The position numbers were made by a program, and so were the translations under genes. The notes under the pieces are model-generated. The model had not been told where the DNA came from. It made no database searches and saw only the letters and a list, made by a program, of their open reading frames with translations. DNA of 64,000 nt from Xiphydria camelus (taxonomy: Eukaryota > Arthropoda > Insecta > Hymenoptera > Xiphydriidae), in the NCBI GenBank assembly GCA_963678675.1, contig OY783198.1, forward strand, positions 1,121,001 to 1,185,000. Direction: 5' to 3'. How positions within the stretch are numbered: position 1 is the stretch's first letter; the number at the start of each line of letters is the position of its first letter. Of the stretch, positions 1-64,000 are shown piece after piece.

Positions 1-306
1 ACTGTCCCAACTGCGTTTCGCTCGATGATTCAGATTAGTTCTTCGATTTATAGTTTGAACAGTTCTCGAGCTTATTTTTCCTTTTCTTTATTTTAAATTC
101 TTTTATTTTTAACTCCCTTTCAATCACTGCAATGCTAAAGGACTCGTCGATTCTCGCAACTTTTTCTCTTCAGTTCTTTTCGATCTTCTCTTCCACTGGC
201 GTGTAACTTCGACTCAAATGTAACCGCATGTGATTGATCCTTAGTTATTGTATTCGCTGCGAATTGTCACAGGAAGCTACAGGATTTATACGATTTTTTG
301 TTCCAG

Positions 307-563
307 TCCGAGGGTGGAATTCAAGGCGATTCAAAGAGTTCTACTGCTCAAACTGTCCAAGCGGTTTTACCAAGAAGTCGAATCTTACGAGGCATCTACG
401 CTACGGCTGCAGCCAGAGTCCCAGATTCATGTGTCCCTGCTGTGATATGCGTTCGAAAGAAGTTTCGAATGTGTACAAGCACATCCGCACGAAGCATAAA
501 GGATCGAGAATTTATGTGGTGGACATTACGACGAATACGCGTTATTACCCTCGGAAACGTTAA
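307..563 (+). CDS. lola: V1: lola terminal exon, two fingers
   Basis: 85 codons after acceptor ttttttgttccag. A 13-residue linker leads to F1 (Cys14, Cys17, His30, Cys35; helix KKSNLTRH), spacer SQSPRFM, then F2 (Cys43, Cys46, His59, His64; helix EVSNVYKH). F2 begins CPCC, giving an extra cysteine in the knuckle. The tail GSRIYVVDI resembles V2 and V3 (VYGIDV), so V1-V3 look like an old family. AATAAA at 570-575, seven bases past the stop. Confidence 0.92.
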
Positions 564-1756
564 GCCTATAATAAAATTTGAGTTAAAATTGTCGACTCCT
601 TTCTCTATCTGAGTGAGTTATTCAACGGTGTTCCGTCGCACGTCAAGCGGACATCTACCGTTCATTATCATCGTAATCTAAATAACGCGCTAATCTAGGG
701 TTATCTCGCCATCAGGCGGGCAGTATGTTTCGGTGAATCTAGGCCGCGAATGCGTTCGCAGTCCCGTACCTTCCCCGGAAAGGTCTTTATGGGCACAGAC
801 GAGTAATCGGTACTCTTGCCTGTTAGGTACGGAACTCGGAAAATATCCAGTGTTACCTTTAGTTCCACCGCCATTTCTCCTCCAGTCAATTAGGGAGCGT
901 TGCATCAGCCCACGCTATCCCCACTGTCTTGTAATTACTGTTAGAGCTCTATAAGACGGAACCAAATGCGCGTTAATCAATGCATATAACGAAGTGTACC
1001 GCGGAACAGTGCATTCAGTGTACAAGCGCTCTAACTTGCAGTTAGACGGTTCGTCTCCGTCTCAATCTCATACGCAACCGCAGGGCAACCGATCCCCTGT
1101 ACCTCGCAAATGTCAGTGTAGTGTATCGTATACAGTGCATTCGAAAAAGCTAATTATAAATTTCGGTTAAATCATCAAACTACTGTATCTCTTTAATTCG
1201 AATATATGATCAGTAATATAGTGAATGCAGTGTTAAATCAGTTGAACCAACCGCTAGGTTTAAACCACCTCACCACGCGCTTAATCAATAGCTGAGAGCT
1301 TAAAATCCTCTTTGCGGTATGTTCGGTATCTAGCCGTGTCACGCAGTAGTTTCTTCGGGATTTACGACTCCGAGGAGATCTAACATTGATTGCACGGCGA
1401 CCGAATATCTCAGATGTGCCGGCAGTTCGTATATTTTCGGGTGCATCTAAATGACTGATGAGTGTAAACGAATAAAGGGGAAGAAATAGATCATACCGTT
1501 TTCAAGTTAATCGTCTTCCGGAAAAACAGATTACGTTGCGATTGACGTGAATTATTTGAGCTGGTCGAGGGACGAATGGAAGACAGAGAGAAAAGTTTTG
1601 AGTTTTCTTTGAACCATTTTTTATTTTATTCGACAATTAGTTTGATTCGTATGGATTTTTATTCTTTCTTGCTCCTCTTTTTTAGCCAGCATGATACAGG
1701 AACTTCTAAAATGTTGGTAGATCTGACTCATTTGTTCCCCCTTCCTTCTGTTACAG
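564..1756 (+). other. V1 3' flank and intron with dispersed ~600-base block, copy A
   Basis: No finger coding or good open frame. About 620-1230 is recognisably related to 57270-57810 (shared strings such as aagcggac, cattatcatc, gtatgtttcgg and ctgtatctcttta in the same order). The rest is ordinary intron up to the V2 acceptor ttctgttacag. Confidence 0.6.
620..1230. repeat. Dispersed noncoding block, copy A (copy B at 57270-57810)
   Basis: Same-orientation relative of copy B, about 56 kb away. No coding frame is conserved between copies. It holds tcgccatcaggcgggc, which on the other strand looks like a CTCF core; not scored. Confidence 0.7.
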
Positions 1757-2076
1757 GGTTTTACAATCAACCCACGCAAGTTGATGGTTATTTCACCCCG
1801 ACTGCGGCTTTCCAGGGAATGAGGAGAAACCAAAATCCGTTTCTATGTTCGAGATGTCCCCGTAATTTTCGAACGAAGGGAAATCTCAGTCGTCACTTGA
1901 AGTACGAGTGCGGGCAGGGTCCTAGATTTATGTGTCCCTATTGCGGTATACGTTATCGAAGGATCAATACGGCGTATAACCACGTCAAGGTTACTCACCC
2001 AGGATTTAGAGTGTATGGAATCGACGTGAAGACAAATCAACCAGTCCAGTCTAACAAATGCAAAATCACTGGTTGA
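1757..2076 (+). CDS. lola: V2: lola terminal exon, two fingers
   Basis: 106 codons. Linker begins GFYNQPTQVDGYF; V3 begins EFYNQPMSFDRY, so V2 and V3 are paralogues by duplication. F1 helix TKGNLSRH ending YEC, spacer GQGPRFM, F2 CPYC with helix RINTAYNH and closing HVKVTH. Tail has VYGIDVKTNQP. AATAAA at 2133-2138. The open frame running upstream from 1576 is intronic: it crosses the acceptor ctgttacag at 1756. Confidence 0.93.
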
Positions 2077-2574
2077 TTCCCGTTCGCACGTCCCGTTATA
2101 CATCACTTTCTCTTTGTAAGAGGAATATTATCAATAAATCGAGCAGATATTTCTTTTTCAGATATTTAATATAAAAGAAGATTCGCAATTCGACAATTTT
2201 GATTTTAATAAAGCACATTTCTTCTCAATTTGACAATCTTCACTCATCCCTCGTTCCCGTTTTCTACTCGAATAATATCGGTCTTGGATAAGTATTTATA
2301 CTGCCCGCGACGGGCAGAAAATTACAACTGAAAAGAGTTTGATATGCCTTCAGAGGTTTAAATTTATTAGCAATTCGAGTGATTTCATACAGCATGAATG
2401 ATATCGTATCATACGAGTACTTATAATGATATTACTTGGTCGCTCGCATATTCCGCATGAAAATACTACAATACCATTATGCTCCTCACAATGAGACGCT
2501 GGCATCTTCCGCGAAATTTAAAAAATTCTCGGATGCTGTCGAAAATTCATGTCATCTCTTCCTTACTGTTACAG

Positions 2575-2909
2575 AGTTTTATAATCAACCTATGTCCTTT
2601 GATCGTTACACGCTGATACCAACCACTGTTTTCGAGGGTAACAGGACTTGCCAGGTGATGGAAGGCCAGAAACAGTTTCAGTGCGTTACTTGTCATCGTA
2701 CCTTTACGCAGAAAGGATCCCTCATACGCCATTTGAGATACGAGTGCTGCCAAGGACCGAGATTCATGTGCCCTTATTGCCGCCTTCGTCACAGAAGACT
2801 TACCACGACGTACAGGCACATCGAGATTACACATCCTGGATCCAAAGTGTACGGAATCGACGTAATGACGAACCTTCCCGCCAGGTCGAAGAAATATAAG
2901 ATTGAATAA
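2575..2909 (+). CDS. lola: V3: lola terminal exon, two fingers
   Basis: 111 codons, sister of V2 in linker, fingers and tail (VYGIDVMTNLP). F1 helix QKGSLIRH; spacer CQGPRFM puts a cysteine directly after the F1 ligand cysteine (YECC). F2 CPYC with helix RLTTTYRH. Acceptor ccttactgttacag matches that of V2. AATAAA at 2957-2962. Confidence 0.93.
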
Positions 2910-3449
2910 TCTTCGTGGCACGTTACCTTGAGTTTTCCAACTTATTTTTTAGAAGTAATAAAGAGATAATATTTTCACATTATTTTGTTGCTTCACCACG
3001 TAGGTACCTACATGTATGAGCATATTGTACAAGTATAAATGTGATTACAGGGACGAATGTATTATATATGTATACTATACATATACATACCGACATGCGC
3101 CCTTTTGTATCGGCCTAACTCTGAAGAAACGATAAAATATACTTTGCCCTTTGTTCCTTGTATCCGGATACGAATTGAAATAATATACCGAAAATATTTT
3201 TTCTTCCTTTAACTCCTTTCGATAGGGATGCGTGACGAGCCGACTATCCTCTCGAGGGTTTCGAGATTTTCGGTGGGCAGTGACGTACGAGCCGAATAAA
3301 CTTCTCTTCTGTAAATAACACCTCCAGGAAAATAGACTTCATCGTGTCCGCCTATCGCTCTCTTTCGTTAATCGATACGAGGATCAGCTTTATCCGCGGG
3401 ACGACGAAAAGGACTTTAGGACTGACCACGCTTCTATCTTCTTTTTCAG

Positions 3450-3724
3450 CCTTCTTCCACACGCTCTCGGGACACTGGGCGACCGAGGAAGAAGACCCGG
3501 AGAAGTACTTTGCGCGATTCGGCACTCGTTATGCCTGTCCGCGATGCCGCAAGAGCTACACGACGAAGGGCTCGGTGACGGCTCACCTGAAGTACGATTG
3601 CGGCAAGCCGCCCAGGTTCGAGTGCCCTTATTGCGGCAAATTGAGCAAGAAGAAATTCAATATCCAGGACCACGTGCGCCACAAACACCCCCACAAGGCG
3701 GTTATCTGCAACACCCTCTTCTAG
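3450..3724 (+). CDS. lola: V4: lola terminal exon, two fingers
   Basis: 91 codons. Acidic linker (ATEEEDPEKYF) before F1 (helix TKGSVTAH, closing KYDC), spacer GKPPRFE, F2 CPYC with helix KKFNIQDH and closing HVRHKH. Short tail NTLF. The exon is GC-rich compared with its intron. AATAAA at 3885-3890. Confidence 0.93.
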
Positions 3725-4227
3725 AGACGCGCGAGAAAAAATCCTGCCGTGATAATTTTGAATAAGCAATTTCCCGGAAGAGGAGCCGAAGGGCGAATTC
3801 GTTTTCTTCCGCTGTACCGTGGTTCTTCCAGCGCCTTCGACGCGCGAACGATAGATAGCTCGCGCGTCTTTCCATGTAGCACGAAATAAAAAGTGTGTTT
3901 CACCCGCAAGAATTAATTTATCACGTGGCGTGTAAGATGCGATCGGAATCTGGCGCTACGTTATTCGCACTTGCGAGTTACGCCTAAGTGAATTCACAGG
4001 TATCGCGTGTGCTCGGCCCACAATCTTATTGGCACGGTTCTCCGCTCGTCATTTAAGCCTCGCGGCTCTCGTCGCTCTTCTTCGGGGACTCTTCTTTTCG
4101 TGCATGGATTCTAATGCCTCTTCCGCGCATCGGGACGATCGACGCGTATCCTCGCGCAAATCGATCGATCCCTCTCCGCGAGAAAAGTCCGTCGCGATTT
4201 TGCTGACCTACGTCACGTCTTTTCTAG

Positions 4228-4517
4228 GTAACGAGGTGGGCATGTATCGCATGGTGTACGTGGAGAACTCGAAGAGGAACTTTAAGATAGTTGACAAGGA
4301 TTACAACTCGTCCACCGGCAAATTTCACTGTCCCAAGTGCAACAACGGCTATACGCGGAAGGATACCATGCTGGCGCATAGTCGATACGAATGCGGCAAG
4401 GCGCCGCGCTTCAAGTGTCCGTACTGTGCGCACTGCAGCAAAAAGTCCTCGAACATTTACCAGCACGTGAGATCCTTGCATATCGGCAAGGAAGTGACTA
4501 CGTTAAAATTGTATTAA
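4228..4517 (+). CDS. lola: V5: lola terminal exon, two fingers
   Basis: 96 codons after acceptor tcttttctag. Linker GNEVGMYRMVYVEN, basic in its second half. F1 helix RKDTMLAH, closing RYEC; spacer GKAPRFK; F2 CPYC with helix KSSNIYQH, closing HVRSLH. Tail ends LKLY, a C-terminus shared with V6, V7 and V9. AATAAA at 4736-4741 and 4747-4752. Confidence 0.93.
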
Positions 4518-4973
4518 TTGGACGCGCTTAATTTACCGAGACAAATTCTATATTTTTCCAGTTTTATCGTTAAGGATTGTACGTGTATCAGGGATTTTTC
4601 GACGTGATTCCACCGAGTGCGCGAGTGCCCTTTGTATTGTTCGCTGGCGGATTACATGAAATTATTCATCGACGCGTGTTTAAATGAATTTATCGAACGA
4701 GATTTCGAATGTGCGATATTTCGGGGTGTGAAAGAAATAAATATCGAATAAAGGAGCCAAAACTCCGTAAGAGCCAAGCCGTACTTCGCACTGATTTCAA
4801 TGGAAGGGCGTAAGCATTGGCGCGCAATTTCAGCTCGGTGCGAAGAGGCTGCTCATTCGCAGAGTCTTACGTCGATTTTCTTTTCCACGTCGAGTTTTGA
4901 GCCTTCCTCCTTTGCCTCTCGATCGCCCGTTGCTTCACTCGAGTCCCTGACCGAACTGTTGACTTGGTTTCAG

Positions 4974-5257
4974 AATTCTGGGAAAGCCTCCGTCTACCTC
5001 CGGGGAAACCTAAACCGTCCAACCTCGGTCATCCCGCCGCTATCGACTGCTGTACCAAGAAGTACCTGTGCCCGAAGTGTAGCAAGGCTTTCTCTCAGAG
5101 TTACTCCATGTATCGACATTACAGATACGAGTGCGACACGAAACCGCGCTACCAGTGTCCCTACTGCGGCCTCCTGAGAAAGTGGAGCCACACGATATAC
5201 AATCACGTCCGGAAGCTACATCCGGGTCATCAAGTCACCCTGAACAAGCTCTACTAG
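4974..5257 (+). CDS. lola: V6: lola terminal exon, two fingers
   Basis: 94 codons. Proline-rich linker (LRLPPGKPKP) with CC just before F1. F1 helix QSYSMYRH, closing RYEC; spacer DTKPRYQ; F2 CPYC, helix WSHTIYNH, closing HVRKLH. Tail LNKLY. The 3' flank has an (AAT)n-like stretch near 5430 instead of a clear AATAAA. Confidence 0.92.
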
Positions 5258-5692
5258 AAATTCGACTTCTGACGCTTCTCTCTCTCTCTCGGAAGCTCGA
5301 TCATCGAATTCGATGTTCATCGACTGCCTGCAAAATTCCATCGAATTTTAATTGTTTGTAGTCAGTAAAAGCTCTTGTCCTCTCATATTTATTTATAGTC
5401 CTATCGTAATTCTCGTGGAGTGAAATATAATAATAATAATATGAAATATCGTTTGAAACTGCTAGTCTCGCGTGTCTGAGTCCCGAACCACGTCGTTTCT
5501 CTCCTTCTCGCAAGATCGCTACACAGGTGAGTAGCTATACGCACATTGCGTTCGCGCGTAGAAAGCACTCGAATCACGAGCGATCTCGCAAGCGACTTCT
5601 GCGGATCATCTCGATTCGCGTCGAGGGGATCCATCGTACCCGGTACCTACCGCGAAAAACGCTAACGCCGTCTCGTCGATTTGTCTTTGCAG

Positions 5693-5988
5693 ACTTTCGG
5701 CCAATCTTCCTCGGCAAGACCCACACGACCTTACGGAATCCTCGCCACCAGCTGCTGACGATGAAACTGCAGGCCGCTCTGAATAGAAGAGGCTTCCCCT
5801 GTCCGCGGTGCGCGCGTACTTTCCGCACTTCCGGCGGCATGAGTCGCCATCACAGACTGGAATGCGTGGATTTTCCGCGTTTTAAGTGCCCTCACTGCGA
5901 CATGCACAGCAAGTACACGCAGGCCATATACAGGCACATACGGGCGAAGCATCGAGATATGGAGATTAGATTCGTCAAGTTGTACTGA
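5693..5988 (+). CDS. lola: V7: lola terminal exon, two fingers
   Basis: 98 codons after acceptor tttgtctttgcag. Basic linker without acidic patch. F1 helix TSGGMSRH with a glycine pair, closing RLEC; spacer VDFPRFK; F2 CPHC (not CPYC), helix YTQAIYRH, closing HIRAKH. Tail FVKLY. No canonical AATAAA close by. Confidence 0.92.
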
Positions 5989-6850
5989 AATCGATTCGAG
6001 GGGAATTGAGTAAGTTTATTTATCGTTACATGTCCGTCCGACGATCGAGCGGACTTTCTCGATCTCCCATTCGACTTCAAAGGAGGAAGAAGGAGATTTT
6101 CCAGAGAAATAAGATCTCATGGAATTTCGTGGAGAACGGGGAATTCGAGAAGAACTACGTAAAGTGTAAATCCCCTGTAAAATGTGCTGGCACAACATTC
6201 GACGTTCGCATATAAAATATCGCATCTCTCGAAAGTGACTCGTCTTTTGATTTCTCTTCGAGATTTATCCGCCTTCGATTACAGGATCAAGAAAGGCGTC
6301 CAAAGAGAAGAGTGACGCTGTACGAGATATTTACGTTGTAGAATTATCATTTTCGCGTTGCGTTGACCGAGAGAAAGGGTGAACCAAACATTAATGAGAT
6401 CGAGTACAGTGCACGAACAAGTGGAATTCTTAACGGCATTGCATTAACCAACCGAAACGCGAACCGCGCGTGCGGCTATTTTGTGAATTTCGCGCCGAGA
6501 GCACTCCCCTAAAACGCATGTGGTGTTTTTTTTGCCTTGCCATTTGATTTTACCCCGTTTGATTGCGGATACTACTCGACTGGCTTCACTTGATTTTCAG
6601 CCTCCTTCGCGCAATTTTCCTTCCCGCTTTATCGCGAGACCCGACAGACGGCTGTTTTTTTTTTGAACACGCGAACACCAAACGAACGACGAACGGCGTT
6701 GATTCCTGGCGCTTTAGATTCGTCATCGATATTATTTTCTTCTCGCAATTTTGTTCTTCCCAATTTGACGACGATCCGTATTCTAAACGAACTATGAGGA
6801 GCAGGAGCGCAATGTCTCTGCGGCTAACGCATTTCAACCGATTCTTCCAG
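5989..6850 (+). other. V7 3' UTR and V8 intron
   Basis: No finger coding. A fair acceptor (ccttcgattacag) at 6284 is followed by a phase-matching open frame of 32 codons (6285-6382) without any finger; see findings. Otherwise nothing recognised. Confidence 0.5.
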
Positions 6851-7086
6851 GGCGATACGTTAACGGCGCGGACGGCTGGTACAACTGCCCGAGATGTTCG
6901 AATAGGTTCATCTCGATGTTCTCTTTGCGTCGACACTTCCGGTCCCACTGTGACGTGAGGGACACTCGTTTCCGGTGCATCTACTGTGACTACGGCTCGA
7001 AGTACAGCTCCAACGTGTACAAGCACGTGCGACGTGTTCACAAGCAATTGCCCTTTTTCAAAGCGAATCGAATTATTTTGCGCTAG
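6851..7086 (+). CDS. lola: V8: lola terminal exon, two fingers (no internal start)
   Basis: 78 codons read from acceptor ccgattcttccag; only an internal methionine, so a start-based search misses it. Linker of 12 residues (GRYVNGADGWYN). F1 helix SMFSLRRH, closing HFRSHC; spacer DVRDTRFR is eight residues, one longer than usual. F2 is CIYC rather than CPYC, helix YSSNVYKH, closing HVRRVH. Tail basic, ending ILR. AATAAA at 7190-7195. A long open frame on the minus strand over this exon is its shadow. Confidence 0.92.
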
Positions 7087-7944
7087 GCTCGAAGGAAGAA
7101 GGGATGAAAGAGTATTTGGAGCAGGTATTTGGAGCAGGATTCTTTTTTTTTTTACGACGTAAACTGTAAACTTTCTCATGTTTTGTTTGAATAAAACTTT
7201 TCTTGAACCACATAGATGGTCCGATTTCCTAAATTCGGATTTTTAATTGGATCGACATTTTTTGATGGAAAAAAAATCGTGATTTCATGCGGAAAGATAG
7301 GATTTTTCGTCGATAATTTGGTTTTACGTGTATTTGGAAGAGTCGAAAAAAATGTGTTGCGTTATGATGGAAAACCTATAGGAATTAGGAAATTTTGTTA
7401 TGTACTCGACATATATTTGTAACCATCTTCTCCGGCACTGAAAGACTGTACGCGATAAATTCAACTGACACACTACGGAGACGTAATATGTCGATCGAAA
7501 CAGAAAGTCGATCCTCGTCGTGTGCCAAAATTGAATTCCCCGAGATGTACGTACGTATACACTCAATGCATGTGTCGTAGGTATATAGAGATCGTACCAT
7601 TTTCACACTTTACTTTTCTTCGTACTCGAAGAAATTTCAATCAGTTAATTCTACGATAGAAAAAACTCATCCCTGTAAACAACACCGTCAAATTTCCATT
7701 CCGATGAATTTCTCGCCTCGACTTCGATCGCATCGAAGCCTCTCCAAGCTCGTCTCGAGGACCACACGTCTTTACCCACGCGTCGAAGTCTCTCCTGGCT
7801 CGCCCTACTCTCGCGATACATATCAGGTACCGTCTCGTAGTTACGCGGACCGTGCCGGCGCGTCCGCGGCTGCAGTGCGTATAACCGTTGCTTGTCGAAA
7901 CCTCGTTATCGCTAACCGATCGATCGATTGTTTTCCTTTTTCAG
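7087..7944 (+). other. V8 3' UTR and V9 intron
   Basis: AT-rich noncoding sequence; short open frames lack fingers and acceptors. Nothing else seen apart from the V8 AATAAA and the V9 tract cctttttcag. Confidence 0.5.
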
Positions 7945-8222
7945 AAATTGCACCTTGGGGTGGCGAGCACGCGGCTGCGAACCAAAAATCCTCGGACGTT
8001 CACGGACAGCAGTTGTTCAGTCCGCGTCACGTCTGTCCCAGGTGTTGCAGCAGCTTCAGCAAGCGGGCGAACATGCTGTCGCACTACCGGCACGAGTGCG
8101 GCCGGGAACCGCGATTCCAGTGTCCCTACTGCGGCAAACGAGATCGGAAATCCTCCAATACATACAGACACATCCGGAAGTACCACAACGGCAACAGGAT
8201 ACACGCCCATAAACTGTACTGA
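7945..8222 (+). CDS. lola: V9: lola terminal exon, two fingers
   Basis: 92 codons. Linker rich in Ala, Gln and Ser. F1 begins CPRCC, helix KRANMLSH, closing RHEC; spacer GREPRFQ; F2 CPYC, helix KSSNTYRH, closing HIRKYH. Tail HAHKLY. AATAAA at 8266-8271. Confidence 0.93.
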
Positions 8223-8714
8223 AAGAATCGGCGACCACCAGTGGACGAGGTTCTCTGCACCTCGGAATAAAGACTCGCTCGTACATAGCGTATATCGCGT
8301 CGGGACTTTTAGTATTTTTGAACGGATCGCAATTTTCGTATCAGATTAGTAAGAAACATTCTAACGCGAACTCCCCGATATTTTCTTCCGAGGCTCTCGA
8401 AGAGAGAAAGGTGAAGCCTTCTCCTGTCGAATCCATGGATTGTTACGGAGCTGTATAGAAATAGACGTAAATAGAAACGTTTTCTCCCGATTCCAGGATT
8501 CCTAAATATTTGTCGAACTCTCCCTCCCTCTGATTCTCTATTCGATCCTCTGCACTTTTCTGTTTTCCTCCCTCCTCTTCACGGCTAGAAGTACAACCTC
8601 GACCCTTCTTTTCGCTTACGAAAATTCCTCTTCTTAAGCTCTCTGTGTCTTCGGCGTCGCATCGATATTCCGTCCCCTCGGCGACGACTAACCCAACGAT
8701 TTCGTTGTCCACAG

Positions 8715-9013
8715 ATGAAATGCACGTCCTGCCTTACGACGCAAGTCTTCTGGACATGCTGCGGATCAATATGGACGTCAAACACGACGATGAACCCTTT
8801 TGGCACACCGCCAGAATGTCCTATCATTGCCCGCGCTGCAATGCCGGCTACACCTACAAAAAAACTCTGAAGACTCACCTGAAGTACGACTGCGGCAAGG
8901 AGCCCAGATTTAAGTGTCCTTACTGCAACAAGCGGGACAAGTGCTCCTCGAACATTTACAAACACGTTAGAATGCGCCACGGCGGACTACCCGTGACTGT
9001 GCATAGAAACTGA
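8715..9013 (+). CDS. lola: V10: lola terminal exon, two fingers
   Basis: 99 codons after acceptor ttgtccacag. Linker carries acidic VKHDDEP. F1 helix YKKTLKTH, closing KYDC; spacer GKEPRFK; F2 CPYC, helix CSSNIYKH (cysteine at helix start), closing HVRMRH. Tail VTVHRN. AATAAA at 9247-9252. Confidence 0.93.
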
Positions 9014-9551
9014 GACTCCCGTAGACTAACGCGCTCCTCGTAGTTGAAGTTAACAATATTTTTGTAGAGTCCGCGATATTCCGGAAACCTCGACGCGCGC
9101 GATGCCATGGACCTACATATATTAATTCACGAGAAGCTCGATAGTATTATGCAATTTACCTCTTCCATAATTGTGTATTGCCTTGTATATAAATCTGATC
9201 CATCATACAAACGTACGATCGAAGTCGAGTGTACGCGTTGGACCGAAATAAAGGCGTATATTGAACTTCGACGCGTGTGAACCCAAGTGAGTTCCTCCAC
9301 GATCGCAGTTTGTTCTTCGAAGAGTGGGACACGATAGAACCGCGAGGCTGGTTTCTCACTTGGGATACGTCTGACGCATCATTCTAGTTCAATTTTGGAT
9401 CATTTCGCCCGTCGTTAACGTGGTCCGACGGTCGCCCCCTTCTCTGTCGATTTAGGTATTTCGCCTTCTCCAACTGCACGCGCGGAAGAAAACGATTCGC
9501 TTCGCGTGACGCTGGAACGAGGTACCATTGATGTCCTTGTTTTTTTTTCAG

Positions 9552-9781
9552 GGACACGATCGATCAATTGGTCCGACTCGTCGCTCTACGCTTTTTACGT
9601 CTGTCCCAAGTGCCAAGCCGGCTTTCGCCGGCCGGGAGACTTGATCAGGCACAAGTGCGGACAGAAGCTGAGGTACGGGTGCCCCTACTGCTGCAAGATG
9701 GACAATTCCTTGTCGAACGTGTACAGGCACATACGACGATGGCATCCGTCGATGCCGGTGGGAGTTAACAAGAGGTACTAA
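9552..9781 (+). CDS. lola: V11: lola terminal exon, two fingers with shortened F1
   Basis: 76 codons after a run of T and cag. F1 has normal C-x2-C-x12-H, helix RPGDLIRH, but the last ligands are H-K-C: one residue between His and Cys instead of four. Spacer GQKLRYG. F2 CPYCC with helix SLSNVYRH, closing HIRRWH. Tail VNKRY. The same H-x-C closure occurs only in V61. AATAAA at 9924-9929. Confidence 0.9.
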
Positions 9782-10206
9782 AACGTCTCGGTTGATCTTC
9801 GCTGGCGGGAAGATCAGTTGAGTTAGCGAGTAGTCGAGCGAGTCTCTGCCATTCGAACGCGTGTTTCTCATGAAGTGACTCGACGATTCTTGTATTGAGA
9901 CGTCAATGATGGCGAAGAGCAAGAATAAAGTGTGTCTATGGTATATCTCTTTTTCCTCCATCCGTAACCCGCCACTGATCCACGTTTATGACCTTAAATC
10001 GTCGCGATTGGTTTTCTATACGTTCCACGCGGGGACTAAATGAAAAAGAGAGCGTCGCTTTATACAGGTAAAAATTAGCTTGAAGCTGGCAGAAGATGCT
10101 TCGAACATTTCCGATTATTCTGTAACTCATGCGACGTGATACTCATCCGGACTCGATCAACCGTCGATTAATCTTTCTACATGATCTCGTCTGTTTTCTT
10201 TTTCAG

Positions 10207-10424
10207 ATTGGGAGCCTTCGAATAACACTTTCCCATGCACTCGCTGCGGGAAGAACTTCAAGAGACGAAAAGACGTAAACTATCACATGCGATATCTCTG
10301 CGGAACCCAGTTGCGAATACAGTGTCCGTATTGCGAGAAAAAGTATCGCTACTCCTCTAATATTTCGTATCACATCAAAAAGTATCACGCGGGGAAGCAA
10401 GTGTTCTATCGCAAGTTATTCTGA
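10207..10424 (+). CDS. lola: V12: lola terminal exon, two fingers (no internal start)
   Basis: 72 codons from acceptor tgttttctttttcag; very short linker DWEPSNNTFP. F1 helix RRKDVNYH, closing RYLC; spacer GTQLRIQ; F2 CPYC, helix YSSNISYH, closing HIKKYH. Tail YRKLF. Strongly basic overall. AATAAA at 10499-10504. Confidence 0.92.
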
Positions 10425-10736
10425 GATCTTCGTATGATGGTCTTCAAGGTTCCGAAGACTCTCGCGAGCTGTGCCTCGAATGCGTGTAAACATTGAGGAA
10501 TAAATGTCGTTGTTGGCTGTCGTCAGTTTGCTCTTGCATTCGCGTACCGACTCGACATCCCCTTCTCCTTTCTTCCGTGAATTCATTTTTCTTTCATTTT
10601 CGAGTTCTCCAGTTCTTCCTTCTTTCTCAGTACTTTACCCACTTTCCAAATGCTCCTACCAACCGCCTGGCTCGCTTGCGTGTTTTCATCCTTCCGAACT
10701 TCCGATTAACCGACGGAACCGTCTTACCTTTTCCAG

Positions 10737-11032
10737 ATGCTTACTTTACGGATGGCTTCAAGTGGAACTACGTCAACGCGTCTGGGTTAACGAGATCCGA
10801 GCTGCAGTTCAAGCTTCATCCGGCAGATCGTAAGAGGTACGAGTGCCTCCGGTGCTCGCGTCGCTTCACGCAGAAGAGCACCATGATAAGGCACGTGCGT
10901 TACTTCTGCGGTCAGGACTACAAGTACCAGTGTCCTTACTGCGAGACGAGGTGCTCCTGCTCCTCGAATATTTACAGACATGTCAGATCGCGTCATCATG
11001 GACGTGAGGCGCGTGCCATTAAACTATTTTGA
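10737..11032 (+). CDS. lola: V13: lola terminal exon, two fingers
   Basis: 98 codons. Aromatic linker (DAYFTDGFKWNYV). F1 helix QKSTMIRH, closing RYFC; spacer GQDYKYQ; F2 CPYC with two more cysteines in its loop (TRCSC), helix CSSNIYRH, closing HVRSRH. Tail AIKLF resembles V12. First AATAAA only at 11432-11437. Confidence 0.92.
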
Positions 11033-11903
11033 AAACCCGAACGAACAATGCGTATAGTACTCGTATTTAGAGAGATTGATATTTATCGTTCGAGGTCGCT
11101 GTGACATACCTATGTGTTCCACCCGTACTTTGTGCATAATATACGTCTTCCGATCTTGTAACGCATTGGAAGGACGGTTTTAAACCCGTCGATAGACTTT
11201 TTCGCGAGGCAAGGATCTTCGAGAGTGTAGAGTTCTTCTTATTATCATGTTTTCCATCGCGAATGGTTGAGTATTTCGAGAAAACCATATATGAATTGAA
11301 AATGTTGCATTCTCATGTTAAATAATTTTTTCCTTCTAATTTAGTAAATTTTGAATATAATACGCGTGTTGATTCTTTAGTCATTTTCACATTTTGTTTA
11401 ATCGTTGCAATGTGCCATATTGAGTGGACAGAATAAATGTGTTCAATTGTGTATTATTTTCTTTAGGACCGAAATTTCGCATAGTTTTAATACAATCGTG
11501 CATGCCATTTTTAATGTTATTCTCAATCTTCCGGAGGTGGACAATAGCTCATGATTGGTACGAATTAATTGCCGATCTCCAGAACAGATCCGGTGTACCA
11601 AAATACATACGAATTCCGTATCTTCGACAGAAAAATATTAAGAAGTATTCAAATGCAAGCGTCTGTGCTACTCGGTTTTCTCTCCTTTTCAGAAGACGTT
11701 AGCTTGACGAAGATTGGCGTACGCCACCGAGGTATCGAGCTTGAAGATTTTGTACAAATAGGTATAATTCTTTTTGAAGACATGTAATTCGACATCAACT
11801 ATTCAACAGAACGCTCGCGATAGGGTCGCAACGTACACAATTTCATCCGCTGTTTTCGCAGCGACTGTTCTTCCCACGCGCTAACTTTATTCTTGGGTTT
11901 CAG
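11033..11903 (+). other. V13 3' UTR and V14 intron
   Basis: A strong acceptor (ggttttctctccttttcag) ending at 11692 opens a phase-matching frame of 31 codons to a stop at 11787, without fingers and without a nearby AATAAA; weak candidate for a finger-less exon. Nothing else recognised. Confidence 0.45.
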
Positions 11904-12169
11904 GTTCTTGGGTTTCTTGGCGCAAGGCAGAAACTGAGAGGAAACCGCGGGGAGGATATAAGGTGAACAAGAGCTACTACTGTCCTCGCTGCAACCGCGG
12001 TTTTACTCAAAAGAAGAACATGTCGAGGCACGTGCGACGCGAATGCGGAATGGCACCCAAGTACAAGTGCCCTTACTGCGAAAAACTGTCCAAGTTCACG
12101 CAAAATATTTACGCGCACATCAGGAAATATCATCCCGATCAAGTGCTTCGCGTCACACATCTGTATTGA
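11904..12169 (+). CDS. lola: V14: lola terminal exon, two fingers
   Basis: 88 codons. The acceptor lies inside a small duplication (ttcttgggttt repeated across the junction). Linker GSWVSWRKAETERKP, basic. F1 helix QKKNMSRH, closing RREC; spacer GMAPKYK; F2 CPYC, helix FTQNIYAH, closing HIRKYH. Tail VTHLY. AATAAA at 12296-12301. Confidence 0.92.
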
Positions 12170-12522
12170 AAATTATTTATAAATGCTTTCCCCCCATTTT
12201 CCTACAAGTTTATTGAAGTGTGTGCAATTACTCTGCCCGTTAACGATGTCCCTCGAAGATCGCAGAACTCAAAGTTCGAATGGCCTCTACTGTCGAATAA
12301 ACGAAACCATGCATACGAATATTTATTGACACAAACGACTTTCTTTATTCGAAAAATTAGCGATTTTTTTATAAGAAAGCTTTGAATAGAAGTCTTCGTA
12401 TTGTTGTCATCTCGTGTCTACTTTTTACTTTAGCTTCCCGTCAAAGTTACGTTACACGTCACATAAACGCACTTGGAATAAGAGTTCGCCATTCTTATCC
12501 GTATCAATTCTGATGCTTTCAG

Positions 12523-12764
12523 GTGTCTCGTGCGCCAGGTCATCGGGATTACTGAAAAAGTTTCCCTGCTTGCAGTGCGGACGGCGCTACGTCCACGCGA
12601 AGAACCTGAGGAGGCACTGTCAGTACGAGTGCGGAAGACCACCGCGCTTTCAGTGCCCTTACTGTCATCTAAAGTCGAACTACCGATTCACCATCTATTT
12701 GCACGTGCGCTCAAAACATCCACATATGGATGTCGCCAGTGTGGATCTGTACGCGGTCGTGTGA
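12523..12764 (+). CDS. lola: V15: lola terminal exon, two fingers
   Basis: 80 codons; short linker GVSCARSSGLLKKFP. F1 helix HAKNLRRH, closing QYEC; spacer GRPPRFQ; F2 CPYC, helix YRFTIYLH, closing HVRSKH. Tail DLYAVV. AATAAA at 12794-12799. Only 228 bases to V16, one of the tightest gaps here. Confidence 0.92.
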
Positions 12765-12992
12765 CTGTACACGCGATCGAAAATATGCATGTGAATAAAG
12801 CGTCATTTTATCAAACCATCTCCGCGTTACATTTGTCGGTGACATCGCGAGATTACCTTCGCATGACAACTCATCGACGCCTTGAAGATATCTGCGTTTA
12901 ACGCGCGTATCGTTTTTTTCACGAATCGCTATACCGCTCGTTCTATAAAATTCGTCGACTCTAATCTATATAGTGATGACGTGTGCTTTCAG

Positions 12993-13267
12993 CTGACTAC
13001 CAAATACCGGCACCCTATTCGGACCAGATCGGCGAAGAAATTCACGTCCACTCTCCGCACCAACGGAACTTTCGGTGTCCCAATTGTTTCAAGTCGTACG
13101 TATGGTTCCACCACTTGCGCAGGCACTTAAAGTTCGAGTGCGGCAAACCGCCGCGTTTCAAGTGCCCTTATTGCGTCTACATGGGAAAACATCGATCCCA
13201 CGTGTACTCGCACATCAAGAATCAGCACCGCGGAGCACAGATCCACGCGATAGAAATGGGAGATTGA
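12993..13267 (+). CDS. lola: V16: lola terminal exon, two fingers
   Basis: 91 codons. Linker ADYQIPAPYSDQIGEE. F1 helix WFHHLRRH, closing KFEC; spacer GKPPRFK; F2 CPYC, helix HRSHVYSH, closing HIKNQH. Tail IHAIEMGD. No exact AATAAA; aatataaaac near 13392 could serve. Confidence 0.92.
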
Positions 13268-14020
13268 AGGTGCAAATTGATAACGGAGTGAATGTGTGCC
13301 AGATGACGGAGTATTGCGAGCCAAGCTGCACGAAAAATATCTTTTTATTTATACACGAAGTTCATGTATATATCATTTTATATACAAACTTCAATATAAA
13401 ACTACGTACCGGCTGACTGATTTGCTCACTTTAATATCCGTTGCGGACGAAAAGACGAATATGGAAGGTATTCTTCGTCGGAAGTTCGTGCCTTCGCACT
13501 AGCTCTCGTACGTCCATATATTCGATTCATGCATTTGTTCTCTTATCGCTTATATTTCTCGGCCTTGCAGATCTTCACTATAAGCATACTATATGTATCT
13601 GTTCTTAACACATTTATCACGTTGTACGTATACTTTCATCCGCATCAATTTACGCGCTTTCTTGCACTGCGGGGTACGCATTTGGGGCTGTGGTATATAA
13701 TATATTGATATTTTCTCTTTGACGATACTGAAATAAATCCCATTTTGTTTATCCTCGGTGAGGGATTCTCCGAACTACCACTACTATGAAATAACGAATA
13801 TTTTTTTAGATGGATTTCCGACACTTCCCATCTCTCGTCCCCTTTTTGACGCGTTACTCGGTCTACACCATCCCGATTCTCGCTTTTCTTCAGACTAATA
13901 AAACTTGTCCGCGTTACGAATTTTTTATATGCCTCCTTTTGCAAAATAAAAAATACAAAAACCTTATTCGTATAATTCGAGATGCTCTAACGTCTGATCC
14001 ACGCTACTTCTTGTCCGCAG
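13268..14020 (+). other. V16 3' UTR and V17 intron
   Basis: AT-rich, no finger coding. One acceptor-like site near 13570 leads to a stop within 13 codons. Nothing else seen. Confidence 0.5.
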
Positions 14021-14220
14021 GATGGATCGCCGACCGACCCTATCCAGGATACCGGCTCATTTATCCCGTCCGACGAAAAGGCGGCTCCGCGAATGTCGGA
14101 CAAAATTTCGGGTGTCCGCATTGTGGATTTTTGAACAAGCGAAAGGATCACATTTACCGGCACATCCGCAGAAAGCATCCTGGCAGTTCCGTTTGTTACG
14201 TGGAGCTGGGCGGGTATTGA
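14021..14220 (+). CDS. lola: V17: lola terminal exon, single finger (F1 missing)
   Basis: 66 codons after acceptor acttcttgtccgcag. A basic linker (LIYPVRRKGG) runs straight to one C2H2 finger, CPHC with helix RKDHIYRH, closing HIRRKH, tail YVELGGY. This is the F2 of the family; no C-x2-C precedes it in any frame of the exon, so F1 is absent. AATAAA at 14357-14362. Confidence 0.85.
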
Positions 14221-14958
14221 GATCGACGTAAGGTCATTCATTCGCTGTCTCAACTGTGTAGATGAATGGACTGACGTCGTTTATGTTGAATTTTAAGCGT
14301 TCGCTAATTAATATCGCGTTAGAATTAAAAATAATATTTTTCTATTAATCACATTTAATAAAATTTAATCGAATTACATGGTTATGCTTAATATTTAAGT
14401 TATTACAATTTATAAGTATTTCGTCATGATTTTTAAATTCTTTGTTGCTTTTGTTTCTTCTATTTTTTCAAATTAAACAACGCAATAAGCAGACTTTCAT
14501 GATGCGCCTTCTTTCACCCATCGTCAATGCAAGCAATTGCAAAATTTAACTGTAAATTCTCTCCAATCTTGGAGCGAAGTCAGAACGATCGATCATTTTT
14601 ATTTATTCATATTTTTGCACGCGTAATCGTTACCGCAATTTACGCGATGAATCGTTCTCCTTCTTCTTTCGACGACTTCTGCGAAATAAAAGAAGCAATA
14701 TATTACGCAAATCTTACCCGACATCGCGCAGGTCTTCGGAGGTGTACGTGTAAAAATGATCCAATTTGTGAGTATATCCGATACCTCGCTATACTTCTTC
14801 ACCCCTAACGAAAGAGAAGTGAAAGAGAGAGAGAGAGAGAGAGAGGCGGCAGGGTTGTAAGAGAGGGATGTGGAATTCGGTGCTAATGATTTTCCCGCTA
14901 AATCGCACAAAAAGAGTCTCGGTACGCTAATCGACGAAAATTGCATTTTCTTTTTCAG
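14221..14958 (+). other. V17 3' UTR and V18 intron
   Basis: AT-rich, with a (GA)n microsatellite at about 14824-14845. No finger coding in either strand. Confidence 0.5.
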
Positions 14959-15266
14959 GCGTTCCACGACAGAAATCGTGGTCGTTGCACCAAGCCTCCA
15001 GGCAGCGTTACGACTACGGCGACTCGAATCGTCATCCTTGTCCCAACTGCTGCCGTAGTTACAAGCACCGCAGCCACATGACTCGTCATTACAGATACGA
15101 GTGCGGAACTGCCCAGCGATTCGAGTGCCCCTATTGCAAGCACCACTTGCGCCAACGCACTCACGTGTGGACGCACATTAGAACCTTCCATCCGAATCAT
15201 GAGCTCTACTGCATCGACGTCGCCACTAACACCGTGTTGACGAGACAGGATAACAGAAACGAATGA
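14959..15266 (+). CDS. lola: V18: lola terminal exon, two fingers
   Basis: 102 codons. F1 begins CPNCC, helix HRSHMTRH, closing RYEC; spacer GTAQRFE; F2 CPYC, helix QRTHVWTH, closing HIRTFH. Tail YCIDVATNTVL recalls the VxGIDVxTN tails of V2 and V3. AATAAA at 15470-15475. Confidence 0.92.
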
Positions 15267-15921
15267 GAAGCTTTCAGACTTCTGTGATGAGATTCATCGT
15301 GCCCTGGCTCAGTGCCTGAAGATCTCGCATGACCGAAAACGTCGTCGAAACACTGAGCCATACATATAGAGAAAACGAAGGAAGAAATCGGGACCGCTCG
15401 ACGTGGTCATCTCTTGACCCCACAAGCCCTGATATTTCATTTTGACCAAAATTTATTCTCAAATCTAATAATAAATGCAGATTTTATTTATTTATATGCA
15501 CTGTCGATAAGGAGTGGTTTTGTCAGGAATCTACCAGGAAACCATAAGATTAATAATATTCTCGAAAACTGGATCGAGCAGCGTTAGAAGACGACACATT
15601 CGATACGTCTAGCGGTCCGATCCGTGCCTTCGTGCAAATGACGAATAAGGTCATCGATGTCTCTGTTTTTTGATCGAAGGCGAATCGAACGCAATAAAAA
15701 GCTTTAGAATTGTTTACAATTACTTGCGAACACCGAGTATTCCCCGATGTAATCAATCGACCCCAACCCTCGAGCCCTTTCACTCGTACACTCTCCAGCC
15801 ACTCTTTATTTTGGATTTCTTTAGCATCTATCTTTCTCTGCTCGTTTAGTATCTTGCCGCCAAAGATCCCCCGTATTGTCCTCCCTGGAATATCATCAGC
15901 CATTACCTTGATTCGTTCCAG
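15267..15921 (+). other. V18 3' UTR and V19 intron
   Basis: No finger coding. The V18 AATAAA and the modest V19 tract cattaccttgattcgttccag are all I can assign. Confidence 0.5.
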
Positions 15922-16235
15922 ATACCAGTCGTAGGGACGCCGCTATGTACGCTGTCCAGAATTTGGATCATTACCGGCGCTTTGGGATGTTCGAGTGCCC
16001 AAACTGTCGCAACGTGTACAAGTGGAAAAAGTCGATGCTGTCCCATCTTCGGCACCGGTGCAGGCAACCGCCGCGATTCGAATGTCCGCATTGCGGTATC
16101 AAGAACTACCAAAAGGTTCACATGATCAGGCACTTGACCGTTCATCATTCGGAGCAGTCGCAGTTCTTTCTCGATACGAAGCTAAACACTTACATAAAAT
16201 TGCACGACGATCCGAAGACTCGCCGATTCGTATAA
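15922..16235 (+). CDS. lola: V19: lola terminal exon, two fingers
   Basis: 104 codons. F1 helix WKKSMLSH, closing RHRC; spacer RQPPRFE; F2 CPHC, helix QKVHMIRH, closing HLTVHH. Longer tail (about 30 residues) with basic and acidic residues ending TRRFV. AATAAA at 16366-16371. Confidence 0.9.
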
Positions 16236-16715
16236 ACTTTTCTTTCATCTATTCTACCGAATGTAGACGTCTCGAAAGGAGAGAGGGATGATTATATATT
16301 AAGGGTTGCGGAAACAAGAAGAGAGGGAGAGCATGTTATTGTACGAAACTTCAACGTCCGTCTGAAATAAAAGCGCCATTATTTTATTGAAATTATCGCC
16401 ACTCTCTCTATGCTCGATATTCTTCATCGGAAGAAAGGTTTTCCGAAAGAGTTCTTCTGCTACAGAACTAATTTAAATTTTCCTATTTTCAGGTGAAAGC
16501 TCGGACCCCGGTGGAAGTATAACGACCCAAAAGCATCTTTTATCTCTTCGCGCGACCCCGAAGACTCGGTAAGATCGCGCTATTTCGCGTTGTTCGCCCT
16601 AATCCGGAGTTACTCGTTCATTTTCCATATTCATTCGTCGCATTCTCGTCTTTCGTCTCCCTTCCGAAACTTCTCGTCGCCCGATTCGCTACATCGGTAC
16701 GTCTCGACGTTTCAG

Positions 16716-17005
16716 ATCTGATGTTCGTGCAACCGGTAAGAATCCATGCAACACGGGATGCCTTCGACCTCGAAAAACGTAGGGCTCGGGAGAGGGGTTC
16801 GTTTCCGTGCAACAGGTGTAGTCGTCCATTTGCACTGAAGCGCAGTCGAGATCGTCACATGAAATACGAATGCGGACACGAGCCAAGATTTCAGTGCCCC
16901 TACTGTCATCTACGCACCAAACAGACCTCACAGATCTACTGCCACATCAGGAATACGCATCCAGGAAAGGATGTCTTCACGATCGACCTCAAGGCAACGG
17001 ATTAA
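16716..17005 (+). CDS. lola: V20: lola terminal exon, two fingers, founder-like member of the tandem family
   Basis: 96 codons. Its linker is its own (DLMFVQPVRIHATRD), but F2 (CPYC, helix QTSQIYCH), tail VFTIDLKATD and 3' flank (gaattgttccaataaaat) match V21-V23. F1 helix LKRSRDRH, closing KYEC. AATAAA at 17097-17102. Inference: V21-V23 arose by duplication of an exon like this with a different linker. Confidence 0.92.
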
Positions 17006-17374
17006 TCGCGAAATAAGCATCTCGATACTTCCGACATCTTCAAGATTCCCGAAATTTGTATCTCTCTCGTCCGTCTGTACTGCGCTGAATTGTTCCAATA
17101 AAATCGCGTGCACTTTCATCGTGGTCGGACGTTTACTCGGGGCGCCGGTCGTCGGTCAGGAAGACGTCCTACTTTTTGCGTCATTTCGTTCAAACGTCGA
17201 CGGGAATTCCACGCTTTATTAACAAGGAGTGTCGCGAAATTCCTCTTCCTTTTCCACTTTCTCTCTATAGGAGGGCTTGGAAGGGCTCGCAGGTTAAACC
17301 GTCGAGTATCGAAACCTTTTCATCCCGCGCATACGATTCCTCGAGACTAACGATATTTGCTTTGACGCTTCCAG

Positions 17375-17781
17375 GTTACTATGCGCCCAGGATGGACCTG
17401 AATTTTCCGCATTCAACGTCCTCCGTCTACGAGGACTCGAGGAGTTCCCAGGAGAACGCGTCGACGCGCGTGACCGAGAACATCGAGCAGGCGGGGGACG
17501 TCGCTATCCGTTACGACCAAACCGTGAGGACTGGTAACTGCAGGATAGTCAGGTCGATTCCGAATCTCATGAAACCCTTCAGTTGCCACAAGTGCGGTCG
17601 GTGCTTCATGGTCAAAGGCAATATGACGAGGCATCTGAACTATGAATGCGGACACGAACCAAGATTCCAGTGCCCCTACTGTCACATGCGCACTAAGCAG
17701 ACCTCGCCGATTTACATGCACATTCGGAAGAAGCATCCAGGAAAAGAAGTCTTCACGATCGACCTCAAGGCAACGGATTAG
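17375..17781 (+). CDS. lola: V21: lola terminal exon, tandem family
   Basis: 135 codons, longest linker of the family (about 70 residues, Ser/Glu-rich, with a MDLNFPHSTSSV start). F1 HKCGRCF with helix VKGNMTRH, closing NYEC; spacer GHEPRFQ; F2 CPYC, helix QTSPIYMH, closing HIRKKH; tail VFTIDLKATD. Near-identical to V22 and V23 including intron and 3' flank. AATAAA at 17875-17880. Confidence 0.93.
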
Positions 17782-18152
17782 TCGCGAAATAAGCATCTCG
17801 ATACTTCCGACATTCTCAAAATTCCCAAAATTTGTCTCCCCCTCTCGTCTGTTTGTACTGCGCTGAATTGTTCCAATAAAATTGCATGCACCTTCATCGT
17901 CGTCGGACGTTTACTCGGGGCGCCAGTCGTCGGCCAGGAAGACGTCCTACCTCTTGCGTCGTTTCTTTCAAGCGTCGACGGGAACTCCACGCTTTATTAA
18001 GAAGAAATGTCGCGAAATTCCTCTTCCTTTTCCACTTCCTCTCTATAGGAGGGCTTGGAAGGGCTCGCAGGTTGAACCGTCGAGTATCGAAACCTTTTGA
18101 TCCCGCGCATACGATTCCTCGAGACTAACGACCTTTGCTTTAACGCTTCCAG

Positions 18153-18559
18153 ATTACTATGTGCCCAGGATGGACCTGAATTTTCCGCATTCAACGTCCT
18201 TCGTCAACGAGGTCTCGAGGAGTTCCCAGGAGAACGCATCGACGCGCGTGACCAAGAACCTCAAGCAGGCGGGGGACGTCGCTATCCGTTACGACCAAAC
18301 CGAGAGGACTGGTAACTCCTGGAAAGTCATGTCGATTCCGAATCTCATGAAACCCTTCAGTTGCCCCAAGTGCGGTCGGTGCTTCATGATCAAAGGCAAT
18401 GTGACGAGGCATCTGAAGTATGAATGCGGACACGAACCAAGATTCCAGTGCCCCTACTGTCACATACGCACTAAGCAGACCTCGCCGATTTACATGCACA
18501 TTCGGAAGAAGCATCCAGGAAAAGAAGTCTTCACGATCGACCTCAAGGCAACGGATTAG
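18153..18559 (+). CDS. lola: V22: lola terminal exon, tandem family
   Basis: 135 codons, a few changes from V21: acceptor attactat, PKCGRCF, helix IKGNVTRH, closing KYEC. F2 keeps QTSPIYMH. Tail VFTIDLKATD. AATAAA at 18653-18658. Same 778-base period on both sides. Confidence 0.93.
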
Positions 18560-18930
18560 ACGCGAAATAAGCATCTCGATACTTCCGACGTTCTCAAAAT
18601 TGCCGAAATTTGTCTCTCTCTCTCGTCTGTTTGTACTGCGCTGAATTGTTCCAATAAAATTGCATGCACCTTCATCGTCGTCGGACGTTTACTCGGGGCG
18701 CCAGTCGTCGGCCAGGAAGACGTCCTACCTCTTGCGTCGTTTCTTTCAAGCGTCGACGAGAACTCCACGCTTTATTAAGAAGAAATGTCGCGAAATTCCT
18801 CTTCCTTTTCCACTTCCTCTCTATAGGAGCGCTTGGAAGGGCTCGCAGGTTGAACCGTCGAGTATCGAAACCTTTTGATCCCGCGCATACGATTCCTCGA
18901 GACTAACGACCTTTGCTTTAACGCTTCCAG

Positions 18931-19337
18931 ATTACTACGTGCCCAGGATGGACCTGAACTTTCCGCATTCAACGTCCTTCGTCAACGAGGACTCGAGGAG
19001 TTCCCAGGAGAACGCATCGACGCACGTGACCGAGAACCTCAAGCAGGCGGGGGACGTCGCTATCCATTACGACCAAACCGAGAGGACTGGTAACTCCTGG
19101 AAAGTCATGACGATTCCGAATCTCATGAAACCCTTCAGTTGCCCCAAGTGCGGTCGGTGCTTCATGATCAAAGGCAATGTGACGAGGCATCTGAAGTATG
19201 AATGCGGACACGAGCCAAGATTTCAGTGCCCCTACTGTCACCTGTGCGCCAAGCGGGCCTCGTCGATTTACATGCACATTCGGAAAAAGCATCCAGGAAA
19301 AGAAGTCTTCACGATCGACCTCAAGGCAACGGCTTAG
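18931..19337 (+). CDS. lola: V23: lola terminal exon, tandem family, altered F2
   Basis: 135 codons. Linker and F1 are nearly those of V22, but the F2 loop and helix start differ in a cluster: HLCAKRASSIYMH in place of HIRTKQTSPIYMH. Tail ends KATA instead of KATD. AATAAA at 19433-19438. Confidence 0.93.
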
Positions 19338-19699
19338 TCGCGAAATAAGCATCTCGATACTTCCGATATCCTCAAAATTCCCGAAATTTGTCTCTCTCTC
19401 TCTCGTCCGTCTGTACTGCGCTGAATTGTTCCAATAAAATCGCGTGCACCTTCATCGTCATCAGACGTTTACTCGGGGCGCCAGGAAGACGTACTACCTT
19501 TTGCGTCGTTTCTTTCAAGCGTTGACGGGAATTCCACGCTTTATTAAGAAAAAATGTCGCGAAATTCCTCTTCCTTTTCCATTTCCTCTCTATAGGAGGG
19601 CTTGGAAGGGCTCGCAGGTTAAACCGTCGAGTGTCGAAACCTTTTGATTCCGCGCATACGATTCCTCGAGACTAACGACCTTCGCTTTAACGCTTCCAG

Positions 19700-20100
19700 G
19701 TTACTATGCGCCTAGGATGGACCTGAATTTTCCGCATTCAACGTCCTCCGTCAACGAGGACTCGAGGAGTTCCCAGGAGAACGCGTCGACGCGCGTGACC
19801 GAGAGCCTCGAGCAGGCGGGTGACGTCGCTATCCGTTACGACCAAACCGTGAGGACTGGTAACTCCTGGAAAATCATGTCGATTCCGAATCTCATGAAAC
19901 CCTTCGGTTGCCCCAAGTGCGGTCGGTGCTTCACGGTCAAAGGCAACATGACGAGGCATCTGAAGTACGAGTGCGGGCAGGAACCGCGATTCCAGTGCCC
20001 CTATTGTGAATTTCGCAGCAAGCAAACATCCAACGTCATGTCTCACATCAGGACACGACACACCGGGGCTAGAGTTTACGTTGTTCACCTCAAGTATTAA
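19700..20100 (+). CDS. lola: V24: lola terminal exon, mosaic of two families
   Basis: 133 codons. Linker and F1 belong to the V21-V23 family (helix VKGNMTRH). From the F1-F2 spacer on (GQEPRFQ, FRSKQTSNVMSH, TGARVYVVHLKY) it matches V27 instead, at DNA level as well. The tail lacks TIDLKATD. No AATAAA nearby, and the 3' flank no longer follows the tandem unit. Confidence 0.93.
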
Positions 20101-20687
20101 GATGAATGAGACCATGCGAGTTTCATTTAGAATGCTTTCCATTGTAGTGGCGACGGGCCATACTTCGCCATAAAATATGTATTGTACAATACATACACTT
20201 TTAGGAATTGGTCACTCGACGTCGACTGGTAAAGATCGAAAAAATGCGAGCGATATTGACTTAAATCCTACATTTTTTATTTCCAAGTGCGCTTCATCCA
20301 TCCACGCGCAAAATGTAAAAGGCGCGAGAGAAGCGAGAAGAATGGAGGGAATAAAATTGATTTCGAATGTTGTATTTATTAAACGATCCTCTCACGCGAA
20401 AATATTTGAACCTTGTATCTCATTAAATTCCTCGTGTGAAACTGATAGTGAATCGAAATTCGGTACGAGGATCCTTGTATTGTACGTGGGAGGCCGGAAT
20501 AGCGATGGTATATGTATGTTTTATGGGAAGCATAAATATGTGATATTTTTTTTTAGCAGTAAAGTAACAGTATTTATGTATTGTCGAAGTCGAGGGAACA
20601 AAGAAGAGGCTCGGGTAACTCGAGCAACAAAAGCCTGAACTTTTTCCCCCGAAATAACGCTCATACGAATCTTTCGAAACTTTTCAG

Positions 20688-20989
20688 ATCCCTGCTTCTT
20701 AACAACTCAACGTTCTTCTGGTTACTTCAGCTCGCATGCCTCGACGAGCACCAGCCGTAAGCGCAGCTACAAACGTTCCGATCATGCTTACCACTGTCCC
20801 AACTGCGGGAAGGGCTACACAACGAAGTGCACTATGAAACGGCACTTCACAAAGGAATGCGGCCAGGAACCGCGCTACCAGTGTCCCTACTGTCCTTATC
20901 GCAGTAAGCGGGGCTCAAATGTCACCGGTCACGTGATGGGAGTACACCAGGGAATGAATATTTACTACATTGATCTCGGAAAGCTTTGA
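20688..20989 (+). CDS. lola: V25: lola terminal exon, two fingers (no internal start)
   Basis: 100 codons from acceptor gaaacttttcag. Ser/Thr-rich linker then basic SRKRSYKR. F1 helix TKCTMKRH, closing TKEC; spacer GQEPRYQ; F2 CPYCPYRSK, helix RGSNVTGH, closing HVMGVH. Tail YYIDLGKL. Paired with V26 by linker and fingers. AATAAA at 21069-21074. Confidence 0.92.
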
Positions 20990-21268
20990 TATGTATCTTC
21001 CGAGAAGCGAAATATTGCTACTTTTTTTCAAGCGAGCAACGAAAGAAAAAATGGGAAAAATGAGAAGAAATAAAGCGGATCTCGAAAGTTGCAGACGTTG
21101 AAAGATCTTTTTGAGTTTCCCTTATCGTCGACTTTAGCTACAACTCTCGTATATCTTGCATGTAACTTATTAGAGACAGTATGAAGAGGAACGTCGGTGT
21201 CCGGTGATTAAGAGTCAGAGTTCTCTCTTTCGGTAATACTGATTCGCTTTTTCTTGCAAACTTTTCAG

Positions 21269-21570
21269 GTCTCTACCCCTCGACAATTCAGCCTCATCGG
21301 GCCCCCATCTCAACGAGGTCCTCGAAGAACGGCAGCAAAAGCCGCGTGTACAAACATTCGAGCTATGTCTTCCATTGCCCGAAATGCAGCAAGGGCTTCA
21401 CAGCGATGCGGAATATGAAACGACACTTTAGAAATGAATGTGGTCGGGAACCGCGCTACCAGTGTCCCTATTGCCACTTCCGCAGCAAGCATAGTTCGAG
21501 CGTGTTGGTTCATTTGAGGACTCTCCACGCTGGATTGAAACCTTACTACGTCGATGTCATGAAACTTTAA
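21269..21570 (+). CDS. lola: V26: lola terminal exon, two fingers
   Basis: 100 codons, same length as V25. Linker starts GLYPSTIQPHR and ends SSKNGSKSR. F1 helix AMRNMKRH, closing RNEC; spacer GREPRYQ; F2 CPYC, helix HSSSVLVH, closing HLRTLH. Tail YYVDVMKL. Its 3' flank (gagtgtacacgtt) resembles that of V27, so the duplication includes intergenic sequence. Confidence 0.92.
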
Positions 21571-21986
21571 TACGTATCGAGGATCGATATCGATATCTTC
21601 CGAAGAGGAGTGAAGATATTCTTTCGTGACTCTCTTTGCGCGTGCACTACTTCTTGTTTGTTTATTCCTCGCGTACCCGTTAATGACCATATATGGGTAA
21701 AAAATCGCGAGTATTTATATTTCTATACTTCCTCTGTTAATACACTTAATGCTACTAAACTGAGTGTACACGTTAAAACTTACTAAATTTGGCATGCTAA
21801 AAGATGCGTTCGTTAGCGATATGACGAATTTCGATGTGAAAATTTACGTAAAACTTAAAGAGAAACCGCTGCAACGGCGTCCTCTCCCCCCCCCTTCTCA
21901 CTCTCTCTACAGCGAAGAAAAAATAACTCTTCGGGCAAAGTTTCCGCTGAGAATTTGACGAGCAGGATTTATCTCCTTTTTTTCAG

Positions 21987-22288
21987 GGCTTCGACAGCTG
22001 GAGCCTCTCGTGAACTTCTTGCCTTCGGGGATCGGTTTAATAGGAAACGATGGTTTACCGTGTTCGCCACAGAAGACGCGTTACTACTGTCCCAAGTGCA
22101 ATCACGGCTTCACCCTGAAGAGTAACCGCAATCGTCATCTGAAGTACGAGTGTGGCCAGGAACCGCGATTCCAGTGTCCTTACTGCGAGCTTCGCAGCAA
22201 GCAAACGTCCAACGTCATGGCCCATATCAGAACGCGACACATGGGGGCTAGAGTTTACGTTGTTCGTCTCGATCCAGAGAAGGATTAA
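21987..22288 (+). CDS. lola: V27: lola terminal exon, two fingers
   Basis: 100 codons. Linker GLRQLEPLVNFLPSG is shared with V28 (ELRQLDPFANFLFSG). F1 CNHGF with helix LKSNRNRH, closing KYEC; spacer GQEPRFQ; F2 CPYC, helix QTSNVMAH, closing HIRTRH. Tail ARVYVVRLDPEKD. AATAAA at 22446-22451. Confidence 0.93.
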
Positions 22289-22860
22289 AAGAAATCGACC
22301 CTGCGAAAATTGGAATGCTCTTCGAGGGTCGACGTGTATATTCTAACGAGGAGTGAAGATATTTTTCTTTCAGTTCTCATCATCTGTTATACACATAAAT
22401 TCACGACGAGGGCCTCGTGTGTACCTCACTTTCGTTTTTGCATCGAATAAATACTACTACACGAATATAGTTCTCGAGAGAAACAGATCTCGCGACGATT
22501 TCTTCCACGTCTCTCTTCGTGCATTCGCCTTTCTTTCTGTGTGTTTATTTTTAGTACACGCATTGGTGCCTGTGTGAGTGGTTCACGAACATTTATGTTG
22601 CTACTCTCTTTCTTTAATACATACACCTACTAAATGGAGTGTACGCATCGTTACTTGCTAGATCGATTGAAGAGCGTGGCATTGCGAAAACAAGCTCGTT
22701 AGCGGTATATCGAGTTTTAATGTAGGAATTCGCGTAGAATTTTTCGAGAAAATTCACCGCGATTGTGTATCTTCTTTACGGCGAGGGAATGAAATAACTC
22801 CTCGCGCGGGCCAAATTTCCGCTGAGAATCTGACGAGCAGGACTTGTCTCCATTTTTCAG

Positions 22861-23153
22861 AGCTTCGGCAGCTGGATCCGTTCGCGAACTTCTTGTTTTC
22901 GGGAATTGGTTTAATGGGAAACGACGCTCTATCGTGTCTACCGGAGAAGACGCGTTACTACTGCCCCAAATGCAATCACGGCTTCACCCTGAAGAGTAAT
23001 CGCAATCGACATTTGAAGTACGAATGCGGTCACGAGCCGAGGTTCAAGTGTCCCTACTGCGAGCTGCGCAGCAAGCAGACCTCGCAGATCTACTGCCACA
23101 TCAGGAAGAAGCATGCTGGCGCGAGTGTTTACTTCGTAGACCTGCAGACGTAA
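22861..23153 (+). CDS. lola: V28: lola terminal exon, mosaic sister of V27
   Basis: 97 codons. Linker and F1 (LKSNRNRH) follow V27, but F2 (spacer GHEPRFK, helix QTSQIYCH) follows V20, the reverse of the swap in V24. Tail VYFVDLQT. AATAAA at 23281-23286. Confidence 0.93.
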
Positions 23154-23692
23154 TGATTTGCCGTCGTGCTTCGACGATTCACTTGACTTTTTCTTTTATT
23201 CGGAAATGAAATATCGTTCAACGAATAGCGTACGTTTATACGTCGTTATATATCTATGTTTGAAGATCGAAGTAGCGCACAATAAATATTCCTTTTCTCC
23301 TATTTCCATTACTATAGCCTTTTGAGATACCTACATATTCATCGAGGGTTTAACGAGGATCGTTACATTTTTATCATTTTTAATATTATACTTTCAAAGT
23401 TGCAGGATCTTCCCACAGCTTCAGATTCCACGCTCGCGCCGTCATCGAAGAAACGCCGGTCGAGTAAAAATGGCCAGTCGCACGATAAAGGTAACACGCG
23501 CAAGCCACAAATAAAGTTAATTAATACCGTCTTCTCTTCCTCTCGTTTCACATTTGTTCGGTAAGCTTAGCGAATTCGTACGATCGTTACGTTAGCCTGT
23601 ACACTACATTTTAACGTTACACGTAGAAAAAGACCGATCGCTATTCCTTCTCGAACGAGCTTTCCTAACGCGATGACGTTCTGTGCTTCCAG

Positions 23693-24000
23693 AGTATAAG
23701 CCGGCGTACTACTACGCGGACTACGAGGCCCTACGTCTCTCCATTGCGAGGAGCGAGCAGAGCCTCGATTATTCTATCCGCCATCGAATCCCAAGGGATT
23801 TCGTATGTCAGCAATGCCACAAGGGTTACAAGGTGTTCAAAAGCCTGAAGCGTCACTTGCGCTACGAGTGTGGCCTCGCGCCGAAATTCAAGTGTCCCTA
23901 CTGCGGCTACGTCGGCAAGCAGAGGGCCCACATTAAGGAGCACATCAAGAGGAAGCACAAGGGCAAGAGAATGTACACCGTCGATTCATTGTCCGGTTGA
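23693..24000 (+). CDS. lola: V29: lola terminal exon, two fingers
   Basis: 102 codons. Tyr-rich linker (EYKPAYYYADYEA). F1 helix VFKSLKRH, closing RYEC; spacer GLAPKFK; F2 CPYC, helix QRAHIKEH, closing HIKRKH. Tail MYTVDSLSG. AATAAA at 24030-24035, close to the stop. Confidence 0.93.
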
Positions 24001-25258
24001 GATTGTAGCCTGTTTCACGTACACCACTGAATAAAGGCGTCTCATTCTCATTATTCGCTGATCTCGTCGATGTGCCACCCGTTCTCGTTCGGCCACGTTG
24101 ACGACGTCCCGGCATCAAGGTTCGACACCCTGTATTTGTTTCGTACGAGCGACACGAAGAGTCGACTTTGCTCGATGCTGATGAGCCGCTGCGGTTAATC
24201 GTTCGAAAGGATTCTTGAAGGGTAGCTCGGGGAAAGCTAATGTAGTTAAATCGTGGTTTCTATTTCCAACCACGAGCACGCGGACAAGCATCAATTCAAA
24301 TGTAGGAGAACCGGAAGAAATATTACTTAAATTGTGGACTGAATCCAGTGTATCGTTACGGTGAAAAATAGAGGCCAAATTTATAAACGTGGCATCTCTT
24401 TCCAAGTCGCATTAATAGGTGCAGTAAACGTTAAGAGAGGAGAGAAGCACAGCAATTGTGTAAAACAAACGACGCAAAGCGAAAAGAACGCGGTGCCCTC
24501 TCCTCGCCACGTGAGTTCGGTTCGATAATCTTCGGTAGCCTTGGCAGCCGGGCCGTCGCGTCCGACTGACCCAGATATATCCGCCCGCTCCAAAGCGGGT
24601 CGAAGCTGCGCGCGGGTCAGTAACCCCAACTCAGCTGTTCGACCCGACTGGCTCGGCTGTGGCGAGGGAGGCGGGGCGTTCTCGCTCTCGCCTCACTTTC
24701 ACTATCTCTTTCGCTCCCCCTATCCGCCTCCCTATCTGTTTCTCTCTCACACACATCGCCGAGAAGGGGACCACTAAGGACTCCTCGCACGGGTTACCGC
24801 GATAGAGTTGGCCTCTGGCTCGCGCTGTCGAGCTCAGCGATCGGGGGCCAACATCGAGCGCGTCGTCTCATCCGGGATTATCTTATGTAATATTCGAACG
24901 CTCCTAAATAACAATGTCATCCCAGACGTCATTAAACGCGCTGTACAAAAATGTGAACATCTCGGTCAACAGTAATACACTTTAGCGATGGGTGACAGGA
25001 TCATAGGTATACCTATACATGTAGCAACTGCACCGCCTTGCGCAAAAGACATACGAAACTCTCTCTCATTTTTCTTCTCTTTCTTTTTCTTTTAATTTCG
25101 TTTATAACTTTAATTTTAAAGTGTTAGCTACCCCGCTCGCCGAACTCTCCTTCTCTTTTTCTGTCTTTCTCACTAGTTCGTTAACGCGCGCGGCTGCGAG
25201 AACCGCTCGTAGGGGCCGTCTTTAGCTAACTCTGTGCATTTTTTTTCTTCCTTTTTAG
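24001..25258 (+). other. Long gap with GC-rich structured stretch, candidate internal promoter
   Basis: No coding exon. About 24540-24860 is GC- and CpG-rich against an AT-rich background, has inverted repeats (GGGTCGAA 24597-24604 with TTCGACCC 24638-24645; CTGACCC 24566-24572 with GGGTCAG 24614-24620), followed by a CT-rich tract to about 24760. Internal promoters are known in lola; that this is one is inference. Confidence 0.4.
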
Positions 25259-25647
25259 ATGTTAAACCAGTCAAGTTGGAGGACGACTTGGAGCTGTGCT
25301 CGGTCGTGATGACCGAAGCGAAGTACGAGCCCGACGGCTTCGACGCCGAAGAGTCAAAGTTCGATCCCGACGAGTCAAAGTTCGACCCCAACGAGTCGAA
25401 ACCGCTGACCGTCCGAAGATGCAGGACGGCGTCCAGTCGCAGTATAGAGAAGCACACGTGCTCACGCTGTTTCAAAAGCTACATACACGCCTGGCACTTG
25501 AAACGTCACACGAAGTTCGAGTGCGGCCAAGAGCCCAAAGTCCAATGTCCTTACTGTTCCGTGCGCATGAAGCAGCGCGGTCACGTTTACAGGCACATAC
25601 GCCAATGCCATCAGGGCGAGAACGTATACGTTATCGATCTGAATTAG
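25259..25647 (+). CDS. lola: V30: lola terminal exon, acidic repeat linker, two fingers
   Basis: 129 codons after a long T/C tract. Residues 1-50 are acidic and hold a DESKFDP-type repeat (three partial copies) and VKLE, a match to the SUMO acceptor consensus. F1 helix HAWHLKRH, closing KFEC; spacer GQEPKVQ; F2 CPYCSVRMK, helix QRGHVYRH, closing HIRQCH. Tail VYVIDLN. AATAAA at 25686-25691. Confidence 0.92.
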
Positions 25648-27174
25648 GATTGTATAATTCGCGCGCGTCTTTCCAAAATTTATCAAATAAAGGGTGTAAC
25701 TTTTCAACGACGCGTGTTCGTCGCGACGGGAGGGTGGTTCAGCGACGCGCGGCTGCGGCTCGAAATAAAACCACGAACGCACTTCAAGCTTTATTTTCGA
25801 TCGTTCCTCCTTCTTTGCCCCTGGATTAGATTTTTTCCAAGTTCTCCTGTAACCGAGTGATCCATCCCCTCGCATTTACGGGGCCGCCCGGATCATATTC
25901 TCGCGAAGAAAAAGGGGATTTAGCATATTTTCCTGTATTTTCTAGAAGTCGGCGTCTACAGCAAATCAAATTGGTATCATTAACCGAAGAGATCATTGTA
26001 GACCGTTGGAAATACGGTAAAATTAACTTGTTCTTTTTCCTTCACGTACGAGTGTCGTATGGCGCGCAATTGCTGGTTTTTTTTTGACGCATCGTATCGT
26101 CATCGTACTGATTTCACCTTTCAATTTTAGGCCCGTCGACTTGCCTGACGAATTTGAACGTCGTGTAGCCGAAAAAAAGCAGCGAAACCTGCGTCACCTT
26201 TGACAACGATGGCGGGATGCTCGAGGTGCACGTGCAGGATCGCGAGGATTCCGTCCAAATTGTGGAGAACCACATGTAGGAAAAAAAATGACATTCAGGA
26301 TCGATATAGACTTATTGTAATTTTTGAAAAAGTATTTCAATGTTTCAGGAAATATTTATATAGGTATATATATATATGTGTGTATGCGGGAGAGATATAT
26401 TTTATAAAGATATTTGTTTCATCCGTCGCACGATAAATAAACGGAACATTCGGCATATGTATATTCGATGTATAATGTTCAAAAATATTTCGTTAATATT
26501 TAAGATCAATGGAGAAATCCCAGGAATATCGGAATCGGATGTTTCGTCCTTCGGGGAGAAAAAATTCTCGATCCACCAAATCGAATTTAACATCCCAATT
26601 TGCAAAGGAAGAAATGATCATTTTCCGCGTCCTCGCGTGCATCACGAATATTTCATCGTCTCGACTGATGATAGTCGTAAGTACGTTCGCCTCCCGTCGT
26701 TTCTTCGCCGTGCTGCGAAAGACTTGTGCTTCGGGGCTTCAGCTACGGAATGTCCTCAATGGTCGTAAGGTTGTATGAGCTTTTTAACCCATCCCGTCAT
26801 ATCCCGCATCAAAATTCTACGGATATCTCGGTGCGAGAACGAATCAGAAAAAAATACGATCGTGCCTTCGATAGACAAGTAAAAGTGTGATTATACAGTA
26901 GGTAGGTGTTCATGGCATGTTGAATTTCGCTTTTCGAAACAGGTATCGGACGAGGAAGTGTGAACCGTTCTCGAAGAAAAGTGACGCTTCGATCGGCGCG
27001 CTCAAAAATTACTCGAGTAATTCTTTTTCCTTCATTTTCTTCACTTCTCTTATTACCGTCGTCCCTTCGGTTCATCGCGACGGATTCTTCCGAGCGCATA
27101 TTTTGTAGTGGATGCCGGATATCACCGTTGAGTGTTCGCCAATAACGGATCGTCCCTCTTATTCGCTTTTGCAG
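25648..27174 (+). other. Long gap, possible decayed exon near 26131
   Basis: No intact finger exon. A fair acceptor (tttcaattttag) at 26130 is followed by 12 codons and a stop, then by finger-like aacctgcgtcacctt (NLRHL) and cysteine-containing fragments in shifting frames up to about 26280. 26340-26400 is AT-rich with (TA)n. Otherwise nothing recognised. Confidence 0.35.
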
Positions 27175-27479
27175 AGCGTCGGATGATGATGCTGTTCCCG
27201 AAGAGCTTTCACAGAAACTACTCGGCGATGCCGTCGATCGAGGATCTGGCGAGCGTGTGGATGGCGAAGCAGCGTTTCGAGTTTCCCTATCGGTGCGAGA
27301 CGTGCGGAAAGGGCTATCAGCATCGGGCCACACTTTTGCGCCACACCAGACATGAATGCGGCAAGGAGCCGCAGTTCAAGTGTCCTTACTGCACGCACCG
27401 TACCAAGCAACGCGGAAATCTCTATCAACACATTCGCACGAATCATCCTGGAAGGAACGTCTTCTCCAGTAATATATAA
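27175..27479 (+). CDS. lola: V31: lola terminal exon, two fingers
   Basis: 101 codons after acceptor ttcgcttttgcag. Met-rich start (ERRMMMLFPKSF). F1 helix HRATLLRH, closing RHEC; spacer GKEPQFK; F2 CPYCTHRTK, helix QRGNLYQH, closing HIRTNH. Tail NVFSSNI. F2 helix resembles V30 and V29 (QRxH/N), suggesting these three are related. Confidence 0.92.
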
Positions 27480-28371
27480 TATCAGCAGGAGACTCTTCTG
27501 TGTCCTTCGATCAAGCGTCCCTCCCCTCTTGGGTCCGAGAATGATAAACCACGTCGCCTATAAATAATTTACGGGCATCCGGCCTGGGTGACTGTGAAAT
27601 ACATGTAATCACAAATGTTCGGTGACATAAAATTCGTCGATAACTAATGGTGGATGTCAAAGGATTTGTAACTACCTCTTTCTTTGGATTAAAGAAAATT
27701 ACTTTTTCGGCGTTTCGATAGCCAGCGCGTTCACGAGATTTAATATACCTATTAGACCCATACGTTTGATCTAAATGTCTTATAGACCTCGCTTTAGGTC
27801 GAGGTACGGATCAGTTCGCGCGGATGAAAATTGGCGTGTAGTCGCTCTTTATTTCGTGTTTCCTTTCATTCTCTTAATCTTAGGATGGTATTCGCTATCA
27901 GGAAACCAGTCAGGAATCATCGCTGGCATTCTTTTCCGGCTAGAACTTACCTTCACTGTACTTCCGACAAAGAGCAAATACGCGGCGTGTCCCCCCGTAA
28001 GATCATTAGTGTCGACGTGAGGCGTCATGTAATTTTGTCGATAGAGTACAATAAAGGTTTGGTTGGGGTTCTTTTGATGTTGTAATATATTGTATACGTC
28101 AAGAGTGGGGGAATGTTGCACGTGGTGGTTGTACGTCCGTTGTTTTTAGACGAACTTTCTTACATCCTTCCAAAGTAATGTCGAACGTTGGAGAGTGTAC
28201 TTAATCGCAAAGATCTCTTCCAACGATTGATAGAGAACGAGGTAAGCAATCGGAGCGAAAACCCTCGTCGTTCGTCGTCGCGGACTCTTCTTATTTTTAT
28301 TTTTTAATTGTCCCGCTTCACAATATTCCCGAGGATGGATTTTCATCTCTGCATTTTCTCGTTATTTTCAG
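27480..28371 (+). other. V31 3' UTR and V32 intron
   Basis: From about 28080 the sequence belongs to the V32-V34 tandem unit (gtacgtccgttgttt, tacatccttccaaagtaat). Before that nothing recognised. Confidence 0.5.
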
Positions 28372-28676
28372 AATACACCGCTCGCGCCTGGACACACTGT
28401 AAACCCGTCAGGTTCCCCAGGTACTACGGGAACAATTATCAAGCGTTATCGAACGGCACGACCACGTCGACTCATTTCCCGATGAGGAGCATCCACAAGA
28501 GGCCGGGCAACTTTAAATGTCCCGGCTGCGGGAAGTTCTATCGTTGGTTGAAGAATATGAAGAGTCACTTGAAAATAGAGTGCGGCAAAGAGCCGATGGT
28601 GTGCTGCCCTTATTGCCCTCATAGGACGAAGTACCAGAAGAGCCTCAACAAACACATCGTCAGAAAACATTCTTAA
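28372..28676 (+). CDS. lola: V32: lola terminal exon, triplicated family
   Basis: 101 codons. Linker rich in Tyr and Thr (SNGTTTSTHFP). F1 CPGCGKF, helix WLKNMKSH, closing KIEC; spacer GKEPMVC; F2 CPYCPHRTK, helix YQKSLNKH, closing HIVRKH one residue before the stop. No exact AATAAA; caaatataaaacc in the 3' flank. Confidence 0.92.
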
Positions 28677-29118
28677 TACTATCGTTGACGTTTTATATTA
28701 AAATTATTTGAAGAACTCGTTAGTTACCAATTGTATCGTTTGTCAAATATAAAACCTTTTCTTCTATCGAAAGTAGTTATAGAGTGTTTGTATTGTAGAA
28801 AATGTATGGGAAAGCAATTATTGGTCGTAGAGACACATTGCATACGTCAAGAGTGGGAAGAATGTTGCACGTAGTCGTTGTACGTCCGTTGTTTATAGAC
28901 GACTTTCTTACATCCTTCCAAAGTAATATCGAACGTTGGCGGGTGTACTCAATCGCAAAGATCTCTTCCAACGATTGTGTGAGAGAGAACGAAGTAAGCA
29001 ATCGGAGCAAAAACCTTCGTCGTTCGACGTCGCGGACACTTATTTTTATCTTTTATTTGTCCCGCTTCATAATTTTCACGAGGATGGATTTTGATCTCTG
29101 CATTCTCGTTATTTACAG

Positions 29119-29414
29119 AATATACCGCTCGCGCCTGGACGCACTGTAAACCCCTCATGTTCCAAAAGTACTACGGGTACAATTATCCAGCGTTATCGAA
29201 CGGCACGACCACGTCGACTCATTTCCCGACGAGGAGCATCTACAAGAAGCCGGGCAACTTTAAATGTCCCGGCTGCGGGAAGTTCTATCGTTGGTTGAAG
29301 AATATGAGGAGGCACTTGAAAATAGAGTGCGGCAAAGATCCGATGGTGTGCTGTCCTTACTGCCCTCATAGGACGAAGTATCAGAAAGCTCTTAAAATAC
29401 ACATCGCCAGGTAA
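29119..29414 (+). CDS. lola: V33: lola terminal exon with truncated F2
   Basis: 98 codons. As V32 and V34 through F2 helix YQKALKIH, but the last codons are HIAR then TAA, so the final histidine ligand of F2 (KH in the sisters) is missing. The change AGA-AAA to AGG-TAA also makes a donor-like cag-gtaac. F1 helix WLKNMRRH is intact. Confidence 0.88.
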
Positions 29415-29860
29415 CATGCTTAATACGATCGTTGACGTTTTCTAGTAGTTATTTGAAGAACTTGTTAGTTACTAATTGTATCATTTGTCAAATATAAAAC
29501 CTTTTCCTCCATCGAAAGTAGTTTTACTGTTTGCATTGTATAAAATGTATGGGAAAGCAATTATTGGTCGTACAGACACATTGCATACTTCAAGAGTGGG
29601 GGGAATGTTGCATGTGGTAGTTGTGCGTCCGTTGTTTTTAGACGACTTTCTTACATCCTTCCAAAGTAATATCAAACGTTGGAGGGTGTACTCAATCGCA
29701 AAGATCTCGTCCAACGATTGAGAGAGAACGAAGTAAGCAATCGGAGCGAAAACACTCGTCGTTCGTCGTCGCGGACTCTTCTCATTTTAATTTGTTAATT
29801 GCCCCGCTTCACAATCTTCACGAGGATGGATTTTGATCTCTGCATTCTTGTTATTTTCAG

Positions 29861-30165
29861 AATACACCACTCGCGCCTGGACGTACAATAAACCCGTCAG
29901 GTTCCCAAAGTACTACGGGAACAATTATCAATCGTTATCGAACGGCACGACCACGTCGACTCATTTCCCGATGAGGAGCATCTACAAGAAGCCGGACAAC
30001 TTTAAATGTCCCGGCTGCGGGAAGCTCTATCATTGGTTGAAGAGTCTGAGGAGGCACTTGAAAATAGAGTGCGGCAAAGAGCCAATGGTGTGCTGTCCTT
30101 ACTGCCCTCATAGGACGAAGTACCAGAAGGCTCTTCAAATGCACATCGTCAGAAAACATTCTTAA
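29861..30165 (+). CDS. lola: V34: lola terminal exon, triplicated family
   Basis: 101 codons. F1 helix WLKSLRRH, closing KIEC; spacer GKEPMVC; F2 helix YQKALQMH, closing HIVRKH, then S and stop. Differences from V32 cluster in the finger helices (NMKS to SLRR; SLNK to ALQM). Confidence 0.92.
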
Positions 30166-30408
30166 CACAATCGTTGATGTTTTCTATTAAAGTTATTTGA
30201 AGACCTTGTTAGTTTCCAATTGTATAGTTAGTCAAATATAAAACCTTTTCCTCTATCGAAAATAGTTTTTAGAGTGTTTGCATCGTATACAATATATGGG
30301 AAAGCAATTGAAGTTGGTCGTAGAGACACGTGAAAAGTGAATTTCAGTACGGAATTTGTTATCCTTTTACATGTACATACACGCTATCATCCGCTTCTAA
30401 TTTTCCAG

Positions 30409-30530
30409 GTCGAGTTGTCTACGTCTGCTTCAATTGTGGACGATCTTATTCTCGGATAAGCGGTCTGCGTCATCATAAGCGCTGTTTTGCCTACTGCTAT
30501 TTGCCTTCCGTGTACCAATATCATCGTTGA
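30409..30530 (+). CDS. lola: V35: lola terminal exon, one short finger
   Basis: 40 codons, the shortest supported exon. Only one finger: CFNCGRS, helix RISGLRHH, closing K-R-C two residues after the second His. It is an F1 type; no F2 follows before the stop, and I see no F2 after the stop in any frame. Tail YCYLPSVYQYHR. Acceptor ttctaattttccag is strong and AATAAA lies at 30645-30650. Confidence 0.8.
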
Positions 30531-31061
30531 GGTTCGCTGGGATGATTCGATGAGCAGTCAGATGGATTATGCGCTTCGCGGATTCTGGGACCATTCACTT
30601 CTTTCAGCGAGATTTCATCGAGTGTTGAAATCCTTGAAAGATAATAAAGTGGGACGTTGAAACTTTCAGTGCAGAGAGTCTCATCGTTTTTATTCCACCG
30701 TTGCGTCTAATACCTTTCGCATCTCACGATGATCAGATTCTTCGTTAGAACGAGAGTTGTGAGATATTTGTGCGATAGGCTTTCTTTTTCTTTTCTTCTT
30801 CCATGGAATTCTGGCCTGGAGAAATTGCATTTCTAGTTTTTTAAACGAATGACCCTTCATTATTTTTTATTTCGAGGGAAAGCTTATATTTTATCAGCAT
30901 CCTCTTCCGCACTCTTCCATCGCCTTCTCTTATTTTAGGGCGAGGTCTCTTTTTGAGACCACGACAACCACGTACCCCTCTGATATCCTCTCACTTTTTC
31001 CTTTTTCCCTTCCTCAGCACGAGCACCAAAAAATTCGTACTGACTAATATCTCTGTTTCAG
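30531..31061 (+). other. V35 3' UTR and V36 intron
   Basis: Nothing beyond the V35 AATAAA and the V36 tract tctctgtttcag. Confidence 0.5.
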
Positions 31062-31246
31062 GTATAAGGTACACCTGCGAGTGGTGTGGTCGATGTTTTG
31101 CCTGGCCTTCGAGTCTTCGGCTCCACCAGAAAATGGCATGCGGCAAGCCGCCGAACTTCTGCTGTACCCTCTGCGACTATAAATCGAACTTCAAGGGCAA
31201 TCTGAAGCGGCACTTATTTTGTATGCACAAGATGAAGATGTGCTGA
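31062..31246 (+). CDS. lola: V36: lola terminal exon, compact two-finger
   Basis: 61 codons with only five linker residues (GIRYT) before F1: CEWCGRC, helix WPSSLRLH, closing KMAC; spacer GKPPNFC; F2 CTLCDYKS, helix FKGNLKRH, closing HLFCMH. CTLC replaces CPYC, as in later exons V46 and V61, so V36 belongs to the 3' subfamily. AATAAA at 31328-31333. Confidence 0.92.
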
Positions 31247-32463
31247 GCTTACGTCCATCCCCGACAGATGAGCGAGCTTATCTGTATCTCGTATCGCGAC
31301 CGACTCAATCGACCTTTCCTAAATCGCAATAAAAAATTTCGCAGAAACGAAGAAATCGTATATTTCCGAATTTCATCCCAAAAACGATGGAAATTAATAG
31401 TACTCTCAGCTCTTCAAGTATTACTTCCGATGTTTTCGCAGTTTTTGTTCCAGGTCTTCACTGTATCTACAACGGTAACGCCGATGTGTTCTCCAGCGGT
31501 AAGAGATATCGAGGTCCGTTCATTTCTTTGGAAGATGGGTAACTACTCGTTGTCGAATCGCTTCGTACGTATCTTCATTCGAAGAGAAATTTGTGGTAAA
31601 AGTTTTTAAGTCATATTTGATCTATGAAGATTATTCCTATATGTGTGTATATGATATTTTATAATTACAGAAGTAATCGTCACACCGCAGTGCTATCACA
31701 ATGGCACTCGGCAGAGGAAACTCGTATCGATTGTAATATGAATTTGGCCCTTCGTTGCCATAAAATGAGAAGGAGAGGCCTTTTTTATTACAACCACTTC
31801 TAGTCTCTCATAGGTATAGCAATTTTCACCACAAATTCCTCTCCGTACATCTGCACGAAACATATATAACAAGTTTGTTCTCGTTATCTATACTCTTTAC
31901 ACTTTTCAGAAAAGTGTAAGTTCTCATTGGTCAGTATTTTCACAAGCCGATGAAAATCTACACTTTTCTGGAAAGTGTAGCGAGTATAGGTAATGAGAAT
32001 AAACCTTATATTCGCGAGAACGAAGAAACTTTCGAGTAAATCGACTCGAGCGGATCGATTCGCATAATCGCCGAAAGATAAACTCGAAGGGTTTTCTTTT
32101 ATCATCATGAATTGTCATTTAAAGTTTTACACATAAGCATACTTTTATATACACGTCTATGTGAATGTCGAGTAACACTTTTGCGTCATCAAGCATGCAC
32201 GATCATTGACGTTTCGATGTTAGATTGTAGCGACTGTTGTGTACTCTTCTGAATTGATTTTTTTTATTAACGCGAAGGAACGACGTTCGTCCTCGCCGCC
32301 GGATCCTCGAGATTCTTCCAGCCTTCTCAAATCGACACACTCGTGCGCCTATACATACATTTTTTAGCGGAGAATATCGAGGATGACGGCGGAAGAATTC
32401 TTCTGGTGGTGGATTCTCGACTCACAAGCTGAATGTAACTCTCTTTGTACGAACTGCTTTCAG
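31247..32463 (+). other. Gap with long hairpin and possible finger-less frames
   Basis: Holds a ~150-base imperfect inverted repeat (31863-32012, separate entry) and an acceptor tttgttccag at 31453 that opens 29 phase-matching codons to a stop at 31542. No fingers. Confidence 0.45.
31863..32012. repeat. Long imperfect inverted repeat (foldback or hairpin)
   Basis: Left arm ttctcgttatctatactc (31879-31896) pairs with gagtataggtaatgagaa (31982-31999). Inside each arm is a palindrome built on tacacttttc-gaaaagtgta. Outer ends (atataacaagttt / aaaccttatat) and the loop edge (attttca / tgaaaat) also pair. A ~15-base insert near 31921 interrupts the left arm. Confidence 0.8.
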
Positions 32464-32678
32464 AAACCCCGCTTTTTCCCATAGTGAGGCCTCGGCTGCA
32501 CGTATGTCCGCGATGCGGTCAGATGTATTCGTGGGCCTCGAACCTGCGGAAGCACCTGAAAATGGGCTGCGGCATGGTCACCTGCGAGACGCACTTTTCC
32601 TGTCAGTACTGCCCTTACAGATCAAGGATCGAGGCCAGCTTCGTAAAGCACCTGCTCTCGGTACACAATATCAAGTAG
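32464..32678 (+). CDS. lola: V37: lola terminal exon, two fingers, long spacer
   Basis: 71 codons. F1 CPRCGQM, helix WASNLRKH, closing KMGC; spacer GMVTCETHFS is 10 residues with an extra cysteine; F2 CQYCPYRS, helix IEASFVKH, closing HLLSVH. Ends NIK with almost no tail. AATAAA at 33030-33035. Confidence 0.9.
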
Positions 32679-33958
32679 ACACCCTCGGTAATTATTGTAA
32701 GTGTATCAACAGAGACTCGGTTTACAACGATCTCGAAATGAAACAACGTTTAAAGGGGATGAGAATTTTCGGATTAGAGTGCGCGCGCGCGTGTGTGTAA
32801 GTGAGTGAGTGTGTGAGTGTGTGTATGTAAAGGACGAAATTTTTTCACATAGAATTTTATCAATCGAATATTAGAGAATATGGGAAGAGTTGAACAAGGT
32901 TTCACCCTCTTATCAGTCATGTTGGAAACGAAGCGAATTATGGAACACATTTTTTTTCCCAAAAAGCTTTGTTTCCAGAAATCATTGAGGGAGTAAAACC
33001 TTAGGCTGCTGACTCAGCTGTTTAAATCAAATAAAGCGCTACGCAAATCTTATATCGAGGTCTGAAATGGATCTTTCTTTGTGAGATTCGATTCACGCGA
33101 AAGGATAATTTCAGGATCTTGAACGATAATGTATATTTACAATAAAGAGCATCAAGGGTCGGATGTTCGATCAACCGTTATGTGTAAATCACCTGAAAGA
33201 TTTTACATCTCGAATTTAACTTTGAAAATCCCTATCCCCCTGATCGTACCACGAGATCCCAGTCGTATCTCTGTAATCATAGCCCGTCGAATTTCTTAGG
33301 TAGCTCGTACACCTTTAATGGAAAATGAAAAGACTTTTACTTGTAAGTCAGCGATAATTAAGCCGAAGAATTCATTCGATTTATGCCTCCGTAATTTACG
33401 TAACTCTTTATCGTCGCATTGTACACCGCTCGATGCGGTTATAGAAGTAATTGATACAGGTATTCGTATATTCATATCGGGAACAGGTATAACACCGCGC
33501 GGTATAAGTGTATCACGATGTTTCATTTACTGATTTCTAAATAAATATATAATGTGTAAATATATGTGCCTGTCCATGTATACGTTGACCATGTTATAAT
33601 CGTAGCCTTGGCGCAATATGAGTCATTGATCAAATAATAAATTTTACATGAGGGAACAGAATTAATGACGCGGCTGGTTCCTTTCATTCCATTCATCAAT
33701 AACTTCTAATCGTAGCAGACCTTAAGCACTGGATTTAAAGTTTGCCGTGATATCTTTCGACGAATGATGGGCTTTATTTTTTCTCTGGTATAGTTCTCGT
33801 TTCAAGAAAATTTTCACGCTTGAAAGGTAATATTGCCAATGCTACCAAATGGCCGTTTCTCTTCCTCCGATCGGTTCTTTCTTTCTTTCTTTTTTTATAG
33901 ATTCTGCCCGATAAGATCTAGTTCCACCAGATACTAATAGACGTAAATTCTGTTGCAG
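32679..33958 (+). other. V37 3' UTR and V38 intron
   Basis: Contains an alternating purine-pyrimidine microsatellite (gc/gt)n at 32780-32826. A 71-codon open frame at 33318-33533 is AT-rich with no finger and no phase-matching acceptor; I do not call it a gene. Nothing else seen. Confidence 0.45.
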
Positions 33959-34338
33959 CTCTGCGGAAAGTGGATAAGCCCAAGAGACAACCGGTAGTTG
34001 CGCTGCAAAGGGTGGTTCTTCCGACTCTCAAGACTGCACCGGTGATTGGAAAATTATTACGCGCGAGGAAGGAACATCGTTCTGGAAAGTCTAAAGAGCT
34101 GACAAGGAGCATCAGGGAGGGATCTAACAATTGTCCCACCTGCGGCAAACTCTTCATGTCCTACAGACATTTAATGTCACATCGACATCGATACTGTGGC
34201 GTTGAAGCGAATATTATGTGCGGTCATTGCGCTTATCGCGCCAAACGCATGTGGGACATGAAGGTGCATCTTAACGGAGTGCACAGGATTAATAAGGACA
34301 ATTGCAAGATGAACAGGGATATTGTGAAGATCGGGTGA
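33959..34338 (+). CDS. lola: V38: lola terminal exon, V38-V40 family
   Basis: 126 codons. Basic linker of about 60 residues with KPKRQP and RARKEHRSGK, nuclear-localisation-like. F1 CPTCGKL, helix SYRHLMSH, closing HRYC; spacer GVEANIM; F2 CGHCAYRA, helix RMWDMKVH, closing HLNGVH. Tail NCKMNRDIVKIG. Nearest AATAAA at 34624-34629. Confidence 0.92.
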
Positions 34339-34835
34339 TCTTGATGAAACTGAAGATCCGCTGCTTTTTATTTTATTTAAAATTTATTTTTACATTATTC
34401 GATATAAAATTAGACTTCGCGCGCTCTTCTCTTTCCGAGGACACCACAGCTGAGTAGAAGCTGTTTATATATGTGATCGAAGAATGAGATTATATACTTG
34501 CTCTGTAGAATGTAAGAATAATACATACCTATGCACGACGCGACTTGGATGAATTTCTGATATCAAATAATCCCTGTCAAGAGCACAAACTAATTGTTTT
34601 AAGACTTTTTACTTCTTCCTTTCAATAAATTACACAAAGATACGAGATTCTCGAATTCTCTTTCCTACGGATCATTTAGTTTACGTATCATCTCCTCAAA
34701 ACTATGCAAGAATACTGTAGGTAAAATCTGACCCTTTTCTTCCAGTACTATCCGTATTTCCGATATCATGAAATCTCCGATTTTCATGCATTTCAGAGCT
34801 CGGTAGAGTCTAATCACTCGAAATTTTTGTTGCAG

Positions 34836-35248
34836 TCGTGGTGAAGTACGAGAACCAGTTCTTCAGTCAACCGATGATCCCTCTCGAGAGAGTGATGATA
34901 CCGAGCTACAGAACAACGACGGCAGCAGCGACAGTGAGTGGTAACAAGAGGAAGGGTGACCATGAGTGCTGGATTTGCGGAAAGTTCTTCATGACTTCTG
35001 CCCACTTGACTTCCCATATACGACGATACTGCGGCGTGGCGGCCAATATCGTGTGTTGCCACTGTAATTATCGCTCGAAACGCATGTGGAACATGAAGGT
35101 TCATCTCAACGGGGTTCATGGAATCAACAAACAGAATTGCAAGATGAACAGGGACATCGTGAAGATCGGCAGACACGAAGGGAGTAGAATATATCCTGAT
35201 GAACGTGCCCGTCCCGGTACGCGAAGGAGACGGAATGTATTGAAATAG
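34836..35248 (+). CDS. lola: V39: lola terminal exon, V38-V40 family, extended tail
   Basis: 137 codons. F1 CWICGKF, helix TSAHLTSH, closing RRYC; spacer GVAANIV; F2 CCHCNYRS, helix RMWNMKVH, closing HLNGVH. Same NCKMNRDIVKIG as V38, but it reads on for another 25 basic residues (ending RRRRNVLK) where V38 stops. No AATAAA found near. Confidence 0.92.
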
Positions 35249-35750
35249 TTCAATTGACGAGTGTCGAGAGATTGGAGTTGATATAAATTATGCGATCGGC
35301 TCTAAGATATAGTATTAATTTTTAATTCATAAGAGCAGAGATCGATTCGTATGAATTTTATCACCGGACCGCGAGCACTGCTACTTTGTCGTACCTAATT
35401 GGTGTCTCTCTGGTCCGAACGCGAGTTACCTTATGAAATGTTGTCACTTTCACTAAATCAATTCTTCGGAAGGAATCAAAGGTAGAAGGGGCATTTCTAA
35501 ATATCGCCGTCACATTCATTTTGTGTCATTTGTGCAGTCTGGCTTATGACTCTGTCTATTTTTATGGTTAATTCGTGTCGTCCCTATTTTTATATACGTA
35601 TTGTGAAATCAGCTTAAAGAAGAAGAGGTGTCGAGATTTGTATAGAGGTGTCGGTTTTTTGTATTTGTTGTGTCGTCCTTTCATTTATCGTGCATTAATT
35701 TTAAAGAATTTCCATTCGTCATGAACTAATTGTTCGAAACTCTTTTTCAG

Positions 35751-36136
35751 TTCAAATACAGTTATCTCTTCCGAGTGTCGGGCTAGCTATGAGAGACGGT
35801 GAAGCGAGATACGAAATGTTCGCAGATATCGAGAATTTTTTGCGATCTGGTAAAATCAAGACGACGAGGAGGAAGGACAGTCACACCTGTGTCTGCGGCG
35901 AGACGTTCAATACTCGCATTCATTTAATTGCCCATCAACGAATAGCCTGCGACGTTTTGGCCAATACCGCGTGTTGCTATTGCGATCATCGCTCGAACGG
36001 CGAGTGGAATATGAAGGTGCATCTTAGCGGAGTGCACGGGATCAAAATACAATTCTGCACGATCGATAGGGACTTCGTACGAATGAACCGCGACGATGCT
36101 AATTTCGTTGACAATTATCGCAATGGATGTATGTAG
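35751..36136 (+). CDS. lola: V40: lola terminal exon, V38-V40 family, altered F1 knuckle
   Basis: 128 codons. F1 starts C-V-C-G, with one residue between the cysteines where V38 and V39 have two, then helix TRIHLIAH, closing RIAC; spacer DVLANTA; F2 CCYCDHRS, helix GEWNMKVH, closing HLSGVH. Tail keeps FCTIDRDFV (compare NCKMNRDIV). AATAAA at 36453-36458. Confidence 0.9.
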
Positions 36137-36965
36137 ATAGTCATAATTTTGACGATAAAAGTATCGCCATGCGACTATAATAATTTATTTTGCTCTTCGT
36201 TTCTTTTAATTAGAGAATTGATTATGATTTTTGGGTTTGGTGATGTTGATTTGAAATTACAGCAGGGAATAATACGCTCGACAAAGTTGATTGTGGTGAA
36301 GGTAAAATTCAAAATTGTAATTTTAGTAGTTATAACGTTATGAGAAGAAAATATGATAATATATCTGCGCTATAGAATTTAATCGATACGATTTCTTTAC
36401 TCATGTTTCTTATTCGTAATTTAAGAAAATAAGTTGAATTTGTGTTTTTTTCAATAAAGATGTTCGTGTGAATTTTCTTTCAGCTCTCGTTGTAATTTGA
36501 AATTGTAGTTCAGTAATTGCAACGTGAGTGTGAGGAATTGTTTTAGAATTTTTCAATGTCCGATTCGTCTTTCCTCCCACAGAGCATTGAGATTTCTTCC
36601 GGGCATCGAAATATTTAATGAATATTATTTTCGATGCGTGGAGAAAACTTTAATGTCTTTGGAAAATTCATGAGTCATTTGTACAAATTTTACGGCTACT
36701 TCGTACTGTCAATTTCCAGTTGAAGACCACCCCTTCTCTTCGAGTATCAATTGAGACTTCCAATAACATTAACACGACATTCTTGTTTACAGGTACTTCA
36801 CACTCGCAAAGAAGATACGGGCGCATAACTACGACGTGAAACTCAACAACCATTTAATCTCTTCGTAAGCCCATCCTCTCGGGGTTAGCCCTTCAGGATC
36901 GTTCTGGAGGCTGCATCGTCCACCAGAACTCATCCTTTCATCTGTTATTGTCCCATTTGTTTCAG
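36137..36965 (+). other. V40 3' UTR and V41 intron
   Basis: AT-rich. Acceptor-like sites at 36719 and 36792 lead to stops after 11 and 15 codons. Nothing else recognised. Confidence 0.45.
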
Positions 36966-37222
36966 GATGGTTCTCAGAGCAGTTCGATTGGAGTCATCAT
37001 ACCTACTCCAGGATAAATGCACGTGGACGGAAGCCCATGAAACGCAAACCCGAAGATATTGCGCGAGCGATGGAGGCGATCAAGCAAGGCATGTCTTTGA
37101 GGAAGGCAGCCGCTACGTTCTCCATTCCAAAATCGGTGCTGCATCGGTATAGCAAAACCGAAATGCCGCGCTTCGCCAGGATCTACGTGAAGAAGCTGGG
37201 CGATTGCTCGAAATGGACCTAG
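36966..37222 (+). CDS. lola: V41: terminal exon with Pipsqueak/CENP-B-like helix-turn-helix
   Basis: 85 codons after acceptor cccatttgtttcag, in the same splice phase as the finger exons. No C-x2-C finger. Residues 30-63 read as an HTH: EDIARAMEAIKQ, then MSLRKAAATFSIP, then KSVLHRYSK, the pattern of psq domains and of HTH regions of pogo/Tigger-type transposases. Preceded by basic ARGRKPMKRK (AT-hook-like and NLS-like). AATAAA at 37381-37386. Likely a DNA-binding tail on Lola BTB that uses a different fold. Inference: captured from a transposase or a psq gene. Alternative: an unrelated gene fragment, less likely given phase, strand and position. Confidence 0.78.
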
Positions 37223-37742
37223 TCGTTCTGTTTTAGCGTCAACTTTTTTTCTTCATATTATAGCGAGTTCTCCATATGGAGTCGGTTTCGCTTCTACTAT
37301 CGATTTTTGGTAATGTAACGAGTAGGTACCAAAAACCTTTCGTATACACGTTCAATGACAATGTTGCACATTTTAATATAAATAAAACTCTAAAAAATCG
37401 TTCGAGAACGAATATCTATTTTGACTGTAAATTACAATAGATGTACACAACTCTAGGAGCATGCTAATCTGTTCGAGTGGTTTCATCTGAGCGTTATCTA
37501 TCATAGGCATACATACGTAATTCAGTTATGTAAAATCTGCGCGATTAGGGATTCTGCAGTCGCATTTTAATACTTCGTGCCCCGTGTGTGCCCCGCGTAT
37601 CCCTCTTCGACAATTTGCCATTCTATTTTGGGTACGTTTGGAATAGGCTTTTTTTACAGGTTCACTTTCCGGGGAAACCGCGAGTTACTTCATTCTACGA
37701 GATTCGTTTCATCCTAACGAGCCACTTTTTAAACTGTTTCAG
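37223..37742 (+). other. V41 3' UTR and V42 intron
   Basis: Only the V41 AATAAA and the V42 tract aaactgtttcag can be assigned. Confidence 0.5.
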
Positions 37743-38338
37743 GTGCCGCGGCCAAGGTTCAAAAGGGGCCAAGCGTCATGGCCTTCGACTGCGACGAATC
37801 GTCGAACATGATTACCGTGAAGCAAGAGCCCGTAAATCAGAACATGATCGTTATTGATGATGAGATTTCGAACGTTAGTGACAACGACGTTCTGGTCGTC
37901 ATTAACGACGAGGATACGATCGTCATCGATGACGAAGATACGGACGATAGTGACAACGGGAAGCCGATTGTCGAAGGTGGCGATACGATTGTGGCCGATG
38001 ACGAAGATACGAATGACAGTGACAACAAGAAGCATATGGTGGTCGATGACGAAGAAGTTCAAGATCCCGCGAAACAGTCGGGCGAGAGTTCACGCCCGCG
38101 TTTACGGAATTCCTTGCGGCTGAGAGAGAGAGCCAGGAGATCTTTGAGAGAGAAAAAGGAATCACGCCTCCCTGGTCCCTCCTGTCGTAGAACCAAGAAT
38201 GGAAGAAAGGGCAAGAAGGGACGAAAATTGACACGGAACTCTTCCAGCAACGAAAGCATGTTCTCTTGCATGCTCTGCTCTTACAAGTCTCCTCGGCAGA
38301 ATATAGTCAAGTGGCACATTTTGGGGGCACATGCGTAG
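37743..38338 (+). CDS. lola: V42: terminal exon with SUMO-interacting-like repeats and one C2H2 finger
   Basis: 198 codons. Residues 20-105 are acidic with hydrophobic cores followed by acids: MIVIDDE, VLVVINDED, TIVIDDED, MVVDDEE, the form of SUMO-interacting motifs, plus VKQE, a SUMO acceptor consensus. A repeat DDEDTxDSDN occurs twice. Residues 115-170 are strongly basic. At the very end a single finger, CMLCSYKS, helix RQNIVKWH, closing HILGAH. No F1. AATAAA at 38745-38750. Inference: a SUMO-dependent regulatory isoform. Confidence 0.85.
37910..38050 (+). repeat. Coding minisatellite in V42, ~69-base unit
   Basis: The strings gatgacgaagatacg and agtgacaac recur with the same spacing, giving two adjacent degenerate copies that code the acidic DDEDTxDSDN repeat. 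Confidence 0.8.
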
Positions 38339-39552
38339 TCAGTCCTCACATTCTATCTCGTATTTATATTCAACGGGATAAGCGATAAGCGATAAGTGAT
38401 GTTGACATCAGTCAACGATTAAAAATTTCATCTGTTCAAGGTTTCAATAGCTATAACGCTTACCCCATTCGCATTCTTTTAAGGCGATTGATTTTTCTTT
38501 AATAAGAGTACTTACGAGTTCTTTTGCGAGAACATATTTGTTTCAATTGGTTGTGAAAGTCTATATGTGTATATGTAGAACCTCCAAAGACGAAAGTTGA
38601 ACATGGCTAGAAATGATAAACGATTTTGCGTGTACAATTAATCTGTCATCTAAACGAGATTGTTACGGGAATGCATGAATTACGTGTAGAAATTCCTATT
38701 TTTATTCAACTTCTACGTCTTTGTAAAATGATTAATCTTCTTTTAATAAAAGTACACGTGTAAATTCATTCATGGTAACATGTTCGCATCGGCTAACTAT
38801 GAGAATTTATACATCCGATCGTTCTAAAATTATCCAGATATAATGCTGACATTGAAAAGCCAGATATAATAGTGAACTGAAAGCATTCAATTAATTTATC
38901 ACATCAAAGAATTTGTTGCCGGACAGTCAGTGTCGCGTATTTGATATGATCTTTTCTGTCAGCTTCGTCTACGAGATATTTCGAAGAAATGAGGACAAAA
39001 GATCTTGTCGCGACGATATTTCCAACGAAAAAGATTCTACGAATGGGATTATTTTCTCTACGGAAGATTTTACGAGAGAAAAGTCTCGATCCAGACGAGG
39101 AGGCAGATTTAAATTGATATTGAACCCAAATTCCGAAAATATAGTAAGATCAAGACTTCTCTCTTTCTTCTTTCTTATTTTACTTTCATCTTTCATTCAT
39201 CTCATCGGTACCTTCTCAGCACAATAATGTATATACCTATATAACACACGCTGGTATTGCGACAATCAATCCCGCTGAGCTACGGAGAAGTCACACGGTA
39301 CTCGGCAACCTTCGACGTTGGAAGGGATTGCCGCACTTCGCTTTCCTTTGTAAATAAGAAATACTCGGGCTATATAGGGTTCTTTCTCTATTTTATCTTT
39401 TTTTTTTCAGCGTCATTGTGTAAAATATATTTCTATACAAGTCCGCTTCGTCTCCCCTCGTCGGTTCACCCTGAAAAACCTCGTGTTTCACGCGTCTCTC
39501 GAATCAGCCGTTTCTCATCTCGTCTGACTGTCGCTCTTTTTCTTTTTTTCAG
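38339..39552 (+). other. Long gap, possible finger-less exon at 38963
   Basis: Acceptor gatcttttctgtcag at 38962 opens 51 phase-matching codons to a stop at 39117, basic in the first half, acidic at the end (LDPDEEADLN), no finger. The longest such frame in the window, but with no AATAAA close by. The rest is AT-rich with nothing recognised. Confidence 0.4.
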
Positions 39553-39845
39553 ACTCCTCACGAATGTTGGGCTACATGAACTGTCAGAGGATTACGTATC
39601 CTTGCAAGAATTGTGGCAAAGTCTACAACTACCATTCAAGCCTGGCGAGGCACCTGAAGCACGAATGCGGAGTCGAGCCAAAGTTTCAGTGCCCTCTGTG
39701 TCCCTACAAAACCAAGCACAAGTCCAGCCTGAACACACATCTAAATGGACGGCACATGAAGCTGATGAATGAGTTCTACGCTATGTCGAATGGTTCCGGC
39801 CATTCGATTTTGGAAAACAACGACAACAGCGGACATTTTCCATAA
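39553..39845 (+). CDS. lola: V43: lola terminal exon, two fingers
   Basis: 97 codons after a tttttttcag tract. F1 CKNCGKV, helix YHSSLARH, closing KHEC; spacer GVEPKFQ; F2 CPLCPYKT, helix HKSSLNTH, closing HLNGRH. Neutral tail of about 30 residues rich in Asn, Ser and Gly. From here on F2 is usually CxxCP with SSL-type helices. AATAAA at 40385-40390. Confidence 0.92.
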
Positions 39846-40694
39846 AAATTTCAACCAAGTAGAAATACTAGAAATGTCGATCGCACGCGAGGAATAGAAA
39901 AAAAGAAGACCAGCAGAGATAGGGAGGAGCACTGATCCGTACATAACTCGCGTAGCTTCTCAGAGTACGATAATAGCTGAAAAGCCAGCGAACGTACATC
40001 CAAAATTTTCCCAGCTCATGGTTATCGTTCATTAAAGACAAAAATTGTTCGAACAGTTTTACTCCATCTACACATATAAGATTGGCGCGTATACAAATTA
40101 GTTATAATTCGAAAGCCGCCAAAGTATCCCAATGATTTAACATGTTATTTTTTCCATGTTGAATTTTATCGACATTTGAACCGTCCATATGATAGGTATT
40201 GGTATGTCGTTACGTAGCAACTGATCAACCTTTTCGTGGCTAGGATTAATGGTCGAAGAACTCGAGGGTGGAATCGATACTCGAATAACTCGTATCTCCT
40301 TTAGCCGGGATTACGTCAGGATGTTATATAGTGTTTGTGTAGGAAATAACTATTTAAGTGATCGTTATGATACCATAAAGGATTAATAAAAGTGGTTTTC
40401 ATTTCTACGTGTTAAGAAGGTATAATTTAGACTCTCTCTCTCTCTCTCTCTCACGTCGTCCCTCAAGCTTTGGTTCTCGCGATTTTGCTGATGTATGCTT
40501 CATCGTCGCGTATCTACTTTTGAACTGTAAAGACCATCAACGAAGAAAACAGAAGTGTGGTCATAGACCACACGTCAACACACATCACTTTCTGTTTCTC
40601 GTACACACATATGCACGTCTTCAACAATTTACCCTTAACTCTTACCGATCCGACCTCACGTTACGCTTATCTAACGAACCGGGGACATTTTCAG
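39846..40694 (+). other. V43 3' UTR and V44 intron
   Basis: Contains a (CT)n microsatellite at 40432-40452. No finger coding. Confidence 0.5.
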
Positions 40695-40921
40695 CCTGGA
40701 CGATGGACGGATCAATGCTGATGCCGAAGATCCTTGGATACTGCTGTACCCGCTGCGGCAGATCGTACAAGGTGCAACGGTCTCTGCGACGGCACATGAT
40801 GGTTGAGTGCGGAAAAGCGCCGAAGCACAAGTGTCCCTACTGTCCGCACTTCAGCAAGTACAGGGCCAGCATCTCGAAGCACGTTACTCATCTACATCCC
40901 AATATGCCCTATCCTCCATGA
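40695..40921 (+). CDS. lola: V44: lola terminal exon, two fingers
   Basis: 75 codons. Linker AWTMDGSMLMPKILG, Met-rich. F1 CTRCGRS, helix VQRSLRRH, closing MVEC; spacer GKAPKHK; F2 CPYCPHFS, helix YRASISKH, closing HVTHLH. Tail NMPYPP. First AATAAA at 41451-41456, so a GC-rich foldback lies inside its presumed 3' UTR. Confidence 0.92.
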
Positions 40922-41709
40922 CACCATCATGAATATCTCACGACGATGGATCAGTAGAAAACGTCGAGCGAGGGCTGCGCGTTCGATTTCTTCCGTACGT
41001 TGCGATTTTAGTAGTGTGGCGAAAAGGATGTAGTCGCCATCTAATCGGCGGAGCGTTTCGTCCCGGAGTCGGCCTGCGGACTCGTCAGTAAGGCTAGGCC
41101 GACTCCTGCCTTAGACGCTCTGCGGTCCTCGGTGAGAGACGGGCAGTTGCGGTCTTATATAGAAACTTGCCCGTTGTTGGACCACTGACGAGAAGCCGAA
41201 AGCCGTGGAGTCGACGGGTGACGCCACCTGGCGGCGGGGCGCCGTAGCGCGATGGGTCGCCACAGTAGGTTTTGACAACCGCTATCCCAAGCATTTCTTT
41301 TTCAACGTACGAATGATTACTGGCATCAGACCAGCGTCATCATGTGTGTCTCCTTTAGGAAATGTTATTATACACCTATTATAATTTTCATTGTCAATCG
41401 TATACCCTATAAAGAACTTCGTTCCATGAATTTCATCTTCCTTTACGAACAATAAAGACGTCGTGAAGAACTTGTCGTTTCATAATGATTCGAACGTGTT
41501 CAGCACGGCACTCGAATAGATCACTAAAGTTCTCTTTCTTATATATATCGCTCTTTTTTTTTAATTAATTATTTCTTTCATTTTTCTTTGTTCTTTATTA
41601 GATTCGGGTTCGATTATCAACTCTGCCAATTTCTGTACCATTCGAGAAACCTGGTCGACCGTCAAATTTACGAACCCTAATGAAACATAATCCCTTCGCT
41701 TGGTTCCAG
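40922..41709 (+). other. V44 3' UTR with GC-rich foldback, and V45 intron
   Basis: 41013-41266 is GC-rich and built of nested inverted repeats (separate entry). The rest is AT-rich, ending in the weak V45 tract cgcttggttccag. Confidence 0.5.
41013..41266. mobile_element. Candidate foldback/MITE-like element
   Basis: Nested perfect or near-perfect arms: GTGGCGA 41016-41022 with TCGCCAC 41257-41263; CTCGTCAGT 41081-41089 with ACTGACGAG 41184-41192; GGAGTCGGCC 41065-41074 with GGCCGACTCC 41097-41106; ACGGGCA 41139-41145 with TGCCCGT 41168-41174. Composition is far more GC-rich than neighbours. No coding capacity. It could also be a structured UTR element. Confidence 0.45.
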
Positions 41710-41963
41710 GTTGCTCGGATAATGGAATACGTGGAGTTTTCACTGCAAGAGATTTCAGAAGATCTCGCGGTCAAGGTTGCCATGTTTGCGAGAATTGCGG
41801 GAGACGTTATCACGAGAAGAAGACATTGAAGAGGCACTGCCTCAAAGAGTGCGGCAAAGAACCTACTCTTCAGTGTTCTTACTGTCCTTATAGGTCTACG
41901 TATAAGACGTACCTCGCTATTCATATTTCCAAGCATAGCAGGCAGTCCGCGTTTCGAGGATAA
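41710..41963 (+). CDS. lola: V45: lola terminal exon, two fingers
   Basis: 84 codons. F1 CENCGRR, helix EKKTLKRH, closing LKEC; spacer GKEPTLQ; F2 CSYCPYRS, helix YKTYLAIH, closing H-ISK-H, three residues between the histidines instead of four. Tail SRQSAFRG. No clear AATAAA. Confidence 0.9.
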
Positions 41964-42837
41964 ACTATAGAGCCTCTTTCGATTGCATCCCGGAAAACCA
42001 AGAACCATGAATATTACGATAGGATAATTACTTGAAATAAGTTATGCAACTACCCCTACGCAAATGAAATTTAATTTATCTTATGGCATACATGATTTTA
42101 AGCACATTGCGGTTCAGGTTTAACTTTAATATCTTTCATTACATGACCTATATTTTTTGCCTATGATTTATTAAAGCGTTGCACGACATAGTCACTATAC
42201 CTTATTCCATTTTTATTTTATGTCTGGTTTCTAAAAAGCTTATTCACCAAGGAAACGTGTTATTTTTTAATAATTTTATCTCGATCGTGGTACTTGTTAA
42301 ATGTTACTGTACATTATCTTATCCTATGTATCATTATCCTATTTTAATATTGATCCTGAAATTAAACAGACTGAACAAAATATTTCCATATAACATATCT
42401 TCCCCGTCTATGACTACGCGGGAAAAGTACATCGGATACAGGTGATGAAAGAAATAATTTTTTAATTTTTTAAATTTCTTTTGTTATTAATTAAAAATAA
42501 GATGTTTAATTTATAATGAAAATACTTAAAATTACTTATTGATATTTTATCAATGTGGTGTTATCATCTTCACCGTGCAGTTTCAAGAAGAACTTCTTCC
42601 ATCTCCCTGATATCTTCTCCGTCCTTCCCTGCATTTACCTCTGTAAAAAATTTTAAATGTACCATTTTTCATTAAAATATCCTTGTAAATAAAAAGTGAA
42701 CACTGCTTCGTTTTCACGATGCGAGAGATTTAATTTTGGTGGTGGAATCCTCTCTTCCTCTCATATCGAAGTCAGACGTTTTTCCAACCGGATAAACTCC
42801 CTAAATCTCAAACTGACGTTTCTCTTCCTTTCTCCAG
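41964..42837 (+). other. V45 3' UTR and V46 intron
   Basis: Very AT-rich; short open frames without acceptors or fingers. Nothing recognised. Confidence 0.5.
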
Positions 42838-43076
42838 TTACAGCAAATTGCTTCCCGCTGCAGCGGCCCAAGCGAAGGAAGCCGTCTGTGCCGAAACTGC
42901 ATCGTTGCAATCGATGCGGCAAAGTTTATACTTGGGAGAGGAACCTGAAGCGTCACGTCAACGTGGAGTGCGGAAAGTCACCTCAGTGGAGATGTACCCT
43001 GTGCGGTGCTATGTTCATGTACAAGTCGGACTTGCTCCGTCATTTGAAGTCACATTCGAGATTTGATTTACAGTGA
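42838..43076 (+). CDS. lola: V46: lola terminal exon, two fingers
   Basis: 79 codons. Two in-phase acceptors six bases apart (ctccag at 42837 and ttacag at 42843) would give forms differing by two residues. Linker basic (QRPKRRKP). F1 CNRCGKV, helix WERNLKRH, closing NVEC; spacer GKSPQWR; F2 CTLCGAMF, helix YKSDLLRH, closing H-LKS-H (three between). Ends RFDLQ. Confidence 0.92.
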
Positions 43077-43596
43077 AATAATTCTCGGTATTGATTCTTC
43101 CAGTTTACGAGGATTTACCTTTTTTTTTAGGGTTCTGCTGCTTTAACCAAAGTATAAATATTATATATTCTGCTCTCGATGATCGTTGTATATAGTCAAT
43201 TCACTAAATCTGTAATATCGAATTGATACTTTTCGTAGACAGTACAAAGAATCATGTCCTTACTGGAAGCAAATACATATATGTATGGAAGAGATACTTT
43301 CATTCACTGCTATCCACCTAATTGTTAATGTTTTCGAATTTTACATTGTCTATACTATGTATTAATTGGGAAATAGAAAATATATAGTCAATCGTAATTC
43401 CGTTCTCGCAATATAGAAATGGATTTTTAAACGTGGTATCGGTATTTTCATACTTTTCGCGAAAGACCCCTCCTTTCCTTCTCTTCGCCCTTAAAGATGA
43501 CGTTGAAGGATAATTTGCTTTACTGGATTATGTGCAGAACTTTCCTTTTTTCTCTTCCCACTCGACTAATTCGAAAATCACTGTCGCCTGTTTCAG
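43077..43596 (+). other. V46 3' UTR and V47 intron
   Basis: AT-rich; nothing recognised besides the V47 tract tgtcgcctgtttcag. Confidence 0.5.
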
Positions 43597-43922
43597 CGGG
43601 AGCGGCTCGTTTCTCTTACTTCGTTGACGTAGAAAAGATTTTGGATGAAGAACCTGATCAGAATAAACACATCTGTAAATCCTGTGGCAAGTCGTACAAG
43701 TGGAAGCATAATCTGAAGAGACATCACATTTATGAGTGCGGTATTGCTCCAAGGTTTTGCTGTACTATTTGCCCACATAAAACGAGATACAAGGAGAGCC
43801 TCGCTAGACATATGGTGACACATTCGAAGCACGCGAAACACGCGAAACACGAACCTCCAAAGCGCAGGCGAGGACGTCCGAGAAGAAGTATCAGAGGAAC
43901 TGAAAATCGTCAGCCTTGGTAA
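43597..43922 (+). CDS. lola: V47: lola terminal exon, two fingers plus AT-hook
   Basis: 108 codons. F1 CKSCGKS, helix WKHNLKRH, closing IYEC; spacer GIAPRFC; F2 CTICPHKT, helix YKESLARH, closing H-MVT-H. Then KHAKHAKHE repeats and PKRRRGRPRRS, an AT-hook core (RGRP in basic context). Sister of V48, which lacks the hook. AATAAA at 44184-44189. Confidence 0.9.
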
Positions 43923-44509
43923 TGAGTGAGCTAAAGAAGATGGAATTTGAGACAATTTATTTCATTAAGCGACAAGTAATTCAAAACTTTACATGTAGCG
44001 AACAAAGTTTTGACATCGATATATTTTAATTTTTCAAGGTATCGCCCTTTCTCCTCAACATTTTTGTTCTGCAAACATTTCGATGAAAATATATATATTT
44101 TTTAATTTTTTTTTGTTGCCCTGTGACTCTTACATGTCACCGTGTAACAGTCGTCGTCTGATCATGTAATATAACTGAACTTAAATAAATGTACTTCAGT
44201 CTCAGTATTTTTTGTATGCAATTAAAAGAGCCGTATGTTTGCTAGAGATAGAAATAAAAATCCAAGAACCTTCTTTCTTCACATAAATTTAGCTTCATTT
44301 ATTGTTATACTTACCTTGTTACACACACTTGACGATATTTTTTTCATGTTATATGTATGTTAATAATCCTTCCTCTTTTCTCTTCACCTTCAGGAATGAC
44401 TCACAAGAGAGTCACTACTTCAAGACCTACTTGCCTCCACTCGGGACCACCTGCAGAATTCTCTTTGTCTTTTCCTGTCAATTAATTCGAAAATAATCGT
44501 TTGTTTCAG
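43923..44509 (+). other. V47 3' UTR and V48 intron
   Basis: Nothing beyond the V47 AATAAA and the V48 tract tcgtttgtttcag. Confidence 0.5.
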
Positions 44510-44874
44510 AGGATATGGCCCACTACTCTTTCTTCGGTAATGCAGGACGATTCGGCGCTACTACGGAAACCGAGACCAAGCACACCTGCGTAACTTGCGG
44601 CAAGACGTATAAGCACAAGCACCACCTGAAGAGGCACCACGACTTCGAATGTGGTATCGATCCGAAGTTCAGCTGCGCTTTTTGCCCCCACAGGACGAGA
44701 TACAAGGATAGCCTCATCAAGCACATCCTGGCACGACATCCGAAACTCTGGGAGCAATCTTCGCTATACGGTCATCAAATGTCCTTCGACGCACCGCAAA
44801 GCTCCGTAGACAACAGTTTTCGCGTACCGAGTTCCTCATCCTATTCAGGATACTCGGATTTTGCGCAAAATTAA
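44510..44874 (+). CDS. lola: V48: lola terminal exon, two fingers, Ser-rich tail
   Basis: 121 codons. F1 CVTCGKT, helix HKHHLKRH, closing DFEC; spacer GIDPKFS; F2 CAFCPHRT, helix YKDSLIKH, closing HILARH. Tail of about 45 residues rich in Ser, Tyr and Gln (SSSSYSGYSDFAQN), activation-domain-like. The stop TAA (44872-44874) overlaps an AATAAA at 44873-44878. Confidence 0.92.
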
Positions 44875-45410
44875 TAAAACTGTTATTGGTGCTTTTATCT
44901 CGATGCCACACGCGTTCCTCGCGAAAATCGTTATAGTTCAAACTCTTCCTTCTAGTTCTATTTTTATACTTTTCAACCGAAGAGGCTTTTCTCTGGACTT
45001 TCGTGTATAATGAACTTGATATTCTATCGTTCTATTCCTCCTTGTAAATCGAATATGATAATTCGAGTTTCTCTATTGTAACTATAGAAAGTGAAGTAGA
45101 TCCTGACTTTGGAAGAGATATTTTGACCGGAGTTCAAGGTGGATTGAAACAACCTGTCATTGTAGTTTTTTCATATACTTGTTATATGGTTTCGTAGCAA
45201 TGCAGAAAAAAATGAATGACTACGTCAACATTCTTATAGAATTAAAAATATAAATATAATCAATATTTACTAGAGAGTAAATTCTACGTTTTACTTTAGA
45301 ACTTCTCCAACGATTGAAAATCTTATCGCTTGAAAACGTATGACCCATGATTATTTCCTATTTGGTAATTGAATGCTTTTCAAAGCGATCTTTTGATTTG
45401 TCTTTTCCAG
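44875..45410 (+). other. V48 3' UTR and V49 intron
   Basis: Nothing recognised beyond the V49 tract tttgtcttttccag. Confidence 0.5.
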
Positions 45411-45868
45411 GTCGACCAAGATTCCAGTCCACGTCCAGATGGGATCTGCCACCGCTTCCGATGACTATGTTGCCCCGTCAAGATCTCTCAGTGAGGCGAC
45501 TTCGCTCCATGACGAACGAGGCATTAGGTATCGATACCAAGATCTGCGGTTGGGGTCCTCGCAAGTACCTTTGTCCGGAATGTGGAAGGACCTTCGCCCT
45601 CAAGGCTTCCTTATCCCGACACAGGGACTTCGAATGCAACGAGGATCTCCATAAAGTCAAGAAGCAAAGCCCAGAGACATCCGCAAATCAACGGAAAATG
45701 AAAATGCACGCTTGCCCGAGGTGCAACAGATCTTACACCCTGGTCACGTCGCTATGGAGACATCAACATTACGAGTGCGGCATCGAGCCCAAGTTCACCT
45801 GCGTAATTTGTCGCGTCAGATTCGCCCAGAAGAGTAATCTCGATCGTCACGTACGCAGGCGTCATTAA
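45411..45868 (+). CDS. lola: V49: lola terminal exon, three fingers
   Basis: 152 codons. After a 50-residue linker come two C2HC fingers and one C2H2: CPECGRT, helix LKASLSRH, closing DFEC; then a 24-residue spacer; CPRCNRS, helix LVTSLWRH, closing HYEC; spacer GIEPKFT; CVICRVRF, helix QKSNLDRH, closing HVRRRH at the stop. The extra first finger is an F1 type, so F1 was probably duplicated within the exon. AATAAA at 46284-46289. Confidence 0.92.
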
Positions 45869-46526
45869 TAGCCACGCGTCGGATTTATGTATGTCGAATT
45901 GATCTAGAAGTGTGTCTGATCCTATTTAAGTTATATCGAAATATCGATAACGTCAGAATATTTAAATGGTTGAGGGTTTTGGCGTATAATGGTTAATTTT
46001 TTTTTTAATATCGTGGAAACGTTATTATACCTTTCTCGCGCGTGATAATTTTCGTCTCACTCATCAAGTATTTCAGATAATTCTCAACCTACTGCCAAAG
46101 ATAGATCGTAGACGAATTTTTAATTGTACGAGAATTCTTGTTGGATTCTCATGGCGTACGACACTCCTGCTTCCATCAACCTCCCTCATTTTGTTTATAT
46201 AAATATCGATGACTATCATATACATAGATCTCGATAGAAAACTTTTCCCTCTTTTGATCGTGTATACTCGTGAACGAGCTGTGAATAAAGTATTTGAAAG
46301 TAAATCGTTTCATAGGTGATTCGTCCCCGATTTCAGACAAAATTTCATCTTGATTTCGCGAGCTTCTACAATAGAAAAAAAGAAGAGCACAGAATCAACT
46401 TGAAATAACTGTTTGAGATTTTGCGGAGGGTTCGACTCGAAGAAAATTGTACTGTTGAATGTTACTTGCTGATAACGCAGAGTCGAGGAAAACCTTACTA
46501 ACTGACTTTTTCTTCATATTTTCCAG
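45869..46526 (+). other. V49 3' UTR and V50 intron
   Basis: AT-rich; nothing recognised beyond the V49 AATAAA. Confidence 0.5.
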
Positions 46527-46807
46527 ATATCTTCGAAACGGCCCAGAGCAGTCCATATTTGAAAAAGAGACACTTGAATTACTGCTCTAAATCGGCTTTA
46601 CCTTGTCATTGGTGCGGCAGAATCTTCTGGTCGGAAGCAAGTCGTATGGTGCATACGAAGATCGAGTGCAAGCGAAAGCCGAATTTACTCTGTCACATGT
46701 GTCCAGCCAAGTGCCTTCAAGATATCGATCTTCGACGACATCTTTTAGAAAAACATGGCATTTACATGCCGCCAAAGCACACTATTCCGAGGAGAATTTT
46801 TCAGTAG
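46527..46807 (+). CDS. lola: V50: lola terminal exon, two fingers, divergent
   Basis: 93 codons. Linker basic (LKKRHLNYCSKS). F1 CHWCGRI, helix SEASRMVH, closing KIEC; spacer KRKPNLL; F2 CHMCPAKC, helix LQDIDLRRH, closing HLLEKH. F2 is one of the most divergent, with a cysteine in the loop. Tail MPPKHTIPRR. AATAAA at 46937-46942. Confidence 0.9.
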
Positions 46808-47137
46808 TCATTTTGTGCTTAATTTTCATCTAATGGTCTCGACTTCGCATTTCAGCTTGTATGGAAACGCGTAACTTTTCAAAAGAACTCTGACGGTTGC
46901 AATGGGATACATCGTTCTCATAATGTCTAACGAATTAATAAAATGTTTTTAAGAATTGATTGATTAATAAATAAATATAATGCATCTCGTTATATAAAAT
47001 TCACTAAACTGTACGTCCCAACAATACTGTTTCTCAAAATTATAAGATACTTCAAAGTCTTATTAGAACTGAAAAGAAAGGTGTGAATTTGTGAATCGGA
47101 CGACCTTTTCTAATAAAACGAATAATTCATTTTTCAG

Positions 47138-47694
47138 ATTACACGTCTGGTTTCATTGAAGAATATGGCGGAAAAGATGGCAACGCTTTCGAAGACTTCA
47201 AAATCAATTACCATCGGCTGAGAGCTGATAGTCATTCGGGTTCAATTCCGCTTCCATTTCCAAATCCGGAAGCAATTTCAGCCCCCGTAATAGCTTCCAA
47301 CTTAGTATCACCCTCGGTTTTAACTCAAACCGCAGTGGCAGCGCCGGGGTTAACGGCAGAAATAAACCTGATGCCGACCACGTCATCAGCAACCATGGCT
47401 TCTTCCGCGTCAAATTTTAAAGCATTCAGAGCTAGACGTTCAAAAAGCAGCACTACTCATGGCCACGGTAGCGGAGAGCTTCAAATGTTGCGCTGTCCCA
47501 ATTGCTCCAGAGGATATTCGATGAAGCATAATCTCTCAAGGCACATGCGATTCGAATGCGGTGGACAGCGCAAGTTCTGTTGTCACTTGTGTCCCAATAA
47601 GTACACGCAAAACGTCAGTTTGCGTAGACATTTGAACCACTACCATAACGTTTACTTCCCTACGAAGAAGAACAAGTACTTACCGCTCATGTAA
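47138..47694 (+). CDS. lola: V51: lola terminal exon, long linker, two fingers
   Basis: 185 codons. The linker is about 115 residues, rich in Pro, Ala, Ser and Thr (PSVLTQTAVAAPG), low in charge, with RARRSKSS before F1. F1 CPNCSRG, helix MKHNLSRH, closing RFEC; spacer GGQRKFC; F2 CHLCPNKY, helix QNVSLRRH, closing HLNHYH. Basic tail. Family of V52 and V53 (GGxR spacer). AATAAA at 47826-47831. Confidence 0.92.
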
Positions 47695-47998
47695 CGATAA
47701 CGCGATTGATGCAGCTCACTAAGGACTCTAGGAAGTGTCTCGAGAAAAGTCTAACGAACAGTGTCCGTCGCTCTTGCATCGTATTACTGTTGTAATCTAG
47801 TTTCTTAATAATCGAATATGGAAGAAATAAAGATATTGCATATATTCTATGCGGAAGCTAGTATTGCGACGTATAAATTACACATGTGTCTATGACTCGG
47901 ACATCTGACGGTATTTCGAACTTTCCCCAAGAAGTCGCTCGAATGTTTTTCAGACCCTCAAACACTCTTTCAAGACGGAATTTTCTTTTCCTCCACAG

Positions 47999-48216
47999 AT
48001 GAAAAGTGCTCGCGCTTCATCTGCCAGCAGTGCGGACGGGCTTACACGATGCTGTGCAATTTGCGACGTCATATGAAATGGGAATGCGGTGGGAAACGGC
48101 AGTTTCCTTGCTTCTACTGCAGCTACAGTTTCACGCAGAAAACGAGTCTGCAGAGGCACATTGCTTCGATTCATCAAAACGAGCATCGCGATGGGATCGA
48201 AACTAATCTGTTTTAA
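47999..48216 (+). CDS. lola: V52: lola terminal exon, two fingers (no internal start)
   Basis: 72 codons from acceptor tttcctccacag. Linker only DEKCSRFI. F1 CQQCGRA, helix MLCNLRRH, closing KWEC; spacer GGKRQFP; F2 CFYCSYSF, helix QKTSLQRH, closing HIASIH. Tail ends TNLF. Related to V51 and V53. AATAAA at 48444-48449. Confidence 0.92.
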
Positions 48217-48605
48217 ATTATTACTGATGACGAAGTGACTTTGAAATCGGATGATTTATGTGTGACCATTGTTACCGTGAAAGATTAATGAATGCTCGCG
48301 AGAAGTTCTGTACGTTTTGTTTTTTCGTCAATGGCTTTCCTCAATGTCACGACTTCCTAATTTTTGTTTTGCGCCCCAATCATGATTGTTAATATAACCA
48401 AGGTCAGTGACCGGGTGCGAGCGTTCCGTTAAAAGATTCTGCAAATAAAATTCCAGCCGATGGCACGGTGAAGGCACCTTTCATGCTCCTAGCTCTCGAT
48501 TGGTGAGATCAGATACTCCCGATCTGATTCTTCCGCTCTCTTTGCTTCGTAACCAGAAAGGTGTGTTGCCCCTCTCGGCTAACCACATACATCTTTTCTT
48601 TGCAG

Positions 48606-48898
48606 AATTCAACAAGTACAGCTTCGCGCTGTCAGCATGCCGCAGAAGATCAAGGCACTCGAATTATCTATCGGAGGATGACCTACCCCTGAAGTGCCCC
48701 CAATGCGGACGTGGTTACAAGATCAGGCACAGCTTGTCGAAGCACCTGAGATTCGAATGCGGTGGCCAAAGGAGTTTCAGCTGCGATGTGTGCGAGAGAC
48801 GCTTCACGCAGAACGTCAGCCTCAGACGACATTTGCTGCAACATCATAATATCTTCCGGCCTCCTATGAAGCAGTGCGACCGCAGAAGGCTTCATTAA
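48606..48898 (+). CDS. lola: V53: lola terminal exon, two fingers
   Basis: 97 codons. Linker has SACRRRSRHS (basic) then LSEDDLP (acidic). F1 CPQCGRG, helix IRHSLSKH, closing RFEC; spacer GGQRSFS; F2 CDVCERRF, helix QNVSLRRH, identical to that of V51, closing HLLQHH. Tail basic CDRRRLH. AATAAA at 49253-49258. Confidence 0.92.
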
Positions 48899-49452
48899 AA
48901 AAAAATTGCGAAACTCCAAACGAAGACAAAACATGATGCAACGATCTTTCAAATAGACAAGTCGAGGTCGATTCACATTGGACTACTTCGCACCGTACAC
49001 AGCGAATTGAATTATTCTTTTCATTCTTCATTACGGGCACCGCGCCACATTTTGCGGTGCAATTTGAATGAATTAATCTTCATCTCTCATTTACTTTCTT
49101 AAAGTTGATCTCGCGTTTGACCGAGACTATAGATGATAGTTTTAAACGAGTCTCATAAAAAGACTTTTCGGGGAGTCACGACGAGGAAGAAAACGTGCTC
49201 GAATGAACGTTTCTGTGTATAACACTCACTGACAGACCCTCGAATTTTGTAGAATAAACGAGACGAAAGCAGAAGAAAGCGTTACAGAAACTTCATCGTT
49301 CCAAACGTGTTTGTTTGTATTGTCGCTCCGACTAATTTTCTCTTTACAGTTGTTTTCTTTTACCTTGTGGATTTGATATTTCTTTCCTCCACCCAAGTGA
49401 CTCGCCAATTTTTTTCGCTAATTCGCACACTCTTACGTACTTCTTCTTGCAG
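48899..49452 (+). other. V53 3' UTR and V54 intron
   Basis: Nothing recognised beyond the V53 AATAAA and V54 tract cttcttcttgcag. Confidence 0.5.
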
Positions 49453-49709
49453 ATACCAAGCATTGTTACGCGGACTTTCAGGTGCGCGACACCTCCTTTT
49501 GGAGTGACTCCGACGGTAATGTCCGCTTCGTTCAAAGCGGGACATTACCTTCCAAGGATTATCCCCTCCGGGAACCATCCGCTAGGGTTTCGAAGCCTGA
49601 TAAACCTTATGTGTGCACGAATTGCGGGAAGTATTACAACCACCTTTTCACGCTGAATCGTCACCGGAGGAATTTATGCGGTAAACCCAAGGATCACATC
49701 GGCGAGTAG
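49453..49709 (+). CDS. lola: V54: lola terminal exon, F1 only, truncated
   Basis: 85 codons. Linker of about 58 residues, then F1 CTNCGKY, helix HLFTLNRH, closing RNLC, then GKPKDHIGE and stop. F2 is missing. Just past the stop lie decayed finger pieces (next entry), so this exon was probably a normal two-finger exon that lost its 3' half. AATAAA at 49995-50000. Confidence 0.82.
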
Positions 49710-49870
49710 ACGACTTACGGTAACTTGGTGAGGTATATGAAATCGAGTGCGGCGTGCAGAGAAAGTCGTGCTGCATTTTTTACGGTCGCAAATTTTTGCA
49801 GAGGTACAACCTGCAGAAACACATGAGGGACTTCTACAGTGATAATTTTGCGGCGTTTGAAACGCCGTCT
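49710..49870 (+). pseudogene. Decayed finger sequence downstream of V54
   Basis: In one frame aacttggtgaggtatatgaa gives NLVRYMK, like NLxRHMK with His lost to Tyr. In another, ECGVQRKSCC, then IFYGRKFLQRYNLQKH, then MRDFY: an F2 in which the second Cys and the last His are both Tyr. Frames differ between pieces. Likely a relic of V54's lost half or of a duplicate exon. Confidence 0.65.
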
Positions 49871-50339
49871 TTCAGTAGATCAAGGTCCGCGGTGACAATG
49901 ACGGACTTTTAGGAAAATTCTACAACTATAATATTAAGGATTATTGACCGAATTCTTGATTGGCTTGAAAATTTGTTCTTATTAGAAATTTCATAATAAA
50001 GTTTTGTAGTTATTTCATTGGTGTTCTCAAAGGTAGGGTGCCTTGTTCTACAAGAAAAAAATGTGAAGAAGTTTGCGTGTAGATATATCTATTAATCAAA
50101 GAATTAAATTAAATATGTTATCTGAATGAAAAATAATAGAAATCCAGTTCCTTTCCATTTTTTTGTCTTCAAACAACTCATGTCGTAGATACTTATAAGA
50201 GTATCAACTAGGATACAGATGCGGGTTTCAGCTTTCTCAGGAAAATTTCATGAAATCGACTTACTCTATCAATTCTTCAAAATTGATGAATTTCACATTA
50301 AATGTAAAACTCATATACAATGATCCCCTCTGCTTTCAG

Positions 50340-50626
50340 ATGAAACTGCTATTCGGATTCAACTATGGTCGAACAGTGATGATCGAAGTTGCGTCGGCTG
50401 CGGGAAGAGTTATCTGTCCAGGAGTGTCTTACTACGTCATATTCGTATGGAATGCAGTGTGAAACCACGGCCGTTTTATTGCCACATTTGCTCTTTCAAG
50501 TCGAACTACAAGTCGAGTCTCACCAGGCATTATAGAAGTATCCATGGGATTTTAGAGGTGGGGCAAATGTGGTATACTAAAAGTTGGCACCAGGTCGCTT
50601 TTTTCTCACGACATCTTTTACTATAA
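50340..50626 (+). CDS. lola: V55: lola terminal exon, two fingers (no internal start)
   Basis: 95 codons from acceptor cccctctgctttcag. F1 CVGCGKS, helix SRSVLLRH, closing RMEC; spacer SVKPRPFY, eight residues; F2 CHICSFKS, helix YKSSLTRH, closing HYRSIH. Tail of about 27 residues with hydrophobic end FFSRHLLL. No AATAAA found nearby. Confidence 0.9.
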
Positions 50627-51007
50627 TTTTTTATTGTTAACGAGTTAATTATCAATGTTACAATTTCTCAGCAAGATTCTAGAAGAAGTGATAACACTTA
50701 TTGAGAAGACTGGAATATTCATTTTCATCATATCCATCACTCACTGTCAATTGAATCCGGGTTAACCGTGAATCCATCACAGAGTACGGCATTAAAAGCG
50801 AAAGTTGTTCAGCCACTTTTTACTATCCTTGGGATAATTTTTGAATATCATTGAATTGATTCTCATATATGTATCGTATATGTCTACGTCTGTTTAACGG
50901 GAAATGGAAACCTCTCTGTTCATTTTCCCAATCCGAATAATGTCTGTGGTCCATTTAATGTGTACAATTTGTCCTTAACGTCCCCGACTTCCGCTCTTCT
51001 GTTCCAG

Positions 51008-51246
51008 TAATTGAGCAACTATTCTGCAATACCCTACCGCCTGAGGTCTGGAAGCGGTGTAGGACCGAGTTGCAGTGCCTGAAGTGCTATAAACGTTACA
51101 GCGACTGGAGAAGTTTGCGGAAGCACATGAACTACTTCTGCCAAATGGAACCCCTCTACCCCTGTCCTTATTGTCCTCATAGAGCGAGAGTGAATACATT
51201 GTTAAAATATCACATCGAGAGAGTGCATTCTCTACCACCTTTGTGA
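51008..51246 (+). CDS. lola: V56: lola terminal exon, two fingers (no internal start)
   Basis: 79 codons from acceptor ccgctcttctgttccag. Linker VIEQLFCNTLPPEVWKR. F1 CLKCYKR, helix DWRSLRKH, closing NYFC; spacer QMEPLYP; F2 CPYCPHRA, helix VNTLLKYH, closing HIERVH. Ends LPPL. AATAAA at 51342-51347. Confidence 0.92.
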
Positions 51247-51695
51247 TAAGCAGGACTCGTCTAGAATGCCGAACAAAAATTTATTGCAAACATGGGAGAA
51301 AGATAATATTTTATATATATATACACTACGTGTATAATTAAAATAAAGGTGTCTACGGAACGTTCCGATCACCTCTTCGGACGAATATTGGATTGCGTTA
51401 GTTCGTACACTTACTTTCTACTTTATGAGAATAAAATCTTGTCGGGAACAGGATCCTCTGCGATTACGCAATTTTCTGCGCAGATTTTGTCGTAAAGATA
51501 CTCTTCAAATAAACTGACGTTCGGAACAATGTGATAGATACCCAAGGTCCTGATGAAATTCTTTCTTATTCGTATCCATTCCTTTCCCTTTTCGCCATCG
51601 ATGAAGCAGTACATTTTATTAAACCCATCTCGACTAACGACATCTTTACGTCCATATGAACTAAAATTCATCCTCGATCTTTCCTTCTGTTTCAG

Positions 51696-52159
51696 AATTG
51701 CAAGGCTGGAATGCTACTGAATACACGACGACCACCTACAATTCATCGAACGCAGTGATCGCGCCTTGCCCGCTAGATCAGACACCACCAGCCGAATCGG
51801 ATTTCGAAAAGTATCACAAGCCATCCAAGTCCCAAGCTACATCGTATTCCGTCCAGTCGCCATACAAGAGACATGTGTGCGTCTTCTGCCGTAACGTTTA
51901 CCCCCTGAAGGATCTCTTGAGCAAACATATACAATTTGGCTGCTTGATGAATCCAAGACGCTCCCAATTCGCCTGCAGTTTCTGTTCGTACAAGAGCACG
52001 TACAAGGCGAACATGAAGAGGCACGTGTATAACGTACACGATGCCGGGACCATGAGATTTCGCTGCGAACTCTGTAGCTTTCGCAGTAATTACACTTCCT
52101 GCGTTCGCAGGCACATGAACACCTTCCACAATAACTCTGGGGATTCCACCATACAGTAG
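51696..52159 (+). CDS. lola: V57: lola terminal exon, three fingers
   Basis: 154 codons. Linker of about 60 residues, Thr/Ser/Pro-rich. One C2HC (CVFCRNV, helix LKDLLSKH, closing QFGC), then two C2H2: CSFCSYKS, helix YKANMKRH, closing HVYNVH; and after a short spacer CELCSFRS, helix YTSCVRRH, closing HMNTFH. Here it is F2, not F1, that was doubled, unlike V49. No AATAAA found. Confidence 0.92.
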
Positions 52160-52502
52160 CCTTAATGAGGCATCAAGAATTGGCGGCCAGTGGTTGGTTA
52201 CAACTTCGACGTTGTAGTATAAGTTTTTGTAAATCTCATTGTTAAGCATCAATGTTCGACTATGGAGTATTGATCGGCGAATTCAGATTTTCCTCCACGC
52301 GGATCATTCTTGCGAGTTTTTCATTTTGATTATTTCCTTTCGTCGAAAATTAAGCTGTAAACGAGTTTGGTGATTTTCGATGATCATTATGTATCCCTCT
52401 TTAATCCTTTTGTTATTCAAGTTAATAGAAAGTTATAGCACTTTCGAAATTCGCAAATCGGCTCTTCGCCTTCTCACGATTACGACACTTTTCCTGTTTC
52501 AG

Positions 52503-52777
52503 TATTCAGGTCCTTCGACTGGAAAGCGAAGCGATACCCGACGAATCGGATACGGCCGAGTAGCTCCTGGGGCAATCAACCCGATCGCAGCTTTGTCTGC
52601 AACGACTGCGGAAGATCGTACGTGGTTTACAGGTCGCTTTGGCGGCATCGGAAGTTTGAATGCGTTAATCCGGCGCCCAAGTACACCTGCGACCTGTGCC
52701 CCTACGAGAGTCCGCACAGGTGGCGCATGAAGAATCATAAGCAGAGTCACTATAGCCAGAACGATCAGTACAGTTAG
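52503..52777 (+). CDS. lola: V58: lola terminal exon, two fingers
   Basis: 91 codons after acceptor cttttcctgtttcag; a second in-phase AG lies six bases on (tattcag). Basic linker. F1 CNDCGRS, helix VYRSLWRH, closing KFEC; spacer VNPAPKYT, eight residues; F2 CDLCPYES, helix HRWRMKNH, closing H-KQS-H. Tail SQNDQYS. AATAAA at 52930-52935. Confidence 0.9.
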
Positions 52778-53645
52778 AATCGGTCGTACATTCAAATTGT
52801 ACTTAAGCTATATTTGTAAGACATTCTTTTGTGGTTCTTTTTTCTCTCACTTCTTCAAGGAACATTCGTTGATGAACATAGACAATTATAAGGTATGTTC
52901 GCGTTGCACACATGATTTCACTGAATTTTAATAAAGATATATGAACACTACACACAAGAAAAGAAGCTATTCCTTCTTTTTATTAACAAATCACTATTTG
53001 TCTCATCCGAATTATGTATAATTGCGGTTTCTTCGAGGACTTAGGATTTCAGGAAATAATACACTCGCGATATGAGAGTAAATGATTTTTGTTACAGGAT
53101 CGATTGTCGAGTCATAAGTTTCGAAGTATAAAAAATAAAATAATTATCATTGACGACGGATATTTTTTTAGCACGGTGTTTCGTAATTAGAGAATTCTGA
53201 AAAATCTTGAATTCTTACAAAATTGTATGAGTTATGTAAAATTAGGGCAATTAAATATTTTTGGGGCTTTTTTATGGTAGATAAATTAAGGAATCTGGAA
53301 GATACTCTAATGAATACATTTTTATTTTTCTTCAACAGTAATTATCTTTTCTACCCATCACACAGACGCTTGGACCGTATTCTTATTCGATCACTGCAAC
53401 ATCGATTATTCAGCTCTATTATTAATTTATTACTTTCTCTGTTGTTTTAAATCATCATACGAGTATATGTAAAGTTTTTCATTTGAGCAGGTGATTGCTG
53501 TTAATCTTGCACTGCACTTTTTTTTCCAATAGCACACTACCAGGATCGGGAAGGAATCGTTATTTCAACAATTTTCATGAGAACGACTAGATTCTCGATG
53601 ACGGAATTGATTCGCTCAATTGACGATCGACGATATCTGTTGCAG
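52778..53645 (+). other. V58 3' UTR and V59 intron
   Basis: AT-rich; short open frames without fingers. Nothing recognised. Confidence 0.5.
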
Positions 53646-54700
53646 AATCCTACTTGGAGGAAGGATCCAAACCGGGAGACGCGAGTTTCGAAATAGTCAC
53701 CCCCGAAGATAATACACCAGATGTTTCTACCGAGAACATAGAAATGCTCGATCCTGAAATAGAGAGCCAAATAGCCATCGAGCGAGAGGTGATAGTAGGG
53801 GAAGCAGAGGAAGATAAAGATGGAGAAATAGAGGAATACCTGTTGAGCGAAGAAGAGTTGTCTAAACAAATATCCAGACAGACGTGCGGGCAGACGTCGG
53901 AACGAAACTTTGCGAGCTTCAACAATGAGAAGATGCCTGACTCGGAGCCGGAATCGACTACGACCCTTTTCGACGTTTCGAAACAAGGCGAGATTACCTT
54001 CAGAGACAGCCAGAAGTACGCTCTCAGCCACCGAGGCTCTATTTATTCTTGCGAAAGGTGCGGAAAGAGCTACACTTGGGCTACTTCCTTGAGTCGCCAC
54101 CGAAGAAAGTGCAAAACGCGAAGGAGCGCGCCCTTTTCAACAGATTTGGTGGCTCACATAGAGATGGAGATGCCAAAGGAGCCTTCAGTCGTCGAGCATC
54201 GATATGCTTCCACCTCCAAGATCGATGTCAGCTTTCGCGAGGTGATCGCCAAATACAAACCACGCTTCAGAGAGCTACAAAAGTACGTCTCGACTGACGG
54301 GGTATACAAATGTTGGGACTGCGGCAGGTCCTACTTATGGGCTTCTTCCTTGTCTCGTCATCGCACTATAAAATGCGGGCCAAAAAATAAGAGGAAGTTC
54401 GTTTGCAATACCTGTTGCTACAGAACCGGTTATAAAGGCAATTTCATTAGGCATCTGAAATCTCCAAGACATATTATTATGAATAGTACCAAGGAGAGGA
54501 GAAGAACAGTTGAGCGGGCCGAAATGCTGCAAGAAGAGGACGAGGAGGATGAGGAGGAGGAGGAGGAGGAGGAGGAGGAAGAGGAGGAGGAGGGAGGAAA
54601 AGAAGGAGGAAAACGAGCAGGAGATGGTAGAGGAAGAAGAAGAGGGTTGGGAGGAAGGATTAGAAGAAGTAGAGGGATTCGAAGAGGTGGAAGGGAGTGA
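53646..54700 (+). CDS. lola: V59: longest terminal exon, three fingers, acidic ends
   Basis: 351 codons. An acidic N-part of about 90 residues (TPEDNTPDVSTENIE; EREVIVGEAEEDKDGEIEEY), then CERCGKS, helix WATSLSRH, closing R-R-K-C; a 75-residue spacer; CWDCGRS, helix WASSLSRH, closing TIKC; then CNTCCYRT, helix YKGNFIRH, closing HLKSPRH. The first two fingers are internal duplicates. A Glu run from (GAG)n (54540-54595) is followed by Gly/Arg-rich sequence in this frame; the +1 frame stays acidic to 54710, pointing to a one-base G insertion near 54594. AATAAA at 55150-55155. Confidence 0.88.
54540..54600 (+). repeat. (GAG)n trinucleotide repeat in V59
   Basis: Nearly pure GAG/GAA codons, ending in gagggagg, where the reading frame appears to slip by one base. 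Confidence 0.9.
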
Positions 54701-55322
54701 GGATCTGTGAAATTATTCACGATCGACACGCTTATAAGGTGTCTTTAACGCTCCAAATATCGCTGATCACTGAAACACTGCTTGAACATCGTTATCCTCC
54801 TGGCAATTGTAGTAAATTTACTACAATCTTTCTCAATGTGGTATAACCTCCGATACGCAAGAGGTTTCATTTAATTTGCTTTTCATATAATATGGCCGTC
54901 GATGCATAATTTTAATCTACTATTTTTTCTTCTCTACGTATGTATATAATAGTAATAGAACTTCGTCGATCGTTAGCCCACGTAAGTAATGTTTATTTCG
55001 AGGGTATATTTAGGTAAAATAATTTTTATCTTATTTCTCCATCGCGCCTTTGGCTTCCTTTATTTTAGAATAAGCTCATTGCGAATATTAATTGTATCAT
55101 TAAAAAATTCTGGTCGGTTTGTTTATTAATTTGTAATGCGGAATTGACAAATAAATGTAATTATCACCACAAATCTCGTCGACAATACGATATCCCTGAA
55201 TGTCGCTAACATTTCTAAACAAAATTTCTACTACATAGTCTTCCGTTCCCCTATTAGTTTGCTCGCGGCTTTCGACAAATTAAAATCTTTTCGACTGACG
55301 AAGAAAATACTTTTTTTTTCAG
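54701..55322 (+). other. V59 3' UTR and V60 intron
   Basis: AT-rich; V59 AATAAA and a long T tract before V60. Nothing else seen. Confidence 0.5.
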
Positions 55323-55465
55323 CGTCTGCACTCTCCGCCAGAAGACATTACTTCAGTACGACTAAGGGAAAAGATGGACTATACACGTGCCAATGTTGCG
55401 GTAGGCAGTACACATGGCAATCCTCGCTCTGTCGACATCTTCGAGAGTATCACAAGAATCCTTAA
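55323..55465 (+). CDS. lola: V60: lola terminal exon, one C2H2 finger
   Basis: 47 codons after tttttttttcag. One finger: CQCCGRQ, helix WQSSLCRH, closing HLREYH, then KNP and stop. By position and YTW start it is an F1 like those of V59 (YTWATSLSRH), but its last ligand is His, not Cys. No second finger. AATAAA at 55676-55681. Confidence 0.82.
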
Positions 55466-56487
55466 GAGCAATGGTTCTACGAAATATTGACTGTTGGGGA
55501 TATTAATGCAACAGAGATAATTTCTGTTTTTTCGCATCTACAACGCTAATTTCAACGAAGATCCCAGCACGAAATCATCACGGAGTTGATTAATATTATG
55601 GATATACAAAAAAAGACTAGGTTCTGAAACTATGGTTTGTAAATGGTCCATTTCAATGAACGTTTTGTATTATTCAATAAACTTATTTTTTATCATAAAT
55701 TCCTCCCTCTACCTAAATTTTCAATTTTACCCTTGAAAGAAAATTTGTCAATATTTACAAAAATTCAAGGCAGACTGTCCTACCGAAATTAGGCTTATCG
55801 ACTGAAAACAACGAGTAGCTCGCCAACTACTGTGAAAAAAATCCTTTGATATCATTTTCTCCAGCGAAACGTTTGTCAATCTAAATCTTTGGTGTATTAA
55901 TTTTTTTCAGGAAAACTCAACTGGGGTAAATATGTACAATATATTACTACTTACCGTGTCCTTCCATCAAGATTCAACGAAAAGGAAAGTGTGAGAAGCA
56001 ACGTCGTCTATGATTTCAAAATGTAGCTATTTATTTAACCTGACTTATACGCGACGACTTGAAATCACGATCAAGAGGTTGAAAGGCTCTATTAAAGAGA
56101 GACTTGTAAATATATACGCGTAAAATGAAAGAAAGCATCCAACTCCTTCATTTTAGAGTTCCTTCCATCTTAATTTATACTATTTCATACATTTTAAAGA
56201 CTCTTCTTCTGTTGTTCTTCTCTTTTATTTCTCCGTCGAATTTTCCCCTAAAACAATTCCTGAAGCAACGGACAATGACCAATTCGAGCATAGCTCTCAT
56301 GCTCTCTATTCTTCTTTATTCTTCCTCCCTCTAAACTTCGGCTCCCATTCCGGTAACGAATTAGTGCACTGCTCGATGCTTTTTAAATGAGTGACTTGAA
56401 AATGCTCACGAGGTGTCCAAAAGCCCCTCGATCTACTTCTCCTGCTCTGCCACATGTTCCTTCTAACCGGCTATGATTCTGTTTCAG
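55466..56487 (+). other. Gap with a possible finger-less frame
   Basis: Strong acceptor taatttttttcag at 55910 opens 38 phase-matching codons to a stop at 56026, basic, no finger, no AATAAA near. Otherwise AT-rich with nothing recognised. Confidence 0.4.
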
Positions 56488-56699
56488 CCTACCGCAAGAT
56501 GTATATGGGCGAACAAATGCTCGGCTACACTTGCACCAAGTGCAGCAAGTTCTACAAGATGTGGAGCAACTATCTGAAGCACAAGTGCGAGCCGCCGCAG
56601 TTCAAGTGCACTCTCTGCCCGTTCGCTGCATTCAAGGCGTTTATTCTGCACGCTCACCAGGCCGAGCAACACTTTAATGTTCCGTCGCCGAATTCATAG
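56488..56699 (+). CDS. lola: V61: lola terminal exon, two fingers with shortened F1
   Basis: 70 codons. F1 CTKCSKF, helix MWSNYLKH, closing H-K-C (one residue between), as in V11. Spacer EPPQFK, six residues. F2 CTLCPFAA, helix FKAFILHAH, closing HQAEQH. Tail NVPSPNS. AATAAA at 57143-57148, so the presumed UTR is about 450 bases. Confidence 0.88.
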
Positions 56700-58226
56700 A
56701 CATTCGGAACTCGCGAAAAGAAATTCTTGCGTCAAATCAATTTATCCGAGATTCCCGCATCGCATCCCGACGCATTTGACGATATCTCATTGCCTTATTT
56801 ACGCATGCTTCCCGTTGGTTTTGGAGTCTCGTCACGATATTCACACATTTCTCCAACTTCCACCGTCTCTTCCTCTTCCTTTCCTTCCGTAGGACTGGAT
56901 TCACCAGCATCTTTCACGCAGTGAGCGTTCGACTCCCTTGATCATTTCTTTGGATTATGGCTAGATAGAGCTCGCAGCTTTCCTTGGTTACGGTGTTCCC
57001 GGTGCGCGTCGGTCGCGTTTTGACGCTCCGCAATGTTTCAAGTGTTTTCTGGTTTCGACTATATCCCTGCAGAAACTTGTATTCACCATTTCGTTCTGTT
57101 CGCGCATATGTAGTATTTATACGCATGTATTTTCGTAATACCAATAAAGAAAGGCGAGAAAGAACGTTCAGTATTGGAAAATGGTGGGCGAGTGGAGTAT
57201 TTTGGAGCAGGTAAAAGGACAGATTCATCAAGGATGTCGTTTCGTTTTATCGTTCCAAATTGTAAAAATAGAGCGTTTCAACTATTTTCCGACGCGTGAT
57301 AAGCGGACGTCTACCTATCGTTTTCTACCACTCATTATCATCTCGATTTAAGTAACGCGTTATCCAGAGTCCATTTCACCATCGGTCGCAATGGCGAGGC
57401 GGGCGGTATGTTTCGGCAAAAGTGTGTTGCGGATGTGCTCGCAGTCCCTCACCTCTTCGGCAAGGTAACGCACCTTTCCCGAAAGGTTAATTGTTGGACG
57501 GATCGTTGCGAGCCGTTTCCCGCAGTACTCACTCTAGTAGATACCGCTATACCTCGAAGACTCGTACTGAGTCAGCGTTGGAAAGGGGAAAAAATGACGA
57601 ATTCTCTCTCTCTTGGTCTCGGTCTCATCCACAATCATCAGGGTCGACAGATCCACTGTGTTAAGTAAATTCCGTTAAATAGCCGTGCAACACATTTCAT
57701 TAAAAACAACCTCGCATTGTGACTAATTATGAACAACGAGTTAAAGCCTTAAAACTTCTGTATCTCTTTACTCAAATCTATAGTGTCAGTAATATAATCT
57801 GTGCATCCCGCCATCGTCATCATCTTCTACATAGAATACATTATATGAATTGCGTGTTTCAGGTGGTGCGTGTTCTCCCATTCGATAATATTTTTCACCC
57901 CGAAAAGGAACGTCTTTGAAAATTCCATCAGTTTCGGTTGAACGACGAGTCGATATTTCCATTTACGATTTTCTCTGTATTTTTTTTTATTTTTCTTGAA
58001 CTCATTTTCTATGACATTCGCTACAGCGTGTCCCTATCATCTTTTCCTTCAATTTGTAGGAGTTAGCCATTAACAAAGAAATTAGCCATTTAAGAAATCT
58101 TCTAGTAATTTTCCTTTCCGATAGAAAAATCTTCCAACGAATCTCGATCGATGAGGAGTTCGATAACGAGGCGCAGATTCTAATTATTATCGTCATCGTA
58201 ACTGATAATTTTCTCGTTGATTTCAG
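56700..58226 (+). other. V61 3' flank with dispersed block, copy B, and V62 intron
   Basis: About 57270-57810 is related to 620-1230. An acceptor-like ttgcgtgtttcag at 57862 leads to a stop after eight codons. Nothing else recognised. Confidence 0.5.
57270..57810. repeat. Dispersed noncoding block, copy B (copy A at 620-1230)
   Basis: Shares ordered strings with copy A: aagcggac-tctacc, ctcattatcatc, ggcgggc-gtatgtttcgg, ctcgcagtccc, ctgtatctcttta and cagtaatata, with diverged sequence between. Both copies lie just past the poly(A) signal of a finger exon. Confidence 0.7.
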
Positions 58227-58417
58227 GTTACAGATCCGGCTACGCGTGCAGCGAGTGCAATAAGGTTTACAACTCAAGGATGTCCTTGAACCGCCACATT
58301 CGAGTAGAATGCGGAAGGATTCTGTACGCCTGTCCCTTCTGTCCCTGCGTCATGCCCATGAAGTTCAATCTCGTGAACCACATACGGAAGGAACACGTTT
58401 GCAACGTCGAACTTTGA
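58227..58417 (+). CDS. lola: V62: lola terminal exon, compact two-finger
   Basis: 63 codons, linker only GYRSGYA. F1 CSECNKV, helix SRMSLNRH, closing RVEC; spacer GRILYA is six residues; F2 CPFCPCVM, helix MKFNLVNH, closing HIRKEH. Ends CNVEL. No clear AATAAA. Confidence 0.92.
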
Positions 58418-58874
58418 AAGTCTCGAGAAGCTGCAAATACGGCTCCTTTTGGAGATACCCTCTTCCAACGTCTATCTTTCGTCGCGCAAGTTCTTCGTAC
58501 CGGGAAATTTTAAGACTTTGGACGCTCTGTAATTTTTTCGTCGAGCGCAGCCAAGAATGTCGACGACGCTTCGTTTCTTTTCAACGCGTCGAGTTCAGCT
58601 CTCCAACCTCGCCATTTCTTCTTCGACCAATACTTTATTCCTCTCTTTCTCTCTCTGTAAACATCCGGACAAATTCCAGCGGATAAAGAAGGTACGTAAA
58701 ATTGTCAGTCGTTATCGAGTCGCCTCGTGTATAAAAAGAGAGCTTTCCCTTCCACTTTGTACGTCCACTGTGATAGATCTTGTAAATAATGTTCATTAAC
58801 AAAGGCAGATTAACAAAGAGGTAGCCACCGTTTCGGTCGATCTATTAATTCCGCGCTTCCGCTTTTCTTTGCAG
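58418..58874 (+). other. V62 3' UTR and V63 intron
   Basis: Nothing recognised beyond the V63 tract gcttttctttgcag. Confidence 0.5.
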
Positions 58875-59095
58875 AATATCTGACGGGAAGTCAAGCTCAT
58901 ATATGCAGGATGTGTGGAAACGTGTACATGTACTACAGCTCGCTGCAGAGGCACATGAAAGAGGAGTGCGGACAGGCGCCGAAATACCAGTGTCCCTATT
59001 GTCCTAGGAGAACGAAGTTGCGCTGCAACTTGTTGAAGCACATTCGTACGAAACACCTTGGACCAACCCCTCTTGAGAACTTGGAACGGGATTGA
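58875..59095 (+). CDS. lola: V63: lola terminal exon, two fingers
   Basis: 73 codons; the first Cys of F1 lies upstream of the only useful methionine, confirming that reading starts at the acceptor. F1 CRMCGNV, helix YYSSLQRH, closing KEEC; spacer GQAPKYQ; F2 CPYCPRRT, helix LRCNLLKH, closing HIRTKH. Tail PLENLERD. Confidence 0.92.
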
Positions 59096-59737
59096 CTCGA
59101 TTTATAAATTCCGTGCCACTTTATAACTCTCCGAGGAAATTGATATAATCACTTCGAATCGTGACATCGTAGGAAATCGGGCGCATTCAATGATTTTGTG
59201 CTCTTTAATTTACTGCATGATCATTTCGTACTTCGACATTTCGATACTTGGAGATACTCCAAAATATTTTGGATATGGTATATTTATGCGAACAGCCAAA
59301 TTAATACGATTTTTTTATGTATAGTACACATGTAGTTATTGGTACACAAGTGAATATTTCAGAAATCATACATCTCTTTTTTTTAGTTCTTTCATACACG
59401 CGTATAGCGCCATTTAATTGTTGATTTTCACGTAACAAAGACTGTATAATATTGTAAAAAAGAAATACATCTCATGTGGATTCATTGCGAGGCTTTCTCG
59501 CATTAATGTAATTAAACGTGGAAACATTCGCTATGGCATTTTTTTTCCCACAATACGAGTACGTTCATATCTCATTCTCACTCGTCATTTTCGCATTCGA
59601 TCCGACGCGGAAGCATTGCGCCCATACCAATAGACGTAGCCAAGCACATAAATCGTAGTTCTGCACGAGCAGCAAAAATTTTTTCCCACGGAAAATATCC
59701 ACCTTCTACTGACGAGACTCGATGTCTTTTTTTCCAG
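59096..59737 (+). other. V63 3' UTR and V64 intron
   Basis: AT-rich; nothing recognised besides the V64 tract gtctttttttccag. Confidence 0.5.
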
Positions 59738-59901
59738 AGTGCAACAAGTGCCTGGCGTGTTCGAAATCGTACAAGTGGAAGAAATCGTTACACCGACACG
59801 TCAGGGAGAATCCCGTTTGTTGGCCGATCTTGTTGACTTCCGGCGACGAGGAGTTCATCAAGCAAATCCATTACAAAATGCTATATGACGTCAACAACTG
59901 A
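59738..59901 (+). CDS. lola: V64: lola terminal exon, one aberrant finger (no internal start)
   Basis: 54 codons. One F1-like finger, CLACSKS, helix WKKSLHRH, but His to Cys is stretched (HVRENPVC, six between). The tail (about 30 residues, DEEFIKQIHYKMLYDVNN) has no F2. Splice phase is right and AATAAA lies at 60031-60036, so it may be used, or be a decaying exon. Confidence 0.7.
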
Positions 59902-60548
59902 TATCTCGATTGTATCTGCCTGCGAGCGGGAAGACCACGGAAGGGATAGCGCGAATTCCTCGCACTCTTCCGTCCGAAAGAACGTCACCTTTTTTTACTA
60001 AGCAACACTGTGTTACTATTAATTTTAGGAAATAAATCCTGCTCTATTCTGATACACCTCCGACGAGGCTTTCCGAGCACATCTTTACGATTCCGGGGAC
60101 GATCGATCGGATGAATGATCGTTCCCGAGTTTACGAGTGGTCGCGGATGTGAGAATTACAGAGGTGATGAGGCGGGAGCGGAGATCACGGGAACGGGGTA
60201 TGAAATATGGTCGATCGGAGAAATTTCGCATGCGGTTGAACGATGTTACACTGCCGCTTATTTTTTTTCCTCGTCTCTCGTATTTCATCTCGCCGGTCTA
60301 CATTGCTTTTCTATAATTCCTACATCTGTACATGAAAAAGCGATCGTTAACTTAGTCATTATTAAGTCAAAAATATTTTTCTGTAGACTTTCCTTTCAGT
60401 GTAGGTATATATGTTAGTTCTGATTTTTATGTCTCTTTTATTTTATCCCACTCAACGATAGCGATCTCACGATCGCATTTGCTAGTTCGTCGACAGCTCG
60501 CGGCCGTAGATCGTGGATCGATGCCACTGATTTTTCGATTTTTCGCAG
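59902..60548 (+). other. V64 3' UTR and V65 intron
   Basis: No fingers in either strand; V64 AATAAA only. Confidence 0.5.
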
Positions 60549-60814
60549 ATCGCTGGCTGCTGAACTCCGCCACGACAAAGAACTACCCCTGCAGACGTTG
60601 CGAGAAGTCGTACTCGAATGCGTCCTCGCTATATCGTCACCTGAAACTCGAGTGCGGACGCGCGCCGCAGTTTCACTGCCCCTACTGCCGTTTCAGCTCG
60701 AAACGGAAGTATAATCGGGATATTCACGTCGCGCACCAACATCGGCCACATCCCAGCTGTGTCGCGTCGGCTTCCTGGTCGCTCGCTCATAGCGAACGAG
60801 CCTACAGAAGATGA
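60549..60814 (+). CDS. lola: V65: lola terminal exon, two fingers
   Basis: 88 codons. F1 CRRCEKS, helix NASSLYRH, closing KLEC; spacer GRAPQFH; F2 CPYCRFSSKRK, helix RKYNRDIH, closing HVAHQH. Tail Ser/Ala-rich, SERAYRR. Sister of V66 (SKRKYN in both). AATAAA at 61225-61230. Confidence 0.92.
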
Positions 60815-61896
60815 AGGGGAAGAAGTCATGGAAAGAAAACCGTTCAAGTGCGATGAAACTCCTTTTGCGTATCCACCGAATTTTGCGCTCGGATGAAGGA
60901 CTCTTTTGTTTTTGTATGACGATTAAAAATCTGTTGTGCAATTATTTTTCTTTAGTAACAGCAACAACAAGAATCGGTGATGATTCCTTGTTGCTGCTAT
61001 TACTGGAGAAGCTATTCCGTTCGCAAGAAACAGTGCCATGCACGATGATTTAGCTTACATTACCGCAAGAAAATACGGTAACGATAACAGCAAGAGCTGC
61101 AGTTAATGCTTCTTGTTATGGTTGCTACTGAATTTTTTTGCTGTTTTATAGCCAGTGGTGCGCATAATTGTCAGAGATAATTTGTATAGGAGTGAACATT
61201 AAAAACGTATTTGTACCGTGAGCAAATAAAGAGATTCTATTTAAGTCGGTTCCGAGATTCGAAAGCGTCGAAGAGATGGGCACGACATTTTTGCTCGTCC
61301 ACTGGGATATTACATGTATGTGTCATTCAATCGTCAGATTTATTCGTTTATCTGCAGGTACGTGTAAATATAGGGAATCAGGTACACATATGTAGGACGA
61401 GCGCCTATTGATTTCCCGAAATAGCGCGCCAGTGTCAGGGTCATATCTCCCTCCCTCTACTTTCCCCCTCCATACGCTTAGCCAACTGACACACTCCCGG
61501 CGGTGCACCGTTGAGGCGGGTCAGGGACCGGTGCGCTACGAACGCGCGGTCAATCACCTTTCCGACGACCGCGTCTATTCGTTTCATCTGGAAGTGTAAC
61601 TCGCCTCGAACTTTTTTTTAAAATTTATTTACGATACCCATATTTGTGCACATTTCATTAATTGTCAACTACTGTTTCTTCCAGGAGAAACGTGTTTTTA
61701 TTCGTCCCTTTTTTCTCCGGTACACGAATAAAAAATCTCTCCACAATTTATTTCGCGAAACGCGATAAATCGTCCTTCAGTCGCCGACATCCGATCGGAA
61801 CTCGCGTATACACGAGAGTGCTCGCGCATCGGTCGGTAGATATCGTCACCTTCGATCTCGTCCCTGCTTTCGCTAATCTCTCGACTCCTTTTCCAG
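60815..61896 (+). other. V65 3' UTR with hairpin cluster, and V66 intron
   Basis: 60955-61125 holds three imperfect hairpins (separate entry). Beyond the V65 AATAAA nothing else is seen. Confidence 0.5.
60955..61125. repeat. Cluster of three small hairpins in the V65 3' UTR
   Basis: 60955-60975 pairs with 60982-61003 (about 18 of 21 paired, loop ggtgat). ttaccg 61060-61065 pairs with cggtaa 61076-61081. 61079-61097 pairs imperfectly with 61108-61125. The first and third share the motif gtaac-n-ataacagcaa/gtaacagcaacaa. Confidence 0.6.
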
Positions 61897-62156
61897 GGCC
61901 ACCGATGCGCATTCTGGGTGCAGAGCGGACCTACCAATGCAAGGACTGTTACAAGTTGTACAATTTAAAGTCCTCTTTGACCCGGCACCTGCGTCTGGAG
62001 TGCGGCAAGATGCCGCAGTTCTACTGTCCTTATTGCAACTTCATGTCCAAGCGAAAGTACAACTTGCATCAGCACATCAACGGCAGACACAAGGTCTCCT
62101 TGTGGGGTGTTCCCAACGATGGAACTAACTCTTCGGGAAGGATTATACCCGGATAA
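61897..62156 (+). CDS. lola: V66: lola terminal exon, two fingers
   Basis: 86 codons. F1 CKDCYKL, helix LKSSLTRH, closing RLEC; spacer GKMPQFY; F2 CPYCNFMS, helix RKYNLHQH, closing HINGRH. Tail neutral, ending GRIIPG. AATAAA at 62217-62222. The open frame upstream to 61662 is intronic. Confidence 0.92.
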
Positions 62157-62354
62157 CAACTTCAGCCTCCCGCGTTCGAGGAAGAGAACGAAATCTTTTC
62201 GTGTTCCCGGCATGTAAATAAATCGACAGAGTGTCGCTCGTGAGAAAAAGACCGAAAATAAAGATGGAAAAAATTCATACGGATGAAATATATTTCGGTT
62301 TATTTCAAACCCATGTTTTACCAAGCGTGCGCGAATCTCGAGCAAGTTGTCCGT

Positions 62355-62405
<51 letters not shown>

Positions 62406-62657
62406 GAAAAAATGTGTGTAATATTTCTGAAAAATTCTGATAGAATCTGAATTTCTCTGATTTTCTACTACTTTCAGAGGATTTACAGAGAGTTTTTTTT
62501 AGAAATATTTCTCCATCAAAGGTTACAGAGAGAATGAAAAAAAAAAGAAAGAAAGCGAGAGCGGAAGGCCCAACGTGGCATGACGTCTAACGGAAAAGAA
62601 GTCCGAAGTGAAACCCCCAGGACACCTACTAAGGGGCACACTCCGCCTCTGTTTCAG
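62157..62657 (+). other. V66 3' UTR and V67 intron
   Basis: Holds a (GA)n microsatellite at 62359-62402, about 22 units. Nothing else. Confidence 0.6.
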
Positions 62658-62866
62658 GTCTTGGGCTGGCGATGGCGTTCGGTACTTTCAAGAAACCGTT
62701 TCCCTGCGAGAATTGCAATCGCAGCTATAAGAACAAGAGTTCGCTGAATCGACATGTGCAGTACGAGTGCGGCAAGGAGGGTCAATTCGCCTGTCCGATC
62801 TGCCAGAAGAGATTGATCCAGAAAAGCAGCCTGCACAATCACATGCTGGCGGTGCACGGCCTTTGA
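62658..62866 (+). CDS. lola: V67: lola terminal exon, two fingers, last in window
   Basis: 69 codons. Linker GLGLAMAFGTFKKP. F1 CENCNRS, helix NKSSLNRH, closing QYEC; spacer GKEGQFA; F2 CPICQKRL, helix QKSSLHNH, closing HMLAVH. Ends GL with no tail. AATAAA at 63005-63010. Confidence 0.92.
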
Positions 62867-64000
62867 AGGAACCTCGGCGAGTGGACGTTGCATACCCGCC
62901 TTCCTTTGTACCCCTCTTCCCCTCGCGTTCCGCTTAGTTCGTAAAAGATATTTAAGTTACTGTCGAAATGTGTAACGAAACTTTAGGCTGATCGCGAAAA
63001 TCGAAATAAACTATATACGATTCGCTGTGCCTTCCTTTCGGATCAGAGTGACAGGCGACTGTATACGAGTGTATTTCTAGATACACGATCATGATATAAT
63101 ATCACACATTATTAATTATCACGACCGCAAACACTTGTGCACATATATGCATTTATATTAATTGTACCGATCGCAGGATTTGAGCTCCGAGAGATAAAGG
63201 AACGTGCCTTTGTGCGGTGAAATCGATTCGGAACAAAGCTGTACATATGATAATCATTATATCTATGAGTACATCTAAGTGTTACTCGGAAAGATCAACT
63301 GTACATTGATTTGGCGTTGTTTAAAATATCATGGACACATGGGTACACCCTATCGTACATAGTATTTCACGCATCCCGTTAGTTGATTAATACGGAGGGC
63401 TGAGGAGGAGAGGAGCATCCCTTTATTTGGTTGAGAGTGGAACTATATATACATATAAAGGTCGTTGTACTACGAGCACGCGTTCGCGAGTTTTTGCACG
63501 CGCGAAATGTTGTTGTGGTTATGCGGGACAGAAAATTGACGTGAATAAAAAAAGGAATACATTCAGAAAAATATTTCATGACATACACAGGAACGTTTAC
63601 TTGCTTATTTCTTGACGAATGTTAATTTGATTCAAATGAAATTAATTTGAATTAAATAAACGTTTTAATGGGTGATAGGCAAATATATGTTTTTTTTTCC
63701 CATTTCAGAATTTCTCTTCTCGTCGAGAAATTCTTCTGGTAGAACTCGTGAACGCATGTCTTCGGCAGTAACCGAATAAATAATTTTTGCAAAATTTATC
63801 CTGGGTGGACCATATATCCTTATCTTGGGGGCTATTGGCTGAATCGTTTGTGTTGGTGGTTACGGGTTAATTTTAATAATAATTCGACAGTATAACAATC
63901 ATTATTCGACTACTTCCACGTACTCCCCTCTTTTCGCATCTTACACTGCACACACGTCACGTTACATATATTTTTATTATTTTTTTCTTCTCTTCTTCCA
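62867..64000 (+). other. 3' flank of V67, possible finger-less exon at 63709
   Basis: Acceptor ttttttttcccatttcag at 63708 opens 23 phase-matching codons, Ser/Arg-rich, to a TAA at 63777-63779 that overlaps AATAAA 63775-63780. No finger. Otherwise nothing; whether the array goes on beyond the window is unknown. Confidence 0.4.

Follow-up and report, generated by a model that had tools for sequence, protein, structure and literature searches.

The lola gene of Xiphydria camelus very probably possesses an alternative 3'-terminal exon (V41) whose product would comprise a BTB domain, a linker and a single Pipsqueak-type (psq) helix-turn-helix (HTH) domain instead of zinc fingers. V41 was found within the window, i.e. 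the whole stretch of 64,000 nucleotides that was analysed (C22:1121001-1185000 of a 357-Mb genome), in an array whose other exons were recognised by their finger pattern. The exon, its signals and its neighbours occupy the following window positions:

35751..36136, plus strand: V40, the 5' neighbour, with one finger-pattern match; first finger degenerate, below the Pfam cut-off
36942..36965, plus strand: polypyrimidine tract and AG acceptor of V41 (ctgttattgtcccatttgtttcag), with 12/15 pyrimidines and free of AG over the preceding 12 nt; phase 2
36966..37222, plus strand: V41, very probably an alternative 3'-terminal coding exon of lola; frame open, hub junction codon GGA (Gly)
37019..37036, plus strand: basic ARGRKP stretch 5' of the HTH, seen in translation
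37046..37165, plus strand: HTH_psq domain, residues 27-66, from the Pfam match, the genome scan and the AlphaFold2 helices
37381..37386, plus strand: AATAAA, candidate poly(A) signal 159 nt 3' of the V41 stop
37743..38338, plus strand: V42, the 3' neighbour, with an acidic repeat, a basic stretch and a single finger-like motif below the Pfam cut-off
39553..39845, plus strand: V43, a good two-finger lola exon, 72-88% identical to proteins P0012 (Neodiprion), P0013 (Venturia), P0007 (Acromyrmex) and P0009 (Anthophora)

Translated in the frame of its acceptor, V41 was open and consisted of 2 nt, 84 codons and a TAG stop, giving a peptide of 84 aa (WFSEQFDW...ARGRKPMKRKPEDIARAMEAIKQGMSLRKAAATFSIPKSVLHRYSK...CSKWT-stop). 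The acceptor (TATTGTCCCATTTGTTTCAG|GATGG, with TTTCAG|GA at the boundary) was strong and also passed a stricter acceptor test. When 68 plus-strand finger-pattern ORFs and V41 were evaluated by a simple acceptor score, the best-scoring acceptor was in phase 2 in 55 of the 69, V41 among them, against about one third by chance; some ORFs with the best acceptor in another phase contained a phase-2 site too. Strong acceptors occurred at 3.2 per kb on the plus strand and 1.8 per kb on the minus strand, and within the V41 ORF only one further strong acceptor, in a different phase, was present 5' of the HTH core. The coordinates, strand, frame, peptide, acceptor and array splice phase proposed for V41 in an earlier sequence-only reading were thus borne out by translation and acceptor scoring. 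A further possible exon upstream, at about 36794, was rejected by eye, as it contains an in-frame stop when read in the array phase.

Other elements of that reading stood in part. V41 does lie between V40 and V42, on the same strand and in the same phase, but these two are poor finger exons, both below the Pfam cut-off. The AATAAA attributed to V41 is present; it is nevertheless weak evidence, because AATAAA or ATTAAA occurred within 1.2 kb in 66 of the 69 array ORFs. The basic ARGRKP stretch precedes the HTH as described, but it was conserved as such in none of the three relatives of V41 identified below (from Ampulex, Acromyrmex and Anthophora), and was therefore rejected as a conserved element. 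As for the surroundings, V40 adjoins the similar V38 (33922-34338) and V39 (34814-35248), which gives these exons the look of tandem copies, and an imperfect inverted repeat of 27 nt with a loop of 17 nt is situated between V40 and V41 (36585-36655). Elsewhere in the window, four closely alike finger exons spaced by 769-778 bases (17375-20100) apparently represent a recent tandem duplication, and three ORFs (45344-45868, 51665-52159 and 53624-54700) each contained three finger patterns as against the usual pair, the last being an open frame of 358 aa.

Pfam assigned residues 27-66 of V41 to HTH_psq (PF05225) with an E-value of 4e-11 and 42.9 bits (cut-off 20.4), by which a chance match is excluded, although the model itself is of imperfect specificity (matches in 4 of 14 control genomes, above cut-off in one). 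The domain was recovered by a genome scan with HTH_psq at C22:1158046-1158165. The runner-up, HTH_23 (0.0042), and all the remaining models were below their own cut-offs. The psq-type HTH shape suggested earlier was hence confirmed by the HMM search, whereas the label 'CENP-B-like' did not hold as a family assignment and was rejected: CENP-B_N (PF04218) was unlisted for V41 at E <= 10, in a search whose HMMER filters drop most matches above approximately 0.1. Among 2094 stop-to-stop ORFs of the window (at least 20 aa, six frames), no other V41-like ORF was detected, the next best E-values being 2.8 with V41 as query and 0.9 with a profile of V41 and its Ampulex relative. The window contains 12 further non-finger ORFs that have a strong acceptor in phase 2, several of them overlapping finger exons in a different frame; none had a Pfam match at E <= 0.1. 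A scan of viral contigs for V41 relatives yielded 18 pattern matches and no relative.

The AlphaFold2 model of V41, built on an alignment of two sequences only, predicted three helices (residues 28-39, 44-51 and 55-63) arranged as an HTH fold, and pLDDT averaged 84-88 across the blocks that span residues 31-60; overall pLDDT was 60.6 and the ends were of low confidence. When the model was compared with the PDB by Foldseek, the HTH of LCoR (2COB) came first (probability 0.97, E 0.22) and that of Distal antenna (2ELH) third (E 0.79), with no match at E 0.001 or better. Sequence searches of the PDB produced only weak matches, namely 2ELH at 0.056 in one search and 2COB at 0.076 in another, where the designed helical barrel 9S1T (0.012) ranked higher and 2ELH was unlisted.

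The common exons of lola were located by tblastn of the flanking DNA, using the lola isoforms of Neodiprion (P0012) and Venturia (P0013) as queries. The BTB start exon lies at C22:1057985 on the plus strand; it begins MEDDQQFCLRWN (TTK-type, FxLRWN), and all 58 of 58 residues, with the motif FCLRWN, were identical to Venturia. Further matches to the common region start at C22:1059418, 1059948 and 1060557 on the same strand. The last common exon, i.e. the hub (C22:1066101-1066238, plus strand), terminates at CAA G|GTAGGC with the first nucleotide of a codon. When the hub is joined to V41, the GA of V41 completes GGA (Gly), and the resulting frame (...AHRDSQ-G-WFSEQFDW...) is open to the V41 stop. 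The 334 kb examined contained a single lola BTB and a single hub tail, the other BTB match belonging to a neighbouring gene on the minus strand. Altogether, 136 plus-strand ORFs with at least two finger patterns were present 3' of the hub (C22:1078386-1253642), and none occurred on the minus strand in the whole 334 kb. The view that the array belongs to lola was upheld by the BTB, common and hub exons upstream on the same strand and by a hub phase that fits V41. V41 itself has what marks a 3' exon of lola: the same strand, a location 3' of the BTB and common exons, a single hub, and an acceptor in the shared phase.

Homologues of V41 were present in other Hymenoptera. With V41 alone as query (E <= 0.01, 2 candidates), one protein was found, the predicted Ampulex compressa KM043_007675 (P0002) of 99 aa, which stands alone with a homologous psq domain (64% identity to V41 over 56 aa). 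A second search, with V41 and finger exons near it combined into a chimeric query, returned 10 proteins at E <= 0.001 from 121 candidates, including two BTB-containing lola isoforms and two proteins with HTH_psq. One of the latter, P0007 (313 aa), comes from the ant Acromyrmex charruanus and is named 'LOLA3 protein, partial'; the other, P0009 (277 aa), is 'Longitudinals lacking protein, isoform G' and comes from the bee Anthophora plagiata. The exon that the sequence-only reading had proposed to look for in other insect lola loci is therefore found in ant and bee proteins named lola. The HTH_psq scores of the three relatives were 48.3, 40.4 (P0007) and 28.5 (P0009) bits, and the motif KSVLHRY was common to V41 and all three.

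In both P0007 and P0009, a finger exon is followed by psq and then by the orthologue of V43. The best window match of their first finger exon was an ORF at 28308, with 32-35% identity; since no clear counterpart adjoins V41, the order is shared on the V43 side only. V43, 2.3 kb 3' of V41, was 72-78% identical to the variable exons behind BTB in P0012 and P0013, and is, on this sequence identity, orthologous to the exons that these two annotated lola isoforms, of Neodiprion and Venturia, join to BTB. V41 was less conserved than V43 (44-64% identity between the relatives and the window). In the predicted proteins of Vespula (P0005) and Xylocopa (P0008), V43 follows directly on a finger exon and psq is lacking, perhaps owing to predictor choice or to real absence. 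When V41 was compared with proteins of 266-847 aa (12 candidates), none was found at E <= 0.01, and hence no BTB-V41 protein; this negative is weak, because P0007 and P0009 fall in the same size range and were likewise not returned.

Two other psq-bearing regions were observed near the start of lola. The first is a second psq exon of lola itself (psqA; C22:1061579-1061961, L007:579-961, plus strand), located outside the window among the common exons (HTH_psq 7.5e-7, 29.2 bits, cut-off 20.4). Its acceptor (CGTTACAG|GT) is in the same phase, and joining the exon to the common exon that ends at C22:1060737 leaves the frame open. The predicted product is a short BTB-psq isoform that lacks the hub exon. 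The second is a BTB gene with psq repeats on the minus strand (C22:1029.0-1044.3 kb; L013, L011), apparently head to head with lola. Its psq repeats lie at C22:1029.0-1029.8 kb, three psq stretches being visible in one ORF, and its TTK-like BTB matches at 1043.8-1044.2 kb. By these marks, the gene is taken as pipsqueak; in Drosophila, lola and psq are adjacent (PMC4339196, PMC3503823).

The relationship of V41 to other psq domains was assessed in a tree of 46 rows and 46 columns (after a duplicate, L060, was dropped). It comprised V41, its three relatives, psqA, pipsqueak repeats 2 and 3, and 40 of the 150 listed HTH_psq places of the genome (150 of 649 candidates scored), hand-chosen per score group, of which 39 remained without the duplicate. 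V41 and its relatives formed a clade with a UFBoot support of 99 against 39 sampled genome psq domains, psqA and the two pipsqueak repeats; these relatives were chosen by their similarity to V41 or its neighbours, and the tree is without other psq domains from Ampulex, Acromyrmex and Anthophora. When compared with V41 by phmmer, the relatives scored 61.1, 38.4 and 31.3 bits, followed by the genomic domains L054 (24.7) and L047 (22.1), pipsqueak repeat 3 (21.0) and psqA (11.6).

As for the origin of the domain, two scenarios were considered, both compatible with V41 being an exon of lola. The first is capture from a pogo-type transposase (DDE_1 plus HTH_psq) inserted in the array. At least 150 HTH_psq places exist in the genome, many of them multicopy with long open frames. 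L054, the closest in-genome domain by score among those compared, belongs to a family of 10 equal-scoring open frames of 596 aa, whose product combines DDE_1 (2.1e-18) with HTH_psq and is therefore a pogo-type transposase. In the tree, L054 together with L055/L059 was sister to the V41 clade, but with a support of only 50 and in a sample of only 40 of the 150 listed places, and pipsqueak repeat 3 scored little behind L054. HTH-Psq factors in general are said in PMC10027918 to derive from pogo transposase. On the other hand, the flanks of V41 were not repeated within the 334 kb and contained no plausible terminal inverted repeats, only two imperfect hairpins, so that a recent transposon insertion is unsupported. 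Capture is possible and agrees with the sequence data, yet it falls short of being probable.

The second scenario, which we consider unlikely, is local duplication, either of the neighbouring pipsqueak or of lola's other psq exon. Both putative sources are close at hand, the pipsqueak-like gene adjoining lola and psqA lying inside it. However, pipsqueak repeats 2 and 3 and psqA grouped apart from V41 (the other pipsqueak repeats are outside the tree). An origin of V41 as a duplicate of psqA was rejected on this separate position and on the low score of psqA, and descent from pipsqueak repeats 2 and 3 was unsupported by the tree. A broader scenario is conceivable, albeit somewhat doubtful: pogo-type capture would have brought the psq class into the array, once or more, as a phase-matched exon in the ancestry of ants, bees and Ampulex, separately from the other psq exon of lola, and a hexamer-forming BTB hub would choose between two unrelated DNA-binding classes, besides more than 100 finger exons.

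V41 might also not be joined to BTB at all. In that case it could be a small gene of its own, or else an exon, internal or trans-spliced, that is under its own promoter, and would encode a short HTH protein. This might be indicated by the Ampulex relative, annotated as a stand-alone protein of 99 aa, and by P0007 and P0009, where the predicted psq segment lies internally, flanked by finger exons, and BTB is missing (P0007 being partial). Variable exons with their own promoters are described for Drosophila mod(mdg4) in PMC12692577. Against this, the first in-frame ATG of V41 is residue 24, in the basic stretch just before the HTH, so that a stand-alone product would have 61 aa, and the acceptor and phase of V41 fit the hub exon; we regard such a gene as improbable. 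A decayed or chance ORF, for which the moderate divergence among species and the atypical neighbours V40 and V42 might speak, can practically be dismissed, given the HTH_psq match, the intact frame, the clade support of 99 and the presence of KSVLHRY in all four sequences.

We retain V41 as a very probable 3'-terminal exon of lola, which would be spliced in vivo, bind DNA and have a regulatory role. A model of its action can be proposed, based in part on lola biology. According to the model, splicing, whether in cis or in trans, would connect the hub exon, about 92 kb upstream, with one of the many two-finger exons or with V41, the latter giving a protein with a TTK-type BTB, the common linker and one Pipsqueak-type HTH. 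The BTB would form multimers, both among its own copies and together with other Lola isoforms, and the weak single HTH domains would in this way be clustered on DNA, by analogy with what is thought for the BTB-psq factors Pipsqueak and Bric-a-brac; clustered sites might be bound by such HTH subunits alone or mixed with finger isoforms. The choice of V41 would then bring in another class of DNA-binding domain while the oligomerisation module remained unchanged. Since similar domains occur in lola of an ant and a bee, DNA-binding proteins of two classes can probably be produced from one gene.

Should V41 be joined to the BTB hub by splicing, lola would exchange the class of its DNA-binding domain and not only the fingers, and HTH and finger subunits, all from one gene, could come together in a TTK-type BTB multimer. 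V41 also represents a test case for the entry of a domain into an array of alternative exons. Given its phase, position and homologues, existing genomes can serve to decide between transposase capture and duplication of a host domain.

Isoforms of lola are usually described as zinc-finger variants, and BTB-psq proteins are already known as a kind. In the openly licensed papers searched, a set without the original Drosophila lola isoform papers, no description of an HTH or psq exon in lola was found. The general anatomy found here, i.e. one hub followed by many alternative 3' coding exons (136 two-finger ORFs in our case, a number of the same order as in the Nasonia expansion), is the same as in Nasonia, where PMC5000498 gives one hub with over 180 alternates and 181 observed introns over 325 kb, and in Apis, with 58 introns over 200 kb from one hub (PMC5000498). 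V41 differs from these published hymenopteran exons in coding for an HTH_psq domain; the words psq, pipsqueak and helix-turn-helix are absent from the main text of PMC5000498.

Among natural DNA-binding domains, the HTHs of LCoR (2COB) and Distal antenna (2ELH) were among the best sequence or fold matches of V41, but they belong to different proteins, the scores are weak, and neither protein is known to possess a BTB domain. Pogo-type transposases, which are multicopy in this genome (L069), share the HTH family with V41 and supplied its nearest in-genome domain by score among those compared. In contrast to them, V41 lacks DDE, shows no terminal repeats and is a phase-matched exon of lola, and the support for kinship was only 50. 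The neighbouring pipsqueak-like gene has three psq stretches, the two tested of which group apart from V41. A parallel in architecture would be the BTB-psq factors Pipsqueak and Bric-a-brac, since the same TTK-type BTB and Pipsqueak-type HTH would be combined if V41 is spliced to the hub; in those factors the combination is built into a dedicated gene, whereas in lola it would arise by exon choice and with one psq domain.
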